Part shown: positions 1 through 64,000 of the stretch, piece after piece | How the letters are laid out: every line of letters starts with the position of its first letter | Position numbering within the stretch: position 1 is the first letter of the stretch | From: Haladaptatus paucihalophilus DX253 | GTDB lineage: Archaea; Halobacteriota; Halobacteria; Halobacteriales; Haladaptataceae | Assembly (NCBI RefSeq): GCF_000376445.1 | Contig: NZ_AQXI01000001.1 | Location: 1,148,962-1,212,961, forward strand | Direction of reading: 5' to 3' | Length of the DNA: 64,000 nt | The notes under the pieces: model-generated | Database searches by the model: none | Seen by the model: the letters and a program-made list of their open reading frames with translations, nothing else | What the model was told of the DNA's origin: nothing | Position numbers and translations under genes: made by a program

Positions 1-101
1 GCGTCGTGGGCCGTGTGCTGATACAGTTCGAACACGTCCACGTTCTCGTGGGTGATGGCTTCCAGCACGAGACGGTCCGTCTCGATTCGCTCCGGGAACA
101 T
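1..101 (-). CDS. GNAT N-acetyltransferase, N-terminal fragment (runs off window)
   Basis: The first 33 codons of a minus-strand gene are present and the rest lies before base 1. The start ATG is the reverse complement of bases 99-101. The peptide opens MFPERIETDRLVLEAI, the usual beginning of RimJ/RimL-type GNAT acetyltransferases, in which an ETxRLxLR strand leads into the acetyl-CoA fold. These enzymes move an acetyl group from acetyl-CoA to an amine such as a protein N-terminus. The substrate cannot be told from this fragment. The family call rests on the N-terminal pattern only. Confidence 0.6.
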   Translation of the reverse strand, partial: MFPERIETDRLVLEAITHENVDVFELYQHTAHD

Positions 102-263
102 AGTTCGAAGGAAACGACAATCCGAGAAAAGGTTTCGGTGAGTGTGAGGTATCCCTGCACGGTACGAAAACTCCGGCACTGCGGGGAGATGACCAACGTG
201 CAGGGTCAGAGTCGTGTGTTTGCACATCTCACAGAGTTCCTAATCATCTTGGACTCGTAGCGA

Positions 264-1001
264 ATGTACATGACCCGCCAACAGCCGCCCCGGTCGGGTG
301 CGGTCGAACTGGTCTTCTCACTCCACGACGAGCGATGTTTCTTCATCGCCGCGTCCGAGCGCACGGGTGGCGAGTTCATCGGTGAGCGGGCGGTTCATCG
401 GGCGGACGGGAACATGCTCGAATTCTTCACCGTTCGGGGCGTGAGACCCGCAACCGTGCTCGACGTCGCCGCCGACCTTCCGATGGTTCGGGAGGCCAGA
501 GTCGTGAGCGAGCATTCCGACTCGACGTTGATGGAATTCGTGGTCAGCGGCCCGTGCGTGGCCGCGACGTTGGCGGATACGGACGCCGTGATACGGGACG
601 TGCGGGCCGACGACGGCAACGCACGAATCGTCGCGGACGTTTCGCCACACGGCGACGTCAGAAAGGTTGTAGACCGGGTGTTCGAACGCCACGAGGGTGC
701 TCGACTCCTGTCCAAGCGAACGCTCGGGGATACCATTCCGGGCCTCTCGAACACGTCACACAACGCACACCTGACGGCGGATTTGACGGACAAGCAACTC
801 GCGGCGGTGGAGGTCGCAACGCGGGAAGGATACTTTTCGTGGCCCCGCGAGAGCACCGCCGCCGAGTGTGCGACGGTGATGGGCGTCTCCCAACCGACCT
901 TCAGCCAACACCTCTGGACGGGACTGGAGAAATTGCTTCGCTCCCTGTTCGAAACCGACGAAGAAGTATCGGACGACAGCTTGGTGAATGATACCATATA
1001 G
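264..1001 (+). CDS. HTH-10 (bacterio-opsin activator-like) transcriptional regulator
   Basis: A protein of about 245 residues. Two in-frame ATGs (264 and 270) are possible starts. The first ~170 residues form an unassigned sensor-like domain. The C-terminus (about residues 170-240) is the HTH_10 DNA-binding domain typical of haloarchaeal Bat-like regulators: LTDKQLAAVEVATREGYF, then a proline-containing turn (WPRE), then ECATVMGVSQPTFSQHL as the recognition helix and LEKLLRSLF at the end. Family members are cytoplasmic transcription regulators. No target is evident. Divergent from the GNAT gene upstream, with about 160 bp between them for promoters. Confidence 0.85.
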   Translation: MYMTRQQPPRSGAVELVFSLHDERCFFIAASERTGGEFIGERAVHRADGNMLEFFTVRGVRPATVLDVAADLPMVREARVVSEHSDSTLMEFVVSGPCVAATLADTDAVIRDVRADDGNARIVADVSPHGDVRKVVDRVFERHEGARLLSKRTLGDTIPGLSNTSHNAHLTADLTDKQLAAVEVATREGYFSWPRESTAAECATVMGVSQPTFSQHLWTGLEKLLRSLFETDEEVSDDSLVNDTI

Positions 1002-1103
1002 CGAACCGTTCAACATAGGCGACGCCGTGAGGTGGCTCCGCTCCCAGACTACACTACCGAGACCGACGCTTCGACCAAGAGTATCGAGTCGGTCGATTCA
1101 ACG

Positions 1104-1364
1104 ATGCATGCTACGAATCCACACCGCGAATCCATGAACCGACCGCACGGTAGCGAATCGATCAGCCAACACGTCGTATTCGAGGTGGCCGAGCAGGCGA
1201 ACGTACAACCGAACGAACTCCCGCCGTTGTACGATTTCATCGACCCCGACGCACTCGATACGGTGGTCGCCAGCAATCCCGACCTCGAACTGTCGTTTTC
1301 GTTCGCCGGATACAGGGTGACAATCGACGGCGAGGATTCGATTCAGGTCCGAGAGGACGACTGA
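1104..1364 (+). CDS. HalOD1 output-domain protein
   Basis: A small acidic protein of 86 residues from ATG 1104; an upstream GTG at 1032 would add 24 residues without resemblance to the family. Residues about 20-80 match the haloarchaeal output domain HalOD1: ISQHVVFEVAEQANVQPNELPPLYDFIDPDAL, followed by an LELSFSFAGYRVTI strand near the end (quoted in parts; the helix-strand order fits). HalOD1 proteins are haloarchaeal, cytoplasmic and thought to be signalling outputs, but the molecular role is unknown. It follows the HTH-10 gene on the same strand by about 100 bp, so a shared signalling role is possible though not shown. Confidence 0.7.
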   Translation: MHATNPHRESMNRPHGSESISQHVVFEVAEQANVQPNELPPLYDFIDPDALDTVVASNPDLELSFSFAGYRVTIDGEDSIQVREDD

Positions 1365-1578
1365 CGGGAGCGCACCAATAGGCCGTTCTTCGTTCACCGC
1401 TTTTCACTGTTGTCTTACCCCGTGGAGCGGCGCGAATCGCGGCTTCGGATATCCATCGTTTCGGCCGTCCATCGCTTTTGCTCGCTCGTCGTTTCGGCCG
1501 TTCGTCGCCGTTCAAGTGGCGAGAAACGTCGAGTTCGAATCGGTCGAAATCGCCGCTGCGGTGCTCGGGTTCGAATCG
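1365..1578. other. Convergent intergenic region, no gene seen
   Basis: Between two convergent genes. It holds short internal repeats of TCGTTTCGGCCGT (around 1457 and 1490) and two GTTCGAATCG strings. No open frame with family resemblance and no tRNA cloverleaf could be built. Confidence 0.5.
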
Positions 1579-2028
1579 TTAGGTTTCGGTGTGGGCTTCC
1601 TTCCGACTCGTCATCTCCTCGGGGTGGAGGTGGTAGAAGTCGAACGTCACTTCCCGCGAGTCGCGCTCGAACAGGTCCACAATCGGGATAGCGACCCGTT
1701 GCATCCCCCGCGTCACCTCCGAGTCGATGTCCGCCTTCGCCACCTCGTCTAACCTTCCGGTGACGACCACGCTCTTCCACCCGTCGTCCGTGTGGTCGTA
1801 GGTGACGAACGTGACCGGGCGGTCAACGACCTCCGTTTTCTCGCTCCCCGGACCGAGCGCGAGACGGAAATAGAAGTGCGTCTCGGCCGCGTCGTAGCCG
1901 TACGACACAGGCACCGAGTACGGCGATTCATCGATACCAGACGGGAACGAGATGACGCCTGTTCCGCCGCTCGTGAGAAACTCGTCCCGCTCTTCGTCGT
2001 CCATTCGGACGGATTCGATGTCCCCCAT
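1579..2028 (-). CDS. Pyridoxamine 5'-phosphate oxidase-like flavin-binding protein
   Basis: Start chosen at base 2028 (MGDIESVRMDDEERDEFL); a longer frame to 2103 adds a non-homologous leader. The 149-residue protein has the split-barrel features of the haloarchaeal PPOX family: a GTGVISF strand, a YSVPVSYGYD strand, HFYFRLALG, and VTFVTYD followed by WKSVVVTGRL. Such proteins usually bind FMN, F420 or heme and act as small cytoplasmic oxidoreductases or scavengers; the substrate is unknown. Two further PPOX-like genes occur in the window (43035-43424 and 62149-62571). The one at 62149 is the closest in layout, sharing the VTGRL strand and an acidic C-terminal half. Confidence 0.75.
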   Translation of the reverse strand: MGDIESVRMDDEERDEFLTSGGTGVISFPSGIDESPYSVPVSYGYDAAETHFYFRLALGPGSEKTEVVDRPVTFVTYDHTDDGWKSVVVTGRLDEVAKADIDSEVTRGMQRVAIPIVDLFERDSREVTFDFYHLHPEEMTSRKEAHTET

Positions 2029-2154
2029 GACAACCGATATACGACGTGCTGGTGGAAAAAGGTGAGTGGTAGTCTGAATCGAATTATCGGACTCCGATTT
2101 CACTCCATCTCTTTGACAATTACACTGATGTACGTCGTGACATACGTGCTACGT

Positions 2155-3042
2155 ATGACCGACAACCCATTTCACGTCGTAGACGTGTTCGCCCGGGAGC
2201 GGTACGCTGGCAACCAGCTCGCGGTCGTTCACGACGCGGCGTCGCTGACCGACGAGGAGATGCTGGACATCACCCGCGAGACGAATTTCTCCGAGGCGAC
2301 GTTCATCGACTCCCCGGAGACGCGGGACGGCGGGTACGACGTCCGCATCTTCGACCCGGCGGAAGAAATCCCGTTCGCGGGGCACCCAACGCTCGGCACG
2401 GCGTTCGTCATCCGGGAGTTCGTCCGCGACGACCGCCCCGACGAACTCACGCTCAATCTCGGGGTCGACCAGATACCCGTCCACGTCGAACGGGACGAGG
2501 ACGGCACCGAATCCTTCTGGATGCACCAGATTCCGCCGACGTTCGAGCGGACCTTCGACCACGCGCTCGCGGCCCGCGTCCTCTCGCTCGACGAGGAGGA
2601 CGTCGATACGGAGTTCCCCGTCCAACTCGTCTCGACCGGTCTCCCGACGCTCGTCGTACCGCTTCGGTCGCTCGATGCGGTCCGTCGGGCGGAGACGAAT
2701 CACGAACCCTACTACGAGGACCTCATCGAACCGCACGGAAACATGAACGTCGTCCTCTTCGCGCCGGAAACGGAGGCGGATAACGACCTTCACGCCCGGG
2801 TGTTCGCCGACTGCGCGGGGGTTCCCGAGGATCCGGCAACGGGCTCCTCGAACGGCTGTTTGGCGGCCTATCTGGTCGAACACGGCTACTTCGATTCGGA
2901 CGACATCGACGTGCGGGTCGAACAGGGGTACGAGATGGGCCGACCGTCGCTCCTCCACCTCCGCGCTTCGAGGACGGACGAGAACATCGACGTGCGAGTC
3001 GGCGGGCGCGTGATTCCGGTCGCCGAGGGTACCCTGTTGTAG
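2155..3042 (+). CDS. PhzF family phenazine biosynthesis-like isomerase/epimerase
   Basis: A 295-residue protein starting at ATG 2155 (MTDNPFHVVDVFA); an ATG at 2128 is a weaker alternative. Family hallmarks: GNQLAVV (about 20), ETNFSEATFI with the glutamate that acts as catalytic acid/base (about 43-52), FAGHPTLGTAF (about 75) and the C-terminal DPATGSSNGCLAAYL loop. PhzF proteins are diaminopimelate-epimerase-fold enzymes that catalyse isomerisations in the cytoplasm. Nothing around it suggests phenazine synthesis, so the substrate is unknown. It is convergent with acr3, leaving about 50 bp between the stops. Confidence 0.88.
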   Translation: MTDNPFHVVDVFARERYAGNQLAVVHDAASLTDEEMLDITRETNFSEATFIDSPETRDGGYDVRIFDPAEEIPFAGHPTLGTAFVIREFVRDDRPDELTLNLGVDQIPVHVERDEDGTESFWMHQIPPTFERTFDHALAARVLSLDEEDVDTEFPVQLVSTGLPTLVVPLRSLDAVRRAETNHEPYYEDLIEPHGNMNVVLFAPETEADNDLHARVFADCAGVPEDPATGSSNGCLAAYLVEHGYFDSDDIDVRVEQGYEMGRPSLLHLRASRTDENIDVRVGGRVIPVAEGTLL

Positions 3043-3090
3043 CGCCCGGCGGAAAAACAGGTGCCGAAAACGGTTCGAACCGCGCGGTCG

Positions 3091-4143
3091 TTAGTCGGAC
3101 GATACGCCGCCGGGAACGCCCGAACGGTCGCCGAACAGTTGGTCTTTGGTTGCGAGCGCGACTCGAACGAGCGCGAGCATCACCGGAACTTCGATGAGCG
3201 GTCCGACGACCGTCGCAAGGGCGACGTTGCTCCCGATACCGAAGACGGCGACCGCGACCGCGATGGCCAACTCGAAGTTGTTCGAGGCGGCGGTAAAGGC
3301 GAGGCTCACGCTCTCGGTGTACTCGAAGCCGAGAAGCGCGCCGAGACCGTATGCGATGGTCCACAATCCGACGAAAAATAGCAGGAGGGGAATCGCTATG
3401 AGAACGATCTGGTCGGGGTTCGAGACGATGAAATCCCCTTTCAGTGCGAACATCACGACGACGGTGAACAACAACCCGAGCAAGCCGAACGGGCCGATTT
3501 TCGGGATGACGCGCTCGTAGTACGCTTCTCGGCCCATCGTTCGGAACGCGACTTTTTGCGCGACGTATCCGAGTGCGAGGGGGAGACCGAGGAAGACGAG
3601 GACCATCTGCGCGATGAGCGTCATGGAAACGGACACCGCCGTCCCCCGGAGGACGGTGAGAAACAGGAACGCGTACGGGACGAACAGCGCGATTTGGAGG
3701 AGGCTGTTGACGCCGACGCAGACCGCACACATCTCCTGATTTCCGGCCGCGAGTTCGTTCCAGACGAGCACCATCGCGATGCAGGGCGCGATGCCGACGA
3801 TGATGAGGCCGGTGACGAACTCGGGGTGGCCGTCGAGGAAGACCACGGCGAGTCCGTACATGAGAAACGGCGCGACGAGCCAGTTGAACGCGAGGGTCAG
3901 GCCGATCTCCGCGCGGGCCGTCCGCGTGACACGGGGGATTCGAGCGTAGTCGATTTCGGCCATAATCGGGAATATCATCACGAACAGACCGAGCGCGATT
4001 GGTAGGCTCGTGCCGTGCCACGTGACCGCGTTGAGAACGTCGGCAACGCCGGGGACGAATCGTCCGAGCGCGATTCCGACGGCCATTGCGAGTCCGATCC
4101 AGACGGTGAGATAGCGGTCGAGAACGCCAAGGTCGTCGCTCAC
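3091..4143 (-). CDS. acr3: ACR3-family arsenite efflux permease
   Basis: A 350-residue integral membrane protein with about ten hydrophobic segments. It carries the ACR3 pattern in which a WNELAAGNQEMCAVCVGVN stretch (about residues 128-147) supplies the conserved cysteine of the transport helix. ACR3 exports As(III), and in some members antimonite, using the membrane potential. Its ATG overlaps the stop of arsR by four bases (ATGA), so the two form one operon with the repressor first. No arsenate reductase (arsC) lies alongside, so the pair as seen handles arsenite only. Confidence 0.92.
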   Translation of the reverse strand: MSDDLGVLDRYLTVWIGLAMAVGIALGRFVPGVADVLNAVTWHGTSLPIALGLFVMIFPIMAEIDYARIPRVTRTARAEIGLTLAFNWLVAPFLMYGLAVVFLDGHPEFVTGLIIVGIAPCIAMVLVWNELAAGNQEMCAVCVGVNSLLQIALFVPYAFLFLTVLRGTAVSVSMTLIAQMVLVFLGLPLALGYVAQKVAFRTMGREAYYERVIPKIGPFGLLGLLFTVVVMFALKGDFIVSNPDQIVLIAIPLLLFFVGLWTIAYGLGALLGFEYTESVSLAFTAASNNFELAIAVAVAVFGIGSNVALATVVGPLIEVPVMLALVRVALATKDQLFGDRSGVPGGVSSD

Positions 4144-4529
4144 GCGTCGTTCACCTCGCTTTCGGCCGTCGCGAACAGTTCCGCGGCGAGGGAGGTGGCC
4201 GCGTAGTAGCGCCAGTTCCCTTCCTTTCTGCGAACGAGGAGACCGGCGGCAACGAGGTCCGAAAGTGCATGGCTCACGGCGCTCTCGCTCACGTCCACGA
4301 GCGGTTCGAGTTCACAAACACAGAGTTCGTCGCCTGCGGCGACGAGCGCCCGCGTGAGTCGGTATCGCGTCTCGTTTCCGAGAACCGCGAAGACGGGGCG
4401 GACCGCATCGTCTCCGAACGCGGTATCGGCGAGCGATTCCAACTCGCCGAGTCGTCGTTCGACGTCCGCGTCACAACACTCCCCGAGTTCGTCGGTGAGC
4501 AGGCGTCTGATTCGAGTCGTCTCGTCCAT
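4140..4529 (-). CDS. arsR: ArsR-family metalloid-responsive repressor
   Basis: A 129-residue winged-helix repressor starting at base 4529 (MDETTRIRRLLTDEL). Residues about 45-120 give the ArsR fold: RPVFAVLGNETRYRLTRAL, then ELCVCELEPLVD, then ESAVSHALSDLVAAGLL as recognition helix and GNWRYYA as wing. The Cys-x-Cys in ELCVCEL sits where classical ArsR proteins bind As(III) and lose DNA affinity. Its stop codon overlaps the acr3 start by four bases. Two palindromic sites directly upstream (4541-4590) are probable autoregulatory operators. The extra ~40-residue N-terminal part, with two adjacent cysteines at ECCD, is longer than in bacterial ArsR. Confidence 0.9.
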   Translation of the reverse strand: MDETTRIRRLLTDELGECCDADVERRLGELESLADTAFGDDAVRPVFAVLGNETRYRLTRALVAAGDELCVCELEPLVDVSESAVSHALSDLVAAGLLVRRKEGNWRYYAATSLAAELFATAESEVNDA

Positions 4530-4540
4530 CACCCGACTGA

Positions 4541-4590
4541 TTGAAATCCAGTTCAGATAACGTTGGCGATTTGAATCGTGGTTCAGATAG
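4541..4590 (-). promoter_or_regulatory. Paired ArsR operator candidates over the arsR promoter
   Basis: Two similar elements, 4541-4559 and 4571-4589, share the pattern TTGAA-N6/7-GTTCAGATA. Each contains an inverted TGAA-N6-TTCA, and they start exactly 30 bp apart, about three helical turns. On the minus strand the proximal one contains CGTTATCTG, positioned about 27 bp before the arsR start, where a TATA box is expected. A repressor dimer on each site would therefore block promoter binding. Assigning ArsR as the ligand is inference from position. Confidence 0.6.
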
Positions 4591-4654
4591 TGTCCGGAAT
4601 CGGCCGCCGGTATCCGTGTCGTCGGCCGTCCTCGGGGATTCCGTCGAGAAGGGA

Positions 4655-5047
4655 AGCGTATCGAGCGACGAGTACACGTTTCGGATGGACCGGGTTCGCA
4701 TCCCGTACAACAGCCACACGAAGGAGCATTCCATGCGTGAGCAGGGGCAGACATCGCTCTTCGGCAACGAGACGGGCTACGAGTGGAACCCGAACGCGGA
4801 GGGGGTCAAACCGCGGGACGTCATCGACGTGCTGACCGTGAACAACGCGAGCAACGAACGGGCCGACCATCCGACGCAGAAGCCCGAGGAGCACCTCCGG
4901 AAGATAGTTTGGGCGACGTCGGACAAGGACGACCTCGTACTCGACTCCTTCGGCGGGTCGGGGACGACGTACGCGGTCGCAGAACAGTTCGGGCGGAACT
5001 GGGTCGGGACGGAAAATTCGCTGACGGATTCGCGGTCGATACGCTGA
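4655..5047 (+). pseudogene. Remnant of a DNA methyltransferase (C-terminal part only)
   Basis: An open stretch encodes YNSHTKEHSMREQGQ, then HPTQKPEEHLRKIV and DLVLDSFGGSGTTYAVAEQ. These are the C-terminal motifs of type III-like/beta-class N6-adenine or N4-cytosine methyltransferases; the FGGSGTT loop binds S-adenosylmethionine. The catalytic DPPY motif and the N-terminal half are missing, there is no credible start, and the frame loses similarity after NWVGTEN. The break coincides with a 12-bp direct repeat, CGCTGACGGATT, at 5019-5030 and 5042-5053. I read it as a decayed gene between arsR and rfcL. Confidence 0.7.
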
Positions 5048-5118
5048 CGGATTTGGGGTCGTCGTTCGGCACGACAACCGTATCGTTAAGTTTCGGGACC
5101 CCCCAGTTTCGGTCAGTA

Positions 5119-6585
5119 ATGACCGACTGGACGGAGAAATATCGCCCGACCACGCTATCGGAGGTTCGGGGGAACAACAAGGCCCGAGACAAACTGAAAC
5201 AATGGGCCGACACGTGGGAGGACCACGGGGATGCCGTCATCCTCCACGGCAGCCCCGGCGTCGGAAAGACCTCGGCGGCCCACGCGCTGGCGAACGACAT
5301 GGGCTGGCCGACCATCGAGTTGAACGCCAGCGACCAGCGCACGGGCGACGTCGTGAAGCGCGTCGCGGGCGAGGCGGCGAAGAGCGGGACCCTCACCGGC
5401 GGGACGGCGGGGCGACGGGTCGTCATCATGGACGAGGCGGACAACCTGACGCACAACGCCGACCGCGGCGGCTCGCGGGCCATCACGGACGTGGTGAAAT
5501 CCGCAAACCAGCCGCTCATCCTCATCGCCAACGAGTTCTACGACATGTCGAACTCGCTCCGGAACGCCTGTGAGACCATCGAGTTCCGGAACGTGTCGGC
5601 GCGAAGCATCGTCCCCGCGCTCCGCGACATCTGCCGACAGGAGAACATCGAGTACGAATCCGAAGCGCTGGAAGCCATCGCCGAAAACGACAGCGGCGAC
5701 CTTCGCTCGGCGGTCAACGACCTGCAAGCGGTCGCCACCACGAACGGGAAACTGACCCGCGACGACGTGGTGACGGGCGAACGCGACACGACCAGCGGCA
5801 TCTTCGACTTCCTCGACGACCTCATCAAGAAACAGGACGCCGAGGGCGCGCTGAAGGCCTCCTACGACGTGGACGAGACGCCCGACAACATGCTGAACTG
5901 GATAGAGGACAACCTCCCGAAGGACTACGAGGGGCGGGAACTCGCCGACGCCTACGGCTACATGGCGAACGCGGACCGCTGGCTCGGACGGGTGCGCGCC
6001 ACGCAGAACTACAAGTACTGGCGCTACGCGGGCGACAACATGACCGCGGGTGTGGCCGCCGCCCGGCAAGGAAAGAAGGGCGGTTGGACGCGCTACGGCC
6101 CGCCGAGCTACTGGCGCAAACTCGGCAGTTCGCGGGGCAAGCGCGACACCCGCGACTACATCGCCCGGAAGATTGCCGAGGAGAGCGGCATCAGCATGAG
6201 CACGGCTCGACGCGAGGTCATCCCGTTCCTCTCGGCGATGACCCACCACTGCAAGAACCGCGAACTGACCGTGGCGATGGCGGCGCAGTACGATTTGGAG
6301 GAGAAACACGTCGCGTTCGTTACGGGAAGCGGAAAGACCACGAACAAGGTTCAGAGCATCGTCGAGGACGCGGAAGAGTCGAAAGCGGAGGCGGCCGTCG
6401 AACACTCCGGCGGCGCGTTCGAGGGGTTCGCGTCGGAATCGGACGGGGACGAACCGACCGACGACGCCGAAGCGGACGAAACGGACGACTCGGCGGACGA
6501 ATCCACCGAGGCGGGAGCAGCGGACTCGGAACCCGACGAGACGAAAGCCGACGACGGGCAGGCCAGTTTCGGCGACTTCACGTGA
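5119..6585 (+). CDS. rfcL: Replication factor C large subunit (clamp loader)
   Basis: A 488-residue AAA+ protein starting at ATG 5119 (MTDWTEKYRPTTLSEVRGN). It has a Walker A HGSPGVGKTS (about 45-54), a Walker B VVIMDEADNL (about 105-114), an NEF sensor region near 138 and an AAA+ lid. With the small RFC subunit it loads the PCNA sliding clamp at primer junctions. The last ~70 residues are an Asp/Glu-rich tail ending QASFGDFT, a PIP-box-like PCNA-binding motif. The open frame continues upstream to 4783, but only the segment from 5119 is homologous. Confidence 0.95.
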   Translation: MTDWTEKYRPTTLSEVRGNNKARDKLKQWADTWEDHGDAVILHGSPGVGKTSAAHALANDMGWPTIELNASDQRTGDVVKRVAGEAAKSGTLTGGTAGRRVVIMDEADNLTHNADRGGSRAITDVVKSANQPLILIANEFYDMSNSLRNACETIEFRNVSARSIVPALRDICRQENIEYESEALEAIAENDSGDLRSAVNDLQAVATTNGKLTRDDVVTGERDTTSGIFDFLDDLIKKQDAEGALKASYDVDETPDNMLNWIEDNLPKDYEGRELADAYGYMANADRWLGRVRATQNYKYWRYAGDNMTAGVAAARQGKKGGWTRYGPPSYWRKLGSSRGKRDTRDYIARKIAEESGISMSTARREVIPFLSAMTHHCKNRELTVAMAAQYDLEEKHVAFVTGSGKTTNKVQSIVEDAEESKAEAAVEHSGGAFEGFASESDGDEPTDDAEADETDDSADESTEAGAADSEPDETKADDGQASFGDFT

Positions 6586-6644
6586 GCCGAGGGGCACCCC
6601 GTCACGGGCGAAACCAATGATTGGCTCCGCGACGAGGGGGACGT

Positions 6645-7352
6645 ATGGAGCGGAGAGTCCTTCGGTGGGTGGTGGTGCTCGCGCTCGTCTTCGGGACGGT
6701 CGGGGGGACGACCGCCGCTGCCGTCGCGGACGGGACGAACAGGGTGGCTGGGATGAACAGGATGGACAAAGTGGCCGGGACGAACGCCCCGTCGCTGGCG
6801 ATGCGAGAGGAAGTCCAGGAGGAAGAAGAGGGCGAGAACGAGGCGGAGAGAGAGAACGGTGGTGCGGGGGGCGGAATCGTCCCCGAGTGGTGGGGATTCG
6901 GCGGTGAGGCCGCGGAAGCGGCGTACGTGGGGCTGGCCGAACTCGGAGTGACCGTCCTCCTCATCGGCGTCCTCGGCTACTCGGTGGGCAAACGAACCGG
7001 CATCGTTCCGCCGAAGTACCGACTTCGGTCGCTCAAACTGCACGAGGGGACGATGCTCGTCGGGGCCGCACTCACGGTCCCGCACTTTCTGCTGGCGGAG
7101 GAGGAAGGCGGCATCGGGTCGCTCGTCGTGCTGTTTCTCGCCGTCGAAGTCGCGAGCGGGTTCTACGGCCGCCATCTGCACAGACACGTCGTTCGAATGG
7201 GACGCGGCGAAGCCACGCCCGCCGTGGTCGGGTCGGTGTTCGACGTGACGAACCGTGTCCTGTTCCGCCGCTGGCGGACGATACACGTCTGGCTGACGGT
7301 CGTGACGGCGCTGGTCATCGCCCTTCACGTCCTGACGGCGGTCGGCGACTGA
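6645..7352 (+). CDS. Secreted/membrane protein with cytochrome b561-like helices
   Basis: A 235-residue protein from ATG 6645. Residues 1-28 are a hydrophobic signal/anchor segment (VVVLALVFGTVGGTTAAAVA). An acidic Glu-rich linker of about 60 residues follows, then four predicted membrane helices. Histidines lie at or near helix ends: LHEGTMLVG, VPHFLLAE, GRHLHRHVV and IALHVLTAV. The pattern of paired histidines in a four-helix bundle resembles heme-b membrane proteins (b561 or ferric-reductase type), but I do not recognise the exact family. Downstream of rfcL by about 60 bp, same strand. Confidence 0.6.
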   Translation: MERRVLRWVVVLALVFGTVGGTTAAAVADGTNRVAGMNRMDKVAGTNAPSLAMREEVQEEEEGENEAERENGGAGGGIVPEWWGFGGEAAEAAYVGLAELGVTVLLIGVLGYSVGKRTGIVPPKYRLRSLKLHEGTMLVGAALTVPHFLLAEEEGGIGSLVVLFLAVEVASGFYGRHLHRHVVRMGRGEATPAVVGSVFDVTNRVLFRRWRTIHVWLTVVTALVIALHVLTAVGD

Positions 7353-7368
7353 CCGCGAACGCCCGGAA

Positions 7369-7521
7369 CTACCCCTTCGACTCCCGCTCGTCGCGGAGCA
7401 ATCCGTACCGAACCACGTCACACCACTCCCCATCGACGTAGGCCGCGCGTCTGGAGACGCCTTCTTCGTCGGCCGGGCGGAGCGTTACGGGGTCGTTTTC
7501 GCGGAACACGGGACCGGGCAT
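7369..7521 (-). pseudogene. GNAT acetyltransferase with its catalytic core deleted
   Basis: A 50-codon open frame. Its first ~20 residues (MPGPVFRENDPVTLRPADEE) match the beginning of haloarchaeal GNAT acetyltransferases. The next ~25 (AAYVDGEWCDVVRYGLLRDE) match the end of the same family, the last two strands after the acetyl-CoA site. The intervening 120 or so residues, including the R/Q-x-x-G-x-G/A CoA loop, are absent, yet the frame is intact. The simplest reading is an in-frame internal deletion that leaves a remnant which cannot bind CoA. Confidence 0.65.
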
Positions 7522-7586
7522 CGCGGTAGCGTTGGATTCCGAGAGATATCAAACTACCCGAATAGAAAAGCTTGGAACAACGCGGT

Positions 7587-9254
7587 TCAGTACGGGAAGA
7601 TGCGGAATCCCTGCGGGAGGACGAACCCGAGAAGGAAGAACAACGACGCCGCGATGGTCGCGCAGATGACGGCGTAAGGTATCTGCGTCCTGACGTGGAC
7701 GAGGTGGTCGCTCCCGCTGGTCGAGGACGCCAGAACCGTCGTATCGCTGATGGGCGAACTGTGGTCGCCGAAGATGCCGCCGCTGAACACAGCGCCCATG
7801 ACGAGCGGGAGGTTCGCGCCGGTGGTGAACGCGATGGGCATGGCGATGGGGAACATGATGCCGTAGGTGGACCACGAACTGCCGTCGGAAAAGCTCACCA
7901 TGCTGGTGATGAGGAACAGCGAGACGGGCACGAACTCCGGCGGCACGCCGGAGAAGTTGTTCGTGACGAACGAGGAGATGTCGAGGATGGTCACGGCGTT
8001 CTGGATGGAACTGGCGAACATGAGGATGACCGCGGCGAGCAAGATACCCTTGAACCCGCGCGTCATCGCCTCCGTCGCGTCCTTGTTGCTCGGGATGTCG
8101 CCCTTCGCACGGTAGAGGACGAACGCGACGACCAGCGCCGAGAAGGACGCGAGTCCGAGGCGAACTCCGCCGATGTTGAACGCCCACTTCCCGCCGTCCG
8201 GGAGCATGAGCCGATAGCCGCCGACGGAGAACAGGGTGGTCATCGACGGCGCGGTGAGGACGGGACTGCTCCGCCAAAACATCGCGCCGAGGCCGACGAG
8301 AATCATCGTGGCGATGGGGATGGCGAAGTTGCGCCAGTCAGGCGTGGCCGTCTCGGCCATCTCGTACTCGTCCATCTCGCGGGATATCATCGGGTCGTGG
8401 TCGTCGCCGACGACGCCGCCGCCGTTGCGCGCCCGCGACTCCTCGCGGTCCATGCCCATGATGTTGGGAACGACCTGCCACGCGACCAGCGCGGCGACGA
8501 TGAGCGCGACCCACGAGTAGAAGCCGAAGAAGATGCTGTTGAAAAAGAGCGGCCATATCTGGTTGGTCACCGCGTGGGCCGACTCACCCTGCCCGGCGAC
8601 GTACTGACTCATGTCGGCGGGGAGTTTGTCCTGTTGTTGGGCCTGCACGAGCGCCTTCCCGATGAAGCCGATGAGCGCCGCGCCCCACGTCGAGTAGAAC
8701 GCGAGTCGGGCGGCGGGGCTTCCGGCGGAATCGACGTAGTAGGCGAGTTTCGCCCGCGAGACGTCGTACTTGTCCGTCAACGGGCGCATCATCGACCCGA
8801 CCACCAAGCAGTTGAAGTAGTCGTCGATGTGGATGATGATGCCCGCGAGGAACGCCGCCTTCTCGGCGTCCGCCGCGGAGTCGGTTCGCGCCGTGAGCGC
8901 TTCGAGGACGCCTCGGAGCGCCCCGGACCGAATCATCAGTCCTATCATCCCGCCGATGGCGAAGATGGCGAGCAGGACGTTCTCGACGTACCACGAGTCG
9001 GAAAAGAGCGGCGCGGTGGCGATTATCGTCGGGACGTGTTTCAGGCCGAAAACCCCGCCGAGGACCGTCCCCACGGGACTTCCTATCATACTTCCCGGAA
9101 CACCGGCGGAGGCGGGCTTTATCGCCCCGTAGACGACGCCAGCGCTGGCGATACCGCAGAAGAGACCGATTATCGCGTCGCGCGAATACCACGCGAGGCT
9201 GATGGCGACCAGCGCCGGAACCACCGACCAGACTCCGGCATGAATCGTTTCCAT
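7587..9254 (-). CDS. nhaC: NhaC-family Na+/H+ antiporter
   Basis: A 555-residue integral membrane protein with 12 or more hydrophobic segments. Family features include IIIHIDDYFNCLVVGSMMRPLTDKY (quoted in part; conserved acidic residues within a membrane segment), a charged loop carrying SPAARLAFYSTWGAAL, and FSDGSSWSTYG followed by GGIFGDHSSPISDTTVLASS near the C-terminus. This GDHxSPISDT signature is characteristic of the NhaC superfamily. It would exchange internal Na+ for H+ (some relatives swap organic ions). Salt-dependent Na+ export is expected in a halophile; the exact substrate cannot be settled here. Confidence 0.88.
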   Translation of the reverse strand: METIHAGVWSVVPALVAISLAWYSRDAIIGLFCGIASAGVVYGAIKPASAGVPGSMIGSPVGTVLGGVFGLKHVPTIIATAPLFSDSWYVENVLLAIFAIGGMIGLMIRSGALRGVLEALTARTDSAADAEKAAFLAGIIIHIDDYFNCLVVGSMMRPLTDKYDVSRAKLAYYVDSAGSPAARLAFYSTWGAALIGFIGKALVQAQQQDKLPADMSQYVAGQGESAHAVTNQIWPLFFNSIFFGFYSWVALIVAALVAWQVVPNIMGMDREESRARNGGGVVGDDHDPMISREMDEYEMAETATPDWRNFAIPIATMILVGLGAMFWRSSPVLTAPSMTTLFSVGGYRLMLPDGGKWAFNIGGVRLGLASFSALVVAFVLYRAKGDIPSNKDATEAMTRGFKGILLAAVILMFASSIQNAVTILDISSFVTNNFSGVPPEFVPVSLFLITSMVSFSDGSSWSTYGIMFPIAMPIAFTTGANLPLVMGAVFSGGIFGDHSSPISDTTVLASSTSGSDHLVHVRTQIPYAVICATIAASLFFLLGFVLPQGFRIFPY

Positions 9255-9332
9255 ACCCTTGTTCCCGAGCAGTCGAACAAATGGGTTTTGGGCGATTGCG
9301 TGGCGAACGAATACCGAAGAAAAACGCTCAAT

Positions 9333-10076
9333 TCAGTGAACCCGTGCGAGGAACTGCCTCGCACGCTCGGTTTCGGGATGGGCGAAGAAGTCCGCCGGCG
9401 GTCCCGACTCCACGATGCGGCCCTCGGACATGAGGACGACCCTATCGCCCACTTCGCGGGCGAAGCCCATCTCGTGGGTGACGACGAGCATCGTCATCCC
9501 TTCCTCGGCTAAGTTGCGCATCACTTCGAGCACCTCGCCGACGAGTTCGGGGTCGAGCGCGCTCGTCACCTCGTCGAACAGCATGACGCTCGGGTCCATG
9601 GCCAGCGCGCGGGCGATGGCGACGCGCTGTTGTTGCCCGCCCGAAAGCTGGTTGGGATAGGAGTCGGCTTGGTCCGAGAGACCAACGCGGTCCAACATCG
9701 CGGTCGCCCACTTCGTCGCCTCCGACTCCTCGAACCCCTTGACCACTTGCGGCCCGAGGGCGACGTTTTCGACCGCGGTCTTGTGCGGGAAGAGGTTGAA
9801 GCTCTGGAACACCATCCCGATGTGCTGGCGCAGGCTGTTCACGTCCACGTCCGGGTCGGTTATCGACTCGCCCTCGATGCGAATCTCGCCGCCTTGAATC
9901 TCTTCGAGGCGGTTCGTACACCGCAAGAGCGTCGATTTGCCGCTCCCGCTCGGGCCGACGACGACGACCACTTCGCCGTCCTCGACGGAGAGCGAGACGT
10001 CCTTCAGGACGTGCGTCTCGCCGAAGTACTTGTCAACGCTGTCGTACTCGACTTCGGGAACGTCGGGGGCGCTCAT
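9333..10076 (-). CDS. Polar amino-acid ABC transporter, ATP-binding protein
   Basis: A 247-residue ATPase of the GlnQ/HisP type. Walker A is GPSGSGKST, the Q loop lies in [14 protein letters not shown], the signature is [15 protein letters not shown], and Walker B is [12 protein letters not shown] followed by the switch histidine in VVTHEMGFA. The start at base 10076 overlaps the end of the permease gene by four bases. Energises import of a polar amino acid with the two upstream genes; the substrate is not determined by sequence reading. Confidence 0.93.
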
Positions 10077-10903
10077 CGTTCCGTCCCCCACATGGAACGT
10101 TCCTCCATCGTTCGGACGAGTTTGCCGAGCGGCACCGTGATGACGAGGTAGGCGACGGACACCACGACGATGGGCGTCCACGCGTCGAACGTCGCGCTGT
10201 TCACGTTCCGGAAGACGCTGATGAGTTCGGGAATCGCCAGCACCGTCAGCAGCGACGTGTCCTTGACGAGGATAACGAGGTCGTTGCCGATGGCCGCGAG
10301 CGCGTTCCGCCACGCTTGGGGCAGGACGACGTAGCGCATCGAGTCGATGTACGACATGCCGAGCGAGCGCGCCGCCTCCGACTGCCCGCCGGAGACGGAG
10401 TTGATGCCGCCCTTGACCGCCTCGCCGATGTAGGCGGTGTGGTTCAGCGTCAACCCGATGATGGCCGCCGCGAAACTCCAGTTCTGGAGCGGGAACTGTC
10501 CCGGCGGCCAGAACGCCGGAACGCCGAGGTAGACGACGAACAACTGGAACAGCAGCGGCGTTCCGCGGAAGAACTCGACGTACAGCGTCGCTATCCGCTG
10601 GGTGAACCCGGTTTGTGACACGCGACCCAATCCGACCATCACGCCGAAGGTGAGCGACAGGACGCCCGAGATGAGGATTATCTGGAGGACGAGCAACAGC
10701 GCGTCGATGAACTGCGGGAGGATGGTCACCAGCAGTTGATAATCCACGAACTGCGTGAGGATCAACAGGAGGAAGAACGCGACGCCGAGCGAGAAGACGC
10801 CCGCGATGGCGATACCGAGCCACCTGACCCGCCGGTCGTTCAACCACCCCGTTTCACCGTCCGTCGGTCGCTCGATACCCCGCTCGGTGTATGTCTCGGC
10901 CAT
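10073..10903 (-). CDS. Polar amino-acid ABC transporter, permease
   Basis: A 276-residue membrane protein of the HisM/GlnP type. An N-terminal charged stretch of ~28 residues precedes about five helices. [17 protein letters not shown] is the conserved permease motif, and [22 protein letters not shown] is the cytoplasmic EAA loop that docks with the ATPase (quoted in part). A single permease gene is present, so the channel is probably a homodimer. It sits between the binding-protein gene (19 bp upstream) and the ATPase gene (4-bp overlap). Confidence 0.93.
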
Positions 10904-10921
10904 GAGGGACTCCTGCGGCGC

Positions 10922-11749
10922 TTAGCCGCTGGTCGTGCCTCCCGGCGTCTGGAAGTACTTGTTGTACAGTTCGTCGTACGTACCGTTGTCTCGGATGGTC
11001 GAGAGCGCGTCGTTGACCTGGTTTTTGAGTTGGTCGTCGTTCTTCCGGAAGGCGATGCCGTACTCCTCGACGGTGAGCGTGAGATACGGCGGCGCGTTTT
11101 CCTTCCCCTGTTCCTGGGCGGCACCCTCCCCCTTCAGGAACGTTACGTTGTCGTTCTGTTGGGCGAACTCGGCGTTGACCGTGTTGTCGTTGATGACGGC
11201 CGCGGCTTGGTTGTTCCCCAGCGCCGAGAACGCGCCCGGAATCTGGTCGTAGCTGTCGATGGTGAGGTCGCCGTTGAACTGCTTTTTCAGGTCCTGTGCG
11301 GCGGCCTCCCCCGTCGTCCCTTTCTGCACGGCGACCGTTTCGCCCTTCAAATCCTGCAGCGACGTTATGTCGCTGTTTTTCAGGATGAGGACGGTCTGAT
11401 ACGCCGTGAAGTACGGGTCGGAGAAATCGACCTGTTTCGACCGTTCCGGCGTGATGGTCATCGCGCTCATGATGACGCGGAAGTTCCCGTTGTTCAAACT
11501 CGGGATGATGGTGTCGAAGCTCGTCTGGACGAACTCGTAGTTGCGGTCGAGTTGCCCCTCGAAAACGGCATTGGCGATGTCCACGTCGAAACCGACGAGC
11601 TCGCCGGTCTTGGTCCGGTATTCGAACGGGCGATACGGGATGTCGGAACCGATTCTGATGGTGCCGTTGTTCTGTGCGCTCGCGTTTTCGGCGAACGTCA
11701 GCGCGGCGATAGCTCCGCCGGTCCCCCTGAGAAAGCTCCGTCTGTGCAT
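10922..11749 (-). CDS. Polar amino-acid ABC transporter, substrate-binding protein (Tat-exported)
   Basis: A 275-residue SBP_bac_3 family protein. The N-terminus MHRRSFLRGTGGAIAALTF is a twin-arginine signal ending near AENASAQ, so the protein is exported folded, as is usual in haloarchaea. No lipobox cysteine is visible. The mature part has the expected blocks: PYRPFEYRTKTGELVGFDVDI, the VIMSAMTITPERSKQVDFSDPY block (in part) and LKGETVAVQKGTTGE. It captures a polar or charged amino acid outside the membrane. First gene of the three-gene operon; a TATA-like AAATTTTTATTG lies on the minus strand about 80 bp upstream. Confidence 0.92.
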   Translation of the reverse strand: MHRRSFLRGTGGAIAALTFAENASAQNNGTIRIGSDIPYRPFEYRTKTGELVGFDVDIANAVFEGQLDRNYEFVQTSFDTIIPSLNNGNFRVIMSAMTITPERSKQVDFSDPYFTAYQTVLILKNSDITSLQDLKGETVAVQKGTTGEAAAQDLKKQFNGDLTIDSYDQIPGAFSALGNNQAAAVINDNTVNAEFAQQNDNVTFLKGEGAAQEQGKENAPPYLTLTVEEYGIAFRKNDDQLKNQVNDALSTIRDNGTYDELYNKYFQTPGGTTSG

Positions 11750-11857
11750 TGTAGTTCTCCCCGATACTACATAGTCAAACAGCCTATAGAAGGCTACTGT
11801 CGGTTACTAACACCGTTTCAATAAAAATTTTGCCGGTCGCCCGCTGGTCGTTCGTCG

Positions 11858-11939
11858 GCGAATCGTTGGTCGTTCGCCAGTTGTCGGTTAGTCGTTTGTC
11901 AGCGAATCGTTGGTCGTTCGCCAGTTGTCGGTTAGTCGT
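11858..11939. repeat. Tandem duplication at the 3' end of ctaA (44-bp period)
   Basis: Two identical 38-bp copies, 11858-11895 and 11902-11939, start 44 bp apart. Copy two contains the last bases and stop codon (bases 11932-11934) of the minus-strand heme A synthase gene; copy one repeats them downstream. It looks like a local tandem duplication of the gene end, perhaps by slippage, and does not alter the protein. Confidence 0.85.
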
Positions 11940-12411
11940 CCGACGGGTAGCCGCCGGGCGAATCCGTCGCGGGTGCCGTCGCCTGCTGGGGTTCCTCGTA
12001 GGCCCACAGCGTCGTCGCGAGGAGCGACGAGAATATCACCATCGCGGCGGCGTGGTGGGCCGTCTGCACGAGCGGTCCGTAGATGAGCACCGTCGCGCCG
12101 CCGAGCAACACCTGCACCGGGAGGACGACCAGCGCGAGGGTCGCCGCGGCGCGGATTCGCGTGCTGTCGTAGTACTTCCACGCGCCGATGGTGGTGCCGA
12201 GGATGAAGAAGCCGGTCACCATGGCGACGAGTCGGTGGAACCACTCGATGAAATCCGGAATGGTTTGCGGAAGGACGCCTCCACGACAGAACGGCCAGTC
12301 CTGACCGCACGAGAGTCCCGCACCCATCGCGGCGGTGTACACGCCGAGCAGGATGAGGATAAAGGTCAGTGCCGTCGTGAACGCGGCGAAGCGTCGAAAT
12401 CGTGACCCCAT
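11932..12411 (-). CDS. ctaA: Half-size heme A synthase (CtaA/COX15 family)
   Basis: A 159-residue membrane protein with four predicted helices, about half the eight of bacterial CtaA, as in other archaea. The CtaA pattern is clear: ILLGVYTAAMGAGLSCGQDWPFCRGG gives the loop with two cysteines near 35-43 (quoted in part), EWFHRLVAMVTGF supplies a heme-ligand histidine and QTAHHAAAMV another. It oxidises heme O to heme A for terminal oxidases, probably as a dimer. No oxidase or heme O synthase gene is adjacent. Confidence 0.88.
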   Translation of the reverse strand: MGSRFRRFAAFTTALTFILILLGVYTAAMGAGLSCGQDWPFCRGGVLPQTIPDFIEWFHRLVAMVTGFFILGTTIGAWKYYDSTRIRAAATLALVVLPVQVLLGGATVLIYGPLVQTAHHAAAMVIFSSLLATTLWAYEEPQQATAPATDSPGGYPSDD

Positions 12412-12673
12412 CAGTTACGCACCTCGGATTGGTCGTCTCCTATCACAGTAATCCCCTTTCTCGGGTGTTAGAAAGCGGTGTACTTAGGTCTGTCCGACTT
12501 TCCCGGAGACTGGGAGCGGAGGGAGAAACCGACGGGAGAACGAGAGACGACGCACGGAGTGGGTGGAGGAAGACGAGGTGTCGGGAGGTGCGGGGCGGAA
12601 CGTCTCAGCCGGGACGACACCAAAAATGGAGCCAATCACTCGTTTAAAGGAGTGCGGACGCAATACAGCGAGT

Positions 12674-13753
12674 ATGACGAAACGAGACCGTCTCGATGGC
12701 TTGCTCGCCGACCGTGACCTCGAATCCGTCTGGTTCGCGCGGCCGAATTCGTTCGCGTGGCTCACGGGCGGAAACAACGTCGTTGACCGCGAGGGCGACA
12801 TCGGCGTCGCGGGGGTCGGCTACGACGGCGACGGCTTCCGCGTCGTCACGGACTCCATCGAGGCGGCGCGACTCCGCGAGGAAGAACTCCCCGACCACAT
12901 CCCGGTCGCCGAGTACGAGTGGTACGAATCGTCGTTGGCCGAAGCGGTCGCCGACCGCGCGACGACGCCCGCCGCCGCGGATTTCGACGTGCCGGGATTC
13001 GAGTCGGTGGACGCCTCGCCGCTCCGGCAACCCCTCACGGACGAGGACGTGGACGCGTACCGGGAACTGGGAGCCGAAACCGCGGCCGCGGTCGAGGCCA
13101 TCTGTCGGGAGTTGGACCCGACCGACACCGAGCGGGAAATCGCGTCGGCGGTTCGCGGCGCGCTCTCCGCGCGCGGCATCGAAACGCCAGTGGCGCTCGT
13201 CGGCGGGAGCGAACGGGCACAGCGGTACCGCCACTACACGCCGACCGAGGCGGAACTGGGCGACTACGCGCACGTCTCCGTGACCGCCGAACGGCACGGG
13301 TTGCACGCGAGTTGCACCCGAACCGTGGCGTTCGACGCGCCGGACTGGCTCGCGGAGCGACACCGGGCCGCCGCAATCGTGGAGACGACGGCGCTCGCGG
13401 CAACGCAACAGATAGCGGCGTTCGACGGACGGGCGAAGGACGTCTTCGAGGCGATTCGAGCGGCCTACGAACACGTCGGCTACGCGGGCGAGTGGAAACA
13501 CCACCATCAGGGCGGCGCGGCGGGCTACGCCGGGCGCGAGTGGATCGCAACGCCAACGACGGACGACGAAATCGTACTGCCGATGGCCTACGCGTGGAAC
13601 CCGACCGTGCAGGGGGCAAAGAGCGAGGACACCGTTCTCATTGCCAAGGACGGAATGGAGATCCTCACCGAGACGGGGAACTGGCCCGCTGAATCCGTGA
13701 TGGCGTTCGACTACGAGGGAGCGCTCCCGCGTCCGACCGTCCTCGAACTCTGA
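12674..13753 (+). CDS. M24-family peptidase homologue, probably inactive
   Basis: A 359-residue protein from ATG 12674 (MTKRDRLDGLLADRDLESVW). It has the creatinase-type N-domain (about 1-140) and the pita-bread M24 C-domain. Where active M24 enzymes read DxGxxxxGYxSDxTRT, this one reads SVTAERHGLHASCTRT, so both metal-binding aspartates appear to be serine. The histidine (HHHQGG) and a final SEDTVLI glutamate remain. Loss of metal ligands suggests a non-peptidase role, or an altered enzyme like creatinase, which works without metal. No partner gene is evident. Confidence 0.78.
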   Translation: MTKRDRLDGLLADRDLESVWFARPNSFAWLTGGNNVVDREGDIGVAGVGYDGDGFRVVTDSIEAARLREEELPDHIPVAEYEWYESSLAEAVADRATTPAAADFDVPGFESVDASPLRQPLTDEDVDAYRELGAETAAAVEAICRELDPTDTEREIASAVRGALSARGIETPVALVGGSERAQRYRHYTPTEAELGDYAHVSVTAERHGLHASCTRTVAFDAPDWLAERHRAAAIVETTALAATQQIAAFDGRAKDVFEAIRAAYEHVGYAGEWKHHHQGGAAGYAGREWIATPTTDDEIVLPMAYAWNPTVQGAKSEDTVLIAKDGMEILTETGNWPAESVMAFDYEGALPRPTVLEL

Positions 13754-13825
13754 GTTCGACGAACGTCGAAGGTAAATTCGACGCATTGGGATACCTTTTT
13801 ACAGGCGGACGAAAACGTACCCGGC

Positions 13826-16081
13826 ATGGGACTCGACGAGGATTCACTCGATTACCACCGGAGCGACCCGCCGGGGAAGATAGAGATATCGACGACGAAG
13901 CCGACGAACACGCAGCGCGACCTGAGTCTCGCCTACTCTCCCGGTGTCGCCGCCCCCTGTAACGAAATCGCCGACGACGCCGGAAAGGCGTACTCCTACA
14001 CCGCGAAGGGGAACCTCGTCGCCGTCGTTTCGAACGGCAGTGCCGTCCTCGGCCTCGGGGACATCGGCGCACAGGCGTCGAAACCCGTGATGGAGGGGAA
14101 GGGCGTTCTGTTCAAGCGATTCGCCGACATCGACGTGTTCGACATCGAACTCGACCAGCAGGACCCAGACGACATCGTACGAACGGTGAGCGCGATGGAG
14201 CCAACCTTCGGCGGCGTCAATCTGGAGGACATCAAGGCGCCGGAGTGCTTCGAAATCGAAGAGCGCCTGCGTGAAGAGATGGACATCCCCGTCTTCCACG
14301 ACGACCAACACGGCACCGCCATCATCAGCGGGGCCGCCCTCCTCAACGCGGCGGAACTCACCGAGAAGGACCTGAGCGACCTGGAAATCGTCTTCTCCGG
14401 CGCTGGCGCGAGCGCCATCGCCACCGCTCGCTTCTACGTCTCGCTCGGCGCGCGAAAGGAGAACATCACCATGTGCGACTCCTCGGGCATCATCACCGAA
14501 CAGCGCGTGCGAAACGGCGAGGTCAACGAGTTCAAGACCGAGTTCGCCCGCGACGTCCCCGAGGGCGACCTCGCGGCCGCGATGGAAGGCGCGGACGTGT
14601 TCGTCGGCCTCTCCGTCGGCGGCATCGTCAGTCAGGACATGGTGCGGTCGATGGCCGACAATCCGTTCATCTTCGCCATGGCGAACCCGGACCCGGAAAT
14701 CGACTACGAGGACGCGAAGGAGGCCCGCGACGACACGGTTATCGTGGCGACCGGGCGCTCGGACTACCCCAACATGGTCAACAACGTCCTCGGATTCCCG
14801 TTCATCTTCCGCGGTGCGCTCGACGTTCGTGCGAGCGACATCAACGAGGAGATGAAGGTCGCCGCCGCGCGCGCGCTGGCGAAACTCGCCAAGAAAGACG
14901 TGCCGGACGCCGTGGTCAAGGCCTACGGCGACCAACCGCTTCAGTTCGGTCCGGATTACATCATCCCGAAACCGCTCGACCCGCGCGTGCTGTTCGAGGT
15001 CGCGCCCGCCGTCGCCGACGCGGCGATGGAAACCGGCGTGGCCCGGAGCGAACTCGACACCGACGAGTACGTCGAGACGCTCGAAGCGCGACTGGGCAAG
15101 TCCCGCGAGATGATGCGCGTCGTCCTGAACAAGGCCAAAAGCGACCCCAAGCGCGTCGCGCTTTCCGAAGGGACGGACCGGAAGATGATTCGCGCGGCCT
15201 ACCAGATGCGCGAGGAGGGTATCGCCAACCCCGTCCTCATCGGCGACCGCGACGAAATCGAGACGAACGTCGCCGACCTCGGCCTCGATTTCGACCCCGA
15301 CGTCGTGGACCCGAAGAACGGCGACCACGGTGGCTACGCCGACCGACTCTACGAACTTCGTGGCCGCAAGGGCATCACCCGGAACGAGGCGGGCGAACTC
15401 ATCGAGAAGGACTCGAACTACTTCGGCAGCGTGATGGTCGAACAGGGCGACGCGGACGCCATGCTGACGGGGTTGACCCACCACTACCCGTCGGCGCTCC
15501 GCCCGCCGCTCCAGGTCATCAGCACCGCGCCGGATGTGGACTACGCCGCCGGAGTCTACATGCTCACGTTCAAGAACCGCGTCGTCTTCTGCGCCGACGC
15601 GACGGTCAATCAGGCACCCGACGAGGACGTGCTGACCGAAGTGACAAAGCAGACCGCCAAACTCGCTCGGCGGTTCAACGTCGAACCGCGGGCCGCGCTC
15701 CTCTCGTACTCCAACTTCGGCAGCGTCGATAACGAGGGCACGCGCAAGCCGCGCAAGGCCTCCAAGATGCTCCGCGAGGACCCCGAGGTCGACTTCCCCG
15801 TCGACGGCGAGATGCAGGCCGATACGGCCGTCGTCGAGGAAATCCTCAACGGCACCTACGAGTTCTCGGAACTGGACCAACCCGCGAACGTGCTCGTCTT
15901 CCCGAACCTCGAAGCGGGTAACATCGGCTACAAACTCCTCCAGCGACTCGGCGGCGCGGAGGCCATCGGCCCGATGCTCGTCGGCATGGACAAACCCGTC
16001 CACGTCCTCCAGCGCGGCGACGAGGTTAAAGACATCGTGAATCTGGCGGGCGTTGCGGTCGTTGACGCTCAGCAAGAATAA
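13826..16081 (+). CDS. maeB: Malic enzyme fused to phosphate acetyltransferase-like domain
   Basis: A 751-residue MaeB-type fusion. Residues 1-430 are the malic enzyme: [35 protein letters not shown] as the metal/substrate loop, and [10 protein letters not shown] as the NAD(P) site. Residues about 430-751 are a Pta-like domain ([19 protein letters not shown], then [31 protein letters not shown]), usually regulatory, sensing acetyl-CoA. The enzyme decarboxylates malate to pyruvate in the cytoplasm, supplying pyruvate and NADPH. With pckA at 56.5 kb it points to C4-acid metabolism. The last codons and the terminator are duplicated downstream. Confidence 0.95.
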
Positions 16082-16132
16082 TTTCCGCGAACGACGAGGC
16101 GCGGAGCGCCTCGGACGTGAGCGGCTCTTTTT
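16031..16132 (+). repeat. Direct repeat, copy 1 (3' end of maeB plus terminator)
   Basis: 102 bp identical to 16210-16311. It covers the final 16 codons of maeB, its stop, and a hairpin with GAGGCGC/GCGCCTC arms. The copies start 179 bp apart. Confidence 0.9.
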
Positions 16133-16134
16133 TC
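16096..16134 (+). terminator. Hairpin and T-run after maeB
   Basis: Perfect 7-bp stem GAGGCGC-GGA-GCGCCTC at 16096-16112, followed by GGACGTGAGCGGC and a run of T residues at 16128-16133. In archaea the T-run itself is the main termination signal, so the hairpin's role is uncertain. A second copy lies at 16275-16311. Confidence 0.6.
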
Positions 16135-16209
16135 GTGGAGGTTTTTTGCGCGAGTGGCACCCGCAACGCCGGAGGCGTGAGGACGCCCGAGCGGAAAAAA
16201 GGTCCAAAC

Positions 16210-16311
16210 GACATCGTGAATCTGGCGGGCGTTGCGGTCGTTGACGCTCAGCAAGAATAATTTCCGCGAACGACGAGGCGCGGAGCGCCTCGGACGTGAG
16301 CGGCTCTTTTT
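16210..16311 (+). repeat. Direct repeat, copy 2 (duplicated maeB end)
   Basis: Identical 102-bp copy of 16031-16132, carrying [16 protein letters not shown]-stop codons with no gene body in front. Hairpin arms at 16275-16291 and T-run at 16307-16311. The 77-bp spacer 16133-16209 includes its own T-run (TTTTTT near 16142) and a run of A residues. Beyond the copy, 16312-16433 shows no gene. Confidence 0.9.
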
Positions 16312-16433
16312 CGGGGACGCGAATGCCATCGCGCCAGAACCATCTCTGGCCGTCGAAAACGACGGCCGAAAGTGTATCACTAAAATGAACTGGAAGGTAC
16401 TGATATCTACTAAATGATACTAACTACTTCCAT

Positions 16434-16847
16434 CTACCGCGGTCGGTCGCTGACGGAGGGTTCGTACGCCGTCGATTCCTCATCGACCGAGTACAACCGT
16501 TTTACCGGGACGACGGTGTGCATCTTCGCTACGCCGCCCTCGTGCCGTCGCCACTTCGTGGAGTCGTGGAGTGCGTACCGCTCGGGGGACCGGGCTTTCA
16601 GTTCGGCGACCAACTCCGCGAACCGCTCCCCGTCGAACCGCGCTTCGGGGATGAAATCGGTATCGACGACCAACGAATCCCGCCGCGGAACGCGGTCGAG
16701 TCTGCCCTCGCAAACGCGTTCGAACTCGGACGCCAACGACGGCAGGTCCGTGTCGAGGGGGAGTTTGACGTACGCCTGTCTGTAGTCCGGCCGATCCGTC
16801 TTGCGCTTCCAGTACCGCGAGAACCAATCGAGTATCCGCGTGCCCAT
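16434..16847 (-). CDS. Conserved haloarchaeal hypothetical protein
   Basis: A 137-residue protein from base 16847 (MGTRILDWFSRYWKRKT); an in-frame ATG at 16871 is possible. It is charged and soluble, with no membrane segment or signal. Blocks such as YRQAYVKLPLDTDLPSLAS and SLVVDTDFIPEARFDGERF look like a compact alpha/beta domain. I do not recognise the family. It stands alone between the maeB tail and the DUF3592 gene. Confidence 0.6.
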   Translation of the reverse strand: MGTRILDWFSRYWKRKTDRPDYRQAYVKLPLDTDLPSLASEFERVCEGRLDRVPRRDSLVVDTDFIPEARFDGERFAELVAELKARSPERYALHDSTKWRRHEGGVAKMHTVVPVKRLYSVDEESTAYEPSVSDRPR

Positions 16848-16982
16848 TCGCGTGCCACCGTGATGTCCCACTCAAACGGAGATAGTAGGCGTTTCGCTGT
16901 TCGTATCTCCCGGATTCGTGAGTAATTCTAGTATCGGACCGAACGCGAATCGGCGGCCGAACGGGACCGGGACCCGAACATA

Positions 16983-17783
16983 TCAGAAGTCGGACCGGAG
17001 TTCGAACGCGAACGCGACCGCGCCGACGAGGAGGCTCACGTACGCGACGGAACTGTAGGGGCGGCCCGAAACGAGGAAGTAGTGCGCGAAGACGGCGACG
17101 ACGGCGACGTAGAACCCCGCAGAGAGCGCCAGCAGGTGACGGTCGTCGGTTATCGGGGTGTCCGTGTGCGCGTTCACGTCGGCCGCCGTCGAGTCCGACC
17201 GGCGCGTCGGCCAGTCGTCGTCCCACTCGTCCGCGTCGAGGGACGGCGGGTCGGTGAGTATCGACTCGCTCCCCTTTTGGCGTCCGGTGTCCCGGTTCGG
17301 GAGTAGCTTCCGAACCCAAACGGAACCGGGGTTCAGACTGTCGCGGAGGAGGACCAACCCGGCGAGCAGGACGAGGTACGCCGGGAAGAAGGTGTAGTTG
17401 CCGGACAGGAACGACTTCGAGGGGTCGTCCGCCGCGTAGTGGACGGTGACTCGTTTGCCCTCCGCGTACCGATTCACGAGCGCGGTGGCCTCCGGTCGCT
17501 CCCCGCCGGGGATTTTGCTCGACGAGTAGACGTTATCGTTCCGGTAGGTCGTCCCGGCGACCGAATAGCGGTAGTCGATGGTGGGATAGTACGACTTCGA
17601 ATCGCCGAATATACTGGGTTTCCCCGTCCGCTCCGAGTGGACGGCGGTCGAAACGACGGTTCCGTCCGTCGTCTCGTAGGTGGTGATCTTTCGGTGCTGG
17701 CTGTACAGCGAATTGCCACCATAGCCGATCAGTGCGAGCGCGAGCACGAAAGCGAGGACTCTCCGGCTTCGATTCGACGGCAT
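16983..17783 (-). CDS. DUF3592 membrane protein
   Basis: A 266-residue protein with one N-terminal helix (VLAFVLALALIGYGGNSLY), an extracellular domain of about 110 residues, then another helix (YLVLLAGLVLL), an acidic hydrophilic loop and two final helices. The extracellular part has the DUF3592 pattern: TDGTVVSTAVHS, YYPTIDYRYSVAGTTYRND, and RVTVHYAADDPSKSFL. The function of DUF3592 is unknown; the small beta domain between membrane helices suggests an envelope role. Confidence 0.75.
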   Translation of the reverse strand: MPSNRSRRVLAFVLALALIGYGGNSLYSQHRKITTYETTDGTVVSTAVHSERTGKPSIFGDSKSYYPTIDYRYSVAGTTYRNDNVYSSSKIPGGERPEATALVNRYAEGKRVTVHYAADDPSKSFLSGNYTFFPAYLVLLAGLVLLRDSLNPGSVWVRKLLPNRDTGRQKGSESILTDPPSLDADEWDDDWPTRRSDSTAADVNAHTDTPITDDRHLLALSAGFYVAVVAVFAHYFLVSGRPYSSVAYVSLLVGAVAFAFELRSDF

Positions 17784-17946
17784 GCGTCTCTGGCTGAAAT
17801 CGCTCGTCTCGTTTGAATTAGCTATCGGTTTCGGTGACTCGAAATCGGGGCAGTGGAAACCGGGCCGGCGGAAACCGGGTCAGCAGGCTACTCGGCCGCG
17901 TTCGTCTGCCGGAAATCGACGAGGAAACGCGAATCTCGTCGCTGTC

Positions 17947-18582
17947 TCACCCGCTCGCGTGTCTGTCGGCGCGGGACGGCGGCGGAATCTGCGGTTCGCT
18001 CGACTCCGGAACGTCGGGGAGGAGACACCGCTCGGGTTCGCGGTTGACGTGCGCGTACTGCTCGGGTGCGTTCGCCAGCGGATGAGCGGGGTTCTGCTCG
18101 CTTCGAATCCGTGCGGCACGGAGTTCGCCGAACCCGGCGATTCTGGCGCGGATACCCCGCCAGTGGTGTTTGCCCGCGAGCGGGACGGAGAACGGTTTCG
18201 GCGGTCGGCAATCCGTCCGGTTGTGGGCGAGGACGGCGTTGTTGACGTTGGCGGCCAGTTGGTCGTGGTCCACTAGCACGCCGACGCGTGCGTTTCTGGG
18301 TGCGCGGACGGCCAACACGTCGAGGCCGAGGTGGAGCGCCCGATACTCGGCGACGTTGTTGTCGGGCACGTCACTATCGGGGACGGAGAGACGGGCGACG
18401 CGCCTGCCGTCGCGCGTTTCGATGATTACGCCGAGTCCACCGGCACCGGACTCCCGGTCGAACGACCCGTCGCTCGTGACGTAGAAATCACGGTGATGGG
18501 TGTGAGGTGGGTGGGCGATGTGTGGGGTGGGCGACTCATCGAACAGATCACGTAATGAGGGATGACGGCCGTGAACGGCCAT
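17947..18582 (-). CDS. rnhA: Ribonuclease HI-type protein
   Basis: A 211-residue protein. A His-rich leader of about 30 residues is followed by an RNase H fold: YVTSDGSF with the first catalytic Asp (about 35), GAGGLGVII, NNVAEYRAL with the Glu (about 76) and VGVLVDHDQLA with the second Asp (about 104). The fourth position, normally Asp in an NxxAD motif, reads QNPAHPLAN, so His replaces it. Archaeal type I enzymes cut the RNA strand of RNA-DNA hybrids. The changed fourth residue may lower metal-dependent activity. The C-terminal ~40 residues are extra. Confidence 0.78.
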   Translation of the reverse strand: MAVHGRHPSLRDLFDESPTPHIAHPPHTHHRDFYVTSDGSFDRESGAGGLGVIIETRDGRRVARLSVPDSDVPDNNVAEYRALHLGLDVLAVRAPRNARVGVLVDHDQLAANVNNAVLAHNRTDCRPPKPFSVPLAGKHHWRGIRARIAGFGELRAARIRSEQNPAHPLANAPEQYAHVNREPERCLLPDVPESSEPQIPPPSRADRHASG

Positions 18583-18648
18583 ATTTCCCGGTTCGGTATC
18601 GGGTCACATAAATCTGCGGTTAGGTTCGTTATAAAGTGTCATGAGATA

Positions 18649-18715
18649 ATGGGACGCGGGCGATGTTGTCCCATACCACAGATATATATGCAATTACCCG
18701 CCATGTCAGGGTATG
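18649..18715 (+). promoter_or_regulatory. dpp operon promoter with two palindromes
   Basis: A TATA-like GATATATATG at 18681-18690 lies about 27 bp before the dppA start. Just upstream is a perfect inverted repeat, ATGGGAC (18649-18655) and GTCCCAT (18668-18674), with a 12-bp spacer. A second inverted repeat, TACCC (18695-18699) and GGGTA (18709-18713), flanks the predicted transcription start and touches the ATG. Both are placed as expected for regulator binding; the regulator is unknown. Confidence 0.55.
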
Positions 18716-20329
18716 CCCGATGAGCGACTAAATCGGCGGACGTATTTGAAGTTTGCAGGAGGCGCAGCGGCGTCAGCGGCCCTGGCGGGCTGTACTGGCG
18801 GTGGGGACAACCAGAATCAGGATGGAACCGACGGTCAAACGTCCAGTACCGACAGCGGAGGGGATGGCGGCGGAAACACGACAGGGGATTTCCCCGCGAC
18901 CATCACGCAAGGACAGATGCCGTCCACGCTCGACCCACATAACCACCGGGAGACGACCACGGATAACGTCGTCCTACAGGCCTACGAGGGTCTGCTCTCG
19001 CGCAACGCGGACGGGAAAATCATCAAAAAGCTGGCGACGAAGTACGAGCGGACCGGCGACAAGACGGTCAAATTCACCATCCGCGACGGCGTGAAGTTCC
19101 ACAACGGCGACACGCTGACCGCGGAGGACGTGGCCTTCAGCATCAACCGCATCGTGAAGTCCGGCGTCGGCGGGCTCGAAAGCCCACAGAAAGACCAGTT
19201 GTCGGGCGTGACGGGTGCGAAAGCCATGGACGGCGCGGTGGAAGTCACGTCGGACGGGGTGAATCCCATCATCTTCGCCCTCTTCGCGTCCTACTGTGAC
19301 ATCATGCAGAAGTCGTGGGTCGAAAGCCACGACAAGAACTACGTCGCGAAGAACATGAACGGGACCGGACCGTTCAAACTCAAGGATTACACGGAGGACG
19401 TGAAGGTCGTCTTCGAGCGCAACGAGGACTACTGGCAGGAACCGGCCTCGGTTTCGGAACTCACGTTCAACGCGGCGAAGGAGTCCAGCACGCGGGTGAA
19501 CCAACTCGTCAACGGCGAGACGGACATCATCGTCAACGTGCCGCCGCAGGACGCGGGACGCGTGAAGGGGAACTCGAAATCCCGCCTCGCGGCGGTTCCG
19601 AGCACGCGCATCATCTACAACGCGATGCGCTACGACGTGAAACCGTTCGACAGTCCGAAGTTCAGGCAGGCGATGAACTACGCCATCGACCTCCAGAGCA
19701 TCATCAAGAACGTGCTTTCGGGCTTCGCGGACCAGACCGGTCAGCCCACGCTGAAGGAGTTCACCGGCTACAATTCTAACGTCGAACCGTACCCGGCGAA
19801 CAAGAAGAAGGCGGAACGACTGGTCGAGGAGAGCGGCAACGCCGGAGCGACGATTACCCTTCACACGCCCGTCGGACGGTACCTGAAGGACTTGGAGATA
19901 GCGCAAGCGGTGGCCCAGCAGATAGACCAACTCAAGAACGTCAACTGCTCGGTTCAACAGCGAGACTTCAACGCGCTCGCGGGAGAGCTGACGGACGGGA
20001 AGATAAAGACGGGACCGCACTTCTACCTCATCGGTTGGGGGAACGCGACGTTCGATGCGAGCCAAACCATCATTCCGCTGCTCACGACCGACGGCGCGCT
20101 GACCTCCTACAGCAACGAGAAGGTGGACAAGCTGATGAAGGAGGCACAGAACATGCCCGACGGCGACAAGCGTAACGGGAAACTGAAGGAGGTGAACAAA
20201 CTCCTCCACGACCAAGCGCCGTGGATATTCCTCAACCAGCAGTACAGCGTGTACGGCGTCAGCCAGCGCCTCAAGTGGAAGGCCCGTACGGACGAACGCA
20301 TCAACGCATACGCTATCTCTCCAAAGTAG
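18713..20329 (+). CDS. dppA: Dipeptide/oligopeptide ABC transporter, substrate-binding lipoprotein
   Basis: A 538-residue SBP_bac_5 family protein. The N-terminus has twin arginines (LNRRTYLKFAGG) and a lipobox LAGC at about 26, followed by a Gly/Asn/Asp-rich spacer, so it is a Tat-exported lipoprotein tethered outside the membrane. The mature part carries family blocks: STLDPHNHRETTTDNVV, VKFTIRDGVKFHNGDTLTAEDVA (in part) and FRQAMNYAIDLQSII. It delivers peptides, or possibly other solutes, to the permease pair. It is the first gene of a five-gene operon. Confidence 0.93.
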   Translation: MPDERLNRRTYLKFAGGAAASAALAGCTGGGDNQNQDGTDGQTSSTDSGGDGGGNTTGDFPATITQGQMPSTLDPHNHRETTTDNVVLQAYEGLLSRNADGKIIKKLATKYERTGDKTVKFTIRDGVKFHNGDTLTAEDVAFSINRIVKSGVGGLESPQKDQLSGVTGAKAMDGAVEVTSDGVNPIIFALFASYCDIMQKSWVESHDKNYVAKNMNGTGPFKLKDYTEDVKVVFERNEDYWQEPASVSELTFNAAKESSTRVNQLVNGETDIIVNVPPQDAGRVKGNSKSRLAAVPSTRIIYNAMRYDVKPFDSPKFRQAMNYAIDLQSIIKNVLSGFADQTGQPTLKEFTGYNSNVEPYPANKKKAERLVEESGNAGATITLHTPVGRYLKDLEIAQAVAQQIDQLKNVNCSVQQRDFNALAGELTDGKIKTGPHFYLIGWGNATFDASQTIIPLLTTDGALTSYSNEKVDKLMKEAQNMPDGDKRNGKLKEVNKLLHDQAPWIFLNQQYSVYGVSQRLKWKARTDERINAYAISPK

Positions 20330-20359
20330 ATGAACGCACTATCGATGGGGTGGTTATAG

Positions 20360-21346
20360 ATGTCGATGGGACGATTTCTGCTCCGACGGAGCGTCCAAGG
20401 AATCTTCGTCATCTGGGGGGTCGTGACCGTGGTGTTTCTGCTCCGATTCGTCACGCCCGGGAACCCGATTACGGTCATCGCCCCCTTGGATGCCAGTCCG
20501 GCGCTGAAACATCGAATCGCGGTCGAACTCGGGCTGAACCAACCGCTGTACGTCCAGTACGGCGAGTACATCTGGAACCTGCTCCACGGGGACATGGGCT
20601 ATTCGTTCATCTCGGGAACGCAAGCCAGCACGCGCATCTTCGCTCGCCTCCCGGCGACGGTCGAGTTGGCGGTCGCGTCGAGCATCGTCGCAATCGTGCT
20701 CTCGATTCCGCTGGGGGTCATCAGCGCGACGCGGCGTCACGACCCGGTGGACTACGCCGCGACGACGTTCTCGCTCGCGGGAATCAGCACGCCGAACTTC
20801 TGGCTCGGCATCATGCTGGTGTTGCTCCTCGCGGTCGGGGGACCGTTCCCGACGAGCCATCGCGGTATCGGGTTCGTGCCCGCGGTGGAAATGCTGTTCT
20901 CGCAGGGAAGCGTGAGCGGACTCGTAACCTGGGCGAAACACATCTTCCTCCCGGCGATAACGCTGGGAACGTACTTCACCGCGCTCATCACGCGGCTCAC
21001 CCGGAGCGGCATGCTCGACGAACTGGGCAAGACCTACATCCGAGCATCGCGGGCCAAGGGACTCCCGGAGACGCTGGTGCGGTACAAACACGCGCTCCGA
21101 AACACCCTCATTCCCGTCATCACCGTCCTCGGCCTGCAGTTGGGGACGCTCATCGGCGGTGCCGTCATCACCGAATCGGTGTTCGCGTGGCCGGGGCTCG
21201 GGACGTTGGTCATCAACTCCATCAACGCCCGTGACTGGCCGCTGATTCAGGGGTCGCTCATCGTCATCGGCACCGGATTCGTCCTCGTGAACATCTTCGT
21301 GGACTTCCTGTACGCGTACATCAACCCGCAGGTGGTCTACGAATGA
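20360..21346 (+). CDS. dppB: Dipeptide/oligopeptide ABC transporter, permease 1
   Basis: A 328-residue DppB/OppB permease with six predicted helices. It opens MSMGRFLLRRSVQGIFVIWG and has a large extracellular loop, and the EAA-type cytoplasmic loop KTYIRASRAKGLPETLVRYKHALRN (in part) that contacts the ATPases. It pairs with the DppC product to form the membrane channel. Starts 30 bp after dppA and overlaps dppC by four bases. Confidence 0.95.
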   Translation: MSMGRFLLRRSVQGIFVIWGVVTVVFLLRFVTPGNPITVIAPLDASPALKHRIAVELGLNQPLYVQYGEYIWNLLHGDMGYSFISGTQASTRIFARLPATVELAVASSIVAIVLSIPLGVISATRRHDPVDYAATTFSLAGISTPNFWLGIMLVLLLAVGGPFPTSHRGIGFVPAVEMLFSQGSVSGLVTWAKHIFLPAITLGTYFTALITRLTRSGMLDELGKTYIRASRAKGLPETLVRYKHALRNTLIPVITVLGLQLGTLIGGAVITESVFAWPGLGTLVINSINARDWPLIQGSLIVIGTGFVLVNIFVDFLYAYINPQVVYE

Positions 21347-22359
21347 TTTCGCCGCGGACGCTTCGGAACCTCAAGCGGGAGTTCCGTCAGAGCCTCTTGG
21401 CGAAAATCGGCATCGTCGTCGTCATCGCGGTGGTACTCGTCGCGGTGTTCGCCCCGGTTATCGCACCGCACAATCCGAACCGGCAGAACCTCGACAACTC
21501 GAAACTGCCGCCGCTCGGGTTCAGCAAGAAGACGACCCAAACGAGTTCGGAGATGGTCGACGGCGAGATACAGATAACCAACAACACGACGTACGTCAAG
21601 GCACAGCCGTCGCATCCGCTCGGAACGGACCAACTCGGGCGCGATATGCTTTCGCGGGTGATTTACGGTGCGAGAACGTCGCTCCTCGTCGGTCTCTTCG
21701 GGACGGTGCTGGCGATGCTCATCGGCGTCACCGTCGGGTTGGTCGCGGGGTACTACGGCGAAATCGTGGACGACGCGCTGATGCGGAGCGCGGACATCAT
21801 GCTGGCGTTCCCGTCGCTGGTGTTAGCGATAGCGCTGGTCGGCATGTTCAGGCGGTCGGTGTTCACGATACCCGACCCGGTAGTCGCCGCCGGACTCGTC
21901 TCGGGGATGCCCGGTCAAATCGCGATTCCGGGAACGGTCGTCATCGTCGTCGCGCTCGTGAACTGGGTCTGGTTCGCCCGCGTCTCGCGCGGCGAGGCTC
22001 TAACGGTGGTCGGCGAGGAGTACGTCAAAGCCTCCCGCTCGGTCGGCGCGAAGGACTCCTTTATCCTTCGAAAGCACATCCTGCCGAACAGCGTGACGCC
22101 CATCATCGTGCTCGCCACCATCCAAATCGCGGCCATCATCCTCCTCGAAAGCTCGCTTTCGTACCTCGGCTTCTCCGGGGTGAACCTCTCGTGGGGATTC
22201 GACATCGCACAGGGGAAAGACTACCTCGCCACGTCGTGGTGGATTTCGACGGTTCCGGGGCTCGCCATCGTCATCACCGTCATCGGCATCAACCTCGTCG
22301 GTGACTGGTTGCGCGACGCGCTCGACCCCGGTATCGAGGGCGAAGGAGGTGGCGTATGA
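21343..22359 (+). CDS. dppC: Dipeptide/oligopeptide ABC transporter, permease 2
   Basis: A 338-residue DppC/OppC permease. Family features are HPLGTDQLGRDMLSRVIYGAR (in part) before the permease domain and EYVKASRSVGAKDSFILRKH as the ATPase-docking loop. About six helices. Residues about 45-85 form an extracellular insert (SSEMVDGEIQITNNTTYV) longer than in E. coli DppC. The start overlaps dppB by four bases and the stop overlaps dppD by four, so translation is probably coupled. Confidence 0.95.
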   Translation: MISPRTLRNLKREFRQSLLAKIGIVVVIAVVLVAVFAPVIAPHNPNRQNLDNSKLPPLGFSKKTTQTSSEMVDGEIQITNNTTYVKAQPSHPLGTDQLGRDMLSRVIYGARTSLLVGLFGTVLAMLIGVTVGLVAGYYGEIVDDALMRSADIMLAFPSLVLAIALVGMFRRSVFTIPDPVVAAGLVSGMPGQIAIPGTVVIVVALVNWVWFARVSRGEALTVVGEEYVKASRSVGAKDSFILRKHILPNSVTPIIVLATIQIAAIILLESSLSYLGFSGVNLSWGFDIAQGKDYLATSWWISTVPGLAIVITVIGINLVGDWLRDALDPGIEGEGGGV

Positions 22360-23543
22360 GCGACCTGCTTCGCGTGCGCGACCTCTCTACCCGCTTCTTC
22401 ACGGAGAAGGGGCAGGTCAACGCCTGTGAGTCCATCAGCTTCGACGTGCAGGAGGAAGAGGTGTTCGGCGTGGTCGGCGAGTCCGGGTCGGGGAAGAGCG
22501 TCGCCGCGCTCTCCATCATCGACCTCGTGGAGTCGCCCGGCAAAATCACGTCGGGCGAGGTGTGGTATCGAAACGCCACGCTCGCCGAAGAAGTCGAGGG
22601 CGACCGTCCCGAGGCGGTCGACGGCGAGTTCGTGGACATCCGTCAGCTGACGACGCGCGAGCGCCGCGCCTTGCGCGGACCGTCGTTCAGCATGATATTT
22701 CAGGACCCGATGAGCAGCCTGAACCCGTCGATACCCGTCGGCGAGCAGATAGCCGAAGCCGTCGAGGTGCAGCGCCGGGCGAGGTCGAACCCGCGTTCGA
22801 CCCGCTCGCGGACGCAAGGGTACGGCCTCGCGAGCCTCGTCGCGGGCACGGTGCTCCCCTCCCAAAGCTACGTCAGCGAACCGAGCCGCGCGAAGGCGAT
22901 CGAACTGCTCGAACAGGTCGGTATCCCCGACCCGGCGGACCGCGCCGACGAGTATCCCCACCAGTTCTCGGGCGGGATGCTCCAGCGGGCGATGATCGCC
23001 CAAGCGCTCGCCGGTGAACCGGACCTGCTCATCGCGGACGAGCCGACGACGGCGCTCGACGTGACGATACAGGCCCAAATCCTCGACCTGCTCCGCGACT
23101 TGCAGGCCGACACCGGAATGAGCATCATGCTCATCACGCACAACCTCGGCGTCGTCGCGCGGATGTGTGATCGCGTCGGCGTGATGTACGCCGGTGAACT
23201 GGTCGAACGCGGAACCCTCGAAGACGTGTTCGACGCGCCGGTCCATCCGTACACGCAAGGATTGCTCGGGTCGCTTCCCGACTTGGAGGACCCGGCACCG
23301 CGTCTCCAACCCATCGAGGGGAACGTCCCCGACCTGCTGGATTCGGAGATGGGCGAGCGCTGTTACTTCGCCGACCGCTGTCCGAAGGCGATGGAGGAGT
23401 GTCTCTCCCATCCGTCGATGCACGACGCGGGCGGTAGCACCGAACACGAAGCGCGCTGCGTTCTCACCGAAACCGAGTACGACGAGTCGCGCGCGCTCTC
23501 GTCGAACCACTTCGGAGAATCCCAAACGGAGGAGAAACGATGA
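22356..23543 (+). CDS. dppD: Dipeptide/oligopeptide ABC transporter, ATP-binding protein 1
   Basis: A 395-residue ATPase. Walker A is [10 protein letters not shown] (about 40), the signature region is [15 protein letters not shown], and Walker B is [12 protein letters not shown]. Compared with typical DppD (~330 residues) it has an insert of about 40 residues between the Q loop ([11 protein letters not shown]) and the signature, containing [19 protein letters not shown]. The C-terminal oligo_HPY domain has cysteines in [14 protein letters not shown] and ARC, the pattern that binds an iron-sulfur cluster in related transporters. Confidence 0.94.
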
Positions 23544-24853
23544 CCGACCATCTCGTTCGCGTCGAGGAACTGCAGAAGTACTACTTCGAACAGAACACCC
23601 TGACCGACCGAATCCTCGGTCGTGAGCCGAAGAGCGTGAAAGCCGTCGATGGCATCTCGTTCGCCATCGAAGAGGGCGAAACCCTCGGATTAGTCGGCGA
23701 GTCCGGGTGTGGCAAATCAACGACGGGGGAGACCCTGTTGAGCCTCCGCGACGCGACGGACGGGAAGGTCGTCTTCGACGGTCGGAACGTCTACGACATG
23801 GACGACCTGACGGAGTTCAGAAAGCGGGCGCAAGTCGTCTTTCAGGACCCCTTCTCCAGCCTCGACCCGCGGATGACGGCGGGCGAAATCATCCGCGAAC
23901 CGCTGGACGTTCACGGCGTCGGGTCGCGGACGGAACGCCGCGAGCGCGTCGAAGACCTCATGGAACGCGTCGGGTTGTCGGCGGAGCAGATAGACCGCTA
24001 CCCCCACGAGTTCTCCGGAGGGCAGCGCCAGCGCATCGGCATCGCCCGCGCGCTGGCACTGGAACCGGACTTCATCGTGCTGGACGAACCCGTCTCGGCG
24101 CTGGACGTGTCCGTGCAGGCGCAGGTGTTGAACCTCCTGCAGGACCTCCAGAACGAACTCGGCCTGACGTACCTGTTCATCGCCCACGACCTCTCGGTGG
24201 TTCGGCACATCTCCGACCGCGTGGCGGTGATGTACCTCGGCGAAATCGTCGAACTCGGGCCGGTGGACGAGATATTCACCGCCCCGCAACACCCCTACAC
24301 GAAGGCCCTGCTGGAGAGCGTGCCGCGCGCCGATACGAGCGAGCAAGAGCGCGACATCCACACGCTCTCGGGCGACGTGCCGTCGCCGCGCAATCCGCCG
24401 TCCGGGTGTCACTTCCGAACGCGGTGTCCGAACGTCATTCCTCCCGACGACATCGAGATTTCCCAATCCGCGTACCGCGAGGTGATGGATTACCGAGAAC
24501 GGCTCGAATCGGGCGAACTCACCCTGAAGGGCGTTCGGGAGTTGGCCGCCGGTGCGGAGAAGAAACCCGAAGACGTAGACGACGAGGCCCTCGAAGCCGA
24601 GTTGTGGGACGAACTGTTCGACGACGAACTGGAGGGCGAAAACCGCGCGACCGTCTCCGAATCGTTCGACCGGTTCGTCGCGGGCGACCGCGACGGTGCC
24701 ATCGCCGTGATGGCGGAACGCTTCGAGAGCATCTGTGAGCGCCGGACCCCGATGCTCCAGAGCCGCGAACACCCCGCGGCCTGTCACCTCTACGACCAAC
24801 CGCCGGAGTCGGAGCGAGAGGCGGAACGGGAAGTGGAGTCGTCGGCGGACTGA
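23540..24853 (+). CDS. dppF: Dipeptide/oligopeptide ABC transporter, ATP-binding protein 2
   Basis: A 437-residue ATPase, longer than the usual ~330. Walker A is GESGCGKST (about 55), the signature is [15 protein letters not shown], and Walker B is [12 protein letters not shown]. The oligo_HPY cysteine motif is split: GCHFRTRCP near 294-302 is separated from SIC and PAACH near the C-terminus by about 100 acidic residues, where bacterial homologues have under ten. The insertion is helical-looking and highly charged. Overlaps dppD by four bases. Confidence 0.94.
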
Positions 24854-24944
24854 ACGGCCGGTCACGACGCCTATTTTTCGCGCGCCGGACGAGTGGCTCT
24901 AGACGAAGACTTATAAGCAAAGGAGCACTACTGTATGAACCCCA

Positions 24945-25607
24945 ATGGTCGCCCGTGAGTACGATTTTTGGCTGCTCGATTTGGACGGGACGCTCATCGA
25001 CATCGACCCGTCGTACGTTCGCTCGGTGTTCGAGCGGGTGAGTGACCGCCTCGGCTACGAGTTTACGGACTACGAATCCGAAATCATCTGGCACGGTCTC
25101 GGCGGGTCTCGCGACGCCCAACTCCGACGGTGGGGTCTCGACCCGGTGGAGTTCTGGGAGGCGTTCCACTCCATCGAGGACCCGGAAGTTCGCGCCGAAA
25201 ACACCTTCCTCTACGACGACGCCGCGTTCGTCGCCGACCTCGACTGCCCGGTCGGATTGGTGACCCACTGTCAGCAATTCCTCACCGACCCGGTGCTCGA
25301 CGGACTCGACATCCGCGACTGGTTCGATACCGTCGTCTGCTGTGACGAACAACTGGGCTGGAAACCCGACCCCGAACCGGTCGAACACGCGATGGGACAA
25401 CTCGACGTCAACGGCACCGACCGCGGCGTCCTCGCGGGCGACGGGTCGAGCGACATCGGCGCGGCGTGGAACGCGGGGCTGGATGCGGTCCACGTCGAGC
25501 GACACGACCCGACCCGTCGGAGACAGTGCGTCCTCGGCGACTACCGCGTGAACAGCTTCGACGAGCTATGGTCGAACGCCGGACAGACCTTCGAGAACAC
25601 CGACTAA
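24945..25607 (+). CDS. HAD-superfamily phosphatase (phosphoglycolate phosphatase-like)
   Basis: A 220-residue protein with HAD motifs: LLDLDGTLIDID (motif I, nucleophile Asp about 11), GLVTHCQQF as a motif II variant with His next to Thr, GWKPDPEPVEH (motif III lysine), and LAGDGSSDIGAAWNAG (motif IV). It hydrolyses a phosphomonoester; the substrate is unknown. A likely TATA element, CTTATAAGC, lies at 24909-24917. The end of the frameshifted moeA fusion reads into its 3' end from the other strand. Confidence 0.85.
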   Translation: MVAREYDFWLLDLDGTLIDIDPSYVRSVFERVSDRLGYEFTDYESEIIWHGLGGSRDAQLRRWGLDPVEFWEAFHSIEDPEVRAENTFLYDDAAFVADLDCPVGLVTHCQQFLTDPVLDGLDIRDWFDTVVCCDEQLGWKPDPEPVEHAMGQLDVNGTDRGVLAGDGSSDIGAAWNAGLDAVHVERHDPTRRRQCVLGDYRVNSFDELWSNAGQTFENTD

Positions 25608-27517
25608 CGTCGAGTCGAGCGCGGCCGCCAGTTCCTCGACGCCCGCCTTTTCCTCGCGGTTCGGATTGACGAGGATGCGAACTCGCTCCTCGCCGAGCGG
25701 GACGAACCCGAGGTCGAGTTCTCCGCCGTCGAGCGCAACCCGAGTCCGGCGTCCGCTGTCCCGGCGGCGACCTTTCTGGCCGGACTTTCGTGGGCCTTCA
25801 CCGTGAGTTCGAATCCGGTGATGGATTCGACGAGTTCGTGGCGCGTCGTTTCGCGCTCCTCGGCGAGGTCGGCGACGGCGTTCCCGAGCGTGGTCCGAAG
25901 GCCGGAGTTCGTCCCGCGGTTGATGAATCGGAGGTCGCGGTCCACGAGGTCGGCCAAGCCCTCGATGTCGTCTGGGTTGTCGGGAGGAACGATGAGTCCC
26001 CACTCGCGGACGTAGGAGGCGAGTTCGGTGCCCGTGCTCGGGGACCGCGATTCCGCATCGCTCGCGGCGTCGCCGCTCGCACGTTCGTCGGACCGTGGTT
26101 CCGCCTCCCCGGTCGCCACCGCGAAGTCGGGTACGCCATTCCGGAGGCGGCGCAACCCTTCCCGACTGCCGAACGGGAGGTACCGTGGAGAGTCCAGCGA
26201 ATCGAGCAGTCGGGAGAGGGCGGGGTCGTCCTCGCCGACGCCGAGGACGGACGGCGGGCGAACGTCCGGCGAGAAGAGTCGCACGGAAACCTCCTCACCC
26301 TCCGCAAGATAGGCCGTGTCGGGATGCACCGTCACCACGCCGTCGGCCTCCACGAGGCTGGTCGTGGCCCCGCTGCCCTTGTCCACCGGGTAGGCGAGCG
26401 TGCGGCCGTGTTCGTCCTCGACCAGACCGGTCGGCATGAGTCGCATTCGGCCCTCGCCGTAGCGCTCCTCGGTCGCCATCCGCGCGTCGACGGTCGCGGT
26501 GGCGGGGGCGGGGAGTCCGGCCGCCTCGCGGATGGCGGGCGCGACGAAGGCCCGGAAGATGGTCAGCGCGGAGACGGGGTAGCCCGGCAGGCCGACGTAC
26601 GCGGAATCGGGGAACCGCCCGATGAGCATCGGTTTGCCGGGTTTGACGGCGACGCCGTGGAGCAGGAGTTCGCCGCGCGATTCGATGACGCGGTAGATGA
26701 CGTCCACGGCGCTCGCGCTGGTCGAACCGGAAGAGAGCACGAGGTCGCACTCCTCGGAAGCCTCCAACAGCAGGCGCTCCATCTCCTCGTAGTCGTCGCC
26801 AGCGTGGGGGTACAGAACGGGGTCGCCGCCCGCCTCTTCGACGGCGGCGGCGATGGTGTAGCTGTTCACGTCGTAGATTTGGCCCGCCTCGTCCGACAGC
26901 GGGTTGCCGGGGCGGACGAGTTCGTCGCCCGTGGAGATGATGCCGACGCGGGGCGTTCCGCGGACGGGCACCTCGTCCACGCCGAGGGCCGACAGCAAGC
27001 CGATTTCGCGGGCGGTGAGTCGCGTTCCGGGGCCGAGGGCGCGCTGGCCCGCCGCGATGTCCGCCCCGGCCAGCATGGTGTGGTCGCCGGGTGCCACGGC
27101 GGTTCGGATTTCGACGCCCGTCCCGTCGTCGCGGTCCACGTAGTCGGTTCGCTCGACCATCACCACCGCGTCCGCGCCGGGCGGCATCACGGCCCCGGTG
27201 GAGATCTCGACGGCTTCGCCCTCGCCGACTTCCACGTCGGGTTCCGTCCCGGCGTGAACCTCCCCAACGAGGTCGAGGACGGTTGGGTCGGCCTCGTCCG
27301 CTCCGAAGGTATCCCGCGCTTTGACCGCGAAGCCGTCCATGCTCGCGCGGTCGAACCCCGGCACGTCGCGCTCCGCGTCGAACCGCTCGGCCAGCACGCG
27401 ACCGCGCGCCTCCGTGAGCGCGACCGACTCCGGTTCGGGTGAGAGGTCGAGCGATGCAATCGCCTCGTGCGCTCGTTCCGGTTCGGCGAGGTCGCGGAAC
27501 TCCTTTCGGTCGGTCAC
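25566..27517 (-). pseudogene. MoeA-substrate-binding fusion with a late frameshift
   Basis: A GTG-started gene (base 27517). Residues 1-405 are MoeA-like: FDRASMDGFAVKARDT, TGAVMPPGADAVVMVE, GIISTGDEL, SSGSTSAS and GLPGYPVSA, the enzyme that inserts molybdenum or tungsten into molybdopterin. Residues ~430 onward are a PBP-like domain, a common haloarchaeal fusion. Near base 25722 one base is missing: the frame reads AGLGLRSTAEN and then non-homologous sequence to 25604, whereas the next frame continues with ELDLGFVPLGEERVRILVN and ends naturally at 25566. The defect is either a real frameshift or a sequencing error. Confidence 0.75.
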
Positions 27518-27576
27518 GCGAATCCCCCCGCGGTGAGCGTGACGCTATCGGACGCGGATTGTCCGGTCGAAGTCAT
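27514..27576 (-). CDS. 20-residue mini-ORF coupling the two moeA genes
   Basis: A tiny frame, MTSTGQSASDSVTLTAGGFA, whose ATG overlaps the stop of the upstream moeA gene (ATGA) and whose stop overlaps the GTG start of the downstream fusion gene (GTGA). It fills exactly the gap between the two genes. It may only maintain translational coupling; no function for the peptide is claimed. Confidence 0.35.
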   Translation of the reverse strand: MTSTGQSASDSVTLTAGGFA

Positions 27577-28847
27577 GCGGACCACTCCCAGTTCGCCACG
27601 GCGACCGTCTCGCCCTCGGGAATCCCCTCGCGTCCTTCGGGAACCTCGACCCAGCCGTCGGCCAGCGCGACGCTGGAGAGGACGCCGGACCCGCTGGCTC
27701 GCGTCGGGGTTGCGACCGGTTCGTCGCCCTCGCGGTCCAGCGTCACCCGGACGAACGACCGGACGCCGGGTTCGCTCCGAATCTTGCGTCCGAGGCGGGC
27801 GGCGGTCGTCGGGGGGTCCTCCAGCGGGAGGTGACCGGACCACTTCAGCGCGGGGCGGAGGAACTGCATCGCGTTGATGATACAGGCGACGGGATAGCCG
27901 GGAAGCATCACGACCGGCGTCCCTTCGACCGCACCCTCGGAACTCGAAGCGTTCCGACTGTTCGCCGAGCCGTGCTCGACGATGCCGAGCGCGACGGGAT
28001 GGCCCGGTTTCAGCGCGACGCCGTGGACGACGACGTCGCCGATGGAGGAGACGACTTCCGGGAGCAGGTCGCGTGCCCCCACGGAGGACCCGCCGGTCGT
28101 GACGACGATATCGTGGTCGAGGTTCGACTCGATGGCCTCGCGGAGTCGGTCCTCGTCGTCGGTCACGACGTCGTGGTAGGTCGCGCTGCCGCCCCACCGC
28201 TCGACCAGACGGGAGACGGTGAGGCCGTTCGTCTCGATGACTTCGCCCGGTTCCGGGTCGGCCTGCACCAGTTCCTCGCCGGTCGGAATCACGGCGACGC
28301 GCGGCCGGTCGTACACCGTGACCTCGCTCACGCCGACGGATTTCAACATGCCGAGGTCCGACGGGCGAAGTCGATGTCCGGCCTCGTACAGCGATTGGCC
28401 CGCCTCCACGTCCTCGCCGACGGGAGCGACGTTTTCGCCCTCCGCCACGGCGTCGAACACCTCGACCTCCTCGCCGAACTCGTCGATTTGCTCTATCATC
28501 ACCACGGCGTCCGCGCCCTCCGGTACCTCGCTCCCGGTGTGCACTCGAACCGCCGCGCCGGGTGCCATCTCCTCCGCGCGGCGGAGGACCTCGGGCGACC
28601 GGCCGCTGGCTCCGAAGGTGTCCTGCGCACGAACCGCGTAGCCGTCCATCGCCGCCCGCGAGTAGTGGGGGACGTTTCGCGGGGCATCGACCGGTTCCGC
28701 GAGGATCCGTCCGTCCGCGTCCCGGAGCGGGATGGAATCGGTTCGGTCGTGACCGGCGACGACCTCGCGCAATCGGTCGCGCGCCGCCGACACGCGCGTC
28801 GTTTCCTTGAACCCGGACCGTTTTCTGTCCGGTTGATGGTCGCTCAT
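27573..28847 (-). CDS. moeA: Molybdopterin molybdenumtransferase MoeA
   Basis: A 424-residue protein from ATG 28847 (MSDHQPDRKRSGFKETTRV). It has the MoeA blocks: PHYSRAAMDGYAVRAQDT, TGSEVPEGADAVVMIEQ, VAVIPTGEEL and TTGGSSVGARD (the MoCF domain), then MLPGYPVACI and a C-terminal domain IV. It transfers molybdate or tungstate into adenylated molybdopterin in the cytoplasm. First of two moeA-type genes in one operon; haloarchaea often carry this pair, possibly for two metals or two cofactor types (inference). Confidence 0.92.
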   Translation of the reverse strand: MSDHQPDRKRSGFKETTRVSAARDRLREVVAGHDRTDSIPLRDADGRILAEPVDAPRNVPHYSRAAMDGYAVRAQDTFGASGRSPEVLRRAEEMAPGAAVRVHTGSEVPEGADAVVMIEQIDEFGEEVEVFDAVAEGENVAPVGEDVEAGQSLYEAGHRLRPSDLGMLKSVGVSEVTVYDRPRVAVIPTGEELVQADPEPGEVIETNGLTVSRLVERWGGSATYHDVVTDDEDRLREAIESNLDHDIVVTTGGSSVGARDLLPEVVSSIGDVVVHGVALKPGHPVALGIVEHGSANSRNASSSEGAVEGTPVVMLPGYPVACIINAMQFLRPALKWSGHLPLEDPPTTAARLGRKIRSEPGVRSFVRVTLDREGDEPVATPTRASGSGVLSSVALADGWVEVPEGREGIPEGETVAVANWEWSA

Positions 28848-28920
28848 ATGAACCCGTTCGGGACGATGGGCAAAAAGGGAGCGGGGAACACTTATCGTTC
28901 CGTAGACAGCATCGTCCCGC

Positions 28921-29694
28921 ATGGCCCTCCTCAACCACCCGTTCGCCCTCGCCCTCGCCGGTGTCGCCGTCGTTCTCGGCTGCGTGATGATCTGGTACGG
29001 CGGGCGCGAACTCGTGCTCGCGTATCGTATCCTCACCAACGACCCGAGCGACGTGATGTCGTTGGGCGACGGCGGCCCGGTCGAAGTCGAAGGGACCGCC
29101 CAGCCCGAACGGGGGACCGTCACGTCGCCGTTCACCGGAACGGAGTGTCTCGCCTACGAGTACGTCGTGAAAGAAGAGCGCAACTCGAAGAACGGTCGCC
29201 ACTGGGAGACCATCGATTCGGGGCGGAACCACACGCCCTTCCGCATCGAGGACGAGACGGCGAGCGCGCTCGTCGATCCGCGCGCGGCCGACTTTCGCTT
29301 CAGCGCCGAACGCTCCATCGACGTCCGCGGCGGGACGCGGCCGCCCGAACGGGTCGTGGAGTTCATCCGGCGAAACGACGACGTGGACTCCGAGGAACGA
29401 AGCCTCGACCTGAAGGTGGTCGAGTTGAACACGGGAAAGGACCGCAAATACATCGAACGGCGGCTCGACCCCGACGAGTCGGTTCACATCCTCGGCGAGG
29501 CGCGCTACGACGCGAGCGCCGGACACGACGCGGGCGAGGTGAACGTCGTCATCGGCCACGGGGAGGATACCCGGTTCCTCGTTTCCGACACGGACGAACG
29601 CGGCGCGACGTTGCGCGTAGCGTGGAAGGGACTTCCCTTCGTGGTCGCCGGGGTCTTGTTTTTCGCCATCGGCGCGTTCGTGCTCGGATGGTAA
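28921..29694 (+). CDS. GIDE-domain-like membrane protein
   Basis: A 257-residue protein with one helix at each end (LALAGVAVVLGCVMIWYGG and FVVAGVLFFAIGAFVLGW) and a soluble domain between. The domain contains VEVEGTAQPERGTVTSPFTGTECLAYEY (in part) and SVHILGEARYD, matching the GIDE-type beta domain of mitochondrial E3 ligase MUL1/MAPL and of archaeal membrane proteins. No RING finger is present, so ubiquitin-ligase activity is not expected. Followed by hsp20 and ubiB on the same strand, suggesting a membrane or stress context. Confidence 0.72.
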   Translation: MALLNHPFALALAGVAVVLGCVMIWYGGRELVLAYRILTNDPSDVMSLGDGGPVEVEGTAQPERGTVTSPFTGTECLAYEYVVKEERNSKNGRHWETIDSGRNHTPFRIEDETASALVDPRAADFRFSAERSIDVRGGTRPPERVVEFIRRNDDVDSEERSLDLKVVELNTGKDRKYIERRLDPDESVHILGEARYDASAGHDAGEVNVVIGHGEDTRFLVSDTDERGATLRVAWKGLPFVVAGVLFFAIGAFVLGW

Positions 29695-29746
29695 CACGAC
29701 CGTCGATACCGTACCCTTTTTCGGTCCTGCCTCCTAACACGGAACT

Positions 29747-30103
29747 ATGTCAGCGCTGCGCGATGCGTTGCGAGAACTCCCGGACGCCGTGTTCGCGGAC
29801 CTGTTGGAGAACGATGAGGCGTATCTCCTCGTCCTCGATATGCCCGGCGTCACCGAGGAAACTATCGACATCGACGTGACGAATGGCCGCCTCCAGATAG
29901 AAGCGCGGCGCGAGAAGAACGTCCCCATGGAGTTCGACTACGTGAGCGAGGAGCGGCCCCTGTTCCTCGACGCCGAACTCCCGCTCCCGCCGGACGCGAC
30001 CGGCGCGGGTGCGGAAGCCGCGGTGGGTCGTGGCGTCCTCGAAATCACGCTCCCCAAACAGTCGTCGGCTCCCGACGAGTCGGTGCCGGTCACGAGCCGC
30101 TAA
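29747..30103 (+). CDS. hsp20: Small heat-shock protein (Hsp20/alpha-crystallin)
   Basis: A 118-residue protein with the alpha-crystallin core: YLLVLDMPGVTEETIDIDV (strands 2-3), GRLQIEARRE, and RGVLEITLPK as the conserved A-x-x-x-G-V-L-x-(I/V)-x-x-P ending. A short N-terminal arm of about 25 residues precedes it. These chaperones hold unfolding proteins in the cytoplasm. Seven bases from the ubiB-type gene, so probably co-transcribed. Confidence 0.9.
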   Translation: MSALRDALRELPDAVFADLLENDEAYLLVLDMPGVTEETIDIDVTNGRLQIEARREKNVPMEFDYVSEERPLFLDAELPLPPDATGAGAEAAVGRGVLEITLPKQSSAPDESVPVTSR

Positions 30104-30109
30104 GCGCGG

Positions 30110-31780
30110 GTGGTCACACTGGCATTCCTCCGCGCATACCGTCGGTTCGTCGTCGTCGCATGGCACTTCCTGCCGCTGCTGGTGAGCTACGCCCGCGACC
30201 GGAACCGATTCCTGTTTTTCGGGTCGTCCCGACGGGTGACCAGCGAGATGCGAATCGAGCGGGCGAACACGCTCCTCGAATCGCTGCTCACCCTCGGCCC
30301 GACGTTCATCAAACTCGGGCAGTTGCTCTCGACGCGCCCCGACATCCTCCCGCCGGAGTACGTGGACGAACTCTCGAAGCTTCAGGACGAAGTGCCGCCA
30401 GCGCCGTGGGAGGACGCAGAACGGGTCATCGAGGCCGAACTCGGCCCCGTCGAGGATCACTTCGACGAGTTCGACACCGAGGCGATAAGCGGCGCGAGTC
30501 TCGGACAGGTGTACGCCGCGCAAATCGACGGCGAGCGCGTCGCCGTGAAGGTCAGACGCCCCGGCATCGAGGAGTTGGTCGAGGCGGACCTGCGGGTCAT
30601 CCGCTGGTCGCTCCCGCTCCTCATGCGCTTTATCGGACAGGCGCGAGCCTTCTCGCTCGAAAACCTCGCCGACGAGTTCGGCCGCACCATTCGGGAGGAG
30701 ATGGATTACGGCCGCGAGGCGTCGATGTTGACCGAAATCCGCGAGAACTTCGCGGACGACCCGGACATCGCCATTCCGCGCGTCATCACGAGTCGTTCCG
30801 GGTCCCGCGTCCTCACGATGGAGTACCTCGGCGGGACGAAAATAAACCGCGTCGACGAACTCGACGAGGAGGGACTCGACCGCCACGAACTCGCCGAGAC
30901 GCTCCAGCGGGCGTACCTCCAGATGATAATTCAGGACGGCGTGTTCCACGCCGACCCCCATCCGGGCAACCTCGCCGTCACGGACGACGGGCGCATCATC
31001 TTCTACGACTTCGGCATGAGCGGGCGGGTGGACGAGTTCATCCAGCGCAAAATCGTGGACTTCTACATCGCGGTGGCGAACCAGGACATCGAGGGCATCC
31101 TCGACGCCCTCATCGAGATGGGGACCCTCAGCCCGGAAGCCGACCGGGTGACGATGGGGAAGGTGATGGAACTCGCCATCGAGGACGCGCGGGGCGAGGA
31201 CATCGAGACCTACCGCGTCCAACAAATCGTCTCGCAAGTCGAAGACACGATTTACGAGTTCCCGCTCCGGTTGCCGTCGAACCTCGCGCTCGTTCTCCGC
31301 GTGGCGACGGTCGTGGAAGGGGTCTGTGTCACGCTCGACCCCGGCTTCGACTTCATCGCGGTGGCGACGGAGTACCTCACCGAGGAGGGCTACCGCGAGG
31401 AGTCCATCAAGCAGTACGTCTCCGAAACGGGCGACCAACTGCAAGCGTCGGCCCAGTCGCTCGTTCGGACGCCGCCGAAACTGGAACGGGCGCTGGACCG
31501 CATCGACCGCGACGACCTCTACGCCCGCGTCAGCATCGAGGACAACAACGACGTGTTCGACCTGCTGGCCAAACGCCTCATCTACGGCATCCTCCTCGCC
31601 TTCGGCGGGTTGACGACGGCGGTGCTGTACGCCGCGGAAGCGTTCCCCGCCGCCGCGGTGGCCGGAGTCATCTCGCTGTTCATCACCCTCCTGCTCTACC
31701 GCTCGTTCCGCAAACGGCGCGGGATTCGGGCGACGCCGCAGTTCACGCGCCAGAACCTGCGGGATCGAGGCGGGGAGTAG
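30110..31780 (+). CDS. ABC1/UbiB-family atypical protein kinase
   Basis: A 556-residue protein with a GTG start at 30110. Motifs: GPTFIKLGQLLSTRPDILP (the KxGQ motif characteristic of the family), ASLGQVYAAQIDGERVAVKVRRPG with an atypical Ala-rich nucleotide loop (quoted in part), MEYLGGTKI, and HADPHPGNLAV followed by YDFGMSG as catalytic and metal motifs. Two C-terminal helices (about 490-540) anchor it in the membrane. Relatives support isoprenoid-quinone synthesis or lipid homeostasis, probably as ATPases; here menaquinone is a likely context (inference). Confidence 0.92.
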   Translation: MVTLAFLRAYRRFVVVAWHFLPLLVSYARDRNRFLFFGSSRRVTSEMRIERANTLLESLLTLGPTFIKLGQLLSTRPDILPPEYVDELSKLQDEVPPAPWEDAERVIEAELGPVEDHFDEFDTEAISGASLGQVYAAQIDGERVAVKVRRPGIEELVEADLRVIRWSLPLLMRFIGQARAFSLENLADEFGRTIREEMDYGREASMLTEIRENFADDPDIAIPRVITSRSGSRVLTMEYLGGTKINRVDELDEEGLDRHELAETLQRAYLQMIIQDGVFHADPHPGNLAVTDDGRIIFYDFGMSGRVDEFIQRKIVDFYIAVANQDIEGILDALIEMGTLSPEADRVTMGKVMELAIEDARGEDIETYRVQQIVSQVEDTIYEFPLRLPSNLALVLRVATVVEGVCVTLDPGFDFIAVATEYLTEEGYREESIKQYVSETGDQLQASAQSLVRTPPKLERALDRIDRDDLYARVSIEDNNDVFDLLAKRLIYGILLAFGGLTTAVLYAAEAFPAAAVAGVISLFITLLLYRSFRKRRGIRATPQFTRQNLRDRGGE

Positions 31781-31880
31781 GAACTCGTTGACACCGTTGC
31801 TGTCTTGCGGTTCGTCGTCCGCCACCCAATGTCAGCGAAATTCCAATATCCTTTTTCCACGGCGGAGACACGTTGCAACT

Positions 31881-32255
31881 GTGACTACAACCGCCCATCC
31901 CTCCGCCACCAGCACCGAGAGCCACTGGTGGATACTCCTCCTCCCGAGTCTGCTACTGTCGATTTCCGCCGCGCTCGGCCTATCGGTTTCCGCGATTGCC
32001 TTCCGCCTCGAACCGTCGAGTACCCTCTCGTACCTTCCGCCGCTGGTCGGACTCGTTCTCGCTCTCGCGTATTTCACCGCCCCCGCCGCCGTCGCAGTCG
32101 GAATTCACTTCGACCGGCGGTACATCGCGTCGGTGTCAGAGTGGGAACCTCGGTCCGAATACACCCTCCTCGGCCTCGCCATGTGGTTCGGTATCGGCAT
32201 CCCGCTCGGTCTGCTGTACCTCTACCGCCGTCACAAGTACGTCGGCGTTCCCTGA
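31881..32255 (+). CDS. Small three-helix membrane protein
   Basis: A 124-residue protein from GTG 31881 (translated VTTTAHPSATSTESHWW); an ATG at 31788 lies in a stretch without the same character. Three hydrophobic segments: LLLPSLLLSISAALGLSVSA, LPPLVGLVLALAYFTAPAAV and TLLGLAMWFGIGIPLGLLYL. It ends YRRHKYVGVP, a common tail of haloarchaeal small membrane proteins. Function unknown. Confidence 0.65.
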   Translation: MTTTAHPSATSTESHWWILLLPSLLLSISAALGLSVSAIAFRLEPSSTLSYLPPLVGLVLALAYFTAPAAVAVGIHFDRRYIASVSEWEPRSEYTLLGLAMWFGIGIPLGLLYLYRRHKYVGVP

Positions 32256-32345
32256 GTCGAATTCACGATATCTAGTAGTCGGGATGGTGACGATCTATCA
32301 ATCACCACCTATACTTATTTATTCACGAGTGTTCTGATAGATAGC

Positions 32346-32558
32346 ATGAATGTGCCCTCTGTGCACCGATCTTCTGAGTTTCGCCAACTACTTTTCATCG
32401 GGTTTTCTGTAGTCACGACGATTGCTTTGTCGTACGATTATGTGACAACAGAGGCGGTTTCAGACGCGTTTTTCGCTATCATCGGATCGGGTCTGTTGCT
32501 CGCGGTTCTGGTGAGTGTTCCAGTACTGCTGTTCGATCGTGGGCCGGGTTTGGACTGA
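32346..32558 (+). CDS. Small two-helix membrane protein
   Basis: A 70-residue protein with two predicted helices (LLFIGFSVVTTIALSY and AFFAIIGSGLLLAVLVSVPV). Codon use is less GC-rich than the genes before it, marking the start of the low-GC island. I do not recognise the family. A possible TATA element, ACTTATTTA, lies about 30 bp upstream of the ATG. Confidence 0.6.
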   Translation: MNVPSVHRSSEFRQLLFIGFSVVTTIALSYDYVTTEAVSDAFFAIIGSGLLLAVLVSVPVLLFDRGPGLD

Positions 32559-32606
32559 TAAAACGCGCTCTAATCAGCGTGAAGTCGGTTTCTGATCCTT
32601 GAATCC

Positions 32607-32654
32607 ATAAGCGGAAGTAACACCACCCCGGGACCCCCGAATGGATCTGTGCGC
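32607..32654 (+). repeat. Dispersed ATAAGCGGAAGTA repeat, copy A
   Basis: 48 bp resembling copy B at 33766-33812: both begin ATAAGCGGAAGTA, share GGACCCCCGAAT (one base longer in B) and end TGCGC, roughly 38 of 48 positions. The first ~10 bases recur at 33136-33148 and, with changes, at 36402-36414. The remaining gap up to 32823 contains only an ATG-less open frame. Confidence 0.6.
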
Positions 32655-32823
32655 GGATCGTAGTGTGGTCCGATCATCGACCAGACTCTCAACCGAGGAT
32701 ACTGTTCGTCACGTCGTTTTGCATAGAGGATGCGTATCGGTTACAGGGAGAGGTGGTGGTTAACGGTGAGTGAAAAGAAACGGTCAGGAGAATGGTTAAG
32801 ATAACAGCGAATAGAGGGAAGGT

Positions 32824-33054
32824 ATGGCTAACTCGTCACCGCCGTCCATTCCGCGAAGTTGGGCTACCACGATAATTGTTCTATATATACTATTTTTACT
32901 ATAATCAATTCTGTTAGCGGGTCAACCTCTACTTGGACTGCTTCCCGCACTAATCATCATTCCGCTCTACTTACTGTGGCGACTTCTCGTCGCGATAGAA
33001 GCCATTGCCGACGCTCAACAGCGTATCGCCCACCAACAAGACCAGAAGAGATAG
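32824..33054 (+). pseudogene. Small two-helix membrane protein interrupted by an in-frame stop
   Basis: ATG 32824 opens MANSSPPSIPRSWATT and a first helix (IIVLYILFLL), then meets TAA at 32902-32904. The same frame continues SILLAGQPLLGLLPAL, then IIIPLYLLWRLLVAIEAIA and a charged tail DAQQRIAHQQDQKR, ending at TAG 33052-33054. The uninterrupted product would be a 76-residue protein with two membrane segments, a common haloarchaeal small-protein layout. The frame is otherwise intact, so the nonsense change looks recent, or is a base-call error. Confidence 0.6.
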
Positions 33055-33213
33055 ACACGGCAATCTACGGGTGTTCCATCACAATTCATCTGATTACACG
33101 CTCTCCACTCAGCATGAAGTCGGGCTTTTGCCCCATGATCTCATAAGCGGAAGCGTTAGGCCTCTCACATCGGGCGACTCATTGCTCACAGTGACCGTCA
33201 ACACAATATTCAA

Positions 33214-33234
33214 TACGATAGAACTACTATCGTA
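33214..33234 (+). promoter_or_regulatory. Palindromic operator of the toxin-antitoxin pair
   Basis: A perfect inverted repeat with 8-bp arms, TACGATAG and CTATCGTA, separated by AACTA. A third half-site, TACGAT, at 33236-33241 runs into the antitoxin ATG (33240). RHH antitoxins typically bind such repeated half-sites to repress their own operon. A TATA-like ACAATATT lies at 33203-33210. Confidence 0.6.
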
Positions 33235-33239
33235 CTACG

Positions 33240-33491
33240 ATGACAACACTGACAATCAAAGTCCCCGATGGAATGGATGACGATATCAACGAATATATCG
33301 AAGAGACCGGTAAATTCGTCAATAAAAGCGATTTCGCCCGTCATACCATCCGTCGGTACATGGAGGAGAACCCAATCACGCTCTCAGACCAGACGCTTGA
33401 GGACATCCGAATCAGTGAAAAGCAATTCGAGGAAGGCAAGACCGTCTCTCACAATGAAGTGCGTGAACGACTTGGACATAGCGAAGAATGA
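33240..33491 (+). CDS. Ribbon-helix-helix antitoxin
   Basis: An 83-residue acidic protein. The N-terminal 45 residues form an RHH domain: TTLTIKVPDGMDDDINEYI (DNA-contacting strand and first helix) and FVNKSDFARHTIRRYME (second helix). The rest, ending NEVRERLGHSEE, is a flexible acidic tail that would wrap the toxin. It precedes a RelE-like gene with a four-base ATGA overlap, the classic type II layout. Probably represses its own promoter through the palindrome just upstream. Confidence 0.85.
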   Translation: MTTLTIKVPDGMDDDINEYIEETGKFVNKSDFARHTIRRYMEENPITLSDQTLEDIRISEKQFEEGKTVSHNEVRERLGHSEE

Positions 33492-33745
33492 CCACAGTCG
33501 AGTGGTCTGATAGAGGAGTAGAGCAGATAGAAGACTTGGAACATGACATTCAAGATCGAATTCTCAATAAACTCGACGAAGCCACTGAGTGGACAGAACA
33601 CAGACTTGAACCATTGACTAATTATCCCTATTACAAACTTCGAGCCGGTGATTATCGCGTCATTATCGATTGGAAGCGGGATACCGATGTGCTGCGGGTG
33701 CTTGCAGTCGGCCATCGAAAGAACGTCTATGACCGGAACCTGTAA
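33488..33745 (+). CDS. RelE/ParE-superfamily toxin
   Basis: An 85-residue protein: VEWSDRGVEQIEDLEHDIQDRIL (in part, two N-terminal helices), then RLEPLTNYPYYKLRAGDYRVIIDW and LRVLAVGHRKNVYDR. The YKLRAGDYRVIID and VGHRKNVY blocks are the hallmark strands of RelE toxins, which cut mRNA on the ribosome; the Arg, His and Tyr in them are candidate catalytic residues. It could instead be ParE-like (gyrase); the HRKNVY ending favours RelE. Confidence 0.87.
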   Translation: MTTVEWSDRGVEQIEDLEHDIQDRILNKLDEATEWTEHRLEPLTNYPYYKLRAGDYRVIIDWKRDTDVLRVLAVGHRKNVYDRNL

Positions 33746-33765
33746 CCCCATTCCTTGTTGATTTA

Positions 33766-33812
33766 ATAAGCGGAAGTAGCTCCCCACGGACCCCCCGAAT
33801 CAATCTATGCGC
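33766..33812 (+). repeat. Dispersed ATAAGCGGAAGTA repeat, copy B
   Basis: 47 bp related to copy A (32607-32654). It begins 20 bp after the toxin gene stop. Both copies sit immediately 5' of an open frame that lacks a standard start. Confidence 0.6.
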
Positions 33813-33838
33813 AACGCTTTCTCACCCTGGACTGGTGG

Positions 33839-33967
33839 GTGATCTTAGAGGATTGTAACGAACTGTTCGCATGCTATCGGCGCTCAAAAGTCGTAAAGCA
33901 CCCTGAGAAGTACAGCTCCGGTGACTGCGGCGGATCACTGCAGGTTAAAGAGGCCAATAGCGAATGA
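33839..33967 (+). other. Orphan coding-like fragment without an ATG
   Basis: An open frame with a possible GTG at 33839 gives ILEDCNELFACYRRSKVVK and ends VKEANSE at TGA 33965-33967. The frame is open back to 33770 with no Met. It has a protein-like composition (Cys, aromatic, charged residues) but no recognised family; it may be the tail of a lost gene. Confidence 0.3.
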
Positions 33968-34017
33968 CAGCCGATAACCGACCGGGTGTGATACGACTTG
34001 GGGTACAGTGTTTCGGT

Positions 34018-34383
34018 TCACGACTTGTTACAGTTCGTAGTGGCATGAATCTTCTCGGGAGGTGTGATGGTGACATCGATCTGTTTTGGCGAACACCCAG
34101 TGAAATTCAGTCGTTTTGTACTGCTGTTTGCCTCAATGAGCACTGACGCAGTGTTCGTATCAAGATTCATATTAGCCTCCTTGCGCTCATTTGGTTGCAG
34201 GAGAAAGTCGTAGCTGCCTATCGACTCGTTGTTTGCATCTCGTAACCCGATCCAGACATATTTGTCCTTGCTAGTGTTATTCTCGGCTGTCATTCCGATG
34301 CTGATCGATTGTGTGAGACATCCAGCAGCCAGAAGGACAACCACCAGTATCCCTAGCATTCGAACGGCAGACCGTCGATCCAT
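34018..34383 (-). CDS. Secreted lipoprotein of unknown function
   Basis: A 121-residue protein with an N-terminal charged MDRRSAVRM, a hydrophobic core (LGILVVVLLA) and a lipobox LAAGC at about 18-22. The mature part is a small beta domain: YVWIGLRDANNESIGSYDF, then a RKEANMNLD strand. Two Asn-x-Ser/Thr sequons suggest possible N-glycosylation. Family not recognised; the cell-surface location is the only firm statement. Confidence 0.65.
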   Translation of the reverse strand: MDRRSAVRMLGILVVVLLAAGCLTQSISIGMTAENNTSKDKYVWIGLRDANNESIGSYDFLLQPNERKEANMNLDTNTASVLIEANSSTKRLNFTGCSPKQIDVTITPPEKIHATTNCNKS

Positions 34384-34594
34384 AGTGCATTACGTGGCCG
34401 AAACCCCATGATAATTCCGGACCACGAAACCTGTTTAAAAACGGAAGTTCCATTTGTTCCTCCCATTATTTTTCCATCTACCGACGCTTTCAGCCCTCCC
34501 ATCTTCTCAATCGCTCGTTTTTGACTAATTCAGACTCTCACGAAGGTTAGTATATTATATCAACTTACGTCTTCACTTCCGATCTGTCTGGCGA

Positions 34595-34837
34595 TTGTTC
34601 ACAGCGATTCATAGCGAAGTGTCTGTGTATGCTCCTGAAATGGCCCTGTTCGATACGCTTATAACGAGCTTGCTATCGTGTTGGACGAGACACGAGACGA
34701 CTGACGTTGAGCGACTTGCAACGCGAATACTCGAAAATGATGGGAACACACAGCTGCTGATTGGCGTCATTAGGCGGATAACAGTGGAACTCACATTCAA
34801 TCGGATAACTGAATTCGATCACGCAAACGCCAATTGA
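34595..34837 (+). CDS. Possible small hypothetical protein
   Basis: An 80-residue frame from 34595. The second half, DVERLATRILENDGNTQLLI, looks protein-like with an amphipathic helix; the first half is poor. No domain is recognised and no ribosome-binding site or clear promoter was seen. It could equally be a relic of a longer gene. Confidence 0.3.
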   Translation: MFTAIHSEVSVYAPEMALFDTLITSLLSCWTRHETTDVERLATRILENDGNTQLLIGVIRRITVELTFNRITEFDHANAN

Positions 34838-34933
34838 GACTGCTTGATTCGATGGCGACGGGTGCTGGCATATCTACTGGCGGCGGATGGATGGTTAAGT
34901 GCTTGAATCAGGCGCGTTGGAGCTAGCAACAGG

Positions 34934-35398
34934 TCATTTTGAGGAGGACGACCAGTAGTGATCAACGACCCAAGGGAAGAAGCTGATCGCAATTGTACTG
35001 ATGGTAATCCCGACGAGTGCTGAGAGATACATCGAATGGGAAAACGACCCAATGTAGCCACCACAATACCCCGCCACTAACAGCAGCACATTATAGTAGA
35101 GTATTCTCACGCCAAACAACGAGGGTGTCAGCGAAAGCCAGCCAGGCTCTGTTCGCGTTGGTGGTGTCACCCATTCACCATAGAAGAGAGCAATACCGAC
35201 AACGGCGGTTCCCCACCCAAAAACAAGCGCATTTTTAACACCAATCGCAGAAATCGGCTCTAAATTGAGAATGAGAACGAGGACTGGCAGTGCAGGGATT
35301 GAGATATCGAATACCGCGTACACCAGGTCACCAACGGGATCGGTAGCTGAGATGGTTGGAAATCTCTGCTCTGATTTTCGGGGCGTTGAGGATGACAT
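34934..35398 (-). CDS. Membrane protein, paralogue 1 of a tandem pair
   Basis: A 154-residue protein with about four helices. After a polar N-terminus it reads DLVYAVFDISIPALPVLVLIL, then GWGTAVVGIALFYG, GWLSLTPSLFGVRILYYN and a C-terminal helix ending in PWVVDHYW. It aligns across most of its length with the next gene (35624-36136): the D-I-S-(I/V)-P block and GW(L/V)SLTPxLxGxRxLYxN are shared. Family not recognised; the pair appears to be a tandem duplication that has diverged. Confidence 0.65.
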   Translation of the reverse strand: MSSSTPRKSEQRFPTISATDPVGDLVYAVFDISIPALPVLVLILNLEPISAIGVKNALVFGWGTAVVGIALFYGEWVTPPTRTEPGWLSLTPSLFGVRILYYNVLLLVAGYCGGYIGSFSHSMYLSALVGITISTIAISFFPWVVDHYWSSSSK

Positions 35399-35623
35399 TG
35401 GTACTCACACTCTCAGTCTCGAACTTCGGGGGCGTACGTCAAAAAATTATTGTTATTTTCTATTACTATGTCTATGAATTCTTCTGGAGGCGTTTCACCG
35501 AGCTATTAGACTCGTGCAGACATCGAAGTCGTCGTGTTCATTTCCTATACAATGATTGATCGGTGAATTTCATACTGGACTTTGGCCAATTCTTGATGGG
35601 CCGGTAGAGTCATTGGTATTAGA

Positions 35624-36136
35624 TCACGTGTGCCGCCGGGTCGCAATTGCTCCAGCGAGCGATGGGAAACTTCCAACGGCAAGTCCGCCAATCACGACTG
35701 CCCACCCCATTGGGAGTAAGGGAAGTTGGATTGTTTTGCCGAGCAAATCACCGCCATAGGCGATGACGGCTAACGCGAGGTTGAAATAGAGGAACCGGAG
35801 GCCGATCAGCAGTGGAGTTAGCGAAACCCAGCCGGGGATGTCAGTAAAGAGCGGCTGTATCCAGCCACCACGGATCAAGGCTGTTCCGAGGACCATTGTT
35901 AGCCATCCAATCATGGCCGCGCTTTTGATTCCGCCAAATTCGACTGCGGTAGTGACCATAATGACGTAGAGCAATGGAATACAGGGGACGGAGATATCGG
36001 CAAATGCATAGACGGTGTCGTCGATGAGGAGGCCAAGGCCATCTTTTTCGACGGTTGTGAGGGTGCCATGGCCACTGAATGAGCGTCGGGTGTTGGTCTC
36101 TGCTGGTCGGGGGGTGCGTCCTGGTGGACCAGACAT
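35624..36136 (-). CDS. Membrane protein, paralogue 2 of a tandem pair
   Basis: A 170-residue protein with four or five helices, paralogous to 34934-35398. Shared blocks: DTVYAFADISVPCIPLLYVI, GGIKSAAMIGWLTMVLGTAL (in part) and GWVSLTPLLIGLRFLYFN. The N-terminal ~35 residues, rich in Arg, Ser and Thr, are variable between the two. It is the upstream gene of the pair on the minus strand, with a 225-bp AT-rich gap between them that holds no gene I can see. Confidence 0.65.
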   Translation of the reverse strand: MSGPPGRTPRPAETNTRRSFSGHGTLTTVEKDGLGLLIDDTVYAFADISVPCIPLLYVIMVTTAVEFGGIKSAAMIGWLTMVLGTALIRGGWIQPLFTDIPGWVSLTPLLIGLRFLYFNLALAVIAYGGDLLGKTIQLPLLPMGWAVVIGGLAVGSFPSLAGAIATRRHT

Positions 36137-36482
36137 GGTATTTCAAAACTTCTCTGTACGGTAATAAAAACATTCAGGATTGCTGCATTTCTATCACGTG
36201 TCTGAATACAAATCAGACACGGGATTGCCGATTTGGTTCGGCTATCCCGAACAATTCTGGGGAAAGACGTCTGTTTTCTGGGATTTCGGAACGTTTTAAG
36301 ATGCGTGATTGATTTGATAACCGAAGTAGAACGTAAGACGGAAGCGAGGTCGATTCCTCGAATTTGGCCGATTTGGGCGGTTGACTTCCTGTGGGCAGTA
36401 TAAGCGGCAGTAGCTCTCGCCCAATTGTCTCGACTTTAATATTGAACGAAAGAACTTTTCGATCCCAAACCAATTTCAATCT

Positions 36483-36743
36483 ATGGCCTCATCTCGAGTC
36501 TGTTGGTTTGCTATCGCCATTACGGGAAGTACCTGGGTCATTCAGTCCGTACTTGAGCTTCAGACAGAGCCCCTCTCACTCTGGGTAGTAATTGGTCTCA
36601 TTGGGGCACTGATAATGGCAATCACTGGTGTTTATGGTGTATTCCGAGCTGCGAAAATAAATGGACCAGCCAAACAGAGTTGGATAACGTATGCTTGTGT
36701 ATTAGCAGCGATTTTATCCCTCATCTCATTAGGCCTGGGATGA
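36483..36743 (+). CDS. Small three-helix membrane protein
   Basis: An 86-residue protein with three hydrophobic segments: CWFAIAITGSTWVIQSVL, LWVVIGLIGALIMAITGVYG and ITYACVLAAILSLISLGLG. Low-GC codon use as in the rest of the island. An ATAAGCGGCAGTAGC element lies 80 bp upstream, and an AT-rich TTTAATATTG lies about 45 bp before the start. Family not recognised. Confidence 0.55.
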   Translation: MASSRVCWFAIAITGSTWVIQSVLELQTEPLSLWVVIGLIGALIMAITGVYGVFRAAKINGPAKQSWITYACVLAAILSLISLGLG

Positions 36744-37051
36744 ATTGAGTGAGAACTCTCTTAGGTCATTATTCTATAATCAACATCTTACTCAAAACAG
36801 GTGTCCACACCCGCTTAGTGCAATATGTGGCAGTGAAATCGATTGGAGCGCCATCCTCGCCGAAGCAAGCGTTCTTTCTCCGACCGATTCGCGCTTCCTC
36901 GTCAGCGTCCGTTTCCCCACCGGTTCGACCATCGGTCACGACAAACAGTACGACCCGTCCAGAGAAATCCGTCCCGTCACCGCGATTGTTCTCTCAATTC
37001 CCTCCCTGCCACATTCCGTAGCTTTTCGACCGACCGCGCCCAAGTCCGGGT
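36744..37051. other. Right edge of the low-GC island, no gene seen
   Basis: 308 bp. Base composition changes from AT-rich to GC-rich around 36840. Several overlapping short frames are open, but none has family resemblance. No tRNA or direct repeat marking an attachment site was found. Confidence 0.5.
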
Positions 37052-38170
37052 ATGAACATCGAACCCTTCGGCTTGGAGCGCTGGTTCGCCGAGTACGAAC
37101 ACGAGGCCGACATCATGCTGGCCGAGAGCGGCATCCGAAGCCTCGACGCCGACCGCTTCGATTTGAACCCCGGCGAGTTGGGCTACGTCATCCCGACGAA
37201 CGGGGACCCCGAATTCCGCGCCGAGGTCGGCGAGCGCTACGGTCGGAGCGAAGACGAAGTGCTGTTCACCTGCGGGACGCAGGAAGCGAACTTTCTGGCG
37301 TTCCTGAGCCTGCTGGACGACGACGGACACGCAGTCGGCGGCGACGCCGCCTCTTCGCCCCGTGCGCGAAGTGCGCACGCGGTAGTAGTCACGCCGACCT
37401 ACCAAGCACTCCACGCCGTCCCCGAGTCGATGGGCGAGGTGAGCAGGGTGTGGCTCGAACCGCCGGAGTGGGAACTCGACGTGGACGCCGTCGCCGACGC
37501 GATTCGGGAGGATACGAACGTCGTCGTCCTCAACAACCCGAACAATCCGACCGGCCGGTACCATCCGCAGGAGAAGGTCGAGGCCGTCTACGACCTCGCG
37601 GAAGACGCCGGGGCGTACCTGCTCTGTGACGAGGTGTACCGACTGCTCGCGTCCGACCCCGTGGACCCCGTGGCCAGCATGGGCGAGTACGGCATCAGCA
37701 CGACGAGTCTCACGAAGGCCTACGGACTCGCTGGCCTGCGGTTCGGCTGGCTCGTCGGGGCGGAAGAGGTCGTCGAAGGTGCGTGGGAGTGGAAGGATTA
37801 CACCACCATCTCGCCGGGCATCATCGACCAGCACGTCGCTCGGCAGGCGCTCGGCGAGCACGAAGACGACATTCTCGCGGAAAACCGCGAGTTGGCGGCG
37901 AGCAACCGCGACCGCGTGCGCGAGTTCGTGGACGAACACGGACTGGAGTGGTACGACCCGGTCGGCGTCAACGGGTTCGTTCGGATTCCGGACGGGTTCG
38001 AAGACGCCGAGGCGTTCTGTCGCGGCGTCGTGGAAGAGGAGAGCGTCGTCCTCGCGCCGGGGACCCTGTTCGGCTACGACCGGTACTTCCGCATCGGGTT
38101 CGGACTGCCCGCCGAGGAGTTAGAAGACGGATTAGGACGCGTCGAATCGTTCCTCGAACGGCACGCGTAA
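37052..38170 (+). CDS. Class I/II aminotransferase (aspartate aminotransferase-like)
   Basis: A 372-residue PLP-dependent enzyme. Key blocks: YVIPTNGDPEFRAEVGERYG, TCGTQEANFLAFLSLL, NNPNNPTGRY (the Asn near the cofactor), LLCDEVYRLL (Asp and Tyr) and TSLTKAYGLAGLRFGW with the Schiff-base lysine, about residue 225. Arg of RIGFGLP binds the substrate carboxylate. It transfers an amino group between an amino acid and a keto acid. Residues ~95-111 are an extra GGDAASSPRARSAHA-type segment that comes from a 48-bp palindromic insertion. Confidence 0.88.
   Translation: MNIEPFGLERWFAEYEHEADIMLAESGIRSLDADRFDLNPGELGYVIPTNGDPEFRAEVGERYGRSEDEVLFTCGTQEANFLAFLSLLDDDGHAVGGDAASSPRARSAHAVVVTPTYQALHAVPESMGEVSRVWLEPPEWELDVDAVADAIREDTNVVVLNNPNNPTGRYHPQEKVEAVYDLAEDAGAYLLCDEVYRLLASDPVDPVASMGEYGISTTSLTKAYGLAGLRFGWLVGAEEVVEGAWEWKDYTTISPGIIDQHVARQALGEHEDDILAENRELAASNRDRVREFVDEHGLEWYDPVGVNGFVRIPDGFEDAEAFCRGVVEEESVVLAPGTLFGYDRYFRIGFGLPAEELEDGLGRVESFLERHA
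37336..37383 (+). repeat. 48-bp in-frame palindromic insertion inside the aminotransferase gene
   Basis: The segment contains two perfect inverted repeats: GGCGGC-GAC-GCCGCC at 37337-37351 and CGTGCGC-GAAGT-GCGCACG at 37361-37379. It is bordered by near-identical octamers, CACGCAGT (37328-37335) and CACGCGGT (37376-37383), like a target-site duplication. Removing 48 bp would restore DDDGHAVVVTPTYQ, the expected family sequence. Confidence 0.6.
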
Positions 38171-38215
38171 CCGGATTTTGGCGACGAGAGGGAGTTCGTT
38201 CCGTTTAATTCGAAA

Positions 38216-38845
38216 TCACATCTCTTCGCTCGCGTCGAGGTACGATTCGAGGAGCGGCGGGAAGTCGCGGCCGCGGAGGTAGCGCAGGCCGAAATCCTCG
38301 GCCCAGTTGATGATGCCGGTGTCCTCGGTGACGACGCCCGCGTCGAGTTCGCGGGCGAGGATGAGCAGGTCGAAGTCCTCGCGGGAGTCCAGGACGCCGC
38401 GGCGGAGCGTGGAACGGTACTGGCTTCTGAGGTCGGAGATGACCGTCCCCACGTCGGCCTGTCCGTTGTCGGACGCTTCCCTGACGGCGTTTTCGGACAC
38501 GCGGAGGCCCTTGTCCACGCGGCCGCTCATCTCGTCGATGAACCGGTAGACGAGATCGGCGGGAATCATCACCTCGAAGCGGGCGGGGTTCTTCTTGATG
38601 ACCCACGTTTCGAGTTTCGAGAGGACGGGCTCCGAGACGCCGCGCTCTTCGAGGATGGCGGTGAGTTCGTCGTGAACGGAGGGCGGAATGTAACAGGAGA
38701 TGTTGAGCGCGAGTTTCGCGGTGGCGATGGAGTCGAGAAGTCGTTCGATGGCGTCCTCCAATCCCTCGTCTCCGACGCGGATTTCCTCGGAGAGGAAGAC
38801 GGATGTATCGAGGACGAACCGCTGTTTCAGCGGATGTTCCGGCAT
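38216..38845 (-). CDS. RNA ligase partner protein (PIN-like)
   Basis: A 209-residue protein from base 38845 ([19 protein letters not shown]). It has PIN-type acidic positions: FVLDTSVF (Asp about 13), [29 protein letters not shown] (in part, a cluster of Asp/Glu near 160-185). The layout matches the archaeal RNA ligase partner family, generally found next to an ATP-dependent RNA ligase, and related to Mut7-C/PIN nucleases. No RNA ligase gene is adjacent here. Probable role in RNA cutting or repair; inferred from family only. Confidence 0.8.
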
Positions 38846-38979
38846 ATGTGGCGATTCGAGCCGAGAAGCAAAAGCCCTTCCATGACATTTGTTCACATTC
38901 AACATGTGCGAACTCCTGAAAAAGGTTCATAACCATCGATGACCAAGGTTCAGTTGTAGCAGGAACTCCGAGAACAAAC

Positions 38980-39165
38980 CGGATGGTTTCCGTCGATTAG
39001 GCAGAAACGCGGAGCAAACACCAAGTCGTCGGTCAAACGACAACGAGGTCAACGCTCCGACGGAAAACCGAAGCGACGCGATAATCGTCCGCAAGGACGG
39101 TCGTGAAGACCAAGTAACGGACGGCGTGAAAACGGCGTTCGTGAAACTGGCGCAAGCCAGCCACG
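38980..39165 (+). ncRNA. Candidate structured RNA upstream of aIF5A
   Basis: The 456-bp gap 38846-39301 has no credible gene but several compact hairpins: CGGA/TCCG at 38980-38992; CGGAGC (39010-39015) with GCTCCG (39054-39059) enclosing GTCGT/ACGAC (39025-39041); CGTCC-GCAA-GGACG at 39086-39099; and CTGGC-GCAA-GCCAG with an outer CGTG/CACG at 39140-39165. Two share the GNRA-type GCAA tetraloop. It ends more than 100 bp before the aIF5A TATA box, so it is not that gene's leader. No known RNA family recognised; strand is assumed. Confidence 0.4.
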
Positions 39166-39271
39166 GTCGTAGGCGTCGTGGAAAACGTTTCCCATCCGGG
39201 TTCTATTCGGGGTTCCTGTGTATTCTTCACTCTCGACACCGATGGAGCGACAGCGGAGCGTTTCCAAACGG

Positions 39272-39277
39272 TTTATA
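39272..39277 (+). promoter_or_regulatory. TATA box of the aIF5A gene
   Basis: TTTATA about 28 bp before the ATG, which gives transcription starting at or next to the start codon, the leaderless arrangement usual in haloarchaea. Confidence 0.6.
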
Positions 39278-39301
39278 CCGACGGGAGGGCAATTCCGCGA
39301 T

Positions 39302-39682
39302 ATGGCGAAAGAGCAAAAGGAAGTCCGCGAGCTTAAAGAAGGCAACTACCTGATGATGGACGATGCCGCGTGCGTCATCAACTCCTACAGCACGGCAAAG
39401 CCCGGCAAACACGGTAGCGCGAAGGCCCGAATCGAGGGCAAAGGCGTTTTCGACGGCAAGAAGCGAAGCCTGAGCCAGCCCGTTGACGCGAAGATCTGGG
39501 TCCCGATCATCAACCGTAAACAGGGACAGGTCGTCAGCGTCGAAAGCGAAACCGTCGCACAGGTCATGGACCTCGACACCTACGAGACCATCACCATCAA
39601 GACGCCCGAGGGAATGGACATCTCGCCCGACGACACCATCGAGTACCTCGAGATGGAAGAACAACGTAAAATCGTACGTTAA
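39302..39682 (+). CDS. eif5A: Translation factor aIF5A
   Basis: A 126-residue protein from ATG 39302 ([19 protein letters not shown]). The N-terminal SH3-like domain carries the loop [12 protein letters not shown]; Lys36 in GKHG is the residue converted to deoxyhypusine or hypusine. The C-terminal OB domain ends [13 protein letters not shown]. The factor frees stalled ribosomes, for example at proline runs. It is directly followed, with no gap, by the agmatinase-like gene, and the modifying enzyme deoxyhypusine synthase lies 2.3 kb downstream. Confidence 0.96.
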
Positions 39683-40492
39683 ATGTTCCCCGGCGCGTCT
39701 ACCGACCGCGGACATGCGGACTTCGTGGTGGTGGGTGCGCCGCTCGACGTGTCCACCACGTTTCAACCCGGTACACGGTTCGGTCCCGACGAAATCCGGA
39801 AGTTTGCTCGGACGTTCGACGACTACGACCACCGAACCGGGCAGTATTTTTCCGATTGTTCAGTGCACGACCACGGTGACGTGTACGCGTGGGACGACGC
39901 CGAGGAGTACGTGGAGTACCTCGAAGGCGTCGTCACCGACGTGGTTTGGGACGACGCCGTTCCGCTCCTCCTCGGGGGCGAACACACCGTCACGGGGGCG
40001 GCCGTTCGCGCGACCGACCCCGACGTGTTCGTCTGCCTCGACGCCCACCTCGACTTGCGCGAGGAGTACGACGGCAACCCGTTGAGCCACGCGACCGTCA
40101 CCCGCCACGTCCTCGACGTCGCCGACGAAGCGATTATCTTGGGCGCTCGAACCGGCAGCGAAGAAGAGTGGGAGCGCGCCGCGAAATCGGACGTGACCGT
40201 CGTGCCGCCGGAAGACGTGGCCGACTGGCAGCCCGATTTCGACGGCACCGCGTACCTCAGCGTGGACATCGACGGCGCCGACCCCGCGTTCGCGCCCGGC
40301 ACCGGCACGATGGAACCGTTCGGCCTGTCGCCGCGAGAGATGCGCGACGTCGTGCGCGACGTCGCCGAAACGACGGACGTCGTCGGCTTCGATGTCGTCG
40401 AAGTGAACGACCGCGACGACGGCCAAGCGGCCTCCCTCGCCGGAAAGCTGTTGCGCGAGTTCGTGTTTTCACACGCCGGAACGACGGACTGA
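39683..40492 (+). CDS. speB: Agmatinase-like ureohydrolase
   Basis: A 269-residue arginase-family protein. Its ATG follows the aIF5A stop immediately, so the genes are co-transcribed. Metal-binding motifs are complete: GGEHTVTGA, CLDAHLDLREEYDGN and YLSVDIDGADPAFAPGTG, supplying the His and Asp ligands for two Mn ions. By family it releases urea from agmatine. In haloarchaea an agmatinase-like partner has been proposed to finish aIF5A modification after agmatine, rather than spermidine, is used; this pairing fits that route. Confidence 0.92.
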   Translation: MFPGASTDRGHADFVVVGAPLDVSTTFQPGTRFGPDEIRKFARTFDDYDHRTGQYFSDCSVHDHGDVYAWDDAEEYVEYLEGVVTDVVWDDAVPLLLGGEHTVTGAAVRATDPDVFVCLDAHLDLREEYDGNPLSHATVTRHVLDVADEAIILGARTGSEEEWERAAKSDVTVVPPEDVADWQPDFDGTAYLSVDIDGADPAFAPGTGTMEPFGLSPREMRDVVRDVAETTDVVGFDVVEVNDRDDGQAASLAGKLLREFVFSHAGTTD

Positions 40493-40616
40493 GCATCGTA
40501 CCCGAAACGGGAGTTTGCAGTCATTTTTGAAAGACAGCAAGACAGCGAACGAGAGCGGATTGCAGAGATGCCGCTCCGTAGTCGAAACGGTCGTCCCGAA
40601 AAGCGGAGAGGCGCGG

Positions 40617-40709
40617 TTAGAGCGCGCGCCGTACTTTGCGCATGATACGTCGCCTGAACCGTCGTGGAAGACGTCGCCACGTGGACATGGCCTTACGGAG
40701 CTTGCTCAT
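40617..40709 (-). CDS. Possible 30-residue Arg-rich peptide
   Basis: In the 345-bp gap 40493-40837, a minus-strand frame reads MSKLRKAMSTWRRLPRR and ends in further Arg/Lys (IMRKVRRAL). A TATA-like ATATTTAGG lies about 40 bp before its ATG on that strand. The composition is highly basic, unusual in this acidic proteome, and could be an RNA-binding peptide, or chance. The remaining gap holds the divergent promoter for the Nif3-like gene (CCTTAACC near 40770). Confidence 0.3.
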   Translation of the reverse strand: MSKLRKAMSTWRRLPRRFRRRIMRKVRRAL

Positions 40710-40837
40710 AACGAACACCTCGTCTGTCGCTTTTCCCCTGATGGGGACCTAAATATCGTCCCGGAAACCCCTTAACCGTGATGGCAGGCCGCGTGAAAGC
40801 CGGGGCATACAAGCCGCCGGAACCACGAGTGTCACGC

Positions 40838-41608
40838 ATGAACCTCGCCGAACTCACCCAGCGGTACGACGACCAACTTCGAACAGGGGACTTCGCCGAC
40901 ATCGACGCCAGCGCGAACGGGCTACAGGTCGGCCCGGACGACCCCGAGTCCGTCACCGTGGAACGCGTCGCGTTCGCCGTGGACGCCGCGGAACAGACCA
41001 TCGAGGAAGCGGTGGAGTGGGGTGCGGACGCGCTGGTCGTCCACCACGGACTCTCGTGGGGCGGTATCGAGCGCGTGACGGGGCGCGACTACCGACGAAT
41101 CGCGCCGCTCATCGAGAACGACGTGGCGCTGTACGTGTCCCACCTCCCGCTCGACTCCCATCCCGAACTCGGCAACGCGGCAGGCATCGCCGACCTGCTC
41201 GGACTCGAATCGCGCGAGCCGTTCGGTCGGATGGGACCGGAACACATCGGCCAACAGGGTCACGGCGAATTCACGAGGGAGGAACTGGGCGAGCTGTTGG
41301 CCGACGAACTCGACACCGGCGGGCAAGGCGTACGAGGGTTCGATTTCGGTCCCGACGAGATCGAACACGTCGCCATCGTCACCGGCAGCGGTGCGGACTG
41401 GTTGGACGAGGCCGTCGACGTCGGAGCGGACGCGCTCGTTACCGGCGAAGGGAAACAGAAGGTCTACCACGAGGCGCGAGAGGCCGAACTGAACGTCTTC
41501 CTCGCGGGACATTACGCGACGGAGACGTTCGGCGTGCGCTCGCTCGAATCGCTCGCCGAGGACTGGGGCATGGTGACAACCTTCATCGACGCGCCAACTG
41601 GTCTGTAA
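40838..41608 (+). CDS. Nif3-like dinuclear metal-centre protein
   Basis: A 256-residue protein from ATG 40838 (MNLAELTQRYDDQL). Nif3/YbgI features: DASANGLQVG, ALVVHHGLSWGG (two metal His, about 70), LYVSHLPLDSHPELGNA, and the C-terminal VFLAGHYATETFGV with the final His and Glu ligands. The family forms toroidal hexamers with two metal ions per subunit; the biochemical role is unsettled. It lies between agmatinase and deoxyhypusine synthase on the same strand, a position that suggests a supporting role in that locus (inference). Confidence 0.9.
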   Translation: MNLAELTQRYDDQLRTGDFADIDASANGLQVGPDDPESVTVERVAFAVDAAEQTIEEAVEWGADALVVHHGLSWGGIERVTGRDYRRIAPLIENDVALYVSHLPLDSHPELGNAAGIADLLGLESREPFGRMGPEHIGQQGHGEFTREELGELLADELDTGGQGVRGFDFGPDEIEHVAIVTGSGADWLDEAVDVGADALVTGEGKQKVYHEAREAELNVFLAGHYATETFGVRSLESLAEDWGMVTTFIDAPTGL

Positions 41609-41680
41609 CTACACAGTCGCCGACCTACAACTACTCACGCGACCACGTACAACTACTCCTCCACTGACATACAACTACTC
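41604..41680 (+). repeat. Four-copy TACAACTACTC repeat, 22-bp period
   Basis: TACAACTACTC occurs exactly at 41626-41636, 41648-41658 and 41670-41680. A related TGTAACTACAC at 41604-41614 overlaps the stop of the Nif3-like gene. All four are spaced by exactly 22 bp (about two helical turns); the intervening bases differ. It could be an array of protein-binding sites. Confidence 0.7.
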
Positions 41681-41734
41681 GTGTTCGGTAGCTGATTTTT
41701 CGTCGTTCGTCATACGATTTCGTCGAAACAGGAG

Positions 41735-41740
41735 GTATTA
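41735..41740 (+). promoter_or_regulatory. TATA-like element before the candidate RNA
   Basis: ATTAAAAG around 41733-41741, about 26 bp before the first base of the structured segment at ~41762. It follows the 22-bp repeat array. Confidence 0.4.
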
Positions 41741-41765
41741 AAAGGGGTGGCGACGAGGAAACGGA

Positions 41766-41934
41766 CGTGTCCTGCGGGTTTCTACGGCCCGAGAGGACCG
41801 CCGGAACCATCGAGGTCACGTTCCGGTCTCGCCGGACACGGGCCGCCGCCGACCGGCCCCGATAGCCGAACTTCGGTTACGGCTAATCGAAGCGCCGCTG
41901 GCCGCTGACCTCGCGCCACGCGCGCCCTCGTGGC
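41766..41934 (+). ncRNA. Candidate multi-branched structured RNA upstream of dhs
   Basis: The 385-bp gap 41609-41993 has no credible gene. It can fold as a three-way junction: CGTGTCC (41766-41772) with GGACACG (41834-41840) closes two hairpins, CGGG/CCCG (41775-41791) and CCGGAAC/GTTCCGG (41801-41826). It continues with TAGCCG-AAC-TTCG-GTT-A-CGGCTA (41863-41885), a 9-bp stem capped by a UUCG tetraloop, and GCCACG/CGTGGC (41915-41934). An ACA lies shortly after the last stem, so an H/ACA guide is one option. The family is not identified. Confidence 0.5.
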
Positions 41935-41993
41935 AGTCGGCAACACAGTTTCTAACCGGGACATTGAATCGCCTGTAGCCGACACTGTGGAGT

Positions 41994-43022
41994 ATGAACG
42001 ACGACCACGGCGACGGAGACGACCACGACGAACATCACGTCCACCGCGAGGAGTTTCACCACGACCCGATAGCCCACGCGGAAGTGCGTGCGGGCATGAC
42101 CGTCGGCGAACTGGCCGACGAGTACGGGGCCGCGGGTGTCGGTGCTGCGAACCTCCACAAGGCCGTGGACATCTACGCCGACATGCTCTCCGACGACGTG
42201 ACCAACTTCTTCGGCCTCGCGGGCGCGATGGTGCCGACCGGCATGCGCAAAATCGTCGCAGACCTCATCCGAGACGGGCACATCGACGCGCTGGTGACGA
42301 CCGGCGCGAACCTTACCCACGACGCCATCGAGGGCATCGGGGGAAAGCACCACCACGGGAGAGATGAGCAGGACGACAAATCCATGCGCGAACACGACGA
42401 GCAACTGCGCGACGAGGAAGTGGACCGAATCTACAACGTCTATCTTCCACAAGAGCACTTCGCGCTGTTCGAGTCCCACCTCCGCTCTGAAGTGTTCCCG
42501 AACATCGAGGAGACGGTCACCATCCAGCGCATGGTCGAGGAACTCGGCCGCGCGAACAGCGAGGTGAACGAACGCGAGGGAATCGAGGAGGACGCCGGAA
42601 TCGCGGCGGCGGCCTACGAGAACGACGTTCCCATCTACTGTCCGGCAGTGCAGGATTCAGTTCTCGGCTTGCAGGCGTGGATGTACTCCCAGACCTCCGA
42701 TTTCCAACTGGACGCGCTGAAAGACATGACCCACCTCACGGACCTCGCGTTCGAGGCAGAGACTTCCGGCGCGATGGTGGTCGGCGGCGGCGTGCCCAAA
42801 AACTACGTCCTTCAGACGATGCTCGTCTCGCCCAAGGCCTACGACTACGCCGTCCAGTTGACGATGGACCCGCCACAGACCGGCGGCCTCTCCGGTGCCA
42901 CGCTGGACGAAGCGCGCTCGTGGGGCAAACTCGAAAAGGCCGCCCGAAACGTCTCCGTCTACGCCGACGCGACCATCACGCTTCCGCTGGTCGTCGCCGC
43001 CGCGCGGGAGCGAATCGAGTAG
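41994..43022 (+). CDS. dhs: Deoxyhypusine synthase
   Basis: A 342-residue enzyme. The N-terminus is His/Asp-rich (MNDDHGDGDDHDEHHVHRE). Family blocks: NFFGLAGAMVPTGMRKIV, LVTTGANLTHDAIE, VVGGGVPKNYVLQ (NAD-binding) and SGATLDEARSWGK, in which Lys312 is the expected catalytic lysine. It transfers an aminobutyl (or, in haloarchaea, probably agmatine-derived) group to the aIF5A lysine. A KHHHGRDEQDDKSMREHDEQ segment (in part) is an acidic, His-containing insertion. Its substrate protein is encoded 2.3 kb upstream on the same strand. Confidence 0.95.
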   Translation: MNDDHGDGDDHDEHHVHREEFHHDPIAHAEVRAGMTVGELADEYGAAGVGAANLHKAVDIYADMLSDDVTNFFGLAGAMVPTGMRKIVADLIRDGHIDALVTTGANLTHDAIEGIGGKHHHGRDEQDDKSMREHDEQLRDEEVDRIYNVYLPQEHFALFESHLRSEVFPNIEETVTIQRMVEELGRANSEVNEREGIEEDAGIAAAAYENDVPIYCPAVQDSVLGLQAWMYSQTSDFQLDALKDMTHLTDLAFEAETSGAMVVGGGVPKNYVLQTMLVSPKAYDYAVQLTMDPPQTGGLSGATLDEARSWGKLEKAARNVSVYADATITLPLVVAAARERIE

Positions 43023-43034
43023 AGTAATCGAAAA

Positions 43035-43424
43035 TCAGTAGCGGGTAAACGTCCCCGACCCGACTTCGATTTTCACGAGCGTGTTCTCGGGGTAAGCGTC
43101 CGCATCCGCACCGTATCGCGGGTTGATTCGCTCGGCGGCTTTGAGCGTCTCCTCCTCGTCCTCGACGACCATCGCCGTTCCCTGCATCGTGACCTTCCAC
43201 TCCGCCCGTCCGGCGGTGTCCTGCTGGACCGAAACCGCGACGCGCGGGTTCTCACGGATGTTCGCCAGTTTCCGACCGCCGGTGAGAATCGAGACCGTTC
43301 CGTCGTCGTAGTGGTACCAGACCGGCGCGACGTGCGGTCTGTCGTCGGAACACGTTGCGAGGTGCGCCATCACGGATTCCTCCGCGAGGCACGCTTCGGC
43401 GTCGTCGGGGAGAACGTCTGCCAT
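43035..43424 (-). CDS. Pyridoxamine 5'-phosphate oxidase-family protein
   Basis: A 129-residue split-barrel protein: VMAHLATCSDDRPHVAPVWYHYDDGTVSI (in part), LANIRENPRVAVSVQQD and KVTMQGTAMVVED. These are typical of F420/FMN-binding PPOX proteins. Probably a small cytoplasmic oxidoreductase; substrate unknown. Convergent with dhs, the stops being 12 bp apart. Confidence 0.85.
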   Translation of the reverse strand: MADVLPDDAEACLAEESVMAHLATCSDDRPHVAPVWYHYDDGTVSILTGGRKLANIRENPRVAVSVQQDTAGRAEWKVTMQGTAMVVEDEEETLKAAERINPRYGADADAYPENTLVKIEVGSGTFTRY

Positions 43425-43502
43425 AGTTGAAGAGAGGGACGGGAGAAGAAAAGCGGTTTCGTAGCGACTCTATTCCTGACAGTTTCGTTCGAGAAGTGCC
43501 GG

Positions 43503-43823
43503 TTACACCGCGTCGTCCGGGTCGTGACGGTCGCGCATGCGCTCCGCTTCCTTCGCGTACCGATCACTGGTTTCGGCGTCGGTGACGGGCGTCAAACGCT
43601 CCGATTCGACCGTGATTGCCGCCGTCACTTCCGGTCCCGGCGCGGTTCCGAACCGATTGAACGCCCGCTCTTTCTGCAGGTAGCGAGCACCGTCCGGCGT
43701 CGCGTAGACCGTCACCAAGATGTGCGGCGAATCTGCCGAGAACGTCCGTTCGACCATCCAGACCCGTTCGGTCCGCCCCGACTCGGAAACGGCGTGTTCC
43801 GACCCGGATTCGTCTACGTGCAT
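43503..43823 (-). CDS. Haloarchaeal hypothetical protein
   Basis: A 106-residue acidic protein from base 43823 (MHVDESGSEHAVSESGRTERV). The frame stays open to 44027, but that part lacks family character. It has a beta-rich middle (RVWMVERTF, HILVTVYATPDG) and a charged C-terminus with two helices (SDRYAKEAERMRDRHD). No domain recognised. Confidence 0.6.
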   Translation of the reverse strand: MHVDESGSEHAVSESGRTERVWMVERTFSADSPHILVTVYATPDGARYLQKERAFNRFGTAPGPEVTAAITVESERLTPVTDAETSDRYAKEAERMRDRHDPDDAV

Positions 43824-44162
43824 GCGGCTATATTCGACCTCCGCGGCCTTGTACACTGACAGTAGTTCCCGGCTCCCGAGAACGGACGGGGCACCCGCAA
43901 CCCGACGAAGGGCGACGGAAACGCTCTTTTCCCCGGTGTCCCTATCGCCGGATGGCCGATGACGAGAACGGCGTTCCGAACCGGCGTGGCGGCTGGTTAT
44001 GACGAACCCTATGAGTGCCGAGGCCACCGCGTTTACTCGTCTCGTGTCGACGGTTGGGTCGTTATCAACACGGATAGCACAACGAAGGAATCAATTCCGT
44101 GAACATATTGTTTCATAATTTAATCTAGAAAAGATATATATTTATAAACTATATTTTATCTA
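43824..44162. other. Intergenic region with AT-rich promoter stretch
   Basis: No gene recognised. From about 44100 it is very AT-rich, with TTTATAAA at 44141-44148, a likely TATA element for the secreted protein gene that follows. A short palindrome, GGAAT-CA-ATTCC, lies at 44087-44098. Confidence 0.5.
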
Positions 44163-44526
44163 ATGCATATCTGATGAAAATACAGAAGGCAGAAGATCGT
44201 TTGTGAAAAAGGCCGCCGCGTCGTTGGTCGTCGGTGGTATAGCGGCGACCGGAACGGCCGCCGCCGCAAAGGAAAACGAACTCATCGTGACGGCACCGGG
44301 CAACGGCAGCGGACAATTCGATATCGAAGTTCCGGATTCGGGTGTGGTATACAAGGACAAAGAGCTACTCGACCGAGACCATCTCGAAGTGACAAGTCAC
44401 GGTACTGCGATTGCCTACGGATACGTCGGTAGCGGTCAGGACCGAATTCTCTTCGACGGCGACCCGGGCGACGTGAATCCCATCGACGTTCCGGCCGATA
44501 TCGAGACAGAAATCCGATCGCTCTAG
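44163..44526 (+). pseudogene. Tat-secreted protein gene with a displaced start codon
   Basis: The frame from 44173 reads DENTEGRRSFVKKAAASL and VVGGIAATGTAAAA, a clear twin-arginine signal, followed by a ~75-residue beta-rich mature part (ELIVTAPGNGSGQFDIEVP). But the only ATG in place, 44163-44165, is off frame by one base and meets TGA after three codons. Dropping one base around 44167-44169 gives MHSDENTEGRRSF. The only in-frame start is GTG 44203, after the RR pair, which would spoil Tat export. Family unknown. Confidence 0.6.
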
Positions 44527-44592
44527 AAACAGAACTCGAACGAACGGCAACCGAACCGACATCCGTTTTTTACTAATACGAGAGAACGCGGC

Positions 44593-46218
44593 TTACTCCA
44601 TCTCTGGAAGCTGGAAGTCGAAGAGTTGCTCGCGGAGATGGTCCGGCGATTCGGTCTTCCCCCACGTGATGAACGCCTCGACGAGTTCCGGATCGCTGAA
44701 ATCGACGTGACGGGCATCCTCGTTCCCCCAGTCGTAGACGTGCTTCGGCAGCCACTCGGCGTCGCGCAGTTCGCCGAGGATGACCTCGGCCGCCGCCTCG
44801 GCCGACACTTCTCCGGTCGCGTAGTCGTCGAGTGCGACCGATGTGATCTCGAATATCGCACTCGCATCAGGGGCGAACGGCGCTTCGTCGCCCGGTCTGC
44901 GTTCGGTGAGCAGGCCGTCGAAGACCGCGCACTCGCCCGATTCGAGGTAGTCGAAACAGTGGCGCTGGATGTAGAGGTCCTCGAACAACATCTGTGCGAG
45001 CGCGAACTGTGCCCACGCGTTCCAGACGGCGAAGTCACCGAGCGCCTTGTACGCGTTGCTGACGGTGGCATCGACCGTCTCGGTCTGCTCGCGGTGGAGC
45101 TCGTCGAGCCGCTCGAAGCGCTCGGCCGAGAAGTCTTCGGCCTCGAACGCGTCCAATAGGAGGTTCGTCGAGACGAACACCGACTCGAAGGTGTGCACCA
45201 GGCCGAGGGAGTACAGCGGGTCAACGAAGCCGTACGTGCTTCCCGTCAGGAAGTGGCGATGGCCGGACGAGCGACTGGCGCTGCGTTGGAGGCGTCCCGT
45301 TCGAATCCACGGCATCGTCGGCTCGACACCCTCGAGGTGATGCGCGATACCGGGGAACCGCTCGACGATGCCGAAGAACTCCTCCTCAGGGGTCACGGAC
45401 TCATCGACCGGGTAGGCGTCGCGGTCGAGCACTAACCCGACGCTCGCCTTCGTCGCGTCCGAGCGCTCGAAGTTATCGAACGGAATGACCCACATCCAGC
45501 CGCCGTCGAAGACGTGGTGGAGTGTCCCGTCGTGGAGACGGTTCGACTGTCCGGGACGGTCGGCTTCGGCGATCACGTCGTCGAACGGCTCCAGTCCCTC
45601 TACGTGTGCGAAGATGGCCCGAGAGTCGGTGGCGAACGCTGGCGCGTCCTCGCGGTAGCCGCGCTCCTCGGCGAGGACCGAGTTGCCACCGGTCGCGTCG
45701 ACGTAGAAGGCGGCTGTCGTCGTCCCGTCGTCGGTGGTGACGGTAACCTCATCGGAATCGATATCGACATCGACGATGGGCATCTCTTCGACGTATTCGA
45801 CGCCATACGCCTCGGCGGTCTCGACGAGGTAGTGGTCGATATCGGCGCGCAGGAAGTGACTCTCGCTGTAGAACGGCAACTGCGGCGGGATGAGTTGGTG
45901 GACGTCGTCGCCGTCGAACGACTCGCCCTCTCGGTGGTAGCTGAACGCAATCGAGTGTTTGATCCCGCACGACGACGTGATGTTGTTTACGACCTCGTTT
46001 GCGTCGCTCAGATACCGTATCTCCGGGATATCGAAGTATTCGCCGACTATCCACATCCACATCGAACTCTGTGGTAACAGTCCTTCACCGATGACGAAGC
46101 GTGGATGTGCACCCGCCTCGACCAGCAGCACGTCCAGCCCGGCGTCGGCGAGGATCGTCGCCGTCGTCGATCCGGCGATGCCGGATCCGCCCACGATTAC
46201 GTCGTAGTCGGTGGTCAT
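44593..46218 (-). CDS. Flavin-dependent halogenase-like oxidoreductase
   Basis: A 541-residue protein from base 46218 (MTTDYDVIVGGSGIAGS). The dinucleotide-binding GGSGIAGS is at 10-17, followed by IGEGLLPQSS (43-52). The halogenase signature W-x-W-x-I-P occurs as WMWVIP at 241-246, and Lys87 in CGIKHSIAF lies near where the catalytic lysine of tryptophan halogenases is placed. Such enzymes use FADH2, O2 and halide to chlorinate or brominate aromatic substrates; they need a flavin reductase, not seen here. Could instead be a related reductase. Divergent from a FilR1-type regulator. Confidence 0.75.
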   Translation of the reverse strand: MTTDYDVIVGGSGIAGSTTATILADAGLDVLLVEAGAHPRFVIGEGLLPQSSMWMWIVGEYFDIPEIRYLSDANEVVNNITSSCGIKHSIAFSYHREGESFDGDDVHQLIPPQLPFYSESHFLRADIDHYLVETAEAYGVEYVEEMPIVDVDIDSDEVTVTTDDGTTTAAFYVDATGGNSVLAEERGYREDAPAFATDSRAIFAHVEGLEPFDDVIAEADRPGQSNRLHDGTLHHVFDGGWMWVIPFDNFERSDATKASVGLVLDRDAYPVDESVTPEEEFFGIVERFPGIAHHLEGVEPTMPWIRTGRLQRSASRSSGHRHFLTGSTYGFVDPLYSLGLVHTFESVFVSTNLLLDAFEAEDFSAERFERLDELHREQTETVDATVSNAYKALGDFAVWNAWAQFALAQMLFEDLYIQRHCFDYLESGECAVFDGLLTERRPGDEAPFAPDASAIFEITSVALDDYATGEVSAEAAAEVILGELRDAEWLPKHVYDWGNEDARHVDFSDPELVEAFITWGKTESPDHLREQLFDFQLPEME

Positions 46219-46403
46219 CGTTCCCCTCTGCATATTGCCGCCGTAGCCACAGTGGGAACGGGTGTCGTCCTGTGTAGCACCATACCATCCATGGTGTCAG
46301 GTGGTTGATTTCCGCGGTTATAGTCACCGGTGGGACAATGTTTCACAGCTGAACAGTCCGGTGATTCCTGAAACGTTATATCGGACAGTGAAGATGTGAG
46401 CGT
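46219..46403. promoter_or_regulatory. Divergent promoter region with inverted repeats
   Basis: For the regulator gene a TATA-like GTTATATC lies at 46375-46382, 26 bp before its ATG. On the other strand GACTATAACC is near 46317-46326. Between them are a 7-bp inverted repeat, TCACCGG (46324-46330) and CCGGTGA (46358-46364), and an imperfect palindrome GTTTCA-CAGC-TGAAC (46340-46354). Both positions suit a regulator shared by the two genes. Confidence 0.5.
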
Positions 46404-47189
46404 ATGGATCAATCGGCACTCGATGACGACATTCAGTTGCTGCGACGGGCTCCGATGCTGGCTGCCTGTCGTAATGATCCTGTGAGTCGCTCGACTATCG
46501 CAGAACGGGCGGACTGTTCGCGGACAACAGCGTACCGGGCGACGACTGAACTCGTCGAAGAGGGGCTACTCGGAAAAGTCGACGACGGCTATCGACTCAC
46601 TGGCTTCGGGACGACGACGCTCGATCGCATCGAACAGTTCCGGGCGGCACTCGATGGAGCCAGACAACTCCGGCCGGTGTTGGACTATATCGACGCCCCA
46701 GTGTTGCGTGCAAACGCCCATCTGTTCGCGGACGCGACGGTCATCGAGGCTGACTCCGAGGCACCCTACGCCATCGAACAGCACCTAGAGTCCATCATTG
46801 CCAACACCAACGAGCGCATCTACGGCGTCTCGACGAGTTTCGGCTCACCGATAACCCTCACCCGAACGGTCGACCGAGTCGAGGCTGGCGTCGAGTTCGA
46901 GTGGGGCCTCCCACGAGCGGTACTCGATCGCCTCGAAAACCAGCACGGCGACTTGCACACAACGGTTCGAGCCCATCAGAATACCACTGTGCACATCGTT
47001 GAGGACGCGGTGGTCGACTTCTCCCTCTACGACGACACGCTCGTGCTCACTGGCTTCGACAGCGACCGCGGAACGCTGGCTGCCGTCGCTATCACGGATA
47101 GCCCCGACGCCCGTGCATGGGCCGATAGACTCTACCGTCGATACAGGCATCGGGCAGATACACTCGATTCGACAGCGCAGTCTGGATAG
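46404..47189 (+). CDS. FilR1-type winged-helix transcriptional regulator
   Basis: A 261-residue protein. Residues ~15-75 are a winged helix-turn-helix: VSRSTIAERADCSRTTAYRA and VEEGLLGKVDDGYRLTGFG. Residues ~115-240 match the FilR1 middle domain of archaeal regulators, a likely ligand-sensing part (IYGVSTSFGSPITL, VHIVEDAVVDFSLYDDTLVL). The gene is leaderless judging by the TATA spacing. Placed back-to-back with the halogenase-like gene, it probably controls it and itself. Confidence 0.82.
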   Translation: MDQSALDDDIQLLRRAPMLAACRNDPVSRSTIAERADCSRTTAYRATTELVEEGLLGKVDDGYRLTGFGTTTLDRIEQFRAALDGARQLRPVLDYIDAPVLRANAHLFADATVIEADSEAPYAIEQHLESIIANTNERIYGVSTSFGSPITLTRTVDRVEAGVEFEWGLPRAVLDRLENQHGDLHTTVRAHQNTTVHIVEDAVVDFSLYDDTLVLTGFDSDRGTLAAVAITDSPDARAWADRLYRRYRHRADTLDSTAQSG

Positions 47190-47356
47190 GCGATTCCGAA
47201 AAGCGAGCAGGAATTCGGGCAAAATTCGCGCCACAACGGGGACGCCGCGGAAGGAAAGAGCGCCCGCCGACTCGCTCACACGACTCCCCCACCTGTCCCC
47301 GGAAACCCAGCGACTGGTCGGTGCTATTCTTTATCTCCCGCTCTGTATTCCATAGT

Positions 47357-48199
47357 ATGGGGAGTCACGGAGCGCTACGAGCACCACGCGATTTTCGAGA
47401 GCGGGTGCAGTTTTACCTCGTAGACCACCGAACGCCGCTCGGGAAGGCGATCGATATCTGGCTACTGGTGTTGAACCTGCTGTTCGTCGGCGTCTTCGTC
47501 GCACAAACGTACTCCGTTTCGGCGACGATGGAGGCGTGGCTGTGGCGATTCGAAGTCGGCATCGCACTCGTGTTCGTAGCGGAGTACGTCCTCAGGCTGT
47601 ACGGTGCCCAGAACCGCCTTGCGGAGTTCACGAACCCGTATACGATGGTCGACTTGCTATCGGTGTTCCCGACGATGGCCGTGTTGTTCCTGCCTATTCC
47701 CGTGATCATCATCAATATCGGGTTCCTCCGGGTCATTCGCGTCGTTCGGGTGCTTCGGTTCTACCGATTTACGCAGGACGAGGAGTTCTTCTTCGGAACC
47801 GTGTCGGTCGGCACCCTCCGGACCATGAAACTCCTGCTGACGGTGTTGGTCATCTTCTTTGTCTCCGCGGGCCTGTTCTTCAGCGTCGAGCACCGGGTAA
47901 ATCCCGCCGTGAACAACTTCGGTGACGCGTTCTACTACACGGTCGTAACCCTCACGACTGTCGGGTTCGGAGACATAATTCCGCTCACCTGGATGGGCCG
48001 GTGGGTGACGGTGGCTGGCGTGCTCGCCGCTATCATCCTCGTCCCGTGGCAGGCCGGGAAGATAGTTCGAGAATGGGCGCACCGGGAGAAAGTCAACGTC
48101 ACGTGTCCCCAGTGTGGTCTCTCCTACCACGACCCGGATGCGTCGCACTGTAAAGCGTGCGGGCACGTCATCTATCAGGAGTACGACTCGCGGCAGTAG
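47357..48199 (+). CDS. Voltage-gated potassium channel with C-terminal zinc ribbon
   Basis: A 280-residue Kv-type channel from ATG 47357 (MGSHGALRAPRDFRERV). Six helices: S1 AIDIWLLVLNLLFVGVFVA, S2 FEVGIALVFVAEYVLRLYG, S3 VDLLSVFPTMAVLFLP, S4 RVIRVVRVLRFYRF with spaced arginines as voltage sensor, S5, then the pore with TTVGFGD as K+ filter, and S6. The ~40-residue cytoplasmic tail contains CPQCG and CKACG, a four-cysteine zinc ribbon. A TATA-like TCTTTATC lies about 26 bp before the start. Confidence 0.93.
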   Translation: MGSHGALRAPRDFRERVQFYLVDHRTPLGKAIDIWLLVLNLLFVGVFVAQTYSVSATMEAWLWRFEVGIALVFVAEYVLRLYGAQNRLAEFTNPYTMVDLLSVFPTMAVLFLPIPVIIINIGFLRVIRVVRVLRFYRFTQDEEFFFGTVSVGTLRTMKLLLTVLVIFFVSAGLFFSVEHRVNPAVNNFGDAFYYTVVTLTTVGFGDIIPLTWMGRWVTVAGVLAAIILVPWQAGKIVREWAHREKVNVTCPQCGLSYHDPDASHCKACGHVIYQEYDSRQ

Positions 48200-48427
48200 G
48201 GTAGAAGATAGAGAAACCGCATACGTTCCCGATATCTTCGGCCACCCCTCCGGCGGCAACGGGAGCAGTTCGAAACCCCCCGCAAGTCACAATGCAATGT
48301 TGATATTTGTGGCGACGATTCGGTCGACTTCATACCCCAACTGATTTGTACCTGTACTGACTTCAGCGTATGAACGAATCTTTAGTATCGAATCTGATAA
48401 TTGCACCACACAACCCAATTCACAATC

Positions 48428-51400
48428 ATGATACAAAATCACGCCCGCATTCGTGTAGTTTTTATTTCAATTATACTTGTTTTGATGGTGGTCGTCGGGA
48501 CTGGCCCACCAGCGGTGAGGGGTGCAACCAATATAACCACCTATATAAATAACGAAGATCGGGTGATTGCTCCGTCAGAGTCCTTTGGCTATTATACGGT
48601 CGGTCTCTCCGGGGATCACTACATCTACGTCGTCCTCGACGAGAATGGTGACGGGTTTTACAACGCTACTGAACAATACATGAACGTCTCAGTTTCCACG
48701 AGCGATAACTCCTTTAACGACCGTTTTCCTGCCGGAAAGACCGCTGGCTTGGATGGAACGTACGACGTGTATGCGGTTAGCGACAATTCCTTCCCCGATA
48801 AAACGCTCGACGCTGGCGATAACCTGACGAGCGGGACACCAGCCCAAGTCACCATCGACGGCAGCGCGCCGTGGGTCTCCGACGTGAACCTCACGAACCC
48901 GTCGGGCCAAACGCTCGAATTCTCCTTCACGACGAACGAGCAGTTGAACGGAACGTCCGTCTCGCTCACCGGCCCGGAACCGACGACGACGTTCACCAAG
49001 GGCGATTTCACCGAAACCAACGACAGCGGAACCTACACGTACACCGTCTCCTACGCGGGGGCGAGCGACGGCGACTACACGGCGGACGTCACGCTCGCCA
49101 ACGATACGGTCGGCAACGACGCCGCGACCAACCAGTCGGCGTCGGCGCTGACGGACAGCGTTACCGTCGATACGGTTCCGCCAGGGCTACAGAGTATCGA
49201 GACGGAAGTCGGGAGCACCACCGCGGTGCTCACGTTCAACGAGAGCGTCGTCGATGAGGGCGGCAACGCGCTCACCGCGGGCGACCTGCAGTTCACGGAC
49301 GGCAACGGGGGTGGCGCGACGAGCATCAGTTCGGTGAGTCACACGGCCGGGTCGGACACGGCGACGGTGACGTTCGACGCCGCCGTTTCGGCGACCGACC
49401 TCGGGAACGACACCATCGCCCCGAATGCGAGTCGCGTGTACGACCCGTACGGGAACGCCGCGGTGACGGCGGCGAAATCGTTGCGGGATACGGTGGGACC
49501 GAACGCGCCGACCGGCGCGTCGGCGTCCGACATCAACGCGAGCAATCAGGGCGATTACACCGTCTCGGTGACGCTGCCGGACGACCACGAGGCAGGAACG
49601 GTACAACTGTCGCTCGACGGCGGAGCGGTGACGAACAGCACGACGGTCGCGGCCGAATCCGACGCCGATTCGAGCGGCGAGACGGTCACGTTCGGCAACC
49701 TCGACGCGTCCGGCCTCGCCGAGGGGTCGATTTCGATAGGTGCGACGTTCACCGACTACGGCGGGAATTCGAACGCCGCGCCGGGACTGGCGAGCGTGAC
49801 GAAGGACACCGGTCTCCCGGGAGTGGTCGACGCCAGCATCTCGAACGCGCCGATCGGGACGTACGATACCGGGACCCAGCAGACCGTGACCGTCGCGTTC
49901 GACGAGGCCCTGAACCAGAGCATCTCCCCGACGGTCGAAATCACGAACCTCAACCGGACCTACGCCGTCAGCGGGGGGTTCGACGACGCCACGACGTGGA
50001 CGGGGACGGTCACCATCGCGGACGACGACGAACAGCGGACGGCGACCATCGCGGTATCGAACGCGACCGACACGGTGGGGAACGTGATGACCCCCGACGG
50101 GTCGAACACGTTTCAGGTCGATAGCACGGGACCGGCGAAGCCCGATTCGACCGCCGCGGGCAACGTCACGCGGAGCAACCGAACCGACTACAACGTCACG
50201 GTGACCTTCGTTACCAATTCACAGGCCGACGAAGTGAGCGTCAAGGTGACGGACGGAACGACGGCAGTCGTTTCCAATCGGAGCATCACGCCCGGAACCG
50301 AGACGGTGACCGTCACCGGAATCGACGTGTCCTCGCTGGACGACGGCGCGATTACGGCGACCGCGCTGGCGCTCGACGGCGGGTATGCCAACACGGAGGG
50401 GTACGCCGCCCCGACGACGGTGACGAAGGACACGAAACGGCCGAGCGCGTCGTCGATAACCATCGGCGACGGCGAAATCAACGATGCGGACGCCGGAACC
50501 GCACGGACGGTGACGGTCACGTTCGACGAGGCGATGAACCGGAGCGTGAGTCCGACCGTGGCAGTCACGGACCTCAATCGAACGTACACCGTCAGCGGCG
50601 GGTTCGACAGCGACACGACGTGGACGGGGACGGTCACCATCGCGGACGACGACGAGACGACGACGGGGAACGTCACGGTGTCCGGTGCGGCGGACAGCAT
50701 CGGCAACGGACTGGTGGCGGCGACCCACGCGTTCTCGGTCGATACGGAGACGCCGACGATAACCGGGTTCGGCGTGACGCACACCGGCGGCGGAACGGTC
50801 GCGGTGTCGTTCAACGCCAGCGAATCCCTCGACGCGGCGTCCGTCGCTCTCGATACGCCGTCGGGGACGACGACGCTGGGGTCGTTCACCGAATCCGGGA
50901 GCGGTCCGTACGAGTACACCGCGACGTATTCGAGCGGCGGCGACGGGTCCTACACGGCCACGCTGGACGCGGCGCGGGACGCGGCGGGCAACGACGGGGC
51001 GACGGGGCAGTCCGACGGCGTGACCGTGGACACGACGCCCCCGACGTTCGGGAATCCGACGCCCGAGGGTGCGACCGTCACCGACAACGAGTCCGTGCTC
51101 TCCGTCGATATCGCCGACGCGACCGGGAGCGTCGATGGCGGTTCGATTCGCGTCACGGTGGACGACGCGAACGGAACGAAGCTCGCCGCCGTCGGAACGG
51201 CCCACGGCGGCGTGTCCTTCGGCGGCGGGACGCTCACCATCGACCCGACGGGGGCCGGAATCAGGTTGGCCGACGGCGGCGTGAACGTCACCGTCTCGGC
51301 GAACGACACGGCGGGCAACGGGAACGCGACCGAGTTCTCGTTCGTCGTCGATACGACGGCACCGACGTTCGCCGACCCCGTTCCGACCGGAACGGTGACG

Positions 51401-54400
51401 GACAACCGGACGGCGATTAACGTGGACATCGCCGACGCGACGACGAACGTGGACGAGGGGAGCATCCGGGTGACGCTCAGCAACGCGAGCGGACAGTTGT
51501 TCGGCGGCGGAACCGCAACTGACGGCGTGTCCTTCGGCGGCGGGACGCTCACCATCGACCCGACGGGAACGGGGATTCCGACGCTGCCGAACGGTACCGT
51601 CACCGTGAACGTCTCGGCGAACGATACGGTCGGGAACGAGGGAACGACCGGGTACGCGTTCGGCGTGGACGTGCCGCCCTACATCAGCGGTTTCGCGGCG
51701 ACGAAGGCCGGAGGCATGGACGTTGACGTGTCGTTCGATTCGACGGACCAACTCGACGCGGTGGGGGTCGCGGTGAGCGGCGCGGAGAGCGGCACGCTCA
51801 CGACGAGCGACTTCACCGCGACACCGGACGGAACCGGGGGATACACCTACGCGGCGACGTACACCGGGAGGACCGACGGAAACTACACGTTCGAGTTGGT
51901 CACCGCGGACGACGGCCGGACCGACGGCGCGACCGGCCAAACGGAAACCGTGCTCGTCGACGACACGGCACCAGCGGTGACCCTCTCGGCACCCGACGGC
52001 GGGGCGACCGTCCGCGGCGGGGAGGCGATACCCATCGAGTGGACCGCGACGGATTCCGTGAGCGTCGACACGGTTTCCATCGCGTACAGCACCGACGGCG
52101 GCGGAAACTGGACGACAGTCCGGTCCGACACGGCGAATGACGGAACCGAAGACTGGACGATACCCGCCGTCGATTCCGGGTCCGTATCGGTTCGCGTCAG
52201 CGCGACTGACACGAGCGGCAACGTCGGCAGCGACGCCAGCGACGCGACGTTCGCCATCGACTCGACCGCACCGACGGTCGGAAACTACACCGTAACCAAC
52301 CCCGGCGGGCAGGACGTCACCGTCACCTTCGACGCCGACGAACGGTTGGCGACTATCTCCGCGGCCGTCTCGGGGAGCGAGTCGGGGACGCTGACGAGGG
52401 CGGATTTCTCCGAGACGGCGACCGGAAGCGGGACGTACACCTACGCGGCGACCTACGCGGGGTCGAGCGACGGGAACTACACCGCGACGCTGAACGTAGC
52501 GGCGGACGACGCGGGCAACGACGGTGCGTCCGGGCAGTCAGAGAGCGCCGACGTCGATACCACTACGCCGTCGTTGTCCAACTTCCGCCTGACCAATCCC
52601 AGCGGGCGAAACCTGACGGTCGCGTTCGACAGCGACGAACCCCTCGGGACGCTCGAGGTCGCCATCTCCGGCGCGGAGAGCGCGACGCTGACGCTCGCGG
52701 ACTTCTCGCGGTCCGGCACCACGTACACCGCGACGTACCGTTCGGGGGCCGACGGGAACTACACCGCGACGCTGAACGCGGCGGCGGACGGCGCGGGCAA
52801 CGACGGTGCGTCCGGCGAGACGGACGGCATCGGCATCGACACGACGCCGCCGACGATTTCGAACGTCTCCGTCTCGAATCCGACGCGCCAAGAGGTGCGC
52901 CTGCGCTTCGATAGCTCGGAACGGCTCTCGGCGGTCCGCGTCACCGTCTCCGGTGCCGAAACGGCCACGCTGACCCGGAGCAATCCGTCGGCGAACGGCG
53001 GGACCTACGTCGTCACGTACACTGGCAGCGTGGACGGAACCTACACGGCGACGCTCGACCAAGCGCTCGACGACGCGGGCAACGACGGTTCGAGCGGCGA
53101 ATCTGGGACCGTCACGGTGGACGCCACACCGCCGAGCGTCTCGACGGTCAACGCGACGAACCCCGCCGGGAACGAAATTCGGGTTCGAATCGAGAGCTCG
53201 GAGCAACTCTCGTCCCTCGACGTCGCCATCTCCGGCGCGGAGAACGAGACCCTGACGCTCGCGGACTTCGCCGAGAACGACACGACGTACACCGCGTCCT
53301 ACGACGGGAGTTCGGACGGTCAGTACGACGTGACGCTCGTCGGGTTCGCGGATACCGCGGACAACGAGGGAACGGCGGGACAGACGGATTCCGTGACGTT
53401 GCAGGCGCGCCCGCCGACCATCTCGAACTTCGTGGCCACCAACCCAGCCGACAGGCGTGTTGTCGTCGGCTTCGATAGCTCCGACCACCTTTCGGCCGCC
53501 ACCGTCACCATCGGCGGTGCGGAGAACGCCACGTTGACGTTGCCCGACTTCACCGAAAACGGGACGTCGTACACCGCGACCTACAACGGCAGCGTGGACG
53601 GTACCTACACGGCGACGCTCGACCAAGCGCTCGACGACGCGGGCAACGACGGGTCGTCGGGAGAAGTCGCCAGCGTCACCATCAACACGACACGAACCGG
53701 AACGGGAGGAAACGGGACCGGTGGCGGCGATGGGGGCGGCGGTGGGAGCGGCGGAAATGGAAGTGATGGGAGCGGCGGAAGCGGAAACGATGGCGGCGGA
53801 AACGGCAGTAGCCCCGGAACCGGTTCCGGGTCCGATTCCACGGGAACCGACGCCGACGCGCACGACCCGAAACTCTCCGTGGATGTCACGCGCGGGACGA
53901 ACGAGACGACGAACGTCTCCGTGAGAAACGCCGATGCGAACCAGCGGGTCGGCGTGGCGTTCGGCAACGAGACCGGCTCGAACGGCGTGAACCTCAGCCG
54001 GTTGAACCTCACCGTCGAGCGGCCGATGGACTACAGTCTGACCGTCAACGCCTCCGCCGCCCGGCTCGGCGACGCGTCCGACTTCGGCGGCCACGCGGTC
54101 GGGTTCGTCGAGGTCGACCACTCGGTCCGCGACGCCGACATCGACGGCGCGGGACTCACATTCCGAATCGACACCCGCCGCTTCGAGGAGACCGGTATGG
54201 ACGCCACCGAGGCGGTGGTCTACCGGTACCACGGCGGCAGGTGGAACGCCCTCGACACCAGCGTGGTCGGCAGAGACGGCGGCGAGTACGTCTTGCGGGC
54301 CGACTCCCCCGGCCTGTCGGTGTTCGCGGTCGGACTTCGGGACGCGGACCTGCTCTCGGTGACGGGTGCGAGCCTCTCGAAACCGTCCGCCGCGGTCGGC

Positions 54401-54841
54401 GCTCCCGTCACGGCGTCCGCGACGATCACGAATCGAGGGAACTGGTTGGCGAACGACTCGCTCGCCGTGACGGCCAACGGGACGACGCTGGCCGCTCGAA
54501 CCGTCACTATTCCGGCCGGGGAGACGGTAACGGTCACGTTCGACGTGACGCGCGACCACCCCGGAACTTACGGCATCGCCATCGACGACGTATCGGCCGG
54601 GACCGTCGCCTTCTCCAGGGCGGCCGACGAGAACCGGGAGACGTCTCGAACGACGACCACCGACGTCGGGACGACGAAGGAAACCTCAACGGCGACGTTG
54701 CGGGCGACGCCCGGAACGACCGAGAAGGCGTTCGATGCAGGCACCACGCGGCAGACGGGCGGCGGTCCCAACGGTTGGCTGTTCGCGGGCCTCGCCGTCG
54801 TCGCCGTTCTCGTGGCGCTCCTCGTGAGACGTGTGCGGTGA
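48428..54841 (+). CDS. Giant cell-surface protein of Ig-like repeats with PGF-pre-PGF domain
   Basis: A 2137-residue secreted protein from ATG 48428; an ATG at 48401 is possible. Residues 1-34 are a signal peptide. Many Ig-like beta modules of ~95-100 residues follow, ending with VDTTPP-type joints; the last five (about 1275-1755) are close relatives sharing DGxYTATLxxAxDDAGNDG. A Gly/Asn/Ser linker lies at ~1757-1811, then a PGF-pre-PGF domain (~1815-1975), a CARDB-like Ig module and a C-terminal helix ending RRVR. Numerous N-glycosylation sequons. Probably an adhesin or S-layer-associated protein. Confidence 0.85.
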   Translation: MIQNHARIRVVFISIILVLMVVVGTGPPAVRGATNITTYINNEDRVIAPSESFGYYTVGLSGDHYIYVVLDENGDGFYNATEQYMNVSVSTSDNSFNDRFPAGKTAGLDGTYDVYAVSDNSFPDKTLDAGDNLTSGTPAQVTIDGSAPWVSDVNLTNPSGQTLEFSFTTNEQLNGTSVSLTGPEPTTTFTKGDFTETNDSGTYTYTVSYAGASDGDYTADVTLANDTVGNDAATNQSASALTDSVTVDTVPPGLQSIETEVGSTTAVLTFNESVVDEGGNALTAGDLQFTDGNGGGATSISSVSHTAGSDTATVTFDAAVSATDLGNDTIAPNASRVYDPYGNAAVTAAKSLRDTVGPNAPTGASASDINASNQGDYTVSVTLPDDHEAGTVQLSLDGGAVTNSTTVAAESDADSSGETVTFGNLDASGLAEGSISIGATFTDYGGNSNAAPGLASVTKDTGLPGVVDASISNAPIGTYDTGTQQTVTVAFDEALNQSISPTVEITNLNRTYAVSGGFDDATTWTGTVTIADDDEQRTATIAVSNATDTVGNVMTPDGSNTFQVDSTGPAKPDSTAAGNVTRSNRTDYNVTVTFVTNSQADEVSVKVTDGTTAVVSNRSITPGTETVTVTGIDVSSLDDGAITATALALDGGYANTEGYAAPTTVTKDTKRPSASSITIGDGEINDADAGTARTVTVTFDEAMNRSVSPTVAVTDLNRTYTVSGGFDSDTTWTGTVTIADDDETTTGNVTVSGAADSIGNGLVAATHAFSVDTETPTITGFGVTHTGGGTVAVSFNASESLDAASVALDTPSGTTTLGSFTESGSGPYEYTATYSSGGDGSYTATLDAARDAAGNDGATGQSDGVTVDTTPPTFGNPTPEGATVTDNESVLSVDIADATGSVDGGSIRVTVDDANGTKLAAVGTAHGGVSFGGGTLTIDPTGAGIRLADGGVNVTVSANDTAGNGNATEFSFVVDTTAPTFADPVPTGTVTDNRTAINVDIADATTNVDEGSIRVTLSNASGQLFGGGTATDGVSFGGGTLTIDPTGTGIPTLPNGTVTVNVSANDTVGNEGTTGYAFGVDVPPYISGFAATKAGGMDVDVSFDSTDQLDAVGVAVSGAESGTLTTSDFTATPDGTGGYTYAATYTGRTDGNYTFELVTADDGRTDGATGQTETVLVDDTAPAVTLSAPDGGATVRGGEAIPIEWTATDSVSVDTVSIAYSTDGGGNWTTVRSDTANDGTEDWTIPAVDSGSVSVRVSATDTSGNVGSDASDATFAIDSTAPTVGNYTVTNPGGQDVTVTFDADERLATISAAVSGSESGTLTRADFSETATGSGTYTYAATYAGSSDGNYTATLNVAADDAGNDGASGQSESADVDTTTPSLSNFRLTNPSGRNLTVAFDSDEPLGTLEVAISGAESATLTLADFSRSGTTYTATYRSGADGNYTATLNAAADGAGNDGASGETDGIGIDTTPPTISNVSVSNPTRQEVRLRFDSSERLSAVRVTVSGAETATLTRSNPSANGGTYVVTYTGSVDGTYTATLDQALDDAGNDGSSGESGTVTVDATPPSVSTVNATNPAGNEIRVRIESSEQLSSLDVAISGAENETLTLADFAENDTTYTASYDGSSDGQYDVTLVGFADTADNEGTAGQTDSVTLQARPPTISNFVATNPADRRVVVGFDSSDHLSAATVTIGGAENATLTLPDFTENGTSYTATYNGSVDGTYTATLDQALDDAGNDGSSGEVASVTINTTRTGTGGNGTGGGDGGGGGSGGNGSDGSGGSGNDGGGNGSSPGTGSGSDSTGTDADAHDPKLSVDVTRGTNETTNVSVRNADANQRVGVAFGNETGSNGVNLSRLNLTVERPMDYSLTVNASAARLGDASDFGGHAVGFVEVDHSVRDADIDGAGLTFRIDTRRFEETGMDATEAVVYRYHGGRWNALDTSVVGRDGGEYVLRADSPGLSVFAVGLRDADLLSVTGASLSKPSAAVGAPVTASATITNRGNWLANDSLAVTANGTTLAARTVTIPAGETVTVTFDVTRDHPGTYGIAIDDVSAGTVAFSRAADENRETSRTTTTDVGTTKETSTATLRATPGTTEKAFDAGTTRQTGGGPNGWLFAGLAVVAVLVALLVRRVR

Positions 54842-55070
54842 GTTGCTATCGAGAGAAAGCGACCCATCCATGGGAGCGAGACGATTATGTGGATACCACG
54901 GAAGTCGGCGCTCCTTGTGACGAATCGGTCACCATATCCACGAATAACCCACCATACGTGTCCGGATGACCAGATACCGGTGGCTAGAAACTGAATTCGT
55001 CTAAAAAAACGTGATTTTTGAAAACGAATGCGGAACCCTTAACCGTGTCGTGGGACTGTGTATAATCGTA

Positions 55071-55265
55071 ATGGCAAACGGTAAAGTTGATTTCTTCAAC
55101 GACACAGGCGGCTACGGTTTCATAGAGACGGACGACGCGGACGAGGACGTTTTCTTCCACATGGAAGACGTTGGCGGCGAGGATCTCACGGAAGGTACCG
55201 AAATCGAATTCGACATCGAGCAGGCCCCCAAGGGTCCGCGCGCGAAGAACGTCGTTCGACAGTAA
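55071..55265 (+). CDS. cspA: Cold-shock domain protein
   Basis: A 64-residue CSD protein: GKVDFFNDTGGYGFIETDD carries RNP1 (GYGFIE) and VFFHMEDV carries RNP2. Acidic version of bacterial CspA, binding single-stranded RNA or DNA in the cytoplasm. The ATG at 55071 is preceded by CCTTAACC about 30 bp upstream as a probable TATA element. Confidence 0.95.
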   Translation: MANGKVDFFNDTGGYGFIETDDADEDVFFHMEDVGGEDLTEGTEIEFDIEQAPKGPRAKNVVRQ

Positions 55266-55401
55266 ACTCGAATTTTCGCACCGTCGCCACACGGCGACAG
55301 GGCGCACTTTCGTTTCTTTCAATGCACTCGCTCTCCGAGAGCGATGGCTCTGACGGTACGTTCACGGGAAGGAAAACGCATTCTCGAATCGGATTCAACG
55401 G

Positions 55402-55773
55402 TCAGAACAGTCGCCAGAGCAGCGACCGAAGTCGGTAGCCGAGCGACCCGTTTCGATAGCCGCGCCACCCGCTCATGCCGCCCGCGAGCGTCGTGGCGTC
55501 GTACCCCTCGTCGTCGAGGACGCTGGTCGCGCGCGTAGCGACGACGCCCATCTTACAGACCGTGATGACGGGTCTGTCTTGTGGGATTTTACCAAGACGG
55601 CCGCGAAGTGCGTCCTCGTTACCCGCGCGAAGCTCGTCGTACACAGGGACGTTGCGGCTCCCGTCGATATGGTCCGACTGAAACGCCTTTCTCGGTCGAA
55701 TATCGAGAACGAACGGCGCGTCGTTGGCGTCGAGTCGCTCGTCCAGTTCGTCGGGACGAATCTTGCTCATCAT
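55402..55773 (-). CDS. Rhodanese-like domain protein
   Basis: A 123-residue protein starting at base 55773 or 55770 (MMSKIRPDELDERL). The rhodanese fold is clear: FVLDIRPRKAFQSDHIDGS and VITVCKMGVVATRATSVL with the active-site Cys in VCKMGV, then LAGGMSGWRGY. It would carry a sulfane sulfur on that cysteine. A short basic C-terminal tail (YRLRSLLWRLF) follows. Single gene, unlinked to a sulfur pathway here. Confidence 0.9.
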   Translation of the reverse strand: MMSKIRPDELDERLDANDAPFVLDIRPRKAFQSDHIDGSRNVPVYDELRAGNEDALRGRLGKIPQDRPVITVCKMGVVATRATSVLDDEGYDATTLAGGMSGWRGYRNGSLGYRLRSLLWRLF

Positions 55774-55949
55774 GCCCACAATCGTACCGAGTCGTTAAAG
55801 CCCTGACGTCATCGGCATGGCCGAGACGAGCGTGTCCGATGGGTCCCCGAGTGCGCAGAATCGCATCCTCGCACGAAAATAGCGATCGCTGGAAAATCCT
55901 GTGTCCCGGAATTGACCGGTGAGAAGTCCGCTTCAGTTCGCCGAAGGCG

Positions 55950-56234
55950 TCATTGAATGTGGCCTTCGCGACGGAGTTGGTCCGCGTCCTGACTCGTGTA
56001 GCGCCACTCGATGTTGGCCTTTTCGTCCTGCCAGTCCCACGGCTCGATGAGCACGATGTCGCCCTCTTCGATCCACGTCCGGTATTTCATGCGACCGGGA
56101 ATGCGGCCCATTCGTTCCTTTCCGTCGTTACATCGGAGCTGTACGTGGTTGCCACCGTTGTGCTGGGTGACGACCGCGAACATCTCGTCGTTGTTTGGCA
56201 TTCGGAGATTCCGACGCCCTGTTTCTTCACTCAC
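55950..56234 (-). CDS. eif1A: Translation initiation factor aIF1A
   Basis: A 94-residue S1/IF1-fold protein: [45 protein letters not shown] in outline, then [12 protein letters not shown] and the C-terminal [15 protein letters not shown]. It binds the A site of the small ribosomal subunit during initiation. No overlap with neighbours; the 255-bp gap upstream is shared with pckA. Confidence 0.96.
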
Positions 56235-56490
56235 AGGTGGAATATGTGGCGGACACGGTTAAGTGGTAGGTGTCGCTCGATACCGCGTGTCACGGGCGAC
56301 ATCATTCCGAACGAATCGCGTCCGTGGCTCGTCGTTTCCCCGACCTCTCCCCGGGTCGTCCGACCGTCGAAACGCGGATTATTTACTCGCGTCCGAAATC
56401 ACAATTCCGCCGATATCGAGGTTATGAGGGCACTAAGACGGCCGTAAACCGTGCATAATTATACGTCTCGGGATGGGGCGTTCAAGCACG

Positions 56491-57999
56491 ATGTCAGACA
56501 CTGGGCAGTCAGTCCAATCCCTGAAGTCGACACTCCCCGATCCGACCGAGGCCGATAACGTACGATACAATCCGTCCTTGGAACAGCTCCGCGAATTCTC
56601 TCGGGAGCTGGAGACGACGGCCGAGTTCGGCTCCGCGTCCTACGTCAGCCGCGAGCGGTCGCGCAACGCCGACAAGACGAAGAACGCGGTGGACGAGGAG
56701 TTCGACGCGGACGACTTCGCGCACATCGAGGATGCGGTGACGTACGCCCGAGAACACGAGATGCTATGCATCGACCGTATGATGGGCCGACACGCCGACC
56801 ACTCCTACCGATGCCGACTCTACGTTCCGACGAAGTACGGTCGAATCGCCCTCGCGTGGGCGAACCTCTTCGAACCGGTCGATGGACCGGGCGAACCCGA
56901 TTTCGTTACGGTGCAGGTACCCGACTGGGACGAAATCGCCGTCCGCATTCGCCCCGAGGAGGGGATGACCGCCGTACTCGGCAGCGACTACACCGGCGAG
57001 GCGAAGAAGTCCTTCCTCCGGCTGTTCATGTTCCACGCCAAGAAGAAGGGCGGACTCGGACTGCACGCGGGAAGCAAGCGGGTCACGTTACAGGACGAAG
57101 ACGACGAGCTTCGTGACGTCGGACAGGTGTTCCTCGGCCTGTCGGCGACCGGAAAATCCACGCTGACCGCCCACGGCCTCTGGCTGGACGACCCCGAATC
57201 GGCGACGATGCTACAGGACGACGTGTGCGCGCTGCTCCCCGACGGAAGCGTCGCCGGAAGCGAGGGGCACGGTCTCTACGTCAAGACTATCGGACTGGAC
57301 AAGGAGGAACAGCCCGCGATGTACGACGCGGTAACCCACGAATCCGCGGTCCTCGAAAACGTGGACGTGGACGAGGACGGGACCGTCGATTTCGACAGCG
57401 ACTGCCACACGTCCAACGGACGCGCCGTCATCCGCCGCGACCAGCTCGAATCGTCGGGCGACGACATCGACCTCGATAGGGTCGACCAACTGTTTTTCAT
57501 CACGCGCAATCCGACGATGCCGCCGGTCTCGAAGCTCACGCCGGAGGAGGCCGCGGTGGCGTTCATGCTCGGCGAATCCATCGAAACCAGCGCGGGCGAC
57601 CCGTCGAAAGCCGGAGAGTCCATCCGCGTCGTCGGCACCAACCCCTTCATCGTCGGGTCGAAAGGCGAGGAGGGCAACCGCTTCCGCGAGCTCATCGACG
57701 ACCTCGGCGTCGAGTGTTACATCCTCAACACCGGTCACCTCGGCGGCAAGGACATCGGCGTCACGGAGTCGGTGACCCTCCTCCGCGAAATCGCCCGCGG
57801 AACGGTCGAGTGGACGGACGACGAGGCGACGGGTCTCACGGTCCCGAGTTCCGTCCCCGGCATCGACATCGAGGAGTTCGCCGTCGCGGACAACGTTTCC
57901 GACTACGAGTCCGAACTGGAACGACTCCGGACCGAGCGTCGGGTGCACCTCTCGACGTTCGACGATTTGGACGAGGACATCCGAAACGCCGTCTACTGA
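56491..57999 (+). CDS. pckA: Phosphoenolpyruvate carboxykinase (ATP)
   Basis: A 502-residue enzyme from ATG 56491 (MSDTGQSVQSLKSTLPD). Kinase-1a motif GLSATGKST is at about 216-224 and the DDVCALL metal-site region follows near 245. RNPTMPPVSKLTPEEAAVAFMLG supplies the adenine and substrate loop (in part), and FIVGSKGEEGNRF lies later. It turns oxaloacetate into PEP with ATP, the first step of gluconeogenesis. Together with maeB it indicates growth on C4 acids or amino acids. The N-terminal ~70 residues are acidic and longer than the catalytic core needs. Confidence 0.93.
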   Translation: MSDTGQSVQSLKSTLPDPTEADNVRYNPSLEQLREFSRELETTAEFGSASYVSRERSRNADKTKNAVDEEFDADDFAHIEDAVTYAREHEMLCIDRMMGRHADHSYRCRLYVPTKYGRIALAWANLFEPVDGPGEPDFVTVQVPDWDEIAVRIRPEEGMTAVLGSDYTGEAKKSFLRLFMFHAKKKGGLGLHAGSKRVTLQDEDDELRDVGQVFLGLSATGKSTLTAHGLWLDDPESATMLQDDVCALLPDGSVAGSEGHGLYVKTIGLDKEEQPAMYDAVTHESAVLENVDVDEDGTVDFDSDCHTSNGRAVIRRDQLESSGDDIDLDRVDQLFFITRNPTMPPVSKLTPEEAAVAFMLGESIETSAGDPSKAGESIRVVGTNPFIVGSKGEEGNRFRELIDDLGVECYILNTGHLGGKDIGVTESVTLLREIARGTVEWTDDEATGLTVPSSVPGIDIEEFAVADNVSDYESELERLRTERRVHLSTFDDLDEDIRNAVY

Positions 58000-58019
58000 C
58001 GGACTGACTCAATTCTCCC

Positions 58020-58238
58020 TCAGTTCAGCGTCTCGACTTCGTTCGTCAAGTCGCTCGGTTCGTCCACCGGACCGTTCACGAACAGCCCGTGGCCGATTAT
58101 GGCGACGGCGACGAACCCGGCACCGATGACGGACAGCGACAGGGAAACGGCGGTCAGATAGCCGATACTCACGCCGAAGACCATGCTGGCGAGGATGCCA
58201 CCCAGCACGAGGTCGTAGTACTGCCACGTGTAGACCAT
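58020..58238 (-). CDS. Small two-helix membrane protein
   Basis: A 72-residue protein with segments YDLVLGGILASMVFGVSIGY and VSLSLSVIGAGFVAVAIIGH and an acidic C-terminus (DEPSDLTNEVETLN). This layout is common among haloarchaeal small proteins of unknown function. Convergent with pckA; its stop is 20 bp from the pckA stop. Confidence 0.65.
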   Translation of the reverse strand: MVYTWQYYDLVLGGILASMVFGVSIGYLTAVSLSLSVIGAGFVAVAIIGHGLFVNGPVDEPSDLTNEVETLN

Positions 58239-58347
58239 GCTACGAAGTAACGCTCGAAGCTCCGAATAACTAGGGTATCGTCGCCCTGTCGCCCGCGGCG
58301 GGGCGAAACAACGGCGTTTTACCGCGCGTCAGGGTGTATCCGAATCG

Positions 58348-59187
58348 ATGGACGAACTCGTGTCCCGCCTCTCGACGGTCATCGACGAACGGCCGACCGA
58401 CATCCGCGAACTCGATGGGGGAGAAATCGGCACCGTGCATCGCGTCGAGTTCGACTCCCGAGCGCCGCTCGTCGTCAAGACGAGCGAGACGTCGCTCGCC
58501 GTCGAAGCGACCATGCTGTCCCACCTCGCCGACCACGGCCTTCCCGTTCCCGACGTTTTATACGGGGCGGACGACCTCCTCGTGCTGGAGTACGTCGAAG
58601 GCGACTCGACCATCACCCGCGAAATCGAACGGGACGTCGCGGCGCACCTCGCCGCCCTCCACGAGAAAACCGCACCGGCCTACGGTTTCGAATGCGACAC
58701 GCTCACGGGGTCGCTCCGCCAGCCGAATCCGTGGACCGATTCGTGGGTCGATTTCTACCGCGACCGGCGACTCGTTCACGCCGCGTCCGTCGCCCGCGAG
58801 ACCGGCGAACTGCCGGAGTCCGCGTTCGAGCGGGTCGAAGCGCTCGCCGCCGACCTCGAGTCGCTGCTGGTCGAACCCGAGGCACCCTCGTTGATACACG
58901 GCGACGTGTGGACGACGAACCTCCTCGCGGCCGACGGGGAACTCCGCGCCTTCCTCGACCCGGCGACGTACTACGCCCACGCGGAAATCGAACTCGCGTA
59001 CGTGGATTGGACGGGGACCGTCGGCGATGCCTTCTTCGAACGCTACGACGACATCCGCGGCATCGATTCCGGGTTCGACTCGCGCCGCGACGTGTACGTG
59101 GTCTATCCGTTGCTCTCACACGTCTACCACTTCGGGGACGAGTACCTGCCGGAACTCGACCGGACGCTTTCGCGGGTGGGCTACTGA
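58348..59187 (+). CDS. Fructosamine/ketosamine-3-kinase family protein
   Basis: A 279-residue aminoglycoside-phosphotransferase-fold kinase. APLVVKTSE holds the ATP lysine, SLIHGDVWTTNLLA the catalytic loop and RAFLDPATYYAHAEIELAY the metal-binding D-P-A. The family phosphorylates fructosamines on glycated proteins so that the sugar falls off; activity on a small molecule is also possible. ATG 58348 begins MDELVSRLSTVIDERPTDI. Confidence 0.88.
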   Translation: MDELVSRLSTVIDERPTDIRELDGGEIGTVHRVEFDSRAPLVVKTSETSLAVEATMLSHLADHGLPVPDVLYGADDLLVLEYVEGDSTITREIERDVAAHLAALHEKTAPAYGFECDTLTGSLRQPNPWTDSWVDFYRDRRLVHAASVARETGELPESAFERVEALAADLESLLVEPEAPSLIHGDVWTTNLLAADGELRAFLDPATYYAHAEIELAYVDWTGTVGDAFFERYDDIRGIDSGFDSRRDVYVVYPLLSHVYHFGDEYLPELDRTLSRVGY

Positions 59188-59224
59188 CGGGCGTCCCCGC
59201 GGTCCACCCTCGGTCCTCCACCCC

Positions 59225-59875
59225 TCAGTCCAGTACGTCGAAAATCTCGGGGAGTCCTTCGATTTCGTACGTCGGTTCGACGGTGAGGTCGTAGTCGGCG
59301 CGGTGCGGTCGGCGGATGAACGCGGAGTCCACTCCGGCGTTGTGTGCGGCGACCACGTCGCTCTCGCTGTCGCCGACGAAGAGGGCGTCTTCCACACCGA
59401 GGTCGGACAGTGCGAGTTCGAGGAAGTGCGGGTCGGGTTTCTTGCGGCGGATTCCCTCGACGGTCGGCGGTCTGCCGTAGTAGGTCTCGAAGTGGCGTCC
59501 GAGTTCGAAGTAGTCGAGCATGAACTCCACCGTCGCCTGCTGGTTGGAACTGACGAGGCCGAGCGGTCGGTCGAAATCCGAGAGCGTTCCAACGTCGTCG
59601 TAGGTCGTGGTCCGGCCCGCTCTTATCTCCTGACGTTGCGTCTCGGAGGCGGCGCCGTCGCGGGCCTTCCAGAACGCGTCCGGGTCGAACCCGTACACCT
59701 CACAGACCCGCCGAAACCCGTCGGGAGTGGCGCTGTGCGTCACCGCGTCGAGGTGGTCCTCCGCGGGGTCCACGTCGAATTCTTCGAACGCCGAAACCGC
59801 CGCTTCGCGGAGCAACTCGCGTTTCGGCGGTCTCACGAGCACGCCGTCGTTGTCGAACAACACCGCATCGTACAT
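59225..59875 (-). CDS. HAD-superfamily hydrolase
   Basis: A 216-residue protein from base 59875 (MYDAVLFDNDGVLVRP). Motif I is FDNDGVL, motif II LVSSNQ, motif III RRKKPDPHFLE and motif IV LFVGDSESDVVAAHNAG. Phosphatase of small metabolites, with a helical cap (about 15-85). The frame is open well upstream but only this start gives the complete motif I. Related in type, but not closely, to the HAD gene at 24945. Confidence 0.88.
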   Translation of the reverse strand: MYDAVLFDNDGVLVRPPKRELLREAAVSAFEEFDVDPAEDHLDAVTHSATPDGFRRVCEVYGFDPDAFWKARDGAASETQRQEIRAGRTTTYDDVGTLSDFDRPLGLVSSNQQATVEFMLDYFELGRHFETYYGRPPTVEGIRRKKPDPHFLELALSDLGVEDALFVGDSESDVVAAHNAGVDSAFIRRPHRADYDLTVEPTYEIEGLPEIFDVLD

Positions 59876-59962
59876 TTGTTGAGTCTCATCAGCGAGCGAG
59901 GGTATGTGTTCCCATTTTCGGCGGCCGAAGTGAGTTTGGGCGTCGAGCACGAAGTGTGGGCG

Positions 59963-60208
59963 ATGGACCCGGACTCCGACTTCTCGGACGAACAGGCCGG
60001 AAAACGCGTCGTCGCGGCCGACGGAACCGGACTCGGCGTCGTAAAGGAGGTTCGAAACGGAACGCTGTACGTCGAGGTTGGCGCGGACCCGAACCCGGAC
60101 ACCATCGACGAACTCGGGTGGGGCGGCGTCGTCAACCAGTCGGTTCACGAGTTGCGACGGCAGTTCATCGCCACCATCACCGACGAGACGGTTCGGCTGT
60201 CGGTGTGA
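59963..60208 (+). CDS. PRC-barrel-like small protein
   Basis: An 81-residue protein from ATG 59963 (MDPDSDFSDEQAGKRVVAA). The first 50 residues fit a PRC-barrel beta pattern: GKRVVAADGTGLGVVKEVRNGTLYVEV (in part), followed by a helix (INQ-type VNQSVHELRRQFI) and a final TDETVRLSV strand. Such proteins are often adaptors in RNA or membrane processes; function unknown. Confidence 0.7.
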   Translation: MDPDSDFSDEQAGKRVVAADGTGLGVVKEVRNGTLYVEVGADPNPDTIDELGWGGVVNQSVHELRRQFIATITDETVRLSV

Positions 60209-60394
60209 AACCGGTTCGACGGGGTGGTTTCGCAAGGACTGCCGGTTTCTGGGACGCCCCACGAGCGGCCGATTCGCCGTTTTCACCGGTCCCGTCGTCT
60301 CCGCGGGCGTCTCCCCCGAGACGGGGCGTCATCGCTCGCGGAGACGGTTTCCCGATTTCTGGCACCTAACTACGCGGGGGAACAATCACGGGTA

Positions 60395-60433
60395 ATGAGA
60401 ACGAACGCGCGACCACCGCGGGGTGTGTACTGA
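60395..60433 (+). promoter_or_regulatory. 12-codon leader ORF overlapping the TauE/SafE start
   Basis: ATG at 60395 opens MRTNARPPRGVY and ends in TGA, whose A is the first base of the next ATG (TGATG). It may be a leader that couples or tunes translation of the exporter gene. The rest of the 224-bp gap shows a partial repeat (GGTTTCTGGG and GATTTCTGGC) and no gene. Confidence 0.35.
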
Positions 60434-61350
60434 TGTCGAGCGAACCAGCAATTCGCCCCGGGGAATTCGTCAGGAACTTGCGTCGATTCCGGTACCGGGA
60501 ACTGCTGATGGCGATAGCGACCGTGGCGGTCGTCGTCGCCGCAATCGGTCTCTTCCCCGGCGTGGAGAACGTGACGAACGGGCTGAAGACGAACGCGACG
60601 ACGACGGACCTCGCGCTCTTCGTCGCCCTCATCGTGTTGGCCGCGATGGTGAAGGGGATGGTCGGGTTCGGCTTCGCGCTCATCGCCACGCCGCTCGCGG
60701 CGTCGGTGATGAACGTCGAAATCGCCGTCGTCGTCCTCGCGATTCCGCCGTGGATGATAAACGTCTTTCAGGTGGGCGAGACGGACACCGGCCTCGAATT
60801 CGTCCGCCGGGAGTGGTCGCTCATCGGCCTCGCGCTCGTCGGGAGCATCGCGGGCGTCTTCTTCTTCTCCGCGTTCAAAACCAGCGCGCTGGTGACGTTC
60901 CTCATCGGCCTCGTCCTGTTCGGCTACGTCCTGTTCCAACTCGGCAAGGGGTTCGTCTCCGTGGAGGGAACGCACAATCCCGTCGCCCTCGGCGTCGTCG
61001 GCCTCTTGGAGGGGTTCCTCCTCGGCGCGGCCAATCTCGGCCCGCTCTTGCCGACGTACCTCCACACGTTCGAGCGCGACACGGAACGGTACGTCGGCGG
61101 CCTCTCGATGGTGCTCGGTCTGGTGTTCACCGCGAAAATCGCCCAGATGTTGGCAACTGGAGTCATGACTTCCTACCACCTCTGGCTGGGTTCGACGCTC
61201 GCCGTCGTCACCCTCGTCGGGTTGTTCGCCGGGACCTACCTTCGGCGCGTCGAGATAGACGAACGAAAGTTCAACTGGCTGGTTGTCGGCATCCTGCTGG
61301 TCATCTCGCTGAAAATCTTCTCGAAGACTGTTCCGGCGCTGTTCTTCTGA
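60433..61350 (+). CDS. TauE/SafE family membrane exporter
   Basis: A 305-residue membrane protein with about eight helices. The first repeat carries FVALIVLAAMVKGMVGFGFALIATPLAAS (in part; the VGFGFAL turn is characteristic) and the second GLLEGFLLGAANLGPLLPTYL. The family moves sulfite, sulfoacetate or other organosulfur anions. An N-terminal soluble stretch of ~25 residues precedes the first helix. The rhodanese gene is too far away (55.4 kb) to imply a shared operon. Confidence 0.85.
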   Translation: MSSEPAIRPGEFVRNLRRFRYRELLMAIATVAVVVAAIGLFPGVENVTNGLKTNATTTDLALFVALIVLAAMVKGMVGFGFALIATPLAASVMNVEIAVVVLAIPPWMINVFQVGETDTGLEFVRREWSLIGLALVGSIAGVFFFSAFKTSALVTFLIGLVLFGYVLFQLGKGFVSVEGTHNPVALGVVGLLEGFLLGAANLGPLLPTYLHTFERDTERYVGGLSMVLGLVFTAKIAQMLATGVMTSYHLWLGSTLAVVTLVGLFAGTYLRRVEIDERKFNWLVVGILLVISLKIFSKTVPALFF

Positions 61351-61353
61351 GAA

Positions 61354-61692
61354 TTATCGTACCGCGGCGACTCGCCACTCGTCGTCCGAGATTCGCTGTT
61401 CTGCGATGGTTTCGCCGTCGCCCAGCAGACGGAACGAGAAGCCGTCGCCGCTCCGTTCTGTCTGGAGTCGAATCGTCCGAACGTCGGCCTCGACTTCGGT
61501 CCGTCGTTCGTTCGGGAGCCAGTCGTCGCGGATAGCCGTCAAGCCGAAATCGCCGTAGGTGAGACGAGTCGACTCCTCGATGGTTCCGTCGGCGCGAACC
61601 TCGCCGATGATCCCCTCGTTACCCGCTCCCTCTCGAACGACGAGCGTGTACGTCGTGCGTGACATGGACGGACGTTCGTCGTCGTCGGCCAT
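61354..61692 (-). CDS. Haloarchaeal hypothetical protein
   Basis: A 112-residue acidic protein from base 61692 (MADDDERPSMSRTTYTLVV); a TTTTAC element on the minus strand about 26 bp upstream supports this start, though Met at 61665 is possible. It has alternating beta strands (TYTLVVREG, IIGEVRADG, FSFRLLGDG). No domain recognised. Convergent with the TauE/SafE gene, stops 3 bp apart. Confidence 0.6.
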   Translation of the reverse strand: MADDDERPSMSRTTYTLVVREGAGNEGIIGEVRADGTIEESTRLTYGDFGLTAIRDDWLPNERRTEVEADVRTIRLQTERSGDGFSFRLLGDGETIAEQRISDDEWRVAAVR

Positions 61693-61721
61693 CCACGCCG
61701 GGGTTGCACACGCAGGGGCTT

Positions 61722-62033
61722 TTACTCGACCCGTTCGAGGACGATTCCGTCATCGAAACCGCCCCGCTCGGCCGCCTTCTCTGCCCGGAGGCGTTCCAGT
61801 TCGTCGGGCGAGATTCCCTTCCCCTCGGCCAGCGCGTAGACGACTTCGAGCACGTCGGCCAGTTCCATCACCTCGCCCGACTCGCGGAACTCCGCGACCT
61901 CCTCGTCCAACTTCTCGGCGAGTCGTCGTTCGTGTTCGTCCGAGTCGGCGACGTGCGTCACCGGCCGTTCGTCGTTTTCCTCGATGATGTCGGGGATGTG
62001 GTCGCGCACCAGCTTGTCGTACGTCCGAACCAT
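61722..62033 (-). CDS. MazG-like nucleotide pyrophosphohydrolase
   Basis: A 103-residue protein (MVRTYDKLVRDHIPDII). All-alpha NTP-PPase pattern: KLDEEVAEFRESGEVMELADVLEVVYALAE (in part) gives the E-x-x-E and E-x-x-D metal motifs. It would hydrolyse a (d)NTP to the monophosphate, clearing damaged nucleotides. The small form, ~100 residues, is a single-domain member. Confidence 0.88.
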   Translation of the reverse strand: MVRTYDKLVRDHIPDIIEENDERPVTHVADSDEHERRLAEKLDEEVAEFRESGEVMELADVLEVVYALAEGKGISPDELERLRAEKAAERGGFDDGIVLERVE

Positions 62034-62148
62034 ACCAGTCGTGACAGAAACGATACTGAAAAGGACACCGTTCGAGGAATTTCGGCCCATCGTCTGTCCA
62101 CGCACGTTACATCGCCGTCAACCCACCGTCGTTCGCTCCCGCCGCTCG

Positions 62149-62571
62149 TCACGTTTTTCGTCCCGTCACCGATTCCATGCGGAGTTCGTACAGTTCGGGT
62201 TCCACGTCCGAAATCGACTCGTCGAAGATCCTGAGCGGGATGAACCGTTCGTTTATCGCCGTGTCGTCGAGCGAATCCGACGCCGGGACGAGGCGTCCCG
62301 TCACGAGGATGCTCCACGAGTCGTCGTCCGCGAACTCGTAGACGACGAAACTGGCGGTGTCGGTTCCCTCCACGAACGACAGCTTTTCGCCCCCCTCCTC
62401 GACGCCGAACCGGAGCAGGATGCGCTCGCCGTCGTAGTGGAACGCGACGGGGATGGAGTAGGCGTCGTCGCCGCGGGCGAGCGAGAGGACACCGGTTTCG
62501 GCCTCGCGTAGCTTCCGTTCGATCTCCGTTTTGTCCATGCCGAAGGTGTAGACGAACTCGACGTGTTCCAT
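62149..62571 (-). CDS. Pyridoxamine 5'-phosphate oxidase-family protein
   Basis: A 140-residue split-barrel protein: TGVLSLARGDDAYSIPVAFHYDGERILLRFG (in part), ASFVVYEFADDDSWSILVTGRL and an acidic tail including RIFDESISDVEPELYEL. It resembles the gene at 1579-2028 in strand order. FMN or F420 binding is likely but the substrate unknown. Divergent from the next gene. Confidence 0.82.
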   Translation of the reverse strand: MEHVEFVYTFGMDKTEIERKLREAETGVLSLARGDDAYSIPVAFHYDGERILLRFGVEEGGEKLSFVEGTDTASFVVYEFADDDSWSILVTGRLVPASDSLDDTAINERFIPLRIFDESISDVEPELYELRMESVTGRKT

Positions 62572-62684
62572 ACGGGTAGTACGACGGGGGACCTAATAGG
62601 TCGGCCGCATCGGACGGTCGTCGCGTGACGAAAACCGGAACCGGATGCGAGCGTCTTTTCCCGCGTCCGGGCGGACCGTCCACC

Positions 62685-63269
62685 ATGAGTGAAGACACGC
62701 GATTCCGCGTCCTCGCCGCGCCGGAGGAGGGACCGCTCCGCCTGCTGAACCGGGAGACGTACGAACCCGTCGTCACCGCCACCGACGGCCACGGCGCGTC
62801 GGTCGCCGAACTGCACCCCGGCTACTGCATCGACGCCGACCTCGATTGGACGACGAGCGAACCGACGATTCGGTCGTTCTCGGTGGTTCGACGAACGCTG
62901 TACGCCTTCGCCGACGGAATCGAACCCGTCTTCGAGGCCGCCCAGCAAACGTGGACGGAGGCACAGATGGCTGGCGATTCGATGAACAGTCGCGTGACGC
63001 GCAACACGGACAACGAGGTCAACGGCGTCCTCTACGTGTTCGCCGAGGACGACAGGGGGAGCGTCTTCGAGGCGTTCCGCGAGGGCACCCGCCCGGTCGA
63101 ACCGCTGGTGGAGAGAGTAAACGAGGAGGAAGGGGACGCGCCGCGGGAGGTGTTCGTCCTCCGACCCGCTGACGGGGCGTACGTCATCGTCACCATCGCG
63201 CTCCGGAAGGGCGGCCAGTTCGCGGGGACGCTCCGGGATACCTACGATTGTCCGTCGCCGGTGGAGTGA
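62685..63269 (+). CDS. Haloarchaeal hypothetical protein (DUF6663-like)
   Basis: A 194-residue acidic protein from ATG 62685 (MSEDTRFRVLAAPEEGPLR). An N-terminal beta part (RLLNRETYEPVVTA, LHPGYCIDADLDW) is followed by helices and AYVIVTIALRKGGQFAGTL. No enzyme motif is visible. The resemblance to DUF6663 is a recollection, not a search result. Confidence 0.65.
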   Translation: MSEDTRFRVLAAPEEGPLRLLNRETYEPVVTATDGHGASVAELHPGYCIDADLDWTTSEPTIRSFSVVRRTLYAFADGIEPVFEAAQQTWTEAQMAGDSMNSRVTRNTDNEVNGVLYVFAEDDRGSVFEAFREGTRPVEPLVERVNEEEGDAPREVFVLRPADGAYVIVTIALRKGGQFAGTLRDTYDCPSPVE

Positions 63270-63457
63270 ACTGGGACGATTCTACCCGTTCGGAAACGCA
63301 AATTTTCCACATCCTACCGTCCACAGCGTCCCGTCGAGGTAGTCGGTAGAATGTGAGTTAATTGATGAATGAGTGAAGCGGTTGCGGCGGCGCGAGAGGG
63401 CGGTGAAAATTCAAAAACGAACCGACCTAAAACGCGTTGAAACGACTAGTTCGCCGG

Positions 63458-64000
63458 TCAGTCGTCCATCGGTTCGGCGGCACCCTCGCCCATCGAGACG
63501 TGCGCCTCTTCGCTGAGTTCCGTGTTGGGGAGCGTGAGCGCCACGACGAACGCGAGCGCGAGCACGCCGGTTCCGGCGAGGAACACCGTGTCGATGCTGT
63601 TGGCCAGCGCCGTGACGACGACATTGTGTATCCCCGCCGGGAGCGCGCTGATGGTCTTCGGGTCGATGCTGCCGCCGGACGCCGCGAGGGTTCCCGAACC
63701 GGCCTTCGCGCCGAAGGCGTCGGAGAGGCGGTGGGTGAGCTGGTTCGTCAGGAGCGCACCGAAGACGGCGACCCCGATGGAGCTACCGAGGCTCCGACTG
63801 AACGTGACGGAGGTCGTCGCAACGCCGAGGTCCTCGCGCTCGACGGCGTTCTGCACCGCGACGGTGAGGACGGGCATGACGAACCCGAGACCCATCCCGG
63901 TGACGAACATGAACGCGGTCGATTCCGTGGAGGTCGTCGCCGGGGACATGGTGTGAAGCAACCAGTAGCCGACGGTGCCGACCACGGTGCCGACGACGGC
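63458..64000 (-). CDS. MFS drug exporter (EmrB/QacA type), C-terminal part
   Basis: Only the last ~180 residues are present; the 5' part lies beyond base 64000. The segment reads FMFVTGMGLGFVMPVLTVAVQ, then ATTSVTFSRSLGSSIGVAVFGALLTNQL (in part), two of the conserved motifs of 14-helix DHA2 exporters, and LAGTGVLALAFVVALTLPNTEL as the last helix. Such proton-driven pumps export drugs, dyes or other lipophilic compounds. Substrate unknown. Confidence 0.87.
   Translation of the reverse strand, partial: AVVGTVVGTVGYWLLHTMSPATTSTESTAFMFVTGMGLGFVMPVLTVAVQNAVEREDLGVATTSVTFSRSLGSSIGVAVFGALLTNQLTHRLSDAFGAKAGSGTLAASGGSIDPKTISALPAGIHNVVVTALANSIDTVFLAGTGVLALAFVVALTLPNTELSEEAHVSMGEGAAEPMDD

Follow-up and report, generated by a model that had tools for sequence, protein, structure and literature searches.

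The region between the nif3-like gene and dhs in the window, by which we mean the whole stretch of 64,000 nucleotides of Haladaptatus paucihalophilus DX253 DNA that was analysed, is on comparative evidence a real and highly conserved gene for a structured RNA. By its homology to known guide RNAs of transposons, this RNA belongs to the haloarchaeal TnpB omegaRNA family, and its persistence together with a TnpB that has lost its catalytic residues, encoded elsewhere in the same genomes, suggests a domesticated RNA-guided DNA-binding system. The reading we favor, with a probability of about 0.7, is a TldR-like system, split and vertically inherited, in which the nuclease-dead TnpB would work with a trans-encoded, omegaRNA-derived RNA.

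The RNA gene and its promoter occupy the following positions in the window:

41736-41743, + strand: TATA-like promoter element TATTAAAA, ~26 bp upstream of the RNA start
41763-41953, + strand: stand-alone omegaRNA-type RNA gene of ~190 nt, with approximate ends inferred from conservation

In an alignment of the homologues, the conserved block extends from the TATA box through the U-rich stretch, and the flanks diverge on both sides. The TATA-like element, which the original prediction had placed about 26 bp before the RNA, was found at 41736 and is kept in the aligned homologues while the sequence around it decays, with the variant TACTAAAA in two of them. The interval from the stop codon of nif3-like to the promoter of the RNA holds three near-copies of TACAACTACTC, spaced ~25 nt apart (window 41625-41682). 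Two genes downstream of the RNA, a match to the box C/D guide RNA sR-tMet (Rfam RF02163, 64.9 bits) covers window 43954-44025 on the + strand.

A DNA search of 59 relatives recovered one copy of the RNA per genome in 10/10 Haladaptatus/Halomicrococcus and 16/18 Halorussus genomes, and the same search found it absent from every other family. We also built a covariance model (R1) from the Haladaptatus/Halorussus/Halomicrococcus family RNAs, which matched 28/28 genomes of these genera at about 190-216 bits and gave weaker matches in other haloarchaeal families. The genome set includes Haladaptatus halobius (NZ_CP085335.1), Halorussus aquaticus (NZ_CP100400.1) and Halomicrococcus gelatinilyticus (CP100465.1). 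These genome comparisons indicate that the RNA is a single-copy gene, vertically inherited within one haloarchaeal family that spans three genera.

The RNA is predicted to combine a three-way junction with further hairpins and two long-range loop pairings:

41766-41840, + strand: three-way junction, with stems P1 (41766-41778/41828-41840), P2 (41785-41789/41796-41800) and P3 (41801-41807/41820-41826)
41812-41817, + strand: P3 loop GAGGUC, in loop-loop contact with GACCUC at 41907-41912
41840-41858, + strand: core hairpin GGGCCG/CGGCCC with the loop GCCGAC (41848-41853), the pairing partner of GUCGGC at 41936-41941
41860-41889, + strand: hairpin Ha, UUCG-capped in the window
41892-41923, + strand: hairpin Hb/Hc, whose loop at 41907-41912 meets the P3 loop
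41936-41941, + strand: GUCGGC, by position and pairing the counterpart of GUUGAC, the transposon-encoded motif at which the scaffold of mobile omegaRNAs ends on its 3' side
41942-41953, + strand: conserved 3' tail AACACAGUUUCU, at the omegaRNA guide position, where sequence conservation stops

The closing stem, two inner hairpins, UUCG-capped stem and further 3' hairpin region described by the original prediction are all present in the sequence. The closing stem CGUGUCC/GGACACG (41766-41772/41834-41840) can be extended to 41778/41828, and the inner hairpins of the junction span 41785-41800 and 41801-41826. Across 26 homologues, 95.0% of cells pair over the whole structure, and double-sided changes occur in 18 pairs and 102 cells. 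Shuffled controls gave 89.9%, 12.5 pairs and 40 cells, with 0/500 reaching the observed 102 cells, and slid versions of the structure gave at most 38%, 5 and 18; covariation across the haloarchaeal homologues is therefore strong and the structure is conserved. Pair counts over the 26 sequences show double-sided changes in each of P1, P2 and P3, and such changes are also found in Ha (94.7% of cells paired) and in both Hb and Hc (99.0 and 98.5%). The UUCG tetraloop itself varies among homologues, and Ha is longer, by an insertion, in mobile relatives. The contact between the P3 and Hc loops covaries (GGAG/CUCC and GGG/CCC variants), and 0/2000 partner shuffles were as good. The core hairpin is invariant, and in 26/26 sequences its loop, GCCRAC, is paired to a GUYGGC close to the 3' end, with one double-sided change. 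Thus, the RNA carries a pseudoknot. Beyond GUYGGC, the tails of the 26 genomes share the consensus ANYACMGUUU over 10-12 nt.

Folding energy is unexceptional (z = -1.6 for the + strand, -1.9 for the - strand) and therefore gives no support to the earlier claim that the structure lies far beyond that of the other gaps. Single-sequence folding energy is uninformative for this RNA, and the comparative evidence settles the structure. The suggestion of a three-way-junction RNA, perhaps a new one, fared better: the junction covaries, and no Rfam family matched the RNA region at its gathering score, the best permissive match being to a microRNA model (E 0.47). Two further candidates were rejected. 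The archaeal RNase P RNA model (RF00373) has no match in the window, and the RNase P RNA of this genome lies at C1:2184953-2185402. Complementarity with helix 69 of the 23S rRNA (GGUUACGGC) is not conserved among homologues.

Relationship to TnpB omegaRNAs was assessed by a non-circular test, using a second covariance model (R2) built from only five mobile, IS605-flanked RNAs of other families. R2 recovered the window RNA over 41763-41863 at a score of 61.9 bits (E 6.5e-10), far above the runner-up match at 16.5 bits, and it matched 26/26 tested family loci (54-74 bits) as well as the 3' ends of the tested mobile tnpB genes of the nearest clade (8/8, 37-46 bits). Thus, the window RNA is an omegaRNA-class scaffold without a transposon. 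Neither IS605 transposon ends nor an adjacent tnpB were seen around it, its neighbours being nif3-like and dhs or other genes; since it lies outside a tnpB 3' end and outside IS605 ends, we call it omegaRNA-derived. The omegaRNAs of nearest-clade mobile tnpB genes have a short P1 and lack the P2/P3 junction, which counts against the split system. The loop-loop match occurs in five distant mobile elements over 5-6 bp and is not significant alone. When named genomes were scanned for the core as an exact pattern, chance matches in GC-rich bacteria turned up as well.

Among 20 R1 matches examined outside the family, 19 are followed by an IS605-type right-end motif (AGTTGAC or near, after a hairpin). 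A TnpB match is missing from the locus in 18 of the 20; one of the others overlaps a tnpB 3' end and one lies near an opposite-strand tnpB remnant. In each of eight elements that were read out, the RNA is preceded by a left end and a promoter-like stretch and followed by a right end, with tnpB absent. In the best cases, the left ends of RNA-only elements are 88-96% identical to those of tnpB elements over 55-79 bp. The RNA-only IS605-type mini-elements are of a first type (L059, L060, L061, L065, L066) and a second type (L062, L063, L067), with L220-L223, L229 and L231-L237 in addition; all carry only an omegaRNA between their left and right ends, and they occur in several haloarchaeal families. 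These tnpB-less mini-elements are possibly the PATEs of the literature. The mobile relatives are inserted 3' of TTCAA, and therefore the ancestral TAM was probably TTCAA or TTCRA. At three loci (L131, L132 and L064), tnpB lies just downstream of a tRNA gene, and a copy of the tRNA 3' end, clearest in L131, follows past the end of tnpB; the TTCRA of the T-loop could therefore be the TAM there, and the tRNA end the guide target.

The candidate protein partner is encoded at a second locus:

C1:1913213-1914421: P0001, a TnpB-like open reading frame (PF07282, 72.4 bits) that matches Cas12f and TnpB structures

It is one of three TnpB-like reading frames (PF07282) in the H. paucihalophilus genome; the other two have IS right ends and P0001 has none. 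Exactly one ortholog per genome, at 66-100% identity, was found in 27/28 family genomes, the exception being a genome that is 62% complete. Other TnpBs in the family genomes share about 56% identity or less with P0001, and the full-length ones 53% or less. The orthologs group in a single clade (96/94), and throughout the family they are flanked by a divergent M50/CBS site-2 protease gene and a cupin gene.

The RuvC-II Glu is replaced by Gly in 27/27 orthologs, the RuvC-I Asp by Ser or Ala in 9/10 of those from Haladaptatus/Halomicrococcus, and the RuvC-III Asp by His in four, while the mobile relatives of this clade that were examined keep D, E and D intact. Comparison of L074-L083 with L084-L100 shows a graded loss, in which the RuvC-II Glu is gone in all, the RuvC-I Asp in most Haladaptatus and the RuvC-III Asp in four. 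In two members of another TnpB subfamily (L071 and L072), the residue aligned with the RuvC-II Glu is likewise Gly, and therefore this exchange does not by itself prove inactivity in every TnpB. R2 detected an omegaRNA at 0/27 P0001-ortholog loci. The ortholog is the sole TnpB match in three genomes (G003, G019 and G022), so that any TnpB-type partner of the RNA there is probably this protein. The RNA and protein genes are unlinked and their pairing therefore rests on co-inheritance and descent; as both are fixed family-wide, their co-occurrence carries little independent weight.

We propose the following course of events. An IS605-type RNA element in the ancestor of Haladaptatus, Halorussus and Halomicrococcus would have lost its transposon ends, retained its promoter and then become fixed as a chromosomal gene. 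Its likely partner would be the TnpB fixed at the second locus, between the M50 site-2 protease gene and the cupin gene, which has lost RuvC catalytic residues and no longer contains the omegaRNA that is normally part of a tnpB 3' end. Without the latter, it would have to take an RNA in trans. The dead TnpB would bind the junction/pseudoknot scaffold of the stand-alone RNA, the nucleotides 3' of GUYGGC would serve as a short guide beside the TAM, and the protein would bind without cutting at a single site or a small number of sites, in the chromosome or in invaders, as TldR repressors do. A good probability attaches to the fuller statement, that a nuclease-dead, RNA-guided DNA-binding system is fixed across the family with its guide RNA and TnpB at two loci, and that the guide RNA came from omegaRNA-only transposons.

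Target searches returned no common site, and this, like the shortness of the tail, weighs against the split system. An exact 12-mer search with the tail found no target shared among genomes, a 10-mer tail search of three genomes no common site, and searches for the TAM TTCRA plus 7 nt, made in Haladaptatus and in Halorussus, no site shared by the genomes; nor was there a common site when the dead-TnpB loci and the RNA loci were themselves searched as tail targets. This could reflect a guide of fewer than 10 nt, a TAM that has since changed, targets in invaders, or an RNA that acts guide-less. The short tail and the lack of a shared target would suit a guide-less decoy, an omegaRNA scaffold that the host keeps to occupy invading IS605 TnpB nucleases; the dead TnpB would then also act against transposons, either on its own or together with the RNA. 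The scaffold is indeed kin to those of active TnpBs, and active-type TnpBs are present in many family genomes. However, G003, G019 and G022 retain the RNA with no TnpB match other than the dead TnpB, and conservation of the tail extends past the scaffold; we regard the decoy as unlikely.

It is a little harder still to credit an omegaRNA-derived small RNA that acts without a TnpB-type protein, for instance by base pairing with mRNA, with the dead TnpB having evolved separately. The lack of linkage between the two genes would be expected if so, but the RNA retains an entire scaffold of the protein-binding type, including the pseudoknot, and the same genomes retain a dead TnpB that has no RNA of its own.

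That the RNA is a 5' leader or riboswitch of dhs is very improbable. In the window, as in several relatives, it does immediately precede dhs in the same orientation, and nif3-like and dhs are its usual neighbours. In several genomes, however, another gene comes next or dhs is ~1 kb further off, and there the RNA and its promoter are unchanged; the RNA is therefore a gene of its own and not a dhs leader. Its mobile homologues, moreover, are self-contained elements with different neighbours.

The option of an H/ACA guide RNA, raised in the original prediction, would make the RNA a counterpart of the two-hairpin Haloferax H/ACA RNA and is almost certainly wrong: haloarchaea do possess an H/ACA RNA (PMC2584109) and an ACA stands near the RNA 3' end in the window, but this box varies among homologues (ACA/ACC), the fold is a junction with a pseudoknot in which the loop pairing is internal and pocket-type hairpins are absent, and the homologues are omegaRNAs that form part of IS605 elements or of the 3' ends of tnpB genes. 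The prediction holds for the three-way junction and the new RNA and falls for H/ACA, and neither the relation to IS200/IS605 TnpB nor the dead TnpB encoded elsewhere was noticed in it.

Comparison with known systems indicates what is shared and what sets the split system apart. The omegaRNAs of haloarchaeal IS200/IS605 TnpBs (reRNA, sotRNA) contain a pseudoknot between a hairpin loop and a 3' motif (PMC12558985). The window RNA resembles them in its loop/3'-motif pseudoknot, its right-end-like hairpin and the sequence and structure homology detected by covariance models. It differs in that transposon ends are absent, no tnpB lies beside it, and it has its own promoter and a single copy, inherited vertically in one family, with a conserved 3' tail that does not depend on an insertion site.

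PATEs are described as transposase-free, and some are degenerate IS605 elements (PMC3119063). The mobile RNA relatives are similarly ORF-less with IS605-type ends; unlike PATEs as described, the RNA-only elements here carry an omegaRNA, and the window RNA is without element ends. To judge by the RNA-only mini-elements, ORF-less repeats of haloarchaea may provide TnpB with guide RNAs in trans.

Bacterial TldRs are TnpBs with inactivated nuclease domains that still bind a guide RNA and DNA and act as gene repressors, and gRNAs acting in trans were suggested for one bacterial locus with a broken tldR gene (PMC13418256). A literature search confined mainly to open-access papers found no archaeal report of such a split system. 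If true, our reading provides a case of how a transposon nuclease turns into a host DNA-binding factor, and of guide RNAs becoming independent genes, a step that CRISPR-type systems also need. Like TldRs (PMC13418256), the P0001 orthologs are TnpBs that have lost RuvC residues, are immobile and are conserved. TldR regulators, however, have been described from bacteria, in which protein and guide RNA are encoded side by side, whereas the system proposed here would be archaeal, with a candidate guide RNA supplied from a separate locus, two separated genes kept together over three genera, and repression as its presumed function by analogy.
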